In this document: one piece after another, positions 1 through 40,417 of the stretch
Position numbering within the stretch: position 1 is the stretch's first letter
How the letters are laid out: each line of letters starts with the position of its first letter
Source of the DNA: Clostridia bacterium
GTDB lineage: Bacteria; Bacillota; Clostridia; Oscillospirales; UBA644
Length of the DNA: 40,417 bases
Direction: 5' to 3'
Assembly: GCA_017623475.1 (NCBI GenBank)
Contig: JAGAPC010000021.1
Location: 1-40,417 of the forward strand
Program-made: the position numbers and the translations under genes
Notes under the pieces: model-generated
Databases searched by the model: none
Seen by the model: only the letters and a program-made list of their open reading frames with translations
What the model was told of the DNA's origin: nothing

Positions 1-1194
1 CGCCCCAATCTCTTTTTCCGTTGCTTGATTCGGGTGCTGTCGATCCCCGCGTTGTGGAAGGCAAAATTCTCCTATACTACCGAGCGTATGGATCAGGCAG
101 GGGACGGCCCTTGGCTGATTTTGATGAACCATTCCTGTTTTTTGGATCTCAAAATTGCTTATAAAATCTTTTTCCCAAAGCCCTTTTGCGTGGTTTCCAC
201 CACCGACGGCTTCGTGGGGATCCCCTGGCTGATGCGTTGGATCGGCTGCATCCCCACCCAAAAATTCGTCTCGGATCTGACCTTGATTCGGGATATTTTA
301 AACGCCGTCAAAACCAAAAACACCAGCGTTCTCATGTATCCCGAAGCCGGTTATTCCTTTGACGGAACGGCAACGCCCCTACCTCGGAAATTAGGCGTCC
401 TGCTGAAAAAATTGGACGTCCCCGTGGTTTCGGTCATTACCCAAGGCGCGTTTCATCGGGATCCCCTTTATAATTGCCTGCAAAAACGCAAGGTCAAGGT
501 TTCCGCAACGGTCAAATGTCTGTTGACGCAGGAGGAGATCCGCCAAAAATCCGTCGAGGAATTGGATCAGATTTTGGACGAAGCCTTTACCTTTGACAGC
601 TTCAAATGGCAACAGAAAAACAATATTAAAATCGACGAGCCTTTTCGGGCGGACGGGTTGCACCGCATCTTGTATCAATGTCCTCACTGTGGTGTGGAAG
701 GGCAGATGGAAGGCAAAGGAATTCATCTGACCTGTCATGCCTGTGGCAAGAAGTACGAGTTGACTCCCTACGGAAAACTTTCCGCCTTGGAAGGGGAGAC
801 CGAATTCGACCACATTCCCGACTGGTATCAGTGGCAGCGTCAACAAGTAAAACAACAAATCGAATCCGGAGAATATTCCCTTGATACTCCGGTAAAAATC
901 GGTGTTCTTGTCGACCATAAAGCCCTTTACATGGTAGGCGACGGACGACTCGTTCACAACGCCGATGGCTTCACCCTGACCGGCTGCGACGGGAAATTGA
1001 ATTACTCTCAACCCCCCATCACGTCTTATACCCTCAACGCAGATTATTATTGGTATGAGATCGGCGACATCATCTCCATCGGCGACCGGAATACCCTCTA
1101 CTATTGCTTCCCCCAAGACCCCAAAGTTTCGGTCACCAAAGCCCGCCTCGCCACCGAAGAATTATACAAAATGACAAAATTGAAAAAACAATAA
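1..1194 (+). CDS. PlsC-like lysophospholipid acyltransferase with C-terminal zinc ribbon (5' truncated)
   Basis: The reading frame is open from the first base of the window, so the true start lies upstream; internal TTG at 25 and ATG at 88 are only fallback starts. Counting from the TTG at 25, the acyltransferase signature NHSCFLD (His36, Asp41) is followed by a PEAG block near residue 106, the usual order in 1-acyl-glycerol-3-phosphate acyltransferases, which transfer acyl chains onto lysophospholipids at the inner membrane face. An unusual extra is a C-terminal region with CPHC and CHAC pairs about 17 residues apart, which looks like a zinc ribbon, followed by about 150 residues I do not recognise. 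The lipid acyltransferase fold is well supported; the exact acceptor is not. The gene ends before a strong terminator. Confidence 0.8.
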   Translation, partial: RPNLFFRCLIRVLSIPALWKAKFSYTTERMDQAGDGPWLILMNHSCFLDLKIAYKIFFPKPFCVVSTTDGFVGIPWLMRWIGCIPTQKFVSDLTLIRDILNAVKTKNTSVLMYPEAGYSFDGTATPLPRKLGVLLKKLDVPVVSVITQGAFHRDPLYNCLQKRKVKVSATVKCLLTQEEIRQKSVEELDQILDEAFTFDSFKWQQKNNIKIDEPFRADGLHRILYQCPHCGVEGQMEGKGIHLTCHACGKKYELTPYGKLSALEGETEFDHIPDWYQWQRQQVKQQIESGEYSLDTPVKIGVLVDHKALYMVGDGRLVHNADGFTLTGCDGKLNYSQPPITSYTLNADYYWYEIGDIISIGDRNTLYYCFPQDPKVSVTKARLATEELYKMTKLKKQ

Positions 1195-1211
1195 TTCTAT
1201 AGAGATTTTTC

Positions 1212-1248
1212 TCCCCTTGTAGCATGTTGCTCCAAGGGGATTTTTTTT
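1212..1248 (+). terminator. Intrinsic terminator after the acyltransferase gene
   Basis: An 8-bp stem (1212-1219 with 1233-1240, core CCCCTTG/CAAGGGG) is followed by a run of eight T. It separates the acyltransferase from the next promoter. Confidence 0.85.
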
Positions 1249-1262
1249 CTTTTACTGTCCTA

Positions 1263-1291
1263 TTGACATTTTAGTTCACTTTTGGTATAAT
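1263..1291 (+). promoter_or_regulatory. Consensus SigA promoter
   Basis: TTGACA at 1263-1268 and TATAAT at 1286-1291 have exactly 17 bp between them, a perfect housekeeping promoter. The expected transcription start, about 1298, falls at the 5' base of the long hairpin described next. Confidence 0.9.
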
Positions 1292-1297
1292 ATTCTT

Positions 1298-1447
1298 GCG
1301 ACATAATTTTATATTTTCATGCACAGGTGTGGGTTTTCTTTTGCGAAAACACACGCTCCTATTTCCTATACTTGTGTATGAAATAAAATTGTGTCGCAAC
1401 AATGGAGTGGTGGTTTTCTGTGCACCGCTTCGGCGGTGCATTTTTTT
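1298..1447 (+). ncRNA. Structured RNA ending in its own terminator (small RNA or attenuator leader)
   Basis: The predicted transcript begins with TTGCGACA (hairpin base from 1296), whose strand pairs with 1372-1399 to form an imperfect helix of about 27 bp with a 3-nt bulge. An apical hairpin pairs 1333-1338 with 1345-1350. Just downstream, 1421-1428 and 1433-1440 form an 8-bp stem with a UUCG loop, followed by seven T: a textbook terminator, placed before the ribosome binding site of the collagen-like gene. GTGGTG at 1407-1412 could pair with CACCGC at 1423-1428 and block the terminator, so attenuation is possible. A stand-alone RNA of about 150 nt with 6S-like architecture is the alternative. 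I match it to no known family. Confidence 0.5.
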
Positions 1448-1481
1448 ATGCTCTGCAAGTGTAAAATAGGAGGTAAAACAG

Positions 1482-5966
<4,485 letters not shown>

Positions 5967-6020
5967 TATAATATATTGATATTTCTTTAAGGCAAGTTTT
6001 AATAAGTAAGGGGGTGTACT

Positions 6021-6242
6021 ATGTTTATTTTAGCATTGAGCGACAACGGCAGAGTTTATGCTTATAATGAGCAAAAGCAGGAGTGTCTAAATGTTTGTGG
6101 AGAGTTGCAAGGATATACATGTGAAACTGTAGCGGTAAAACAAGGAGAGAATATATTTATTTATGGCACAAACGGACAAAAGATTGCACAATATCCCAAA
6201 GATTTTATAGATTTAAGTAATGTAGTAGGCATAATTTTATAA
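6021..6242 (+). CDS. Small protein of unknown function (73 aa)
   Basis: The ATG lies 6 nt after an AAGGGGG ribosome binding site (6008-6014). The product has no clear membrane segment; it contains two short beta-rich stretches (LALSDNGRVYAY, NIFIYGTNGQKIA) and two cysteines. I do not recognise a family. It sits 54 bp after the collagen/BspA gene, has the same AT-rich composition and no obvious promoter, so it is probably co-transcribed and may have arrived with the 3' part of that gene. Coding is plausible from the ribosome binding site but not proven. Confidence 0.55.
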   Translation: MFILALSDNGRVYAYNEQKQECLNVCGELQGYTCETVAVKQGENIFIYGTNGQKIAQYPKDFIDLSNVVGIIL

Positions 6243-6368
6243 TTTTCATCTTGAATTAAAACATATTTTTGTGTTGATAAATTTTTGAGAATTATACTAC
6301 TTTCATTTCCTGAAATTCATATATTATCAGATTGCAAAACTTGCAACGCTAAACGACGAATGATAGAG

Positions 6369-6397
6369 AAGGCACCCCACTGGGGTGCCTTCTTCTT
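6369..6397. terminator. Bidirectional terminator between convergent genes
   Basis: A 10-bp stem (6369-6378 with 6382-6391, core GGCACCCC/GGGGTGCC) lies between the small plus-strand ORF and typA on the minus strand. The T-rich flank is modest on both sides. The stretch 6243-6368 is AT-rich with nothing else recognised. Confidence 0.7.
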
Positions 6398-6405
6398 ATA
6401 TATTC

Positions 6406-8232
6406 TTATTGCTTTTTGTCTTTCATGAAGTTCTTCATGCGAACCGAGTGGTCCAAGATCCGCTTCCGCAGGCGGATGTTTTTGGGGGTTACCTCCACCA
6501 GCTCGTCGTCGGCGATGAATTCCAGGGATTGCTCCAAACTCAAAATTCTGGGAGGAACGAGGCGCAACGCTTCGTCTTTTCCTGCCGAGCGAATGGCGGT
6601 CATGTGCTTTTTCTTGCACACGTTAACCACGATGTCGTTCTGCCGACTGGCTTCTCCGACCACCATACCGCCGTACACCTCCACCCCCGAACCTATGAAC
6701 ATTGCCCCGGAATCCTGGGAATAAAACATCCCGTAATTGGTGGTGTCTCCGGTCTCGTACGCAACCAAAGAGCCGTTGAGACGGCGGGGAATATCCCCCT
6801 TGAAGGGAGCGTAAGAATCGAAGATCGAGCTCATGATCCCTTCGCCCCTCGTGTCGGTCATAAATTCACTCCGATAGCCGAACAACCCCCGCGCCGGAAC
6901 GATAAATTCCAACCGGGTACGGTCGCCTACCTGGGTCATGGAGGTCAATTCGCCCTTGCGGTAGCCCATCTTTTCCATGACCGCCCCCACGGAATCCGCA
7001 GGAACGTCAACCACAAGCCGTTCCATCGGCTCGGAGAGAACGCCGTCAATTTCTTTATACAATACCTTCGGGGTGCTGACCTGGAACTCAAACCCCTCCC
7101 GGCGCATATTTTCGATCAGGATGGAAAGGTGCATTTCCCCCCGTCCACAAACCTTGAACGCCTCGGTGGAATCGGTATCGCTGACCCGCAACGAAACGTC
7201 CTTCAGCAATTCCTTATACAGTCTCGCCCGAAGATTTCGGGACGTGACGTATTTTCCTTCCCGACCGGCAAAGGGAGAATCGTTGACCATAAAGGTCATT
7301 TCCATCGTCGGCTCGGAAATTTTGACGAAGGGCAGCGGCTCTACCGCGTCGGGAGCGCAGATGGTATCTCCGATGGTAACGCTTTCAATCCCCGAAACGC
7401 AGACCACGTCTCCCGGCTTTGCTTCGGTACAGGGAACACGGTTCAACCCTTCGAACTGATACATAGAGACGATTCTTGCCTTGGAGTTGGGGCGCGAGCC
7501 GTGATAATCGCACAACACCACGTCCTGGTTAACCTTCATAATCCCGCGCTCTACCCGACCGATGGCGATCCGCCCTACGTATTCGTTATAGTCGATGGAC
7601 GAAACCAACATCTGCAACGGAGCGTTATCTTCCCCTTGGGGCGGATCAAAATAATCTACGATCGCGTCCAAAAGAGGCTTAAAATCTTTCATCTCCGCAT
7701 CGGGAGAAAGACCGGCAACCCCGGTACGACCGGAAGCGAAAATTACCGGAGAATCCAACTGTTCGTCGGTGGCGTCCAGATCCATCAACAGTTCCAACAC
7801 TTCGTCCACAACTTCGGTAGGACGGGCGTCGGGACGGTCCACCTTATTGACTACAACGATGACTTTATGCCCCAATTCCAATGCTTTTTGAAGCACGAAC
7901 CGGGTTTGAGGCATGGGACCTTCAAAGGCATCAACCAGCAACAAAACGCCGTTGACCATCTTCAAAATCCGTTCCACCTCGCCGCCGAAGTCTGCGTGCC
8001 CCGGGGTGTCAACGATGTTGATTTTGGTATCTTTGTATTTTACCGCCGTATTTTTTGCAAGGATGGTAATGCCCCGTTCCCGCTCGATGGCGTTGGAGTC
8101 CATTACCCGGTCGTTTACTTCCTGATTTTCACGGAAAACGCCGCCTTGCTTCAGCATTTCATCGACCAGGGTGGTTTTGCCGTGGTCAACGTGGGCAATA
8201 ATGGCGATATTTCTTAAATCTTCACGGATCAT
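6406..8232 (-). CDS. typA: Ribosome-associated translational GTPase TypA/BipA
   Basis: A 608-residue protein of normal length for TypA/BipA. GTPase motifs are intact: G1 AHVDHGKTT (residues 13-21), G3 [14 protein letters not shown] and G4 [10 protein letters not shown]. The EF-G-like domains and the TypA-specific C-terminal domain follow. TypA binds the 70S ribosome and acts in stress adaptation and ribosome assembly in other bacteria. The ATG at 8232 has a purine-rich GGAAGGAAG sequence just upstream and lies about 45 nt from a good promoter. The gene appears to be monocistronic. Confidence 0.97.
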
Positions 8233-8277
8233 GGAACTTCTTCCTTCCTGTGTATGAAATCTATATTACAACCATAT

Positions 8278-8306
8278 ATTATACCGCAACTTCCGCAAAA
8301 AATCAA
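8278..8306 (-). promoter_or_regulatory. Promoter of typA
   Basis: On the minus strand TTGATT (8301-8306) and TATAAT (8278-8283) are 17 bp apart. Confidence 0.8.
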
Positions 8307-8335
8307 TACCGTTTGAAAAAAATTCCGCTTTTTGT

Positions 8336-8372
8336 AGAAAAAGCATGAGATCGGAGAGCCTTCTCCGATCTC
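8336..8372 (-). terminator. Terminator of the cation transporter gene
   Basis: A perfect 11-bp inverted repeat (8347-8357 with 8362-8372, GAGATCGGAGA) with a 4-nt loop starts 6 bp beyond the stop codon and is followed on the minus strand by a short CTTTTTC tract. Confidence 0.75.
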
Positions 8373-8378
8373 GAATTA

Positions 8379-9545
8379 TTACGTATAGCTTCGGTCGATC
8401 TGGACGACGCCGCGCACCGATTCGTGCTTTTCCGCAATCAGCGCCCGAATCCTTTCCTTCGCTTCCCCTTCGCTCATATTACTGTCATAGGGGAGCACCG
8501 CGTCGAAGATCACGTTGGTGTGGGTTGGACCCGGAACGGCGCGGAAATCGTGGATGGTGATGTTGGGGTGAATCTCTTTCACTTCTTCGGAAATTGCCTT
8601 TCTCAATGCGACAATTTCTTCGTTTGTGGTTACGATGGGATCCATGTGGATGACCGCGATGCACCCCAACTGTTCCGCAATTTCCTGCTCGATGTTGTCG
8701 ATCATATCGTGGGCGTCCCACAAATTGGCGTCGGCGGGGATTTCCGCGTGGAGGGAAACGATCTTCCGCCCCGGTCCGTAATCGTTGACGATCAGATCGT
8801 GGATGCCGGCAACCTCCTCGTGCTCCATAACGATCCGTTCAATTTCCCGGACGAATTCCGGCTCAGGCGGTTGCCCCAGCAGGGGAGAGATGGTCTCTTT
8901 GGCAGAGCGAAACCCGGCGATAAAAATCATAATCGCCACCGCCGCCCCGCAATATCCGTCGATATTATATCCGGTAAAATGCCCCACCACCGTGGCAAGC
9001 AGTACCACCGCCGTGGCAACGGCGTCTCCCAACGAGTCGGTCATGGTTGCCATCATCGCCCCGGAATGGATTTTCTTGCCCACGGAACGGTTGTAAACTC
9101 CCATGTAAATTTTAACGCCGATGGAAGCAATCAAAATCCCCACGGTCAGCCAATGAAAGGTAACCGCCTCCGGGTTTAAGATCTTTTCCAGGGAGGATTT
9201 CCCCAATTCAAAGCCCATCAACAAGATCAATAGGGAAACCAAAAGCCCAGAAATATACTCAAACCGTCCGTGGCCGAAGGGGTGCTGGGGATCGGGCTTT
9301 TGCCCTGCCAGCCGAAATCCCACCAGCGTGATGAGAGAAGAACCGGCGTCGGATAGGTTGTTGAAGGCGTCTGCCGTAATGGCGATGGAGCCGGAAAGCA
9401 GCCCTGCAAGCAGCTTTCCGCAAAAGAGCATCAGATTCAGTACGATCCCTAAAATTCCGCATAATACCCCGTATTTTTGCCGCACGTCGGGGTTAGAGAG
9501 ATCGTCTCGGTTTTGAATGAACCATTTGGATAAAAGCGATACCAT
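8379..9545 (-). CDS. Cation diffusion facilitator (CDF) family metal exporter
   Basis: 388 residues. The family layout is clear: about six membrane segments, the first metal site DAFNNLSD in TM2, the HPFGHGR loop, a second site in TMTDSLGDA, and a C-terminal cytoplasmic regulatory domain rich in His and Asp. CDF proteins exchange divalent metals (Zn, Mn, Fe, Cd, Co) for protons; which metal is not readable here. The start at 9545 is chosen because an AAGGAAGG site lies 8 nt upstream and the promoter at 9571-9599 lies inside any longer reading frame, which rules out the upstream start at 9641. Confidence 0.92.
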   Translation of the reverse strand: MVSLLSKWFIQNRDDLSNPDVRQKYGVLCGILGIVLNLMLFCGKLLAGLLSGSIAITADAFNNLSDAGSSLITLVGFRLAGQKPDPQHPFGHGRFEYISGLLVSLLILLMGFELGKSSLEKILNPEAVTFHWLTVGILIASIGVKIYMGVYNRSVGKKIHSGAMMATMTDSLGDAVATAVVLLATVVGHFTGYNIDGYCGAAVAIMIFIAGFRSAKETISPLLGQPPEPEFVREIERIVMEHEEVAGIHDLIVNDYGPGRKIVSLHAEIPADANLWDAHDMIDNIEQEIAEQLGCIAVIHMDPIVTTNEEIVALRKAISEEVKEIHPNITIHDFRAVPGPTHTNVIFDAVLPYDSNMSEGEAKERIRALIAEKHESVRGVVQIDRSYT

Positions 9546-9570
9546 AACGTAACCTTCCTTTCGTGGGGAT

Positions 9571-9599
9571 AGTATAACACGAATCCCGATTTTTGTCAA
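9571..9599 (-). promoter_or_regulatory. Promoter of the CDF transporter
   Basis: TTGACA (9594-9599) and TATACT (9571-9576) are 17 bp apart on the minus strand, giving a start about 20 nt before the ATG. Confidence 0.85.
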
Positions 9600-9753
9600 G
9601 ATTTGCCTCCGTAATTTTCTCTCTTCCGCATTCGTCTTCATCCCTCCCTCTTCGGGGGAATCTTCTGACGAAAACCGAATCCGGTGTCGAGGTTTTGCGG
9701 ACGGTGGAGAATCGTTCCTTCACCGTTTGCTAAAATCCGCAAAAATACCGTTG

Positions 9754-9759
9754 TATAAT
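9754..9759 (+). promoter_or_regulatory. Possible -10 box of the ParB-like gene
   Basis: TATAAT lies 64 bp before the ParB-like start, but I see no convincing -35 at 16-18 bp spacing, so this promoter is weak or depends on an activator. Nothing else is recognised in 9600-9753. Confidence 0.35.
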
Positions 9760-9823
9760 GATTCTACGCCAACGACGGCGATCAAATGACACACAACGTA
9801 AAAAACGTCAAGGAGGTTAAAAA

Positions 9824-10624
9824 ATGTATCGTTTTACGGGAAAAATTTATCGGGAAATCGCAACGTCCGCCCTCACCGTGCAAAAAAAGATGCGAAGCCG
9901 TGTGGACGAAAGCTCCCTGGACGGATTATGTGAAAATATCCGACAGGTCGGGATGGTTCATCCCATCACCGTCCGTTACTGCGGCGAGGGAAAATACGAG
10001 ATCGTTTCCGGGGTGCGCCGTTATCTTGCGGCGATCCGTCTTCAGATGGACAAGATCCCCTGCATCGTCACCGATTTTAATCGGGGAGAGGCGGCGCTTT
10101 TGTCTCTGTCGGAAAATCTGCAACGGAAAAATCTCAACTATTTCGAAGAGGCGGAGGGAATGCTTCGGGTTACGGAGCTTTTGGGGGTAACCCAGGATCA
10201 GCTGGCGCAGAAATTGGGCAAAAGCCAATCCGCAGTCGCCAATAAAATGCGTCTTTTGCAGTTGTCTCCCTATTTGCGGGATACCCTGCTGTCCGCCCAA
10301 CTTTCGGAGCGTCACGCACGGGCGTTGCTTTCTGTGGATGGGGAGACGTTGCGCCGCAAGGTGTTGCGTACCACCGTGGATCGGGGATATCGGGTGGCGC
10401 AAATGGAGGCTTATATCGAAAAGCTCAAGGCAGAGCCCAAGGAAAAGCCCAAAAAAGGGGAGAAGAAGGACAATTTCTGCAAGGGATTTTGTCGGGATCT
10501 GCGGTTGTATCTCAATTCCATCAACCGCACGGTAAATCTGATGAAAAATTCCGGCTTTGAAACCCATTGTGAGACCTCGGAGGAGGACACCAAAATTATC
10601 TACCGCATCGAGATCTCCAAGTAA
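9824..10624 (+). CDS. ParB/Noc-like DNA-binding protein
   Basis: 266 residues with a strong AAGGAGG (9810-9816) before the ATG. The ParB order is visible: an N-terminal CTPase-type domain with IVSGVRRYLAA (the GERRxRA-type box), the ENLQRKNLNYFEEAEG block (ENIQR-type box), and a helix-turn-helix around LAQKLGKSQSAVANKMRLLQL. ParB-family proteins load on parS-like sites as CTP-driven clamps; Noc is the Firmicutes paralogue linking nucleoid and division site. No parA lies beside it, so a Noc-like or orphan role is more likely than plasmid-type partitioning. I see no obvious parS palindrome nearby. Confidence 0.82.
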   Translation: MYRFTGKIYREIATSALTVQKKMRSRVDESSLDGLCENIRQVGMVHPITVRYCGEGKYEIVSGVRRYLAAIRLQMDKIPCIVTDFNRGEAALLSLSENLQRKNLNYFEEAEGMLRVTELLGVTQDQLAQKLGKSQSAVANKMRLLQLSPYLRDTLLSAQLSERHARALLSVDGETLRRKVLRTTVDRGYRVAQMEAYIEKLKAEPKEKPKKGEKKDNFCKGFCRDLRLYLNSINRTVNLMKNSGFETHCETSEEDTKIIYRIEISK

Positions 10625-10996
10625 TCAGGGCAGAATCAGTCCCAATTCGTCGTATAAGATCACCCGAAAGGTTCGCAGAAGCTTTTCCGCGTCTTGGGGC
10701 AGCATATTTAACTCCAACGCCGCCTGTACCTCCGTGTGGGTCTTGGACCAATAGACCATCTGCAGCAGGTCGAAAATCTTCTCCCCGTTGGGATACCATA
10801 AAATGCGGTTCATCGCCCCCTCCACCGCCTCACGGTTGAAGATCATCCGCTGATAAATCCGATCGGTGTTGATCCGCGGGTCGGAGGTTGGCATTTCGCT
10901 CAACCGCTTCAGGGCTTTTTCGAATTTGTCGTGGGGGTATTCTTCAATGACCCTCTCCAAGTATTTGTTACAGCAATATTTTCTTGCGCCTGCCAT
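10625..10996 (-). CDS. Small basic protein of unknown function
   Basis: 123 residues from the ATG at 10996, which follows a GAGGGG site; a longer TTG start at 11008 is less likely. The product is helical, with a basic Cys-containing N-terminus (MAGARKYCCNKYLERVI). Its second half (about 65-115) could form a sigma-region-4-like helix-turn-helix, resembling in general shape small phage-type transcription activators; this is only a suggestion. It is convergent with the ParB-like gene, and the two stop codons directly abut (10622-10624 and 10625-10627) with no spacer. Confidence 0.6.
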   Translation of the reverse strand: MAGARKYCCNKYLERVIEEYPHDKFEKALKRLSEMPTSDPRINTDRIYQRMIFNREAVEGAMNRILWYPNGEKIFDLLQMVYWSKTHTEVQAALELNMLPQDAEKLLRTFRVILYDELGLILP

Positions 10997-11009
10997 AATT
11001 CCCCTCAAA

Positions 11010-11058
11010 AAGAAAAAGAGTTATAGTGAATCGTTCAAATTCATTATAACTCTTTTTT
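11010..11058. terminator. Bidirectional terminator upstream of the small unknown gene
   Basis: A 13-bp stem (11018-11030 with 11040-11052) has TTTTTT on the plus side and CTTTTTCTTTTT on the minus side. It can end tsaD transcription on the minus strand. The one wobble pair reads G-U on the plus strand and C-A on the minus strand, so it folds better as a plus-strand terminator, that is, for ParB-like gene read-through. Confidence 0.75.
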
Positions 11059-11110
11059 GTGTCCTATGTTTTACATCTGTCGAACATTTTATCGAACAAA
11101 CATTCGAACA

Positions 11111-12109
11111 TTACCAAATCGGTTGATCCACAGGCATGGTGGCGTAGGCGTTCAGATCGGTCTTTGCGGTGTTGCCCGCCAAATATTCGTAATATCCCTG
11201 GGATGCGATCATCGCCGCGTTATCTCCGCACAAATCGGGGCGGGGGAGATACAGTTCAACGCCGTTTCGTTCACATTCCTTTTGCATCATTTCCCGCAAA
11301 TTGCGGTTTGCCGAAACGCCTCCTGCCAAAACCAGACGGTGCGTGGTGTTTTTCGCCGCAAGAACGCTCTTTTCGGTCAAAACCGAGCAGACCGCCTTCG
11401 TAAAGGACGCGGCAAGATCCGGCGCGTTGATCTCTTCCCCCCGCTGCTTTGCGGTATGGGCGTAGTTGACCACCGCCGTCTTTACCCCGGAAAAGCTGAA
11501 ATCGTAGGGAGCGTCCTTGAAGTGGACTTGGGGAAATACGATTGCGTCGGGATTTCCCGTTTCCGCCGCCTTTTGGATCTTCGGTCCGCCGGGGTATCCC
11601 AAATTTAGGATCCGTGCGGATTTGTCAAAGGCTTCCCCCGCGGCGTCGTCCCTCGTTTTTCCCAAAATTTCATATTCCGTATAGGATTTTACGTGGACGA
11701 TATGGCTATGCCCTCCGGAGGCGATCAACGCCGTAAAGGGCGGCTTTAGGTCGGGATGGGACAGATAATTTGACGCCACGTGTCCCCGCAAATGATGGAC
11801 GGGAATCAAGGGTACGCCCAAGGTAAAGGCAAGGCTTTTCGCGTAATTAACCCCTACGAGCAACGCGCCGATCAAGCCCGGCGCGTAGGTTACGGCAACG
11901 GCGTCGGGGAGCTCCCCCTGCAGCGTCCGTTCCACCAAGGGCTCGATGGCTTCGATATGGCATCTGGAGGCAATTTCCGGCACCACGCCCCCGTATCTTT
12001 CGTGAATGGGGATCTGGGATACGACCTCGTTTCGCAGAATCCTGCGTCCGTCTTCCACCAACGCGGCGGCAGTTTCGTCGCAAGAGCTTTCTATGGCTAA
12101 AATCTTCAT
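11111..12109 (-). CDS. tsaD: tRNA N6-adenosine threonylcarbamoyltransferase TsaD
   Basis: 332 residues, the normal length. Signature features are AIESSCDETA at the N-terminus, the metal-binding HxxxH in VHHLRGH (His106, His110), and the ASGGHSHI block. With TsaB, TsaC and TsaE it makes t6A37 in ANN-reading tRNAs. The start is the ATG at 12109 after AAAGGAA; an upstream in-frame start at 12169 lies inside the promoter and is rejected. The tsaB and tsaE partners are not in this window. Confidence 0.97.
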   Translation of the reverse strand: MKILAIESSCDETAAALVEDGRRILRNEVVSQIPIHERYGGVVPEIASRCHIEAIEPLVERTLQGELPDAVAVTYAPGLIGALLVGVNYAKSLAFTLGVPLIPVHHLRGHVASNYLSHPDLKPPFTALIASGGHSHIVHVKSYTEYEILGKTRDDAAGEAFDKSARILNLGYPGGPKIQKAAETGNPDAIVFPQVHFKDAPYDFSFSGVKTAVVNYAHTAKQRGEEINAPDLAASFTKAVCSVLTEKSVLAAKNTTHRLVLAGGVSANRNLREMMQKECERNGVELYLPRPDLCGDNAAMIASQGYYEYLAGNTAKTDLNAYATMPVDQPIW

Positions 12110-12140
12110 GTTACGTTCCTTTGCTTTCGTTCTGTCTATG

Positions 12141-12169
12141 ATGATAACATATTCTTCGCCCTTTGTCAA
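12141..12169 (-). promoter_or_regulatory. Promoter of tsaD
   Basis: TTGACA (12164-12169) and TATCAT (12141-12146) are 17 bp apart on the minus strand, back to back with the mecA-like promoter. Confidence 0.85.
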
Positions 12170-12173
12170 GTGA

Positions 12174-12203
12174 TTGTCAAAAAACCTTTCAAAAAAATAT
12201 AAT
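12174..12203 (+). promoter_or_regulatory. Promoter of the mecA-like gene
   Basis: TTGTCA (12174-12179) and TATAAT (12198-12203) are 18 bp apart. The -35 boxes of this promoter and the divergent tsaD promoter are only about 4 bp apart, so polymerases should compete for the site. Confidence 0.8.
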
Positions 12204-12233
12204 GGAGTAAGATCGTTTAGGGAGGAGTTTTCC

Positions 12234-12758
12234 GTGCAGATGGAGAAGACGCCCCGGGATGAGGTTCTCGTAATTTTGGATTCTGCCGATCAGGCAGCCT
12301 TTGGAATCCGCTATGCCACCATGTCCTTTTCCGATCTCCGTACCCGAAGATTTTGTGAGCAGATGGCGGTTTTGGTTTGTCTTCGGGAGGGAATCGGCGC
12401 ATCGGGAAGCGTTACGTTGCGTGCCGTGGAAAATGCGGCGGGGGATCTGTTGTTGTATTTTTCTCTTCCCAAGGAAGGAGAGGAGTGTTGCGTGTATTCT
12501 CAAGTAATTGAATTTCCCGACCTGGACGGTCTTCTCGACAGTCGGAACGCCTTTTTGCGGGATCCGGATCTGTGTGCCGAAATTTATTGTTGGCGGGGAA
12601 AATATTATCTTTGGTACGAATTTTACACCTCTCCCGTCCGCTTTGACGATCTTACCTTAACCATGCTGGAATACGGCAAAATCAGCCCCCTTGACCGATC
12701 CTTTCTGACGGAACACGCCACCCTGTTGCCCGACGCCGTTCCGTTGTTTTTGACTTGA
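12234..12758 (+). CDS. MecA-like adaptor protein
   Basis: 174 residues from a GTG at 12234, 6 nt after GGAGGAG; a longer TTG start at 12174 overlaps the -35 box and is rejected. The N-terminal part follows the MecA substrate-binding pattern. The C-terminal part has the MecA landmarks in order: VIEFPDLDGLL, then YCWRGKYYLWYEF, then MLEYGK and FLTEHATLLPDAV. MecA family adaptors hand substrates (for example ComK in Bacillus) to the ClpC unfoldase. The match is by recognised pattern and somewhat divergent, and the substrates here are unknown. Confidence 0.72.
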   Translation: MQMEKTPRDEVLVILDSADQAAFGIRYATMSFSDLRTRRFCEQMAVLVCLREGIGASGSVTLRAVENAAGDLLLYFSLPKEGEECCVYSQVIEFPDLDGLLDSRNAFLRDPDLCAEIYCWRGKYYLWYEFYTSPVRFDDLTLTMLEYGKISPLDRSFLTEHATLLPDAVPLFLT

Positions 12759-12783
12759 CAATCTCCTTTGGGTATGATATAAT
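12755..12783 (+). promoter_or_regulatory. Consensus promoter of the two-component operon
   Basis: TTGACA (12755-12760) overlaps the mecA-like stop codon, and TATAAT (12778-12783) follows after exactly 17 bp. Confidence 0.9.
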
Positions 12784-12799
12784 ATAAAATATATTATAT
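12777..12799 (+). promoter_or_regulatory. Perfect palindrome over the -10 box and transcription start
   Basis: ATATAATATA (12777-12786), a 3-bp centre AAA and TATATTATAT (12790-12799) form a perfect 10-bp inverted repeat covering the -10 box and start site, a classical repressor position. The cognate regulator is unknown; autoregulation by the next gene is a reasonable guess. Confidence 0.55.
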
Positions 12800-12829
12800 C
12801 CCCCGGTTTTCCGGAGAAAGAGGCGTGGA

Positions 12830-13540
12830 ATGGATTCTACCGAATTGAACGCAACCGTATTGGTGGTGGACGACGATCCGGAAATCGTATCCGCTATTAC
12901 GAAATTGCTGGAATTGGAAGGCTATACCGTTCTGAAGGCCTACGACGGATTGGAAGCGTTGGAGGTACTGTCCCAAAACAAGGTACATCTGATCCTGATG
13001 GATCTGATGATGCCCAGGGTGGACGGGCTTTCCGCCGTGATGCAGATCCGGAAAAGCAAAAATATTCCCATCATCATTCTCTCCGCCCGTACCGAGGACA
13101 GCGACAAGATTTTGGGCTTGAACGTGGGGGCGGACGATTATATCGCAAAGCCCTACAACCCCATGGAATTGCTCGCGCGGGTCGGCTCGCAGCTGCGCCG
13201 TTATTTCCATCTCGGCGCTTCTTCCGAATCGGAGGATGGAAATATCCTCACGGTGGGCGGGCTTCGGATGAATCTGGATTCCCGGGAATTTTTCGTCGAT
13301 GAGCGTCCGGTAAAGCTGACCTCCATCGAATGGGGCATGATGGAGCTGTTTATGCGTACCCCGGGCAAGGTTTATTCCGCCGAGGAGATCTACCGTGCCG
13401 TGTGGAAGGAGGACGCCCACGCGGTGGAAAATACCGTCACCGTCCACATCCGCCGAATTCGGGAAAAAATCGAAATCGATCCCAGAGAGCCCCGCTATCT
13501 GAAGGTGATTTGGGGAATCGGATATAAATTGGAAAAATAA
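12830..13540 (+). CDS. OmpR/PhoB-family response regulator
   Basis: 236 residues. The receiver domain has the acidic pocket at VVDDD (Asp14-Asp16), the phospho-acceptor Asp58 in LMDLMMP, a conserved Ser in ILSAR and the Lys in IAKPYNP. A winged-helix OmpR-type DNA-binding domain follows, ending RIREKIEIDP...LKVIWGIGYKL. It lies 27 bp before a histidine kinase gene, and together they form an operon behind the promoter at 12755. The stimulus is unknown. Confidence 0.95.
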   Translation: MDSTELNATVLVVDDDPEIVSAITKLLELEGYTVLKAYDGLEALEVLSQNKVHLILMDLMMPRVDGLSAVMQIRKSKNIPIIILSARTEDSDKILGLNVGADDYIAKPYNPMELLARVGSQLRRYFHLGASSESEDGNILTVGGLRMNLDSREFFVDERPVKLTSIEWGMMELFMRTPGKVYSAEEIYRAVWKEDAHAVENTVTVHIRRIREKIEIDPREPRYLKVIWGIGYKLEK

Positions 13541-13567
13541 CGCTTTTCCAAAGAGAGGAGATCAATC

Positions 13568-15586
13568 ATGGCGTTTCTCCGTTCCGGATGGATGCACGTT
13601 TTGGCGTTTCTTCTTTGCGCCGTGCTGTTGTTTTCTTCCGCATGGTGCTACGTTTATGCCAACGATAACGCCGGGATGAGTGAAATTTTCACTTATACCG
13701 ACTTCCGCAATACGAAAAACTATCATCAGCGTCTTGCCGCCGCCTCCGAGGAAATGGTTTCTCTGGCGCGGCAGGTCTATTCCGGGCGCAAGGTCTCTTC
13801 CGTGGATTTGGAGGGGGGCGCCATCGACGGCGTGTTTCATTACTATTTTTACGCCGACGGCACGACGCTGACCGACATCCCCCTGCTGGAGGGGGTGGAT
13901 TTCAGCCACGCAAAAACTCTGGCGGTCTATCGGAACGGAATCTGCTATTTGATGGACACCAACCATACCCAAACCGACAGCTTTTCCCATTGGCAGGAGT
14001 ATTCCTGGGATCCTTACGATCTGACCAAAACCGTGTCCCTCACCGTCTTTTCCTGTGACGCGGGGGCGATTCTCGTTCCCGATTCCGATTGGATCAACGA
14101 GCAATATTCCCTTTGGGCAACGGCAAAAAATCGTGCGCTGATGTTCATTATTCTGTTAGCCCTTGCCGCGTTGCCGATGATCTATCTGATTTTGGCAGTC
14201 AGCTGGGGCGAAATTCGGAAAAAGCCCGAAAACGCACCGCGGTTTTTTACGGAGTTCATCCTTCTTGCCGGCGTTTTGGCAGTGATGTGGATTCTTCAGA
14301 TCTTGGACATCTCCTTCTTCCGCTGGTTCCAGAATCTCTTCTCTTTGTTTAATTTCGGCGCAAATCCCTCCGTTTATTTCGCCTATTCTCTTTTGTTTAC
14401 CTTCCTTGTTTTACTGTTGCTTTTGTCTGTGGTATCTTTGATCCGCTTCGCAAAAGAAAACCGTCTGGTCCGCGGATCGTTTCTTTGGTGGTTCTGTAAC
14501 CGTCCCTTCCTTGCGTTGCGGCGTCGGGCGGACAAGCAGTATTTCCGCCGCTATCGGTATTCTTTCTCCTTCCTGGTTCGCACGGTGGTGTTTTTATTGC
14601 TGGAAGCGGTTTTGATCGGCTTTTATGTGGCGACGGCAGTCAACCGCTATTGGATCGTATTGCAGATCATTCTTCTGTTCGGCGCAGTTTCCCTGGTGGT
14701 CGTGTATCTGTTCGGGATCTATAGCGATCTGCGTTCCTTAAACCGTCTTTTGGATCATATTACCGAGCTTCAAAACGGAAATCTTTCCCACCGCGCCGAG
14801 ATTCCCGACGGAAACATCTTTTTCGAGTATGAGGATCAGCTGCGCAGCGTCGGAGACGGTTTTGATTCCACCTTGCGCAGTCAGATTTCCGCAGAACGCT
14901 CCCGCGTCAATCTGATCACCAACGTCTCCCACGATTTAAGAACGCCCCTGACGTCGATTATCGGCTATTTGGATCTTCTTTCCAAGGTGGAGTTGTCGGA
15001 CGAAGCGCGGGATTACGTCAAGATTTTAACCCAAAAATCCAACCGTCTCAACCATCTGGTCTCCGACGTCTTTGCCCTATCTAAGGCAAACAGCGGTGCC
15101 GAGGACGTTCCCGTGGAGGATCTCGACCTGTTCCTGCTGGCTCGTCAATTGGTTGCCGATTTGTCCGATTCCGCGGCGGCTGCCGGGAAAACCGTCCGTC
15201 TGTCCGGACAAGGCTCCGCCCCCATTTGCTCCAACGGCAACAAAATTTACCGCATCCTTCAGAATATGCTGGATAACGCCCTGAAATATTCTCTGACCGG
15301 AACGCGGATCTTCGTTCTTCTTTCGCTGAAAGGGGAGACGGCGACCGTGACGGTCAAAAATACCTCGTCGTACGAAATGAATTTTTCCGCCGAGGAAATT
15401 TCCGAGCAATTCGTTCGGGGCGATCCTTCCCGCACCGGAGAGGGTAGCGGCTTGGGCTTGGCGATTGCTAAATCCTTTGCCGAACAGCTGAACGCAAAAT
15501 TTTCCATCACCATTGACGGAGATCAATTCTCCACGTCCGTCACCTTCCCGTTGAAAAAAGAGATAACCCCCGAAAATGAGGATTGA
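13568..15586 (+). CDS. Membrane sensor histidine kinase
   Basis: 672 residues, partner of the preceding regulator; AGAGGAG precedes the ATG. The N-terminal helix (about 10-30) and an extracytoplasmic region (about 32-188) are followed by several membrane segments (near 190-213, 225-248, 270-295, 335-358, 363-385), more than usual for a two-TM sensor. A HAMP-like linker leads to the H-box NVSHDLRTPLTSI with His455, the N-box QNMLDNALKYS with Asn570 and the G-box GEGSGLGLAIAKSF. The kinase is intact. The multi-TM sensor is typical of kinases answering cell-envelope stress, but the ligand cannot be read from sequence. Confidence 0.95.
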   Translation: MAFLRSGWMHVLAFLLCAVLLFSSAWCYVYANDNAGMSEIFTYTDFRNTKNYHQRLAAASEEMVSLARQVYSGRKVSSVDLEGGAIDGVFHYYFYADGTTLTDIPLLEGVDFSHAKTLAVYRNGICYLMDTNHTQTDSFSHWQEYSWDPYDLTKTVSLTVFSCDAGAILVPDSDWINEQYSLWATAKNRALMFIILLALAALPMIYLILAVSWGEIRKKPENAPRFFTEFILLAGVLAVMWILQILDISFFRWFQNLFSLFNFGANPSVYFAYSLLFTFLVLLLLLSVVSLIRFAKENRLVRGSFLWWFCNRPFLALRRRADKQYFRRYRYSFSFLVRTVVFLLLEAVLIGFYVATAVNRYWIVLQIILLFGAVSLVVVYLFGIYSDLRSLNRLLDHITELQNGNLSHRAEIPDGNIFFEYEDQLRSVGDGFDSTLRSQISAERSRVNLITNVSHDLRTPLTSIIGYLDLLSKVELSDEARDYVKILTQKSNRLNHLVSDVFALSKANSGAEDVPVEDLDLFLLARQLVADLSDSAAAAGKTVRLSGQGSAPICSNGNKIYRILQNMLDNALKYSLTGTRIFVLLSLKGETATVTVKNTSSYEMNFSAEEISEQFVRGDPSRTGEGSGLGLAIAKSFAEQLNAKFSITIDGDQFSTSVTFPLKKEITPENED

Positions 15587-15589
15587 TTT

Positions 15590-16462
15590 ATGAATTATAC
15601 TGTCTCAAATTCCCGTCTTTCCGTCACCGTCTCCGATTTGGGCGCTGAACTGCAATCGGTTTGCCTCGACGGCGTTGAGCGTCTCTGGCAGGGCGATCCC
15701 GCCGTGTGGAACGGTCGTTCCCCCATTCTGTTCCCCTTCGTCGGACGGATCAAAAATGGGGAATATACCTTTGGCAGAAAAGCCTATTCCGCCCCCTCGC
15801 CCCACGGCTTTGCCCGCAAATCCATCTTTTCCGTGGCGGAGCAGACCGAAACTTCCCTGACGCTTCGCCTGGTCTCTTCCGAAGAAACCAAGGAGTTATA
15901 CCCCTTTGATTTTTTATTTGACGTGACCTATTCCATCGAGGAAAACCGCCTCGTTCAATCCTTTCGCGTCAAAAATACGGGAGATCAGCCCATGTATTAC
16001 GCCTACGGCGGTCATCCCGGCTTTATCCTTCCCCCCGACGGCACGGAATTTTCCGATTGGTATTTGGAATTTGCAGAAGGGGAGGAGCTGAATCAAGCCC
16101 TGCTGGACGGAATGTTTATGTCCCAAACCGTAGCCCCCTGCCCCTACGCTAAGGGGAATAAAATCCCCCTGTACCATGCCATGTTCGATCACGACGCCTT
16201 TATTTTGACCGGCTTGAAAAACAAGGTGTTTGCAATCAAAAGCGACAAATCCCCCCATCGGATTCTTGCCGATTGCTCCGACTTTGATTACGTCGCCTTC
16301 TGGCAAGCCGTAAAGAGCAACGCAAAGTACCTTTGTATTGAACCCTGGAACGGTCTCCCCAGCGATTCCAAAGCCCCCGAGGATCTGACGATCAAGCGGG
16401 ATATGAGGATTCTCCCCCCGGACGGAGAGGAAATCGGCTCCGTTTCCTATACGCTCGAATAA
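15590..16462 (+). CDS. Aldose 1-epimerase family protein (LacX-like)
   Basis: 290 residues. The aldose-epimerase (galactose mutarotase) fold is indicated by WNGRSPILFPFVGR, PSPHGFARK and YAYGGHPGF, with the conserved catalytic His region and a C-terminal IEPWNG. This family interconverts alpha and beta anomers of hexoses. It starts 3 nt after the kinase stop codon, so translation is probably coupled. An epimerase in a two-component operon is unusual and may hint at a sugar-linked signal. Confidence 0.88.
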   Translation: MNYTVSNSRLSVTVSDLGAELQSVCLDGVERLWQGDPAVWNGRSPILFPFVGRIKNGEYTFGRKAYSAPSPHGFARKSIFSVAEQTETSLTLRLVSSEETKELYPFDFLFDVTYSIEENRLVQSFRVKNTGDQPMYYAYGGHPGFILPPDGTEFSDWYLEFAEGEELNQALLDGMFMSQTVAPCPYAKGNKIPLYHAMFDHDAFILTGLKNKVFAIKSDKSPHRILADCSDFDYVAFWQAVKSNAKYLCIEPWNGLPSDSKAPEDLTIKRDMRILPPDGEEIGSVSYTLE

Positions 16463-16507
16463 AAAAACACCTGCAAGAGAAAAAATCTTGCAGGTGTAAT
16501 TTTTTTG
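16463..16507. terminator. Bidirectional terminator
   Basis: An 11-bp stem (16467-16477 with 16487-16497, core ACACCTGCAAG) is flanked by A7 on the left and T7 on the right, so it serves the epimerase operon and the convergent galU. Confidence 0.92.
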
Positions 16508-16510
16508 AGT

Positions 16511-17389
16511 TTACAGGGTTTTTGCAAGCTCCTTCAGATACGCCCGGAAATCTTCGCCGATTTCGGGGTGCTTCAGCGCCGTTTCCACCTGGGCTTGCAT
16601 AACGCCCAATTTGTTGCCCATGTCGTACCGCTTGCCTTCAAAATCGATCGCCATCATCTTGCCGTCGTTTGCCATCAGCTTCATGGCGTCGGTCAGCTGC
16701 AGCTCGCCGTTTTCGGCGTAAGGCGTTTTTTCCAGATAATCAAAGACGTCGGGGGTGAGGATAATGCGTCCCAACACCGAGAAATAGGAGATAATCTCTT
16801 CCTTCTTCGGCTTTTCGATCATATCGGAAACCTCGTAGATCCGATCGTCCACCTTCGTTACGTCCAGGGTGCAGTATTTCAAAACCAATTCTTCGGGGAC
16901 TTCCTGAACCCCGACCACGCTCTTTCCGTACTTTTCATATACGTCGGTCAACTGTCCCACCACGGGGTGCTTTTCGTTCATGATAACGTCGTCGCCGTAT
17001 AACAGAGCAAAGGGCTCGTCACCTACGAAATTTTTCGCAAGCTGCAGCGCGTGTCCCGTGCCGAGCATTTCCTTTTGACGGGCGTAAACGATATCCGCCA
17101 ATTCCGCAATCTGACGAACCTGCTTCAGGGCGGGTTCCTTCGCTTTTCCCCCTGCCAGAAGCCGTTCCTCCAATTCCGGTGCGTAGTCGAAATGGTCCTC
17201 GATCAAGGTCTTTCCGCGGGATATGATAACCATAATATCGTCGATCCCGGACGCCTTGATTTCTTCCACCAAATACTGTAACGCCGGCTTATCCACGATG
17301 GGAACCAATTCCTTGGGTACGGATTTGGTCGCCGGCAACATCCGGGTTCCCAACCCGGCGGCAAGGATGACTGCCTTTTTGATTTTCAT
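16511..17389 (-). CDS. galU: UTP-glucose-1-phosphate uridylyltransferase
   Basis: 292 residues of normal GalU length. The nucleotide-binding motif LAAGLGTRMLPATKSVPKE opens the protein, followed by VDKPALQYLVEEI and FALLYGDDV. It makes UDP-glucose, the donor for glycolipids, polysaccharides and teichoic acid modification. Its ATG overlaps the queT stop as ATGA (17386-17389), so the two are translationally coupled and share the queT leader. Confidence 0.97.
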   Translation of the reverse strand: MKIKKAVILAAGLGTRMLPATKSVPKELVPIVDKPALQYLVEEIKASGIDDIMVIISRGKTLIEDHFDYAPELEERLLAGGKAKEPALKQVRQIAELADIVYARQKEMLGTGHALQLAKNFVGDEPFALLYGDDVIMNEKHPVVGQLTDVYEKYGKSVVGVQEVPEELVLKYCTLDVTKVDDRIYEVSDMIEKPKKEEIISYFSVLGRIILTPDVFDYLEKTPYAENGELQLTDAMKLMANDGKMMAIDFEGKRYDMGNKLGVMQAQVETALKHPEIGEDFRAYLKELAKTL

Positions 17390-17889
17390 AAATTTATCCC
17401 CCTGTGATTTGTTTTTTGATAGTGTCGAATCAATAATAGCAGCGGAAGTCCCAAAACGTAGCAGCAGATAAGCTCACTGAAGCCCACCTGTACCGCCATC
17501 GTCAAAAAATACGCGAAGGTCTTCGTCTCACTGTAGATCGTCAGCATAATTCCAATCAAAACTCCGTTGGAAATTACCGGCGGAAGCGGTGCTAACCACC
17601 ACAGATCTTTCTTTCGGCAAAGCTGCGTTCCCAGGCATCCGACCAACGTGGCGAAGGTCCCAAGCACCAGGTCCAACGGTCCTACGGTGCTCATCAGATT
17701 TGCAAGAAAGCACCCCACCGTAAGCCCTGCCGTTGCCACCGGGAAGCAGAAGGGCAGAACGGTCATACATTCCGAAAAACGGAATTGGATCGGACCGTAA
17801 CCGAATTCCCCCAGAACCCAGGTAAATACGACGTATATCGCGGCAATCAGACCGCAAAAGGCAATTTGCTTTGTCGAAAACTTTTTCAT
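17386..17889 (-). CDS. queT: QueT-family queuosine precursor transporter
   Basis: 167 residues, highly hydrophobic with five or six membrane segments, beginning FSTKQIAFCGLIAAIYVVFTW. It matches the ECF-type S-component family QueT, which brings in queuosine precursors (preQ1 or preQ0). The ribosome binding site is weak (GGAG 11-13 nt upstream). It overlaps galU by 4 bp, and a long structured leader precedes it. Confidence 0.85.
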   Translation of the reverse strand: MKKFSTKQIAFCGLIAAIYVVFTWVLGEFGYGPIQFRFSECMTVLPFCFPVATAGLTVGCFLANLMSTVGPLDLVLGTFATLVGCLGTQLCRKKDLWWLAPLPPVISNGVLIGIMLTIYSETKTFAYFLTMAVQVGFSELICCYVLGLPLLLLIRHYQKTNHRGINL

Positions 17890-17916
17890 CTTCTCTTATC
17901 TCCGTGTTTTAATTAG

Positions 17917-18020
17917 TGTCAGGGAATTGCGACTGACATTTTTATGGGTAAAATTCGGCTGGATTCCGTCCTCTGCATATGTAACTTCGGATTTCTTCGC
18001 TTGCGGAATTCCCCATAAAA
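17917..18020 (-). promoter_or_regulatory. Structured leader RNA of queT-galU (candidate preQ1-type riboswitch)
   Basis: Coordinates are plus-strand; the RNA reads leftward. Helix 1 pairs 18012-18020 with 17940-17948 (TTTTATGGG/CCCATAAAA). Helix 2 pairs 18004-18009 with 17963-17968. A terminal hairpin pairs 17917-17922 with 17933-17938 (TGTCAG/CTGACA). GGGAATT at the 5' end could also pair with AATTCCC in the hairpin loop, giving a possible pseudoknot or switch. preQ1 riboswitches are known upstream of queT, but I cannot match this one to a class. Confidence 0.5.
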
Positions 18021-18023
18021 CAC

Positions 18024-18029
18024 ATTATA
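18024..18029 (-). promoter_or_regulatory. -10 box of the queT-galU promoter
   Basis: TATAAT on the minus strand lies so that the transcript would begin inside or just before helix 1 of the leader. No good -35 hexamer is present at 16-18 bp spacing. Confidence 0.6.
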
Positions 18030-18047
18030 CCATGTCTTTATCATTTA

Positions 18048-18069
18048 TTTGTCACGATTGTGTGACAAA
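18048..18069. promoter_or_regulatory. 8-bp inverted repeat over the -35 region
   Basis: TTTGTCAC (18048-18055) and GTGACAAA (18062-18069) with 6 bp between form a perfect palindrome at the -35 position of the queT promoter and 3 bp after the DUF2344 stop. It could be an operator or part of a poor terminator; no U-tract follows on the minus strand. Confidence 0.45.
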
Positions 18070-18071
18070 TT

Positions 18072-18695
18072 TTAGAATCTGTTGCCCTTTTCGTCAAAGA
18101 ACCCGGTTCTTGCGGCGGTGTAGTAGGTTTCCTCGTCGGGGGCAAAGGTCTTGACCACCAGGAGGGGAGACAGATTTCTTCGATTTCCGCAGGGGAGATG
18201 CAGGTGCAAAATCACGCCGTTTTCAACGGCTTCGGTCTCGCATCCCAGAATCTCTTGCTTCATGTCAATGGTTTCCATTCCCCGCTTGGTTTTCTTTTCC
18301 GCCGGAATGGTTTCGGCGTTGAAAAATTCCTTCCAATCGTCGGTGGTTTTTCCCTCCACGAACACTCGGTAATCGGCGCTTTCGATTTCGTTAAAATCAT
18401 TTTCCGCTTCGAAAACGTCCAGGATTTTCAACCCTTGGGGAAGGGTCTCGTTGAGCCTCTGCTTGATTTCGTCGAAGGGCATTTCTTCGGTAATTTTAAT
18501 CTCAAAATATTCCCGTTCCCCCGCAATCCCCAACGCCAAAGGGGCGGCAAAGACCAGATAGGGATGGGGGTTAAACCCCTCGGTGTATTTTACCGGGATT
18601 TCCGCCCGGGAAAGGGCGCGGGTCATGCACCGCATCAAATCCAGGTGCGACATATAAATTGCGGTAGAATTCTTCTCAAATGCAATTCGGATCAC
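18072..18695 (-). CDS. DUF2344 protein, partner of the radical SAM gene
   Basis: 207 residues. The family opening is clear: MIRIAFEKN..IYMSHLDLMRCMTRALSRA, then KYTEGFNPHPYLVFAAPLALGI. The start is the GTG at 18695, 8 nt after GGAGG (18704-18708). A GTG at 18704 has no space for a ribosome binding site. It overlaps the end of the upstream radical SAM gene by 20 bp, which suggests translational coupling. In other Firmicutes these two occur as neighbours or a fusion next to RNase G and ribosomal genes. Function is unknown. Confidence 0.88.
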   Translation of the reverse strand: MIRIAFEKNSTAIYMSHLDLMRCMTRALSRAEIPVKYTEGFNPHPYLVFAAPLALGIAGEREYFEIKITEEMPFDEIKQRLNETLPQGLKILDVFEAENDFNEIESADYRVFVEGKTTDDWKEFFNAETIPAEKKTKRGMETIDMKQEILGCETEAVENGVILHLHLPCGNRRNLSPLLVVKTFAPDEETYYTAARTGFFDEKGNRF

Positions 18696-20457
18696 AGACG
18701 TCACCTCCGCAGATTTTCTTTACTCCGCACCCAAGACATTGTTCCTTGCAGTTGGGGGAAGTTTTGTTTTCATACGCCAATTTCGATTCCCGAATCAGGA
18801 AGGCTTTGGAAACGCCGCAATCCACCACGTCCCAAGGCAATTCCTCCTCGTAGGAATACCGTCTGCCGGCGTAATTTTCGACCTTAACGCCCGATTCCTC
18901 CATGGCATCACACCAAAGATCGTAACGGAAATGCTCGTCCCAGGCGTCCAGAATACAACCCTTTTTCCACGCGGAATAAATCAACTTGCCCAGGGCGCGG
19001 TCTCCACGGGAGAACACCCCCTCCAGCACGCTGGTTTTGCCTTCGTGGTAATTGAGCTTGATTTTTCGGGATGTAATGGCGTTTTTCAAAAGCTGCTGAC
19101 GGCGGTGGATTTCGTCCAGCCCGATCTGCGGCTCCCATTGAAAGGGAGTAAAGGGCTTGGGCACGAAGGTGGAAAGGCTGATGGTAACCGAAACGCCCTT
19201 TCCGTTTTTCTTCGTTTTCAGCTGATAGTAATAATCCACGATCCGTTGCGCCAGATCCGCGATCCCCAAAATATCCTCGTCGGTTTCGGTGGGAAGCCCG
19301 ATCATAAAATAAAGCTTGACCGCCGAATTTCCGCCGTTAAAGGCGATGCGGCAGGATTCAAAAATATCCTCTTCCGTAATATTTTTATTGATGACGTCCC
19401 GCAGCCGCTGGGTTCCCGCCTCCGGTGCAAAGGTCAAGCCGGAGGAACGGACGGCGCGGAGCTTTTTCAGCAGCTCGTCCGAGAAATTGTCGATCCGCAG
19501 GGAGGGAAGCGCCAGGTTGATCTTCCGGGGGGTGCAGTAATCCAAAAGCATATCCGCAAATTCCGGCAGTCGGTCGTAGTCACTGCTGGAAAGAGAGGTC
19601 AGGGAAATTTCGTCGTACCCGGTGGATTTGCAGAGCTTTTCGATGTTTTTCATCATCACTTCCGGAGATTTCTGACGGAACGGACGGTAGATCATTCCCG
19701 CCTGACAGAATCGACAGCCCCGAATACAACCCCGCATAATTTCCATGGAGATTCGGTCGTGAATCACTTTCGTATTGGGAACGATCAGCTTTTCCGGATA
19801 AGGAGCTTTGTCCAGATCCTTAATGATCCGACGGCGCACCTTTACGCTTCGATCGTGCAGGGCGGGAACGTAGCAGGATTCCAGCTTGTCCGCCCTTTCC
19901 AAAAATTCCCTCTTGTTTCCCTTACATTCCTGCCAGAGATCCACCAACTGAAGCAGGGTTTCTTCCCCTTCTCCGATGTTGAACAGATCGATGAAATCCG
20001 CCATCGGCTCCGGATTCACCGTGCAGGGGCCTCCGGCGATGACCACCGGCATATCGTCGCTTCTCTCCGTTGCAAGAACCGGCAAGCCTGCCAAGTCAAG
20101 CATATTCAATACGTTGGTGTAGCTCAATTCGTATTGAAGCGTAAAGGCGATAAAATCAAAATTCCGAATCGCGTCCCGGCTTTCCAGCCCGAACAGGGGG
20201 ACGTTCTTTTCCCGCATCAGTGCTTCCATGTCCGGGGCAGGCGCAAAGACCCGTTCACACCAGATATCGTCTCTTTGATTCAGAATGTCGTAAAGTATTT
20301 TGATGCCCAAATGGGACATCGCCACGTCGTACAGGTCGGGAAAACAGAAGGCAAAGCGCGTTTTGACCGTCTCTTTGTCCTTGACGACGCTGTTCAATTC
20401 TCCGCCGCTGTACCAGGCAGGGTTTTTCACCCGAAGAAGGAGCCGTTCCAATTCCAT
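18676..20457 (-). CDS. B12-binding-type radical SAM protein (TIGR03960-like)
   Basis: 593 residues from ATG 20457, 8 nt after GGAG. An N-terminal cobalamin-binding-like Rossmann region includes CFPDLYDVAMSHLGIKILYD and VIAGGPCTVNPEP. The radical SAM cluster motif is CIRGCRFCQAG (CxxxCxxC). The C-terminus carries a further Cys-rich knot (CKEQCLGCGVKKICGG), likely an auxiliary cluster or zinc site. The substrate is unknown; the long-standing link with DUF2344 and ribosomal genes suggests RNA or ribosome-related chemistry. Transcription from the promoter at 20489-20517 fits this start. Confidence 0.9.
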   Translation of the reverse strand: MELERLLLRVKNPAWYSGGELNSVVKDKETVKTRFAFCFPDLYDVAMSHLGIKILYDILNQRDDIWCERVFAPAPDMEALMREKNVPLFGLESRDAIRNFDFIAFTLQYELSYTNVLNMLDLAGLPVLATERSDDMPVVIAGGPCTVNPEPMADFIDLFNIGEGEETLLQLVDLWQECKGNKREFLERADKLESCYVPALHDRSVKVRRRIIKDLDKAPYPEKLIVPNTKVIHDRISMEIMRGCIRGCRFCQAGMIYRPFRQKSPEVMMKNIEKLCKSTGYDEISLTSLSSSDYDRLPEFADMLLDYCTPRKINLALPSLRIDNFSDELLKKLRAVRSSGLTFAPEAGTQRLRDVINKNITEEDIFESCRIAFNGGNSAVKLYFMIGLPTETDEDILGIADLAQRIVDYYYQLKTKKNGKGVSVTISLSTFVPKPFTPFQWEPQIGLDEIHRRQQLLKNAITSRKIKLNYHEGKTSVLEGVFSRGDRALGKLIYSAWKKGCILDAWDEHFRYDLWCDAMEESGVKVENYAGRRYSYEEELPWDVVDCGVSKAFLIRESKLAYENKTSPNCKEQCLGCGVKKICGGDVCDPNCI

Positions 20458-20488
20458 ATCGTTTCTCCTAACGTAATTCATACCTCTC

Positions 20489-20517
20489 ATTATATACCAT
20501 TTTTGACGAAATTGCAA
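20489..20517 (-). promoter_or_regulatory. Promoter of the radical SAM operon
   Basis: TTGCAA (20512-20517) and TATAAT (20489-20494) are 17 bp apart on the minus strand. Confidence 0.8.
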
Positions 20518-20542
20518 GAGTTTTCAAAAATGGTTCAAAGAC

Positions 20543-20571
20543 TTGACAAACAATCGGTTTTGTAGTACAAT
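20543..20571 (+). promoter_or_regulatory. Promoter of the LamG-protein operon
   Basis: TTGACA (20543-20548) and TACAAT (20566-20571) are 17 bp apart, divergent from the radical SAM promoter. Confidence 0.85.
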
Positions 20572-20621
20572 AAGATATATATAATTTTACTTTATACGCA
20601 CACGCATTTCGGGGGGATTTT

Positions 20622-23267
20622 ATGAAGCCCAATAAATATGTTTTTCAATCGCTTTTCTGCGTCGCTCTCTGTGTTATTCTGTCGGTTGCCTCGTTCGCGG
20701 TAACCGATACGGAGATCGGCGCCTCATCTTCCGCAGTCACCGATTCGGCAGACGCCGTCTCTCGGGTGCAGGCGGCGTACACCTTTGACGGTGAGGATCT
20801 TACGGAAGAGGTGGGCGGTCAGTACCCTTTATCCACCAAGGAATTCGGCAGCGCCCTCGTGGAATCGGTTCCCGGCTATCAAAAGGGCGGAATGAAGGGC
20901 TACGTCCACGCAGACCGTCGGTTGTTTGACGGAGTTTCACAGCTTACCGTCGCCTTTCGCACCGCCGTTACCCTCGCCGAGGCGCAGGACAAAGGCACGT
21001 TGTTTTTGATTCACGGCAAGAAGAACGAGTCGGCAGATCTGCAATTTACCGTTGCGGAAAACGCCGTCCTTCTCAAGCTGACGGTCAACGACGGAACGAA
21101 CACGTCGGTCTGTACCTACGACGTGACCGGGCTTTTGTCGGAATCGGCACAATGGCTTCACGTAGCCTTTACCTATCGGGTGTCGGGCTCCGTTTCCCTG
21201 TTGACTTTGTACGTAAACGGACAGACCGTCTCTTCCGCCGTTTCCGCCGCCTTCGCGGATCTTTCCGCCATGGAATGCAGTACCGCCGCGTTTCACGGAA
21301 TAACCCTTGACGATTTGTATTACACCGACGTTGCTCTGCCGTCCGAAAAGGTCAGCCGTCTTGCTTCTCAAACGGCAGACGCCTTTTTTGCCGCCGAAGC
21401 GGAAGAAATGAAAAACGAGACTGCCGATACCCCGGATAATCCCGATCTTCCGGTGGAAAAGCACGATTATTCCTGGGCGGCGTATCTTTTTGACGGTACC
21501 TTCGCCGCCGGCACCGATTACCATTCGGGCGATATTCCTGCCGGGGTGGATCAATCCTGTATTTTGATCGACTCTTCAAAATTATCCGAAAAATACGGTT
21601 ACGCGCTGATCCGTCGGGAAGCCTCCGCGCCGGAAGCCTACCTGACCCTGGATTCCCGCCTCTTTCACGGTCAATCGTCCTTTACCTTCTCCTGTTGGGT
21701 CTATCGCAACGGAAAATCCTCGGAAAACGAAGAATATCTTTTGGATCTGAAGGGCGCAGGGGTGCTTCGCTTTGCCCCTTATTACGGTGAAGGCGAAGCG
21801 CATTTGGAATATACCGACGTCCGAGGCAATCTTCAGCGAACGTCCATCAAGGACGGCAATCCGGGAGATTTTCGGAACAAATGGGTTCATTACGCGCTCA
21901 CCGTTTCCGAAGCGGGGGAGATCTCCGTTTACGTCAACGGCGCCGTCGTTGAAACGGTTGCGTCGGGCGTGAATCCCGCAACGATGACCTATACCCAATG
22001 CCGTGTGGTTACCGGTGTTTCCGCCGATCACACCACCCGCACCGCCGTTGACGAGGTTTACGTTACCCCCAAATCTCTTTCCGACGCCGAGATCCGAAAG
22101 ATCCATTTTTACGGACTTACCCGCTATACCTCCGAGGTCCTTCCCGATCCGGGACAGACCGATCCGGGCATTGACGATCCCGTAAATCCCTACGCCCCCG
22201 ACGGCGTGGACCTTACGGAAGACGCTTATAATCAAACCGGCGCGGTTTCCAACGGCTTTATCGGTACGACCTTCGACGATCGGGGCAGTCCGGGGCGGGA
22301 TTGGAATAACTCCGCCAACGCCACCCTGACCGGGGGCAGGCTGACCCAGGGAATTGCCTCCTACGGATTCGCCCTGGACGGCTCCTCCTTCGTCCGCTAT
22401 CCCATGGGCATTTTCGACGGGATTGACGCCTTTACCATATCCCTTTCCTATTTTTGGGAGGGGGCAGAGACCGGAGTTGCCCGATCCCAACGGATTTTCG
22501 ATTTTTCCCGCAAAAGCTCGTCGGTTACCGATCCCGTCGCATCCATCTTTTTGGAAACGGGCAACGGACTTTCCGGACTTCGTTTCGGAATCAGCGACGG
22601 CACCTCTTCCACCTATCTCTCCTGTGATTACAACGCCGTAAATACCTGGACGAGGGTTACCGTTACCGTATCAGACGGAAAAATTACGCTCTATCTGAAC
22701 GACAAGGTCGCCGCCACGGGGGAAACCCGTGTGGATCTTTCCGCCATCAAGCCGAATTTCTGTTATCTGGGCAGAAGCGGCGTGAAGGGCGACCCCATGT
22801 TTATCGGCATCATTGACGAGGTATATCTTTCCGATCAAGCCCTGTCTCCCCAGCAGGTTCCCCTGTATATCAACGGCATTTCCGCCGCAATCAACGGCGA
22901 GGAAGCGAAGGGGGGAGACCTTTGGGGAACGATTCTGATCTGTATCATCGTCGCCGCCGTCGTTCTGGCGCTCGTGATCGTTACGGTGATTGTCGTCATT
23001 ATCGCCCGAAAAGAGAAAAACACCTCGGAAGCCGACGCCCCCACCCCCGTGTCCATTACCGGACCCGACGAGGTCCTTCCTACGGTTCTCGGACCTCGGA
23101 GCGCAAAACGGCAGAATTCGACCGATCCCATGGAAGAAGGAGATGCAACGGTCAAATTCCGTAAGATTGATTCCGACGCTGCAAAACAGCGTCCGACCCC
23201 CGCCGATACGGAAATGACCGCAAAATTCCGCAGGGTTTCCGAAGAATCCACGGATAAAAACCATTAA
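20622..23267 (+). CDS. Cell-surface protein with three LamG/concanavalin-like domains and a cytoplasmic tail
   Basis: 881 residues. A signal peptide (about 1-28) is followed by three LamG-type jelly-roll domains (roughly 48-250, 285-505, 540-755), each with a WVHYAL- or WLHVAF-type strand and a YVNG or YLND turn; these folds often bind glycans. A single membrane helix at about 767-797 (GTILICIIVAAVVLALVIV) is followed by a tail of about 85 residues in the cytoplasm. The tail holds two similar sites, ATVKFRK (Thr843) and MTAKFRR (Thr866). There is no enzyme domain. The PrsA-like gene follows after 18 bp. A surface receptor or adhesin role is inferred. Confidence 0.82.
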   Translation: MKPNKYVFQSLFCVALCVILSVASFAVTDTEIGASSSAVTDSADAVSRVQAAYTFDGEDLTEEVGGQYPLSTKEFGSALVESVPGYQKGGMKGYVHADRRLFDGVSQLTVAFRTAVTLAEAQDKGTLFLIHGKKNESADLQFTVAENAVLLKLTVNDGTNTSVCTYDVTGLLSESAQWLHVAFTYRVSGSVSLLTLYVNGQTVSSAVSAAFADLSAMECSTAAFHGITLDDLYYTDVALPSEKVSRLASQTADAFFAAEAEEMKNETADTPDNPDLPVEKHDYSWAAYLFDGTFAAGTDYHSGDIPAGVDQSCILIDSSKLSEKYGYALIRREASAPEAYLTLDSRLFHGQSSFTFSCWVYRNGKSSENEEYLLDLKGAGVLRFAPYYGEGEAHLEYTDVRGNLQRTSIKDGNPGDFRNKWVHYALTVSEAGEISVYVNGAVVETVASGVNPATMTYTQCRVVTGVSADHTTRTAVDEVYVTPKSLSDAEIRKIHFYGLTRYTSEVLPDPGQTDPGIDDPVNPYAPDGVDLTEDAYNQTGAVSNGFIGTTFDDRGSPGRDWNNSANATLTGGRLTQGIASYGFALDGSSFVRYPMGIFDGIDAFTISLSYFWEGAETGVARSQRIFDFSRKSSSVTDPVASIFLETGNGLSGLRFGISDGTSSTYLSCDYNAVNTWTRVTVTVSDGKITLYLNDKVAATGETRVDLSAIKPNFCYLGRSGVKGDPMFIGIIDEVYLSDQALSPQQVPLYINGISAAINGEEAKGGDLWGTILICIIVAAVVLALVIVTVIVVIIARKEKNTSEADAPTPVSITGPDEVLPTVLGPRSAKRQNSTDPMEEGDATVKFRKIDSDAAKQRPTPADTEMTAKFRRVSEESTDKNH

Positions 23268-23285
23268 CCCCCGGAGGTACTTATC

Positions 23286-24707
23286 TTGAAACGTATTATC
23301 GCACTGTTTCTCATTCTTTCTACGACCCTTCTCGTTCTTTGTTCCTGTTCTTCGGCTCCGGAATCTTCCGTGATGAAGGTGGGAGAGACCGAAATTTCCG
23401 CCCAAGAGTACAATTACACCTACTACGCGCAGGTACAAAGCTTCTACAGCAATTACGCCGACTATCTTTCCTATTTCGGGTTAGATCCGGAAAAGCCCTT
23501 GAAGGAGCAGGCCTGCACCGTCACGGATAAGGAGCAGACCTGGGCAGATTACTTTATGGAACAGACCGAGGAGATTCTGAAGCAGATCTTCACCTTTTAC
23601 AACGCCGCCAAAGCCGAGGGAATGGAGTTGAGCGAGGATTCCCTTCTTCAGATCGACGCCTTCGTTCTTTCCGCCGAAGAAGCGGCAGAATCCGCCAAAA
23701 TGACCTTGGACGAATACCTGTCCGAATATTACGGAAAGGGATTGACCGGAGAATCCTATCGGGAATTTTTATCCCGCCGGATTCTGGCAACCCAATACTG
23801 TGATGAAAAATTAGGTGCCATCATCTATTCCGACGAGGATTACGAGAAATATTATCAGGAAAACCGCAGCGCCATCGACAAGGCGGATTTCCGCGTCTAT
23901 ACGCTGACCGAGGATTTCCTGCCCGCCGATTCCGAAGCCTCTACCGAAGACGAGGTCAACGCCGCCGTCAAAGCCCTTGCGGAAGCCTTCGCCGACGGGC
24001 TTACCTCCGAAAAAATCTTTTTGGATCGCGCCCTTTCCTACGCCCCGGAGGATCAAAAGGAAACCTATCAGTCGGATTCTTCGACGCTGGCGGTAAATAT
24101 CGTGGCGTCGGATCTTGCAAATACCGAAATGTCGGCTTGGCTGTTTGACACCAAGCGGGTTGCCGGAGACGTAAGCGTTTTCCAAACCACCACCGGCGCT
24201 TACACCGTTTGTTATTTCCTGGCGCTTCAGCGGGACGAGCGCCCCCTGGCGTCCATGCGGCATATTCTTCTCAACGTTACGCAAAATAAAGACGGAACGT
24301 CCGACGCCGACGCCGTGCATCAAGAGATTAAGGATATTTACGCCCAATGGGAAGAAGCAGGCTTTACGGAAGAATCCTTTATCTCCCTTGCCGAGGCAAA
24401 TACCGACGATCCGGGCTCGAAGGAGAACGGCGGCTTGTACGAAGCCTTCTCTTACGGAACGATGGTCTCCGAGATCAACGATTGGATCTACGCCGACGGT
24501 CGGAAAACCGACGATTCGTCCATCATCAAAACGTCCTACGGCTACCACCTGGTATGGTTTACCGGTTACGGCGAAATCGCCTGGAAGAGCGAATGTCTTC
24601 CCGGACTTCAGGACGCGGATTATTATGAGCTTCTCGAATCCCTGGAAGAAGCAAACCCCGTTACCTTTTCGGAAAACCACCGAGATTCCCTCGGAAACGA
24701 TTATTAA
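23286..24707 (+). CDS. PrsA-like parvulin foldase lipoprotein
   Basis: 473 residues. The TTG start at 23286 is placed by GGAGG 8 nt upstream and gives a proper lipoprotein signal with lipobox LCSC (lipidated Cys21). An N-terminal SurA/PrsA-like chaperone region follows. Near residues 324-430 there is a parvulin-type segment (MRHILLNV, then GLYEAFSYGTMV and SYGYHLVWF), the pattern of extracytoplasmic peptidyl-prolyl isomerases, although some catalytic loop residues look divergent. PrsA proteins fold exported proteins at the membrane-wall interface. The preceding LamG protein is a natural candidate client. Confidence 0.82.
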   Translation: MKRIIALFLILSTTLLVLCSCSSAPESSVMKVGETEISAQEYNYTYYAQVQSFYSNYADYLSYFGLDPEKPLKEQACTVTDKEQTWADYFMEQTEEILKQIFTFYNAAKAEGMELSEDSLLQIDAFVLSAEEAAESAKMTLDEYLSEYYGKGLTGESYREFLSRRILATQYCDEKLGAIIYSDEDYEKYYQENRSAIDKADFRVYTLTEDFLPADSEASTEDEVNAAVKALAEAFADGLTSEKIFLDRALSYAPEDQKETYQSDSSTLAVNIVASDLANTEMSAWLFDTKRVAGDVSVFQTTTGAYTVCYFLALQRDERPLASMRHILLNVTQNKDGTSDADAVHQEIKDIYAQWEEAGFTEESFISLAEANTDDPGSKENGGLYEAFSYGTMVSEINDWIYADGRKTDDSSIIKTSYGYHLVWFTGYGEIAWKSECLPGLQDADYYELLESLEEANPVTFSENHRDSLGNDY

Positions 24708-24731
24708 AATTTAATTTTGGAGGATGTTATC

Positions 24732-24926
24732 ATGATTACCAAAGAAATGCTCATCGGAGACGTGATCCGTACCTACCCCGAAGCAGGGGACGTTCTGCTT
24801 CGCTTCGGAATGCACTGCATCGGTTGTATGGCGGCTCGGGGAGAGTCGATCGCCGACGCCTGCGCCGTTCACGGCTTGGACGTGGACGAATTGGTGGAGG
24901 CACTCAACGCCGCCATCGAAGCGTAA
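24732..24926 (+). CDS. DUF1858-type small protein
   Basis: 64 residues. The ATG at 24732 lies 8 nt after GGAGG (24719-24723). The DUF1858 pattern is clear: DVIRTYPEAGDVLLRFGMHCIGC, with the HCIGC cysteines and a C-terminal helix pair. Members occur alone or fused to hybrid-cluster-type and Ric-type proteins; the two cysteines may bind metal or sense redox or nitric oxide. Function here is unknown. Confidence 0.85.
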   Translation: MITKEMLIGDVIRTYPEAGDVLLRFGMHCIGCMAARGESIADACAVHGLDVDELVEALNAAIEA

Positions 24927-24961
24927 TATTATCGTAAAACGAAACGTCTTTTGAGGATATT

Positions 24962-25672
24962 ATGGCTGAATACGTAACCCTTCCGCCCCGTCTTTCCGCG
25001 GTGGCGGAGCTGGTGGGCTCTTGCAATCTTTTGGCGGATATCGGCACCGATCACGCCCATCTTCCCGTGGCGATGATTCAGCAGGGGAGATGCAACCGCG
25101 CCTTTGCCTGTGACGTCAACGAAGGTCCGTTGCTTCGGGCGAAATCCGCCGTGGAGAAGCACGGACTTACCGACGAGATTTCTCTGATCCGAAGCGACGG
25201 ATTGCACGCCGTACCGCCGGAGTACGATGCCCTGGTTATTGCCGGGATGGGAGGCGATCTGATCGCTCGGATTCTCTTCGAATATCCCCCGAACTGCGCC
25301 GAACGGATCGTTTTGCAGCCGATGACCAAGCCGGAGGTTCTCCGCCGTTTTCTCTTCCGCCACGGCTACTCGATTCTTCGGGAACGGGCGGTAACCGAAG
25401 GGGAGAAGCGCTATATTCTTCTTTCCGTCGCCCGCGTGCCCACCGCAGAATTTACCGAAGCCGATTGCTATCTTCCTCAAAATTTGGATTGTACCCCCGA
25501 TGCGTTGAATTACTTGGAAAAACTGCTTTCCTCCCATCAAAAGCGCCTGTTGGGGTTGCGCCGTGCCGAGGTGTCCGACGCTTCTGCCATGGATTTTGAA
25601 GAGTCGTTAATTCAACGCCTTAACGCCTTATGGCAAACCTATTCAAGGAGATTACGTGATGAAACTCGCTGA
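24962..25672 (+). CDS. trmK: tRNA (adenine(22)-N1)-methyltransferase TrmK
   Basis: 236 residues, normal TrmK length. A SAM-binding Rossmann fold is shown by LLADIGTDHAHLP, FACDVNEGPLLRAKS and VIAGMGGDLIARIL. TrmK makes m1A22 in tRNAs such as those for serine and tyrosine. Its end overlaps the start of nif3 by 14 bp. The trmK-nif3 pairing is a conserved Firmicutes arrangement. Confidence 0.95.
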   Translation: MAEYVTLPPRLSAVAELVGSCNLLADIGTDHAHLPVAMIQQGRCNRAFACDVNEGPLLRAKSAVEKHGLTDEISLIRSDGLHAVPPEYDALVIAGMGGDLIARILFEYPPNCAERIVLQPMTKPEVLRRFLFRHGYSILRERAVTEGEKRYILLSVARVPTAEFTEADCYLPQNLDCTPDALNYLEKLLSSHQKRLLGLRRAEVSDASAMDFEESLIQRLNALWQTYSRRLRDETR

Positions 25673-26417
25673 ACTTGTAGCGGTGTTAGATCGCCGCGCC
25701 CCCTTTTCCACGGCGTTGCCCTTTGATAACGCCGGAATCCTTTGCGGAGATCCGAATCGGGAAATCCGCAAGGTGCTCCTTTCGTTGGATATTACGTATT
25801 CTGTAATCGAAGAGGCGGAAGCCCAAGGGGTCGATTTGATTTTGACCCACCATCCGGCGCTTTTTACGGCACAGAAAACCTTTTCCCCCCGGGATCGCGT
25901 CTATCGTCTCATCGAAAAAGGGATCGCCGCCGTTGCCGCCCATACCAATTTGGATATGGCGCAGGGGGGCGTCAACGATATTCTGGCAAAGACGGCGTGG
26001 CTGACCGACGTAGAGCCCTGGTCGGGCAACGATCCTGCCTTCGTCAGCCGTAAGGGAGTTTTGCCGGGGGAAATGCCCCTGGAGGAATATGCCGCAAAAT
26101 TAAAGGAAACCCTTCACGCAAACAATCTCCGCTACGCCGACGGCGGACGCCCCGTCCGCAAGGTGGCGCTCTGCAGCGGCTCCGGGGGCGATTTGTGGGA
26201 ATCCCTCGTGGGCACGGATATCGATACTCTCCTGACCGGGGAAGCCAAATACCATCATTTTTTGGAAGCCGCGCAGGCGGGGATCAATCTCATCGAAGCG
26301 GGGCATTTTGCCACGGAGGTCATCGTTCTTCCCGTATTGGAACAATGGTTGACCGAAGCCGATCCTGCGTTGGAAATCGTCTATGCTTCCTTTGACGATC
26401 CCGTGCGCTCCGTTTGA
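25659..26417 (+). CDS. Nif3-like dinuclear metal centre protein
   Basis: 252 residues, the short form without the inserted PII-like domain. Metal ligands are visible: TLHHP-type LTHHPALF (His64, His65), AAHTNLD, and near the end GEAKYHHFLEA with AGHFATE. The family forms hexamers with a two-metal site; function remains unsettled (GTP cyclohydrolase 1 type 2-like name, no proven reaction in most species). It is coupled to trmK by a 14-bp overlap and followed by rqcH after 20 bp. Confidence 0.92.
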   Translation: MKLAELVAVLDRRAPFSTALPFDNAGILCGDPNREIRKVLLSLDITYSVIEEAEAQGVDLILTHHPALFTAQKTFSPRDRVYRLIEKGIAAVAAHTNLDMAQGGVNDILAKTAWLTDVEPWSGNDPAFVSRKGVLPGEMPLEEYAAKLKETLHANNLRYADGGRPVRKVALCSGSGGDLWESLVGTDIDTLLTGEAKYHHFLEAAQAGINLIEAGHFATEVIVLPVLEQWLTEADPALEIVYASFDDPVRSV

Positions 26418-26437
26418 TTCGGAGGAATCTGATTTTT

Positions 26438-28186
26438 ATGCCTATTGACGGAATTATGCTTCACGCCCTGCGGGACGAATTGTCCGGTCATGCCGGTGCA
26501 AGGCTTGACCGCATTACCCAGCCGGAACGGGATGAGGTCGTCTTATATTTTTATTCCAAGGGAGAGAACCGTCGGTTGCTTTTGTCTGCCAACGCCGCCT
26601 CTCCCCGAATTCAATGGATCGGTTATCCCAAGGAAAATCCCGCCTACGCTCCCAATTTCTGTATGCTTTTGCGGAAGCATTTGGCGTCTGCCCGCCTGAT
26701 CGAAGCGGTTCAGCCGGGGCTGGAACGGGTGCTGATCCTTCGCTTCGACTGTAAAAACGATTTTTACGAAGCGGTGGAAAAACGCCTGATTATTGAGATC
26801 ATGGGGCGTGCCTCCAATTTGATTTTAACCGACGGAAACGGTAAGATCTTCGATGCCCTGCGCCAGGTGGATCTTTCGTCCAATTCCCCCCGACGGATTT
26901 TGCCGGGGGTGACCTATGAATTGCCCCCCTCTCAAAATAAAATCTCGATTCTTGACGATTTCGATTTTCCCGCCCCCCAAGAAGGGGATCGGGCAGATCG
27001 GTTTTTGACCGACCGCTTCGAGGGCTTTTCCCCTCTGCTTTCCCGGGAGATCTCTTTTCAGACCTTCGGCGTTACCGACGCGGACTTGTCCCTGCAGCCC
27101 CAAGGGGGCGTTTCGGCGTTGTCGGAGGCGATTCACGAGTTAAAGGAGAAGATCCTCTCCCAATCCTATCAGCCCACGGTGCTGAAGGGGGAGACCCCCA
27201 AGGATTTTTACTGCTTCCCCATTTCCCAGTACGGTTCGGCAGTTACCGGTCAGAGTTTCAATACCTGCTCTGCCGCCATGGACGCTTACTACTCCGAAAA
27301 GGATACGGTCGAGCATATCCGCCGCCATTCTGCGGATATTTCGAAACTCATATCTACCGCCATCGCCCGCTTGTCCCGAAAGATCGACCTGCAGCGCGCC
27401 GAATTGGCGGAAAGCAAGCGCGCGGACGAATTTAAGGTTTTCGGCGATCTGATCCTTTCCAACCTATATAAATTTAAGGGGCACGAATCCTGTGCGGTGT
27501 TGACCGACTACACCCAAGACCCCCCTGCGGATTTGAAAATTCCTTTGGATCCCTCCCTTTCCGCCAGCCGAAATGCCCAAAACTACTATAAAAAATACAA
27601 AAAGGCCCAGACGGCAAAAAACGTGCTGAAGGAACAGATCACCCTTGCCGTCGCGGAATTGGAATATCTTCATTCGGTTTCCGACGCCCTCTCCCGCGCC
27701 TCCGGATTGGGGGAATTGACCGATCTGCGTCGGGAATTGGCAGGGCAGGGGTATTTGCGGAAGGCTGCTTCGAAAAAGCAGAGCAAGGATCGGGAGCAAT
27801 CCAAACCCCTGCGCTATACCACGTCGGACGGTTTTACCGTGTTGTGCGGTCGGAACAATCTGCAAAACGATACCTTAACCCTGCGCACCGCCGATCGGAG
27901 GGATCTGTGGTTTCACGTAAAAAATTCCCCCGGAAGCCACACGGTTCTTCTGGCGGACGGAAAAGCCTTTACCAATGAAGCCATGACCGAAGCGGCGATC
28001 ATCGCCGCCACCAACAGCAGTCTGCGGGAGGCGGATAACGTGGCGGTGGATTATACGGAAATCCGAAATATCCGCAAGCCTGCAGGAGCAAAGCCCGGGA
28101 TGGTGGTCTATGAAACCTACCGTACCGCTTACGTCAATCCGGATGAAAAATTGTGCCTTCGTCTGAAAAATAAGAATTGCGATTAA
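26438..28186 (+). CDS. rqcH: Rqc2 homologue RqcH (NFACT protein)
   Basis: 582 residues from ATG 26438, preceded by GGAGG (26421-26425). The NFACT-N domain opens with MPIDGIMLHALRDEL, a helical coiled-coil region lies around residues 285-420, and the NFACT-R (DUF814) RNA-binding domain holds DLWFHVKNSPGSHTVL. In Bacillus, RqcH binds the 50S ribosome with a stalled peptide and adds alanine tails that mark it for ClpXP. This is also the family of fibronectin-binding FbpA proteins, but no secretion signal is present here. Confidence 0.92.
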   Translation: MPIDGIMLHALRDELSGHAGARLDRITQPERDEVVLYFYSKGENRRLLLSANAASPRIQWIGYPKENPAYAPNFCMLLRKHLASARLIEAVQPGLERVLILRFDCKNDFYEAVEKRLIIEIMGRASNLILTDGNGKIFDALRQVDLSSNSPRRILPGVTYELPPSQNKISILDDFDFPAPQEGDRADRFLTDRFEGFSPLLSREISFQTFGVTDADLSLQPQGGVSALSEAIHELKEKILSQSYQPTVLKGETPKDFYCFPISQYGSAVTGQSFNTCSAAMDAYYSEKDTVEHIRRHSADISKLISTAIARLSRKIDLQRAELAESKRADEFKVFGDLILSNLYKFKGHESCAVLTDYTQDPPADLKIPLDPSLSASRNAQNYYKKYKKAQTAKNVLKEQITLAVAELEYLHSVSDALSRASGLGELTDLRRELAGQGYLRKAASKKQSKDREQSKPLRYTTSDGFTVLCGRNNLQNDTLTLRTADRRDLWFHVKNSPGSHTVLLADGKAFTNEAMTEAAIIAATNSSLREADNVAVDYTEIRNIRKPAGAKPGMVVYETYRTAYVNPDEKLCLRLKNKNCD

Positions 28187-28265
28187 AGAAAAACGAAGAA
28201 AAACAAAGAAAACGAAAGAAAATCAAAGTTCGGAATGTGTAAATTAAAAAAAACGAAAAAAAGTA
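28187..28265 (+). other. A-rich tract upstream of the rplM promoter
   Basis: Almost all A with spaced G or C, with A-runs repeating every 5-7 bp up to the -35 box. This resembles an extended UP element or intrinsically bent DNA that would raise ribosomal-protein transcription. Confidence 0.5.
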
Positions 28266-28294
28266 TTGACAAAATCATCCCGTTGTGATATAAT
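28266..28294 (+). promoter_or_regulatory. Consensus promoter of rplM-rpsI
   Basis: TTGACA (28266-28271) and TATAAT (28289-28294) are exactly 17 bp apart. A short CAG/CTG hairpin may form in the 5' leader before the ribosome binding site, as known for L13 leaders, but it is weak. Confidence 0.92.
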
Positions 28295-28350
28295 AGTCAG
28301 GCTGAAAAAAATACCATTCTGACATAGAATGATTACGGAGGATGCTAGTC

Positions 28351-28782
28351 ATGGCAACATTTATGGCGAAAGCGACCGAAATGGATCGCAAATGGTACAT
28401 CGTTGACGCTGCAAACAAGCCCTTGGGCCGCGTTGCTAGCGAAGTGGCGAAAATCTTGAAGGGCAAGCATAAGCCCACCTACACCCCTCACGTTGATTGC
28501 GGCGATCACGTTATCGTCCTCAACGCAGAAAAAGTAATTCTCACCGGCAAAAAGCTGACCGATAAATATTATCGTCATCACACCGGCTGGGTCGGCGGTC
28601 TGAAGGAAGTTCAGTACGCTACCCTGATGAAGGAAAACCCCGAATTCGCTTTTGAGCGCGCCGTCAAGGGGATGCTTCCCGCTACCACCATCGGCCGCAA
28701 CGCGATGACTCGTTTGAGAGTTTACCGCGGCAGCGAACACAAGCATCAGGCACAAAAGCCCGAAGTTTATAATCTTGACTGA
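28351..28782 (+). CDS. rplM: Ribosomal protein L13
   Basis: 143 residues, normal length. The start is the ATG at 28351, 9 nt after GGAGG (28337-28341); the ATG at 28342 directly touches the ribosome binding site. Family motifs [29 protein letters not shown] and [11 protein letters not shown] are all present, as is the usual C-terminal [11 protein letters not shown] block. A large-subunit protein that binds 23S rRNA early in assembly; it can also regulate its own mRNA. It is followed by rpsI in the usual pair. Confidence 0.98.
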
Positions 28783-28799
28783 TTAGGGGGATAATAAGA

Positions 28800-29204
28800 A
28801 TGTACACTTCCAAAAAAGCATACCAGTACGGTACCGGTAGAAGAAAGAAGTCCGTTGCCAGCGTTCGCGTTTACGAAGGCACCGGCAAAATTACCATCAA
28901 CGGCAGAGATATCGACGATTATTTCGGCCTTGAAACCCTGAAGCTGATCGTTCGTCAGCCCATGGCTCTTACCGAAACTGTCGGCAAGTTCGACCTGGTC
29001 GTTAAGGTTGTCGGCGGCGGTGTTTCCGGTCAGGCAGGCGCTATCCGTCACGGTCTTGCCCGCGCTATGGTCAAGATCGACGCTGACGCTTACAAGGCTA
29101 CCCTCAAAAAAGCCGGTCTTCTCACCCGCGATCCTCGTATGAAGGAAAGAAAGAAGTACGGCTTGAAGGCTGCCCGTCGCGCACCCCAGTTCTCCAAGCG
29201 CTGA
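28800..29204 (+). CDS. rpsI: Ribosomal protein S9
   Basis: 134 residues. [16 protein letters not shown] opens the protein, [18 protein letters not shown] lies mid-protein, and the invariant C-terminal tail ends APQFSKR, which contacts P-site tRNA. It lies 17 bp after rplM, with AGGGGG before the ATG. Confidence 0.98.
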
Positions 29205-29211
29205 TTTCCCC

Positions 29212-29393
29212 GCAGAGGATACGGTATCCTACGATACCTTCTGCAATGTATCGGGATCATACCACCGATTTCCGATACATATACATAGTAATTGGGTTGG
29301 ACCAAGCTCAAACCTGGTTGCAATGATTATACCCCTGTCTTGCCGGTTTTTCCGGCGGACAGGTTCATATAGATCGTGACAAAACAATTACTA
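29212..29393 (+). promoter_or_regulatory. Structured leader RNA before the G5/3D gene (unassigned)
   Basis: Three structures follow the rpsI stop. GCAGA at 29212-29216 pairs with TCTGC at 29240-29244, enclosing two alternative GGATAC/GTATCC and GGTATC/GATACC hairpins. ATGTATCGG (29246-29254) pairs with CCGATACAT (29272-29280). A closing helix TAGTAATTG (29286-29294) with CAATTACTA (29385-29393) encloses about 90 nt, including a strong CCTGTC...GCCGG / CCGGC...GACAGG hairpin. The closing helix ends just before the GGTGG ribosome binding site. c-di-AMP riboswitches control such genes in some Firmicutes, but I do not see that consensus here. Confidence 0.5.
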
Positions 29394-29406
29394 CGGTGGT
29401 GTTTCA

Positions 29407-30414
29407 ATGAAAATAATTCCGAAAAACATCCGTTGGCAAGCCGCATTCTCCGACCGCAGAGCGTTGATCTCTCTCGTGTCCCTGATAGCGGTTTCGGTTC
29501 TCTTTTCCATCTGCGGCATCGTGATGCTTGCGGCGGAAAAGGATTCCGACGCGGACGAATGTTTGCCCGGACAGATCACGGAATTTTCCGACGACACCGA
29601 ATCGAAAGAAATCGTTGTCAGCGGAAACAACTCCTACCTCGTTCATCTTAAGGTTGACGGCAAAGAGTTTACTCATTGTTACGACAAGGATGAAAAGCAG
29701 ACCGTTTTAGACCTTCTTTACCGCAACGACGTTTATCTCAATGCGGAGGATACGGTCAATTACGACCTGTCTGTGGAGCTGAAGCCGGATATGTCCGTCG
29801 AAGTAGGTCGCGTGACCTACGAGGAAGTGACCGAACGGGAATCCATCCCCTTTGAAACGAAGCAAATCCTCATGAGCTTTGCCCTGTCCTCTTCGTTGCC
29901 TACGAGTCTTCAGGATAAGTATTCTTCCCGATTGAAGAATACGGCAGGCTCTCCCGGGATCCGTGAGATCAAAGTGAAGAAAAAGCTGGTCAACGGCGAA
30001 GTCGTGGAAACCACGAAGATTTCTTCCACGGTGATCCAAGCGCCCAAGGATGCTGTCGTTTACGTGGATGCGTCCCATCTTTTGAATGTGGGCGGCGGCG
30101 CTCCTACCAATTATATTAAAAAATTGGATTGCGAGTTTACCGCGTACAGCTATGACGAAAACGGTCCTTCCCTCACCGCTTCCGGTGCAAAAGCCAGAGT
30201 CGGCTACGTCGCGGTGGATCCCAAGGTAATTCCGATGCATTCCTACCTCTACGTGGTGTTGGATAACGGATTTATCTACGGCTACTGCTACGCCAAGGAT
30301 ACCGGCGGCGCAATTAAGGGCAATATCGTTGACGTGTTCCTTCCCTCGGATACCGACTGTTCTTATTTCGGTCGCAGACAGGGAACGGTTTACGTGATCA
30401 GCTACGGCTCTTAA
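29407..30414 (+). CDS. G5 and 3D domain cell-wall protein (YabE/Rpf-like)
   Basis: 335 residues. A membrane anchor near 20-43 is followed by a ubiquitin-like DUF348-type stretch, a G5 domain (about 130-215) and a C-terminal 3D domain. The 3D domain keeps its three aspartates in AVDPKVIP, YAKDTGGAIKG and IVDVFLPS, the active site of MltA/MlaA-type wall hydrolases. Such proteins cut or remodel peptidoglycan, for example at spore germination or outgrowth. The ribosome binding site is a modest GGTGG next to the structured leader. Confidence 0.92.
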   Translation: MKIIPKNIRWQAAFSDRRALISLVSLIAVSVLFSICGIVMLAAEKDSDADECLPGQITEFSDDTESKEIVVSGNNSYLVHLKVDGKEFTHCYDKDEKQTVLDLLYRNDVYLNAEDTVNYDLSVELKPDMSVEVGRVTYEEVTERESIPFETKQILMSFALSSSLPTSLQDKYSSRLKNTAGSPGIREIKVKKKLVNGEVVETTKISSTVIQAPKDAVVYVDASHLLNVGGGAPTNYIKKLDCEFTAYSYDENGPSLTASGAKARVGYVAVDPKVIPMHSYLYVVLDNGFIYGYCYAKDTGGAIKGNIVDVFLPSDTDCSYFGRRQGTVYVISYGS

Positions 30415-30430
30415 AAACAAGCAAAACAAA

Positions 30431-30464
30431 AATCCAAGGGTCAATCCGATCCTTGGATTTTTTC
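30431..30464 (+). terminator. Terminator after the G5/3D gene
   Basis: AATCCAAGG (30431-30439) pairs with CCTTGGATT (30451-30459), followed by five T. Confidence 0.88.
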
Positions 30465-30482
30465 CCAAAAAGGAGAAGTTTT

Positions 30483-31040
30483 ATGTCTCTGATCCGAAGC
30501 CATACCAAAACCTTTACCGACGGCGTCGTTACCCTCCGTCCCATGACCGACGACGATCTTCCCCTTTTGGCAAAATGGAACGCCGACCCCGACGTTCTGC
30601 ATTTCAGCGAGGGGGACGTAGATCCCTACACGGCGGAAGAGGTTGCGTCGATGTACTCCTCCCTGTCTCAAAAGGCGGATTGCTTCATGATTACCGTGGG
30701 CGAGCAAGCGATCGGCGAATGTCGTCTTCAACCGGTCAAATCGCCCTTCCCTGAGCCCTTGGGAAGCTCCACCGACTGCCGTCGGGTGGATCTTATGATC
30801 GGTGAGCCGGAATTTTGGGGAAAGACCTACGGCAGCCGCGCCATCGGACTTTTGTGCCGTTTTTCCTTTGAAAATACCTCCTGCTCCCACCTGTTTGCCT
30901 ACGGAATCTTCGATTATAACGAGCGCGCCAAAAAAGCCTTTGAGCGCAACGGCTTTAAGGTTTACGAAACCCTCCCCTCCGACGGAATTTTTCCCGGAGA
31001 GATTACCATGTTCAAAGGCAGCGTCAACAAGATATTTTAA
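30483..31040 (+). CDS. GNAT-family N-acetyltransferase
   Basis: 185 residues from ATG 30483, preceded by AAGGAG; a longer in-frame start (30453) lies inside the terminator and is rejected. Pattern: VVTLRPMTDDDLPLLAKW at the front, the acetyl-CoA site YGSRAIGLLCRF (a loose Q/RxxGxG/A type) and NERAKKAFERNGFKVY near the end. It resembles RimJ/RimL and AAC(6')-like acetyltransferases. The substrate cannot be named; it could be a protein N-terminus or a small amine. Confidence 0.85.
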   Translation: MSLIRSHTKTFTDGVVTLRPMTDDDLPLLAKWNADPDVLHFSEGDVDPYTAEEVASMYSSLSQKADCFMITVGEQAIGECRLQPVKSPFPEPLGSSTDCRRVDLMIGEPEFWGKTYGSRAIGLLCRFSFENTSCSHLFAYGIFDYNERAKKAFERNGFKVYETLPSDGIFPGEITMFKGSVNKIF

Positions 31041-31047
31041 AAAAAAG

Positions 31048-31068
31048 CCCGATTTTTCGGGTTTTTCT
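31048..31068 (+). terminator. Small terminator after the acetyltransferase
   Basis: CCCGA (31048-31052) pairs with TCGGG (31057-31061) and is followed by TTTTTC. The stem is short, so it is probably weak. Confidence 0.65.
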
Positions 31069-31081
31069 TTTGTAAAATCTA

Positions 31082-31110
31082 TTGCATTTCTCCGCAAAAT
31101 GTGATATACT
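31082..31110 (+). promoter_or_regulatory. Promoter of the metallophosphoesterase
   Basis: TTGCAT (31082-31087) and TATACT (31105-31110) are 17 bp apart. Confidence 0.75.
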
Positions 31111-31140
31111 GTCGGTAGGAATTTGAGGAGATCGAATATC

Positions 31141-32268
31141 ATGGAAAACGAAATGCTGAAAACACACCCCGCGGTCTTTGCGGTAGAAGACGAATATCAG
31201 ATCATGGTTTGTGTGAAGGAGCCTTGCCTCATGTGGGTTCAGATCGGAGAGGAAAAAATTTTCGACGAATCCAACGGAATGCTCCGATCCAACGTAACCA
31301 CCCATCGGATGCACGTTCCCGGAGACCTTCTCAATCGGGAGAAGAAATATACGCTTTGCTGGAGAAAGGTCATTGACCGCAAGCCTTACTTTACCCAAAC
31401 GGAGGAGGAGCAGCGGCTGGAATATTCCTTCCGCCCGGTTCCCGAAGATAAAATTATTATCTACCACGTTTCCGATGCCCATAAAATGATCGACGCCCCC
31501 GTTACCGCTGCCCGTCATTTTGAGAAGAAATACGGAAAGATCGACCTTTTGATCCTCAACGGCGACATCCCGAATCACAGCGGCGATATTTCTCAATTCG
31601 ATACCGTTTATGAAATCGTTTCCGCCCTGACCGGGGGAGAGATTCCCACGATCTTTTCCCGGGGGAATCACGATATGCGCGGCGTTCACGCCGAAACCTT
31701 TGCCGAATATACGCCCAATCGGTACGGAAACACCTATTACACCGTCCGCATCGGCAGTATTGCCGCCATTCTTTTGGATTGCGGGGAGGACAAGGAGGAT
31801 TCCTGCGAAGCGTACGGACATACCATCTGTTGTCATCAATTCCGCCAACGTCAGACCAAGTGGCTGCGGCAGATCGTGGACGGAAAGCAATTTGAAGATC
31901 CGTCGATTCGTTATAAATTAGTCATCAGCCACAATCCGTTCCCCCTGGCGCTGAAGCAGGAACGGTTTGATATCGAGCAGGATATTTACGGGGAATGGTG
32001 TTCGATTTTGAAGAACGAAATCCAACCCGATCTGTTGATGGCAGGGCATTATCATAAGCAATTCGTTTCCTTTCCCGGAGACGAACGGGACGATCACCTG
32101 GGAAATCCCTGCCCCGTTGCCGTCTGTTGTATTCCCCGGCGCGGGGACGCGGAGAAGGGCACCGTGGACTATCACGCCGGCGCAGGATTTCTCTTTGAAA
32201 ATGGATCGATCACCTGCTGCTTCGCGGACTGCAACGGCGTTCTCTCGGGGGAGATCGTCATAAAATAA
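31141..32268 (+). CDS. Calcineurin-like metallophosphoesterase
   Basis: 375 residues from ATG 31141 (GAGGAG upstream). After an Ig-like N-terminal part (about 1-105) come the metallophosphoesterase motifs in order: HVSDAH, NGDIPNH, RGNHD, ISHNP and GHYH, which bind two metals. No signal peptide is visible, so it is probably cytoplasmic. The family includes phosphodiesterases and phosphatases; the substrate is unknown. Confidence 0.9.
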   Translation: MENEMLKTHPAVFAVEDEYQIMVCVKEPCLMWVQIGEEKIFDESNGMLRSNVTTHRMHVPGDLLNREKKYTLCWRKVIDRKPYFTQTEEEQRLEYSFRPVPEDKIIIYHVSDAHKMIDAPVTAARHFEKKYGKIDLLILNGDIPNHSGDISQFDTVYEIVSALTGGEIPTIFSRGNHDMRGVHAETFAEYTPNRYGNTYYTVRIGSIAAILLDCGEDKEDSCEAYGHTICCHQFRQRQTKWLRQIVDGKQFEDPSIRYKLVISHNPFPLALKQERFDIEQDIYGEWCSILKNEIQPDLLMAGHYHKQFVSFPGDERDDHLGNPCPVAVCCIPRRGDAEKGTVDYHAGAGFLFENGSITCCFADCNGVLSGEIVIK

Positions 32269-32278
32269 GATCAAAAAC

Positions 32279-32316
32279 AGCGACCGAAAGAGTTTCCTCT
32301 CTCGGTCGCTTTTGCT
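32279..32316. terminator. Bidirectional terminator
   Basis: AGCGACCGA (32279-32287) pairs with TCGGTCGCT (32302-32310); T-rich flanks lie on both strands, between convergent genes. Confidence 0.85.
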
Positions 32317-32324
32317 TTGTAGAT

Positions 32325-33095
32325 TTATTTCGTATTTTTCGTTACTTTCAAGAACGCATCGTAGTAGCGGTTTCCCAATTCGTATAGGGATCTTCTGCTG
32401 AAATGAATGTCGTCATTCCAATCCAATGTTGGACGGTTTAATTCTTCAATATTGGCGAGAAGTCCTTCGGTTTCAACGAAAAATCCATAGCCGTCGCCGT
32501 TACAAACGTCTTTGATCGCCTCAAGAATCGGGGCGCATCTTTTTTCGTGTTTATTCCTCCAAAGGGGAACGAAATCCCCTGCGATAAAGGGAACGTTCGG
32601 AAGATCGAACTCCCTGCGTACCGAAGAAATCAGCCCGGAAAGATTGTTGAAATGCACGTCGTAAGAGACGTCTCCGTTTGCTTCCGTTTCCCCTTGATGC
32701 CAAAGGAAGGCAACCACGCGGTTTTTTGGATTGAGGGAAAGGGCGGTGCGGATCATTTCCATCATTCGGAGATATAGATCATCCTCCATCCCCCAGCGAC
32801 GGTCGTAAAACCCGGTTCCGCCGACGGCAGATCGGAGAATCAGCAGCTTTCTGCCTTCCGTCAGCCGTCCGTCCTGCAAATAGCGATCGGCAAAGGAAAG
32901 GGAAAAGTTTCCGTGGGTTTCGTTTTTCATAACCCGTTCGGCGGCTTTCGTAATGGTAAAATCGCCGTCCAGATACCAAACGGAATCCTTCGGCTGGTAG
33001 GGTGTATCCACCGGTCCGCAGCCGTAGCCCTCCGCATTGGACTGTCCCGCCTGAACGATAATGTCAAAAATCTCTTCTCTGAAGTCCTTCAACAT
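32325..33095 (-). CDS. SGNH-type sialate O-acetylesterase-like protein
   Basis: 256 residues. The SASA/DUF303 esterase pattern is visible: the nucleophile block IVQAGQSNAEGYG, AVGGTGFYDRRW, FLWHQGETEANGD and the C-terminal catalytic pair in WNDDIHFSRRS. There is no signal peptide, so it should act on cytoplasmic or imported acetylated sugars. It lies 21 bp after proS with GGGAGG before its start, so it is co-transcribed with proS, an odd pairing. Confidence 0.85.
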   Translation of the reverse strand: MLKDFREEIFDIIVQAGQSNAEGYGCGPVDTPYQPKDSVWYLDGDFTITKAAERVMKNETHGNFSLSFADRYLQDGRLTEGRKLLILRSAVGGTGFYDRRWGMEDDLYLRMMEMIRTALSLNPKNRVVAFLWHQGETEANGDVSYDVHFNNLSGLISSVRREFDLPNVPFIAGDFVPLWRNKHEKRCAPILEAIKDVCNGDGYGFFVETEGLLANIEELNRPTLDWNDDIHFSRRSLYELGNRYYDAFLKVTKNTK

Positions 33096-33116
33096 AACGG
33101 TAACGCCTCCCGACGA

Positions 33117-34550
33117 TCAATACTGTTTTCCCCAATAGAGCATATATTTTGCCGGTTTTCCGCAGCAAACGCACTTATCGCTCAATTCTTCCTGCTCAAA
33201 GGGGATGCAACGGCTACGGACGCCGAATTCTTCCCGAACCGCGTCTTCACATTCCGGATCGCCGCACCACATGGTTTTAATAAATCCTTGATGGTTGTCG
33301 GTAATTTCCTTCAATTCTTCCTTGTTGCGGGCAACGTAGGTCTTTTCGTCTCTGTGCTTGAGCGCCTTGGCGTACATGTCCTCGTGGATGGTGTCCAGCA
33401 GTTGGGGCAGGAAAGAGGCGATTTCGTCCAGGGACACGGTCTGCTTTTCGCCGGTGTCTCTGCGGGCGATGACGCAGACGTTGTTTTCGATATCCCGAGG
33501 TCCGATTTCCAGACGGACGGGGACGCCCTTCATCTCGTATTCCGCAAACTTCCAGCCGGGGGACTGTTCCGAATCGTCCATCTTCACCCGAAGACCTGCG
33601 GCAGCCAATTTTTCCTTGATTTCAGCGGCTTTTTCCAAAACGCCGGGCTTGTGCATCGCCACGGGAATGACTACCACCTGCGTCGGCGCGATCCGGGGAG
33701 GAATCACCAAACCGTTGTCGTCTCCGTGAACCATAATAAACGCCCCGATCAATCGGGTGGTAACGCCCCAGGACGTTTCGTAGCAATACTGCAGCTTATT
33801 GTTCTTATCGGTAAACTGAATATCAAATGCCTTCGCAAATCCGTCGCCGAAGTAGTGGGACGTGCCCGCCTGCAGGGCAACGCCGTCGTGCATCAGCGCT
33901 TCGATGGCGTAGGTCGCTTCCGCGCCGGCAAACTTGTCGCTTTCGGTCTTTCTTCCCTGAATGACAGGCATCGCCAGATAATTTTTGCAAAAATCGGTAT
34001 AGACGTTCAGCATTTGGATGGTTTCGTTGATCGCTTCTTCTTCCGTAGCGTGGACGGTGTGTCCCTCCTGCCACAAGAATTCCCGCGACCGCAGGAACGG
34101 ACGGGTAGTCTTTTCCCAACGAACCACCGAGCACCATTGATTGTACAGCTTCGGCAGATCTCTCCAGGATTGAACGATGTGGGAAAAATGCTCGCAGAAC
34201 AGAGTTTCCGACGTGGGGCGAACCACCAGGGGCTCTGCCAAAGGCTCGCTTCCGCCCTTCGTGACCAGGGCAACCTCGGGGGCAAAGCCTTCCACGTGAT
34301 CTTTCTCCTTCTGAAGGAGGGATTCGGGAATAAACATGGGCATATATACGTTTTCATGCCCCGTCGCCTTGAACATGGCGTCCATGTTCTTTTGGATATT
34401 TTCCCAAATGGCGTATCCGTAAGGACGGATGATCATGCACCCTTTTACGCTGGAATAATCGACTAATTCCGCTTTCATGCAGATGTCGGTGTACCATTGG
34501 GCAAAGTCAACGTCCATTGAAGTAATTTCTTTCACATTTTTTTCAGCCAT
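33117..34550 (-). CDS. proS: Prolyl-tRNA synthetase, short archaeal/eukaryal-like form
   Basis: 477 residues. Class II motif 2 ([21 protein letters not shown]) and motif 3 ([20 protein letters not shown]) are intact. The anticodon domain and a C-terminal zinc-like CVCCGKP segment follow. The bacterial-form editing domain (INS) is absent, so this is the archaeal/eukaryal-like type also found in some Clostridia and Bacteroidetes. The start at 34550 is about 34 nt after a perfect promoter, with no room for a T-box leader. Confidence 0.97.
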
Positions 34551-34583
34551 ACCAAAGACTTCCTTCGTTAAAAATATAGATTT

Positions 34584-34612
34584 ATTATAGTATAAAAAAA
34601 CCGTTCTGTCAA
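34584..34612 (-). promoter_or_regulatory. Consensus promoter of proS
   Basis: TTGACA (34607-34612) and TATAAT (34584-34589) are 17 bp apart on the minus strand. Confidence 0.9.
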
Positions 34613-34767
34613 TGACGAAACCCTCAATTTTTGATAAAAACCCCTTTAGTTTTCAAAAAAATCATAAAATTGTGCGAAAAAATTCTCTTATTTTTCCGTC
34701 GTCAAAAAAATCCCCCCGTGTTCATAAAAAAGTCACGATTCCCCCGGGAATAACGCAGAAAAAGACA

Positions 34768-34795
34768 TTAAATTGCCACAAGTCTATTATATAAT
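34768..34795 (+). promoter_or_regulatory. Possible promoter of the GH2-like gene
   Basis: TATAAT (34790-34795) has only a weak -35 candidate, TTAAAT (34768-34773), 16 bp away. The 34613-34767 stretch is AT-rich and otherwise empty. Confidence 0.4.
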
Positions 34796-34877
34796 CTTAA
34801 ATAGCACAAACGGTATGATTTACTTTACATATTTTGTGCAAAGAGAAATGTTACAGCAAAAACATGGAGGTACGTTC

Positions 34878-37800
34878 ATGAAACACATCTCAAAGGCTCT
34901 TTTGTCGGTCATTGTGCTGACGCTTGCGGTCGGAATCCTTTCCGCGTGCGGCGGTCCGAAGGGGCTGGACAAAAGAAGCGAAGCGTTCGGAAGTCCGGAA
35001 ACGGTTGCCCGCAACCGGGAGCCTTATTCGACCACGCTGATTCCCTACGAATCGGTCGAACAAGCCCTCGGCGGGGATTTTACCGCCTCTCCGTACTATA
35101 AATCTCTGAATGGGGAATGGGACTTCACCATGGCGTTGAATCCTTCCCTCATGCCGGAAGGATATGAAACGGTTAAGTACGCTTATACCGTTGCCGATTA
35201 CGCCCCCGTCCGGAAAAATCAGAACGAGCCCATTACCTGGGGTAAGATTTCCGTTCCCGCCAACTGGGAATTGGAGGGCTACGACGCCCCCTCTTACACC
35301 TACAATACCTACCCCTGGGGCAACCAGCTCGTCGCCCCCAATGTTTCCGAATCCTACAACCCCGTCGGAATCTACCGCAACACGGTGGAGGTTCCCTCCG
35401 ATTGGTCGGGACGGCAGGTTTACGTTACCTTTGAAGGGGTCGCATCCTGCGTTTACGTTTACGTGAACGGGGCTCTGGTCGGTTACGCGGAGGATAGCTA
35501 TACCGGTAAAACCTTCAACATCACCGAGGCCGTCAAGATCGGCGGCGAAAACCTGGTGGTGTTCGAGGTCTATAAATACTGCGACGGCTCTTATCTGGAA
35601 GCCAACGATTCCGTCAAATTCGGCGGTATTTATCGGGACGTTTATCTCTATTCTGCCCCCGACGCCCAGATCCGTGACTTTACCTACGATATGCAGATGA
35701 GTGGGGAAGACGCGCTGATGAACGTCACCGTCGCCCTTGCTTCCTACAGTAAGCCGGACAGCGGACTGACCGTGGATCTTTCGGTGTACGACGCTTCCGG
35801 AAATTGCGTGCTTCAGCCCACCCAAATCGGGTCGGAAGCAAACTTCTCTGAAAAGCCCGCAACCACCGCAAACGCGCATCTTGGGGAGGTCGGCTCCCGC
35901 GTTACCGTTTCCAAGCCCGCCCTGTGGACGGCGGAAACCCCCAACCTTTACACCGCAGTGCTTCAGCTGAAGGACGGCAATAAGGTTTTGGATACGGTCA
36001 GCAAGCGGATCGGCTTTAAGACCGTCGGCGTCTCTATGGACGATTCCGGACGTCAGACCTTCGTCCTCAACGGAACTCCCGTCACCCTGCGCGGTATTCT
36101 TTATAACGAAAACAGCGCCGTTTCCGGCATGGCGGTCAGCCGTGAGGAAATGATCTCCGACATCAAGCTGATGAAGGAGCTGAACGTCAACGCCGTCCGT
36201 TCTCCCGGACGTCCCCTCAGCGAAGAATTCATTTCTCTTTGTGACGAATACGGCTTGTACGTCATTGACGATATGAGCTTGAACTCCAACCCCTATAGCA
36301 ACAAGGACGAATCCTCGATCCCCGGCGATCAGAGCGTATGGCAAAATGCCTGCCTGGACCGTCTTTTGAGCGTCGTTTACCGGGATAAGAACAGCGCCTC
36401 CGTTATCATGTGGTGCGTCGGTAACGATTCCGGTGTCGGCTCCAACTTCTCGGTCATGAGAAATTGGCTGACCTCCGCAGACAACCGTCTGATCGTCTAT
36501 GACGACGATAATTCCGCCTCGGATCTCGTGATCGGCGCGGACTATTCCTTGAATAATTTCGTTCAGCTTTTGAACGATACCACCAATAAAAAGGCAGTCC
36601 TGTTCCAGGATACCAACGGCGGTTTGTTGAATAACGGCGGTAATTTCAGCGCCTATTCCGATCTGATGGATCAGTACTCCAATTTCCAGGGCGGCTTCTT
36701 CTCCTATTGGGCAGACAACGCCATCTATTGGCCCATCAGCGCCGATGACGCCGCTGCGGTTCTGCAAAGCACCCCCTACAACAAAGAAAATGCAGACCAA
36801 TACGAACTGACCTACGCCGGCAGCTGGAACGATGCCGAAACCTCCGCAAAGGACACCTACCAATCCCTTGCAGGTATCGTTACCGCAGACCGCAAGCTTC
36901 AATCCGACGCTCTCGAATTGAAGAACGCCCTGTCTCCCGTTTATATTGCAATGCAGGATCTTGCAACCGGCACCTTTAAGGTCACCAACCGCAATTCCTT
37001 TACCGATTTTGCTTCTGCTTACGAAATTTCCTATGAAATTACGGACGGAAAGAACGTCGTCAAATCCGGCACCGTGTCCGATCTCGACGTCAAGCCCGGT
37101 CAGTCTGCGACCTTTACCGTAGATTACGGCACGGATATCACGAAGGGTAATTTCTACATCTACTTTACCGTAAAATATAAGTCTGCTCCTTCCTGGACGG
37201 ACAGCACCGATCTTACCGTTCTTGCCAAGCAGATCTCTCTGACCGAAGATCCCTCCGTTTCCAAGGACGGCTCGGTTCAGAATCACGACGGCACCGCGCT
37301 GAACCTCTCCATCTTCCAGGCTCCCGAGGTTTACGTTTCCAACTACACCTTCTCCAAGGGGCAGATGTACGTCACCAACCGTTCTTTGAAAAACTTCAAC
37401 GAGCTGTACACCCTTTCCTGGACGGTGTACGAAAAGCACGCTTATTGGGAAAATCCCCGCTGGGTCATTTTCGATCAGGGCACGCTGAACAACTTTAACG
37501 TCCCCGCCGGCGCGGAAAACTATCTGGTTAATATCGGAAACAAGACCTACGGCGCCGCTTCCGAAGCGAAATACGCCGTCCACCTCGTTCTGACCTCGAA
37601 GGTCGATATTGCAGGCGTTCCCGCCGGAACTCAGTTCGCTTATACGCTGAACACCGACGAAAGCTCCAACATCCCCTTCCGTCTCGATCCTGCCCGGGAT
37701 CCCGTTGAGGTCAGCGTGGACGATTTGGGTGAGGTCACCTACGGACCTGCTCCTATGGACGAGGAGCCGGAGGTTCAGGATACCGACCTTGTGGATCTTC

Positions 37801-39833
37801 CCGAGGCTCCCGTCTCTTACGACGGCGCATCCGTCCTTCTTCTGGAAAACGACGGTATTACCTTGCGGATCGATACCAACACCGGCTTGATTACCCAATA
37901 CACCGTAGGCGGTAAGGAAATCTTCGTCAACGGAGAGACCTACACCCCCTCCATGATCTCCAACCTGCTGCGGAATCCCACCGGCGGCGACATCGTTTCT
38001 CCCTCGGTCACCACCGCATCCGGTAACATTCTCACGGCACTTTCTCAAAAATATGCGGAAACCAAAACCCTGCCCGAGGGCTATAAGGTCACGCGGGTTT
38101 CCGATAAGCAATACCGCATCGAGTTGAATTATCTTTGGGTTACCTACCCGGTTCAGACCATGAGAACCTTCAGCTACGACACCTATTACACCGTCGTGTA
38201 CGATATTTACGCAGACGGCGAGATCCAGGTTTCGGTGAAATATCAGCCCACCGTAAATTCCACCGTTCCTCTGGAGCTTTCCTCGATCATGACCCTCACC
38301 TCCGACTTTACGACCATGAGCTGGTTCGGCATGGGTCCCGGAGAATCCTATAGCGATAAGCCCGCGGATTCCCGCGTAGATACCTACAAGGACGTCGCCA
38401 TCGTCGATCAGCTGGGCTCTGACTATCTGTACAGCACCGGCTCGGGAGATAAGACCGAGGTTCGTTGGATGGCTCTCGAACGGGAAGACGGCTCCGGAAT
38501 TCTGATCACCAGCGATACGGACCTTCTCTCGGTCAACGTTTCCAAGGATTATCCCTGGAATTCCCCCGCTTACGTTTCCTCCGGCGCTTCCGCCGCAAGA
38601 AAGAATACGGTTCTCCGTGTAATCGGTCAGCAGAGGGGCGTTAGCGTCAATACCCTCTTCGATCAGGAATATTCCGATGCAGATTACATCGAACCCGGTG
38701 TGAATTACACCTATTCCTTCCGCATCGTTCCCGTTTCTGCCGGCTACGACGCCGATCAAATCAGCAAGACGGTTCTGAATAGCGGCACGAATCTGACCGC
38801 CCAGGAAACGGTCAATCTCAACAACAATTCCTTTGCTCTGACCAACGGAGCGACGCCCTCCACCTATCTGTCCGTCCTTTCCGACGGCTCGGTTGACGTT
38901 CAGGCAGCGCTGGGGAACGCTTCCCAATATTGGATCAAGGAAAACGCCACCGATCTCAACGTGGTTGACGCCTTCCGGATCAAGAGCCTTTCCAAGGGCT
39001 TGTATCTGTCCCCCGTTTCCAAGGATACCTACGGCGCCGTTCCCTCCGATGCCGAACTGACCTTGGGTACGTACCGCGGTCTTGCATGGCAGAATTGGAT
39101 CTACGAAGATAACCAGCTTTTCTGTAACGGCTACGGAACCGGCGGATACTACGCGCTGTATTTGGCAGGTTCCACCGGCTTCAGCAACGCCGGTGCCCGC
39201 TTGTCTCTGAAGGCGGCGCGCTCCGACGAACAGTCCAAGTGGACCGTAATTGCCGACGAGACCGATCCCACCCGCATTCGGATCCAGAGTGCCCTGTCCG
39301 GCAAATATCTGACGGTGGTGGATCGCATGACCTATTCCAATCCCTTAGTTGAGGATTATGCCTTCCGCGCACGGAACTATTCCTGCACCGTCAATTGGAG
39401 CAGCTATAACTCCATCGCCAACGCCACCCGCTATACTGCGGCGGATACCAAGACCTGGATCGGTGCAGATTACTACGTCACTCAATGGGATCTGCTTCCC
39501 GCCGATTCCCAGATGTGGACCTTCGTTCCTGCCCAGGGCGGTTATCTGATCGTCAATAAGCAGTCCGGAAACGCTCTGACCGTTGCCGACGGCGCCTTGA
39601 CCCAAGCCGAGGTTACCAACGCCGCGGAACAGATCTGGTCGGTCATTCCCTGTGACGGAATGTACGGAATCGTCAATACTGCCACCAACATGGCGTTGAC
39701 CCTCCGTTCCGTCAACGATACGAACGTGCTGACCGTTTACCCTTGGGATTCCCTCGCGATCCAAAAGTGGAACTTTGCTTCCGAAGCGGATCTGAAGGTA
39801 AATGTCGAAGCCGGAAACGATTGGTACAACTAA
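34878..39833 (+). CDS. GH2 beta-galactosidase-like lipoprotein with ricin-type lectin repeats; active site degenerate
   Basis: 1651 residues; the ATG at 34878 lies 7 nt after GGAGG and gives a lipoprotein signal (lipobox LSAC, Cys24). In order: GH2 sugar-binding domain (about 55-260), Ig-like domain, a LacZ-like TIM barrel (about 380-640), two successive domain-4-like beta sandwiches (near 702 and 830), a Bgal_small_N domain (about 985-1285) and ricin-B-type repeats with QxW motifs (about 1325-1645). The fold is clear from NAVRS, LCDEYGLYVID and VIMWCVGNDS. By motif alignment, E. coli LacZ Glu461 is Asp517, the nucleophile Glu537 falls at Gln577/Asp578, and ligands Glu416 and His418 become Asn469 and Asn471. 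Anchored outside the cell, it may bind glycans rather than cut them. Confidence 0.85.
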   Translation: MKHISKALLSVIVLTLAVGILSACGGPKGLDKRSEAFGSPETVARNREPYSTTLIPYESVEQALGGDFTASPYYKSLNGEWDFTMALNPSLMPEGYETVKYAYTVADYAPVRKNQNEPITWGKISVPANWELEGYDAPSYTYNTYPWGNQLVAPNVSESYNPVGIYRNTVEVPSDWSGRQVYVTFEGVASCVYVYVNGALVGYAEDSYTGKTFNITEAVKIGGENLVVFEVYKYCDGSYLEANDSVKFGGIYRDVYLYSAPDAQIRDFTYDMQMSGEDALMNVTVALASYSKPDSGLTVDLSVYDASGNCVLQPTQIGSEANFSEKPATTANAHLGEVGSRVTVSKPALWTAETPNLYTAVLQLKDGNKVLDTVSKRIGFKTVGVSMDDSGRQTFVLNGTPVTLRGILYNENSAVSGMAVSREEMISDIKLMKELNVNAVRSPGRPLSEEFISLCDEYGLYVIDDMSLNSNPYSNKDESSIPGDQSVWQNACLDRLLSVVYRDKNSASVIMWCVGNDSGVGSNFSVMRNWLTSADNRLIVYDDDNSASDLVIGADYSLNNFVQLLNDTTNKKAVLFQDTNGGLLNNGGNFSAYSDLMDQYSNFQGGFFSYWADNAIYWPISADDAAAVLQSTPYNKENADQYELTYAGSWNDAETSAKDTYQSLAGIVTADRKLQSDALELKNALSPVYIAMQDLATGTFKVTNRNSFTDFASAYEISYEITDGKNVVKSGTVSDLDVKPGQSATFTVDYGTDITKGNFYIYFTVKYKSAPSWTDSTDLTVLAKQISLTEDPSVSKDGSVQNHDGTALNLSIFQAPEVYVSNYTFSKGQMYVTNRSLKNFNELYTLSWTVYEKHAYWENPRWVIFDQGTLNNFNVPAGAENYLVNIGNKTYGAASEAKYAVHLVLTSKVDIAGVPAGTQFAYTLNTDESSNIPFRLDPARDPVEVSVDDLGEVTYGPAPMDEEPEVQDTDLVDLPEAPVSYDGASVLLLENDGITLRIDTNTGLITQYTVGGKEIFVNGETYTPSMISNLLRNPTGGDIVSPSVTTASGNILTALSQKYAETKTLPEGYKVTRVSDKQYRIELNYLWVTYPVQTMRTFSYDTYYTVVYDIYADGEIQVSVKYQPTVNSTVPLELSSIMTLTSDFTTMSWFGMGPGESYSDKPADSRVDTYKDVAIVDQLGSDYLYSTGSGDKTEVRWMALEREDGSGILITSDTDLLSVNVSKDYPWNSPAYVSSGASAARKNTVLRVIGQQRGVSVNTLFDQEYSDADYIEPGVNYTYSFRIVPVSAGYDADQISKTVLNSGTNLTAQETVNLNNNSFALTNGATPSTYLSVLSDGSVDVQAALGNASQYWIKENATDLNVVDAFRIKSLSKGLYLSPVSKDTYGAVPSDAELTLGTYRGLAWQNWIYEDNQLFCNGYGTGGYYALYLAGSTGFSNAGARLSLKAARSDEQSKWTVIADETDPTRIRIQSALSGKYLTVVDRMTYSNPLVEDYAFRARNYSCTVNWSSYNSIANATRYTAADTKTWIGADYYVTQWDLLPADSQMWTFVPAQGGYLIVNKQSGNALTVADGALTQAEVTNAAEQIWSVIPCDGMYGIVNTATNMALTLRSVNDTNVLTVYPWDSLAIQKWNFASEADLKVNVEAGNDWYN

Positions 39834-39844
39834 TTTAAAATGAA

Positions 39845-39880
39845 AAAAGCGGTGCTGCCTGTCAGCACCGCTTTTCCCTT
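39845..39880. terminator. Strong bidirectional terminator
   Basis: A perfect 13-bp stem (39845-39857 with 39863-39875, core GCGGTGCTG) with T-rich sides in both directions separates the GH2-like gene from the convergent small gene. Confidence 0.92.
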
Positions 39881-40070
39881 AACTCTCCGGAATTTCATTC
39901 GGGTCTTTCCCCGGCAGTCTCGTCCCCTTGCAGGGGGCGCTCAGACTTACGGTTTCTTCGTCCCGTTTTTCAATGTGCAGCGCGCACCCCGTCGTCTCGG
40001 TGGTCGAGGCGATGGGGTTTGTCAAAAACGCGGTTTCTGCCGGATAACGTCTGTTAAATTTATCTTTCAT
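39879..40070 (-). CDS. Small protein of unknown function (63 aa)
   Basis: 63 residues, hydrophilic, with two cysteines and a striking segment RYPAETAFLTNPIASTTETT near the N-terminus. GGGAG lies 11 nt before the ATG. I recall similar small proteins in Clostridia but cannot name a family. It has no membrane segment or signal. Its stop codon touches the shared terminator. It is flanked by the tRNA-Gln gene, transcribed away from it. I see no clear promoter in 40071-40164. Confidence 0.6.
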   Translation of the reverse strand: MKDKFNRRYPAETAFLTNPIASTTETTGCALHIEKRDEETVSLSAPCKGTRLPGKDPNEIPES

Positions 40071-40164
40071 TTAAATCACGCTCCCGGATATAGTGTTTCC
40101 CATTTAATATCATAAACGGATTCCAAAAAGCCCCTTTTCTTTTTAAAACTTTTTGTAAAAACAC

Positions 40165-40193
40165 TTGACAATCCCACGAAGCCGTGCTATAAT
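40165..40193 (+). promoter_or_regulatory. Consensus promoter of tRNA-Gln
   Basis: TTGACA (40165-40170) and TATAAT (40188-40193) are 17 bp apart, 15 bp before the tRNA. Confidence 0.92.
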
Positions 40194-40208
40194 AACAAGG
40201 ATGTATTT

Positions 40209-40284
40209 AGGGATATAGCCAAGTCGGTAAGGCACCAGACTTTGACTCTGGCATTCGTAGGTTCGAGTCCTGCTATCCCTGCCA
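40209..40284 (+). tRNA. tRNA-Gln (anticodon TTG)
   Basis: 76 nt. The acceptor pairs AGGGATA (40209-40215) with TATCCCT (40274-40280), with discriminator G and an encoded CCA. The anticodon stem is CCAGA/TCTGG with loop CTTTGAC and anticodon TTG at 40242-40244, reading CAA and CAG. The T stem is GTAGG/CCTGC. Confidence 0.97.
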
Positions 40285-40324
40285 TGATGAGTGTCTGATT
40301 TAGATGCAGGCACGAAAAAACGAG

Positions 40325-40360
40325 AAAAGCGGAGATTTCGAGAGATTTCTCCGCTTTTTT
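40325..40360 (+). terminator. Terminator after tRNA-Gln
   Basis: AAAAGCGGAGA (40325-40335) pairs with TCTCCGCTTTT (40348-40358), followed by T. The last 57 bases of the window show nothing recognisable. Confidence 0.88.
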
Positions 40361-40417
40361 CGACTCTGAAGTTTTTCGAAATTTTGTAGATGCATTTCGG
40401 GCATTTTCGGTCTGTAG

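Follow-up and report, generated by a model that had tools for sequence, protein, structure and literature searches.

The window, the whole 40,417-nucleotide stretch of Clostridia DNA analyzed here, contains a gene for a large LacZ-like lipoprotein in which the residues that define the LacZ active site appear to be replaced. This raises the question of whether the protein still cuts sugars, by the known mechanism or by another one, or whether the scaffold has been kept for a different role. The gene and its immediate flanks are listed first.

34878..39833, plus strand: pseudo-LacZ lipoprotein gene, 1651 amino acids (aa) (open reading frame, domains, and GGAGG site)
34878..34949, plus strand: lipoprotein signal peptide, ending in lipobox LSAC with Cys24 (sequence and alignment)
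39842..39878, strand not assigned: 16-bp hairpin resembling an intrinsic terminator, immediately 3' of the stop codon (terminator scan and sequence)
33117..34550, minus strand: proS (prolyl-tRNA synthetase), divergent neighbor (Pfam, synteny), kept in 17/19 genomes

A GGAGG ribosome-binding site (34866 to 34870) precedes the ATG at 34878. The lipobox, whose Cys24 is invariant in the alignment of 17 full-length orthologues, supports the assignment of the pseudo-LacZ as a bacterial lipoprotein, and the surface lipid anchor proposed in an initial annotation of this DNA is thereby upheld. The gene appears to stand alone, since the divergent proS starts 327 bp upstream. The terminator scan scores the hairpin on the minus strand, and by eye the plus strand also ends in a T run. 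Directly past proS, the window carries a SASA-type carbohydrate esterase (32325 to 33095, minus strand), a position held by a polysaccharide deacetylase instead in most relatives outside the window's genus. An antisense open frame of 1345 aa (34890 to 38927, minus strand) lies inside the pseudo-LacZ gene; it looks like an effect of codon composition, because a comparable long frame opposes proS (32913 to 34466) and others face further genes of the window. Elsewhere in the window, a 1494-aa protein with both collagen triple-helix repeats and BspA-type leucine-rich repeats (1482 to 5966, plus strand) is probably a surface protein, and an 881-aa protein with three laminin G/concanavalin-like stretches (20622 to 23267, plus strand) is a possible surface glycan binder. 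A tRNA-Gln (TTG) gene (40209 to 40284, plus strand) lies downstream of a perfect TTGACA-17-TATAAT promoter-like site (40165 to 40193).

The domain organization of the pseudo-LacZ is as follows.

35100..35660, plus strand: GH2_N jelly-roll domain, residues 75 to 261 (Pfam PF02837), 22% of columns invariant
35667..36020, plus strand: GH2 immunoglobulin-like domain, residues 264 to 381 (Pfam PF00703)
36054..36941, plus strand: GH2_C TIM barrel, residues 393 to 688 (Pfam PF02836), catalytic pocket lost
36975..37205, plus strand: LacZ domain 4 (LacZ_4), residues 700 to 776 (Pfam PF16353)
37215..37832, plus strand: additional region, residues 780 to 985, between domain 4 and the small-chain domain, about 200 residues without a Pfam match
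37848..38726, plus strand: Bgal_small_N super-sandwich, residues 991 to 1283 (Pfam PF02929)
38823..39812, plus strand: C-terminal tail of six trefoil repeats, read as two ricin-B-type beta-trefoils (Pfam PF14200, AF2, VIA-align)

The protein has GH2_N, GH2, GH2_C, domain 4, and Bgal_small_N in order and the LacZ fold, and thus belongs to the LacZ type of GH2; the NCBIfam LacZ-type models match it at no more than 609 bits, far below their own cut-offs. An AF2 model of the body (residues 75 to 1274; pLDDT 82, pTM 0.78) overlays on E. coli LacZ with a Z score of 42.0 over 917 residues at 3.3 Å. The fold is therefore intact and complete, in line with the initial annotation, which had found the GH2 scaffold to align well by eye. 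The tail, modeled separately (residues 1284 to 1651; pLDDT 87), matches ricin-B beta-trefoils with a Z score of ~20 over ~135 residues (VIA-align), which confirms the proposed long lectin tail as a fold. Its beta-trefoil repeats carry the QxW pattern of the ricin-B/CBM13 type, and the modeled secondary structure suggests six repeats, i.e., two trefoils. The tail is present in all full-length orthologues, with most QxW-type positions kept.

Residues of the active site were mapped by alignment with MG1655 LacZ (L139), 18 orthologues, and 73 related LacZ-type proteins. The positions that matter most are given below, with their states in the family of 19.

36105..36107, plus strand: N410 at LacZ His357; N/D in 19/19
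36207..36209, plus strand: G444 at LacZ His391; G in 19/19
36270..36272, plus strand: D465 at LacZ Glu412; Asp in 19/19, Glu in 73/73 related LacZ-type proteins
36282..36290, plus strand: N469 and N471 at the Mg ligands Glu416 and His418; variable in the family
36426..36428, plus strand: D517 at the acid/base Glu461; E 12, D 6, Q 1 of 19
36501..36503, plus strand: D542 at LacZ Glu487; Asp in 19/19
36609..36611, plus strand: D578 at the nucleophile Glu537; S 11, D 5, N 2, E 1 of 19

Both catalytic glutamates are replaced by aspartate (E461 by D517 and E537 by D578), so that the invariant Glu at the end of barrel strand 7 is Asp578 here. The active-site Mg site of LacZ-type beta-galactosidases is absent, with E416, H418, and E461 replaced by N469, N471, and D517. 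Among the galactose contacts H357, H391, H540, W568, F601, N604, and D201, all but D201 are replaced (H357 by N410, H391 by G444, H540 by G581, W568 by S609, F601 by Q662, and N604 by A665), and the pocket has further lost Y392 (R445) and Y503 (D555). Glutamate has also given way to aspartate at E412 (D465) and E487 (D542). The substitutions at His391, Glu416, His418, and Glu461 had all been read correctly in the initial annotation. Its broader statement, that every catalytic and metal-binding position is changed, holds for nearly all of them but not literally, since D201 (D244), N460 (N516), and R388 (R441) are retained. The acid/base motif NE in loop 4 reads ND in the window's protein; NE is kept in part of the family, and SE, TE, SD, or SQ occurs in other members. 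This loss is not disqualifying alone, as GH2_16 uses SD.

The register at the nucleophile deserves separate mention. KKAVLFQDTNGG aligns without gaps with KKPFLLCEYAHA or its Thermotoga equivalent (phmmer to Thermotoga LacZ, MAFFT, and hhalign). This register puts D578 on E537, and hence both catalytic glutamates became aspartate. In a small alignment, Q577 had instead fallen on E537, and three members of genus g2 would then have carried a catalytic Glu pair; this placement is ruled out by the gapless phmmer, MAFFT, and profile-profile results, each of which puts D578 there. The initial annotation had read the CEY block as FQD (Gln577/Asp578); in the gapless register, Q577 falls on C536 and is not the nucleophile position.

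How much weight these substitutions carry depends on what other GH2 enzymes tolerate. Other GH2 subfamilies, some of them active enzymes, also vary at the acid/base or the His (PMC12243196). Similar to the window's protein, GH2_16 has Asp as its acid/base and GH2_14 has Gly at the loop-2 His; unlike it, both keep the nucleophile Glu and are active (PMC12243196). The replacements of E461 by Asp and H391 by Gly are thus no proof of inactivity by themselves, because such variants occur in active subfamilies, and the case for inactivity rests on the nucleophile column together with the joint loss of the other residues. A 2025 survey of GH2 found the nucleophile Glu invariant across subfamilies (PMC12243196). 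Assignment to an unusual active subfamily was considered and rejected: GH2_14, GH2_16, GH2_19, and GH2_21 each explain at most one substitution, and none explains the nucleophile.

Homologues were collected from 99 genomes related to the source, the source included. An orthologue was found in 18 of the 19 other genomes of the same GTDB family, with 47 to 80% identity in the barrel and mostly full length (~1650 to 1730 aa); two end at contig edges. When 394 genomes of the order were searched with a profile, scores of 562 to 689 bits came from the source's family only, and the next best match reached 217 bits. A scan of genome_contigs returned the same 18 genomes, Clostridia metagenome-assembled genomes (MAGs) of which many are named for samples from ruminant or other herbivore guts, followed by a drop to ordinary GH2 proteins. 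No pseudo-LacZ was found outside its GTDB family in either the order (394 genomes) or genome_contigs. A wider spread through plasmids was ruled out, as the plasmid hits are ordinary LacZ relatives. In the maximum likelihood tree, all 19 sequences form one clade with 100/100 support, and its stem is long, at 1.34 changes per column. The gene is divergent beside proS in 17/19 genomes, and a polysaccharide deacetylase lies nearby in 13. A carbohydrate gene cluster or sugar-use operon can be discarded, since the neighbors are housekeeping genes (proS, guaB) plus the deacetylase in those 13. A pseudogene or assembly accident is likewise ruled out by the similar full length of the uncut orthologues, the absence of in-frame stops, and low dN/dS. 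The source genome contains six more GH2_C matches, including a LacZ-like frame of 1037 aa and another frame of 2104 aa; the match loci listed include G000:C2:7451-7879 and G000:C35:14866-15819.

Across the family, the catalytic pair (acid/base and nucleophile) is D/D in the window's genus and D/N, E/S, E/N, or Q/E in others. None of the 19 members has Glu at both positions, while the 73 related LacZ-type proteins have Glu at the nucleophile in 73/73. W568, F601, and H540 are lost across the family, and the Mg ligands, kept by the 73 related proteins, are scrambled. Within residues 40 to 800, 78 columns are near-fixed in the related proteins; the family keeps 43 of these fixed, and the 35 that are no longer fixed include almost every LacZ active-site residue. 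Mean entropy is 1.60 bits for 14 former active-site columns versus 0.36 bits for 40 other conserved barrel columns, a level that 0 of 20,000 random draws from the conserved barrel columns reach; against the all-barrel mean of 1.12 bits, the 14 columns exceed 99% of random barrel-column sets, and although the exact figures lean towards the hypothesis, because the site list came from knowledge of LacZ and partly after alignment, the direction is clear. Pairwise dN/dS (NG86) is 0.04 to 0.17, values that are rough because dS exceeds 1 for most pairs; the least saturated pair has a dS of 0.74 and a dN/dS of 0.11. Entropy and dN/dS together indicate a fold under selection while its catalytic columns drift. 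Conservation is highest in GH2_N and the barrel (19 to 22% of columns invariant) and among the lowest in the trefoil tail, where identity between genera is 30% versus 49% for the barrel.

The family also has positions of its own, including those of one loop.

36291..36344, plus strand: family-specific loop PYSNKDESSIPGDQSVWQ, residues 472 to 489, after the third barrel strand (alignment)

Newly invariant residues in this loop are P472, S474, P482, G483, Q485, W488, and Q489. Y409, P443-G444, D465, D542, L584, and several loop positions are invariant or almost invariant across the family; related proteins lack them or seldom have them. These new invariants alone hint at a novel conserved function close to the barrel mouth.

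A monophyletic GH2 pseudoenzyme clade kept by purifying selection is well supported by the comparison, because the 19 members form one clade without a Glu/Glu pair, the pocket is variable, the scaffold is fixed, and dN/dS is low. The initial annotation had argued for selection on the protein, and for a pseudoenzyme, from the length of the open frame; the claim stands, but on the family-wide evidence rather than on that basis. The window's protein very probably no longer cuts sugars, because the pocket is scrambled while the rest is preserved family-wide. The safest statement is that it represents a conserved, surface-anchored GH2 pseudoenzyme.

The reading we favor, and consider probable, goes further: a lineage-specific GH2 pseudoenzyme that, as a surface lipoprotein, has a non-catalytic structural and binding role. 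The glycosidase active site would have been lost once, at the base of one gut Clostridia family. The full-length LacZ-fold lipoprotein would be exported, lipid-anchored on the cell surface, and kept after the loss as a non-catalytic structural and binding protein. More tentatively, glycan might be bound through the C-terminal trefoils, which would attach the cell to its own envelope or to glycans of plants or mucosa. The LacZ body would then serve as a large rigid spacer, perhaps with a second interaction face at loop 472-489. Lectin-mediated surface binding by the trefoils is plausible by analogy: the domain type and the pneumococcal protein BgaA, adherent independent of enzyme activity, both suggest that the tail may bind glycan and contribute to attachment. 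Tail binding as the main selected function is weakened, because the tail is among the least conserved parts.

This low conservation of the tail, together with the high conservation of the LacZ body, leaves room for a pure structural protein, a large rigid envelope spacer or a platform for protein-protein docking, with no glycan binding by barrel or tail. However, the retention of the trefoils and most of their QxW-type positions in all full-length orthologues makes this unlikely. It is also rather unlikely that the old LacZ pocket itself binds sugar, as in a glycosidase turned lectin or sensor in the manner of Klotho. The intact fold and the retention of D201 (17/19) and N460 (14/19) would fit, but H357, H391, Y503, H540, W568, F601, and N604, which in LacZ contact galactose or wall the pocket, have been replaced, and the family varies freely at several of these columns. 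Sugar binding through this pocket, one sense of the earlier proposal, is thus unsupported: the residues that contact galactose are gone, and most of their columns vary.

An exchange of the Glu/Glu pair for a new barrel site (D465, D542, Y409, and the 472-489 loop), with a new hydrolytic mechanism or a ligand-binding function, seems to us similarly improbable. Its strictly enzymatic form, a rewired glycosidase whose barrel cleaves glycan with other carboxylates, e.g., D465 and D542, in a pocket that would include Y409, R441, and the new loop, merits still less credence. D465, D542, Y409, G444, and R441 are family-invariant, the first four are absent there from the 73 related proteins, the conserved loop directly follows the third barrel strand, and GH2_21 is believed to rely on a substitute acid/base (PMC12243196). 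However, variability at and near the former catalytic residues exceeds the average for the barrel, R441 is also common to ordinary GH2 proteins, and the Glu-to-Asp changes at D465 and D542 may be mere repacking after the loss of E537. The rewired mechanism that the initial annotation had allowed is not supported at the old catalytic positions, where the nucleophile column is S/D/N/E.

Slow hydrolysis by the window's protein alone may remain, because two Asp are kept and GH2_16 and GH2_14 offer precedents. That it is an ordinary slow beta-galactosidase, with the D517/D578 pair working in the window's genus, is nonetheless highly improbable: the genus keeps two carboxylates at the right places, but the nucleophile is Ser or Asn in orthologues from the same locus, the Mg ligands, H357, H391, H540, W568, and F601 are gone too, and another LacZ-like protein of the source genome (G000:C35) fits the GH2 barrel profile far better (5.3e-91 versus 1.7e-46).

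The pseudoenzyme can be set beside several known systems. Similar to LacZ-type GH2 enzymes (E. coli LacZ; Thermotoga maritima 6sd0, 26% identity in structural alignment), it has the five LacZ domains in order and equivalents of R388, D201, and N460. It differs from them in lacking the catalytic, metal, and most galactose-contact residues and in being a lipoprotein with the extra 780-985 region and C-terminal trefoils. Few enzymes have been studied as thoroughly as LacZ, and the nucleophile lost here is the one that the 2025 survey calls invariant. If the pseudoenzyme reading is true, a 1000-residue LacZ scaffold can serve non-catalytic work, and automatic labels of "beta-galactosidase" in MAGs from rumen and gut need correcting. 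In addition, these natural relatives carry the substitutions of the classic E. coli LacZ mutants H418N, E416Q, and N460S/T, for which structures are solved.

Klotho, the chitinase-like lectins, and heparanase 2 are glycosidase scaffolds kept under selection without their catalytic acids. Beetle GH28 pseudoenzymes likewise kept the scaffold after loss of the catalytic acids (PMC6549527). Unlike the protein described here, the known glycosidase pseudoenzymes belong to other GH families and are mostly eukaryotic. In the open-access literature, we found no report of a GH2 pseudoenzyme or of such a GH2 clade, and nothing direct on E461D/E537D kinetics; the novelty of the clade is provisional, as the literature searched was open access only. 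Within GH2, pneumococcal BgaA is a surface adhesin whose E564Q variant, without detectable activity, still adheres (PMC3167885, PMC4161441). Like the pseudo-LacZ, BgaA is a very large surface GH2 protein with carbohydrate-binding modules. It differs in being naturally active and in having CBM71 rather than ricin-B trefoils, and the pseudo-LacZ may thus represent an activity-free counterpart to a BgaA-type GH2 adhesin.
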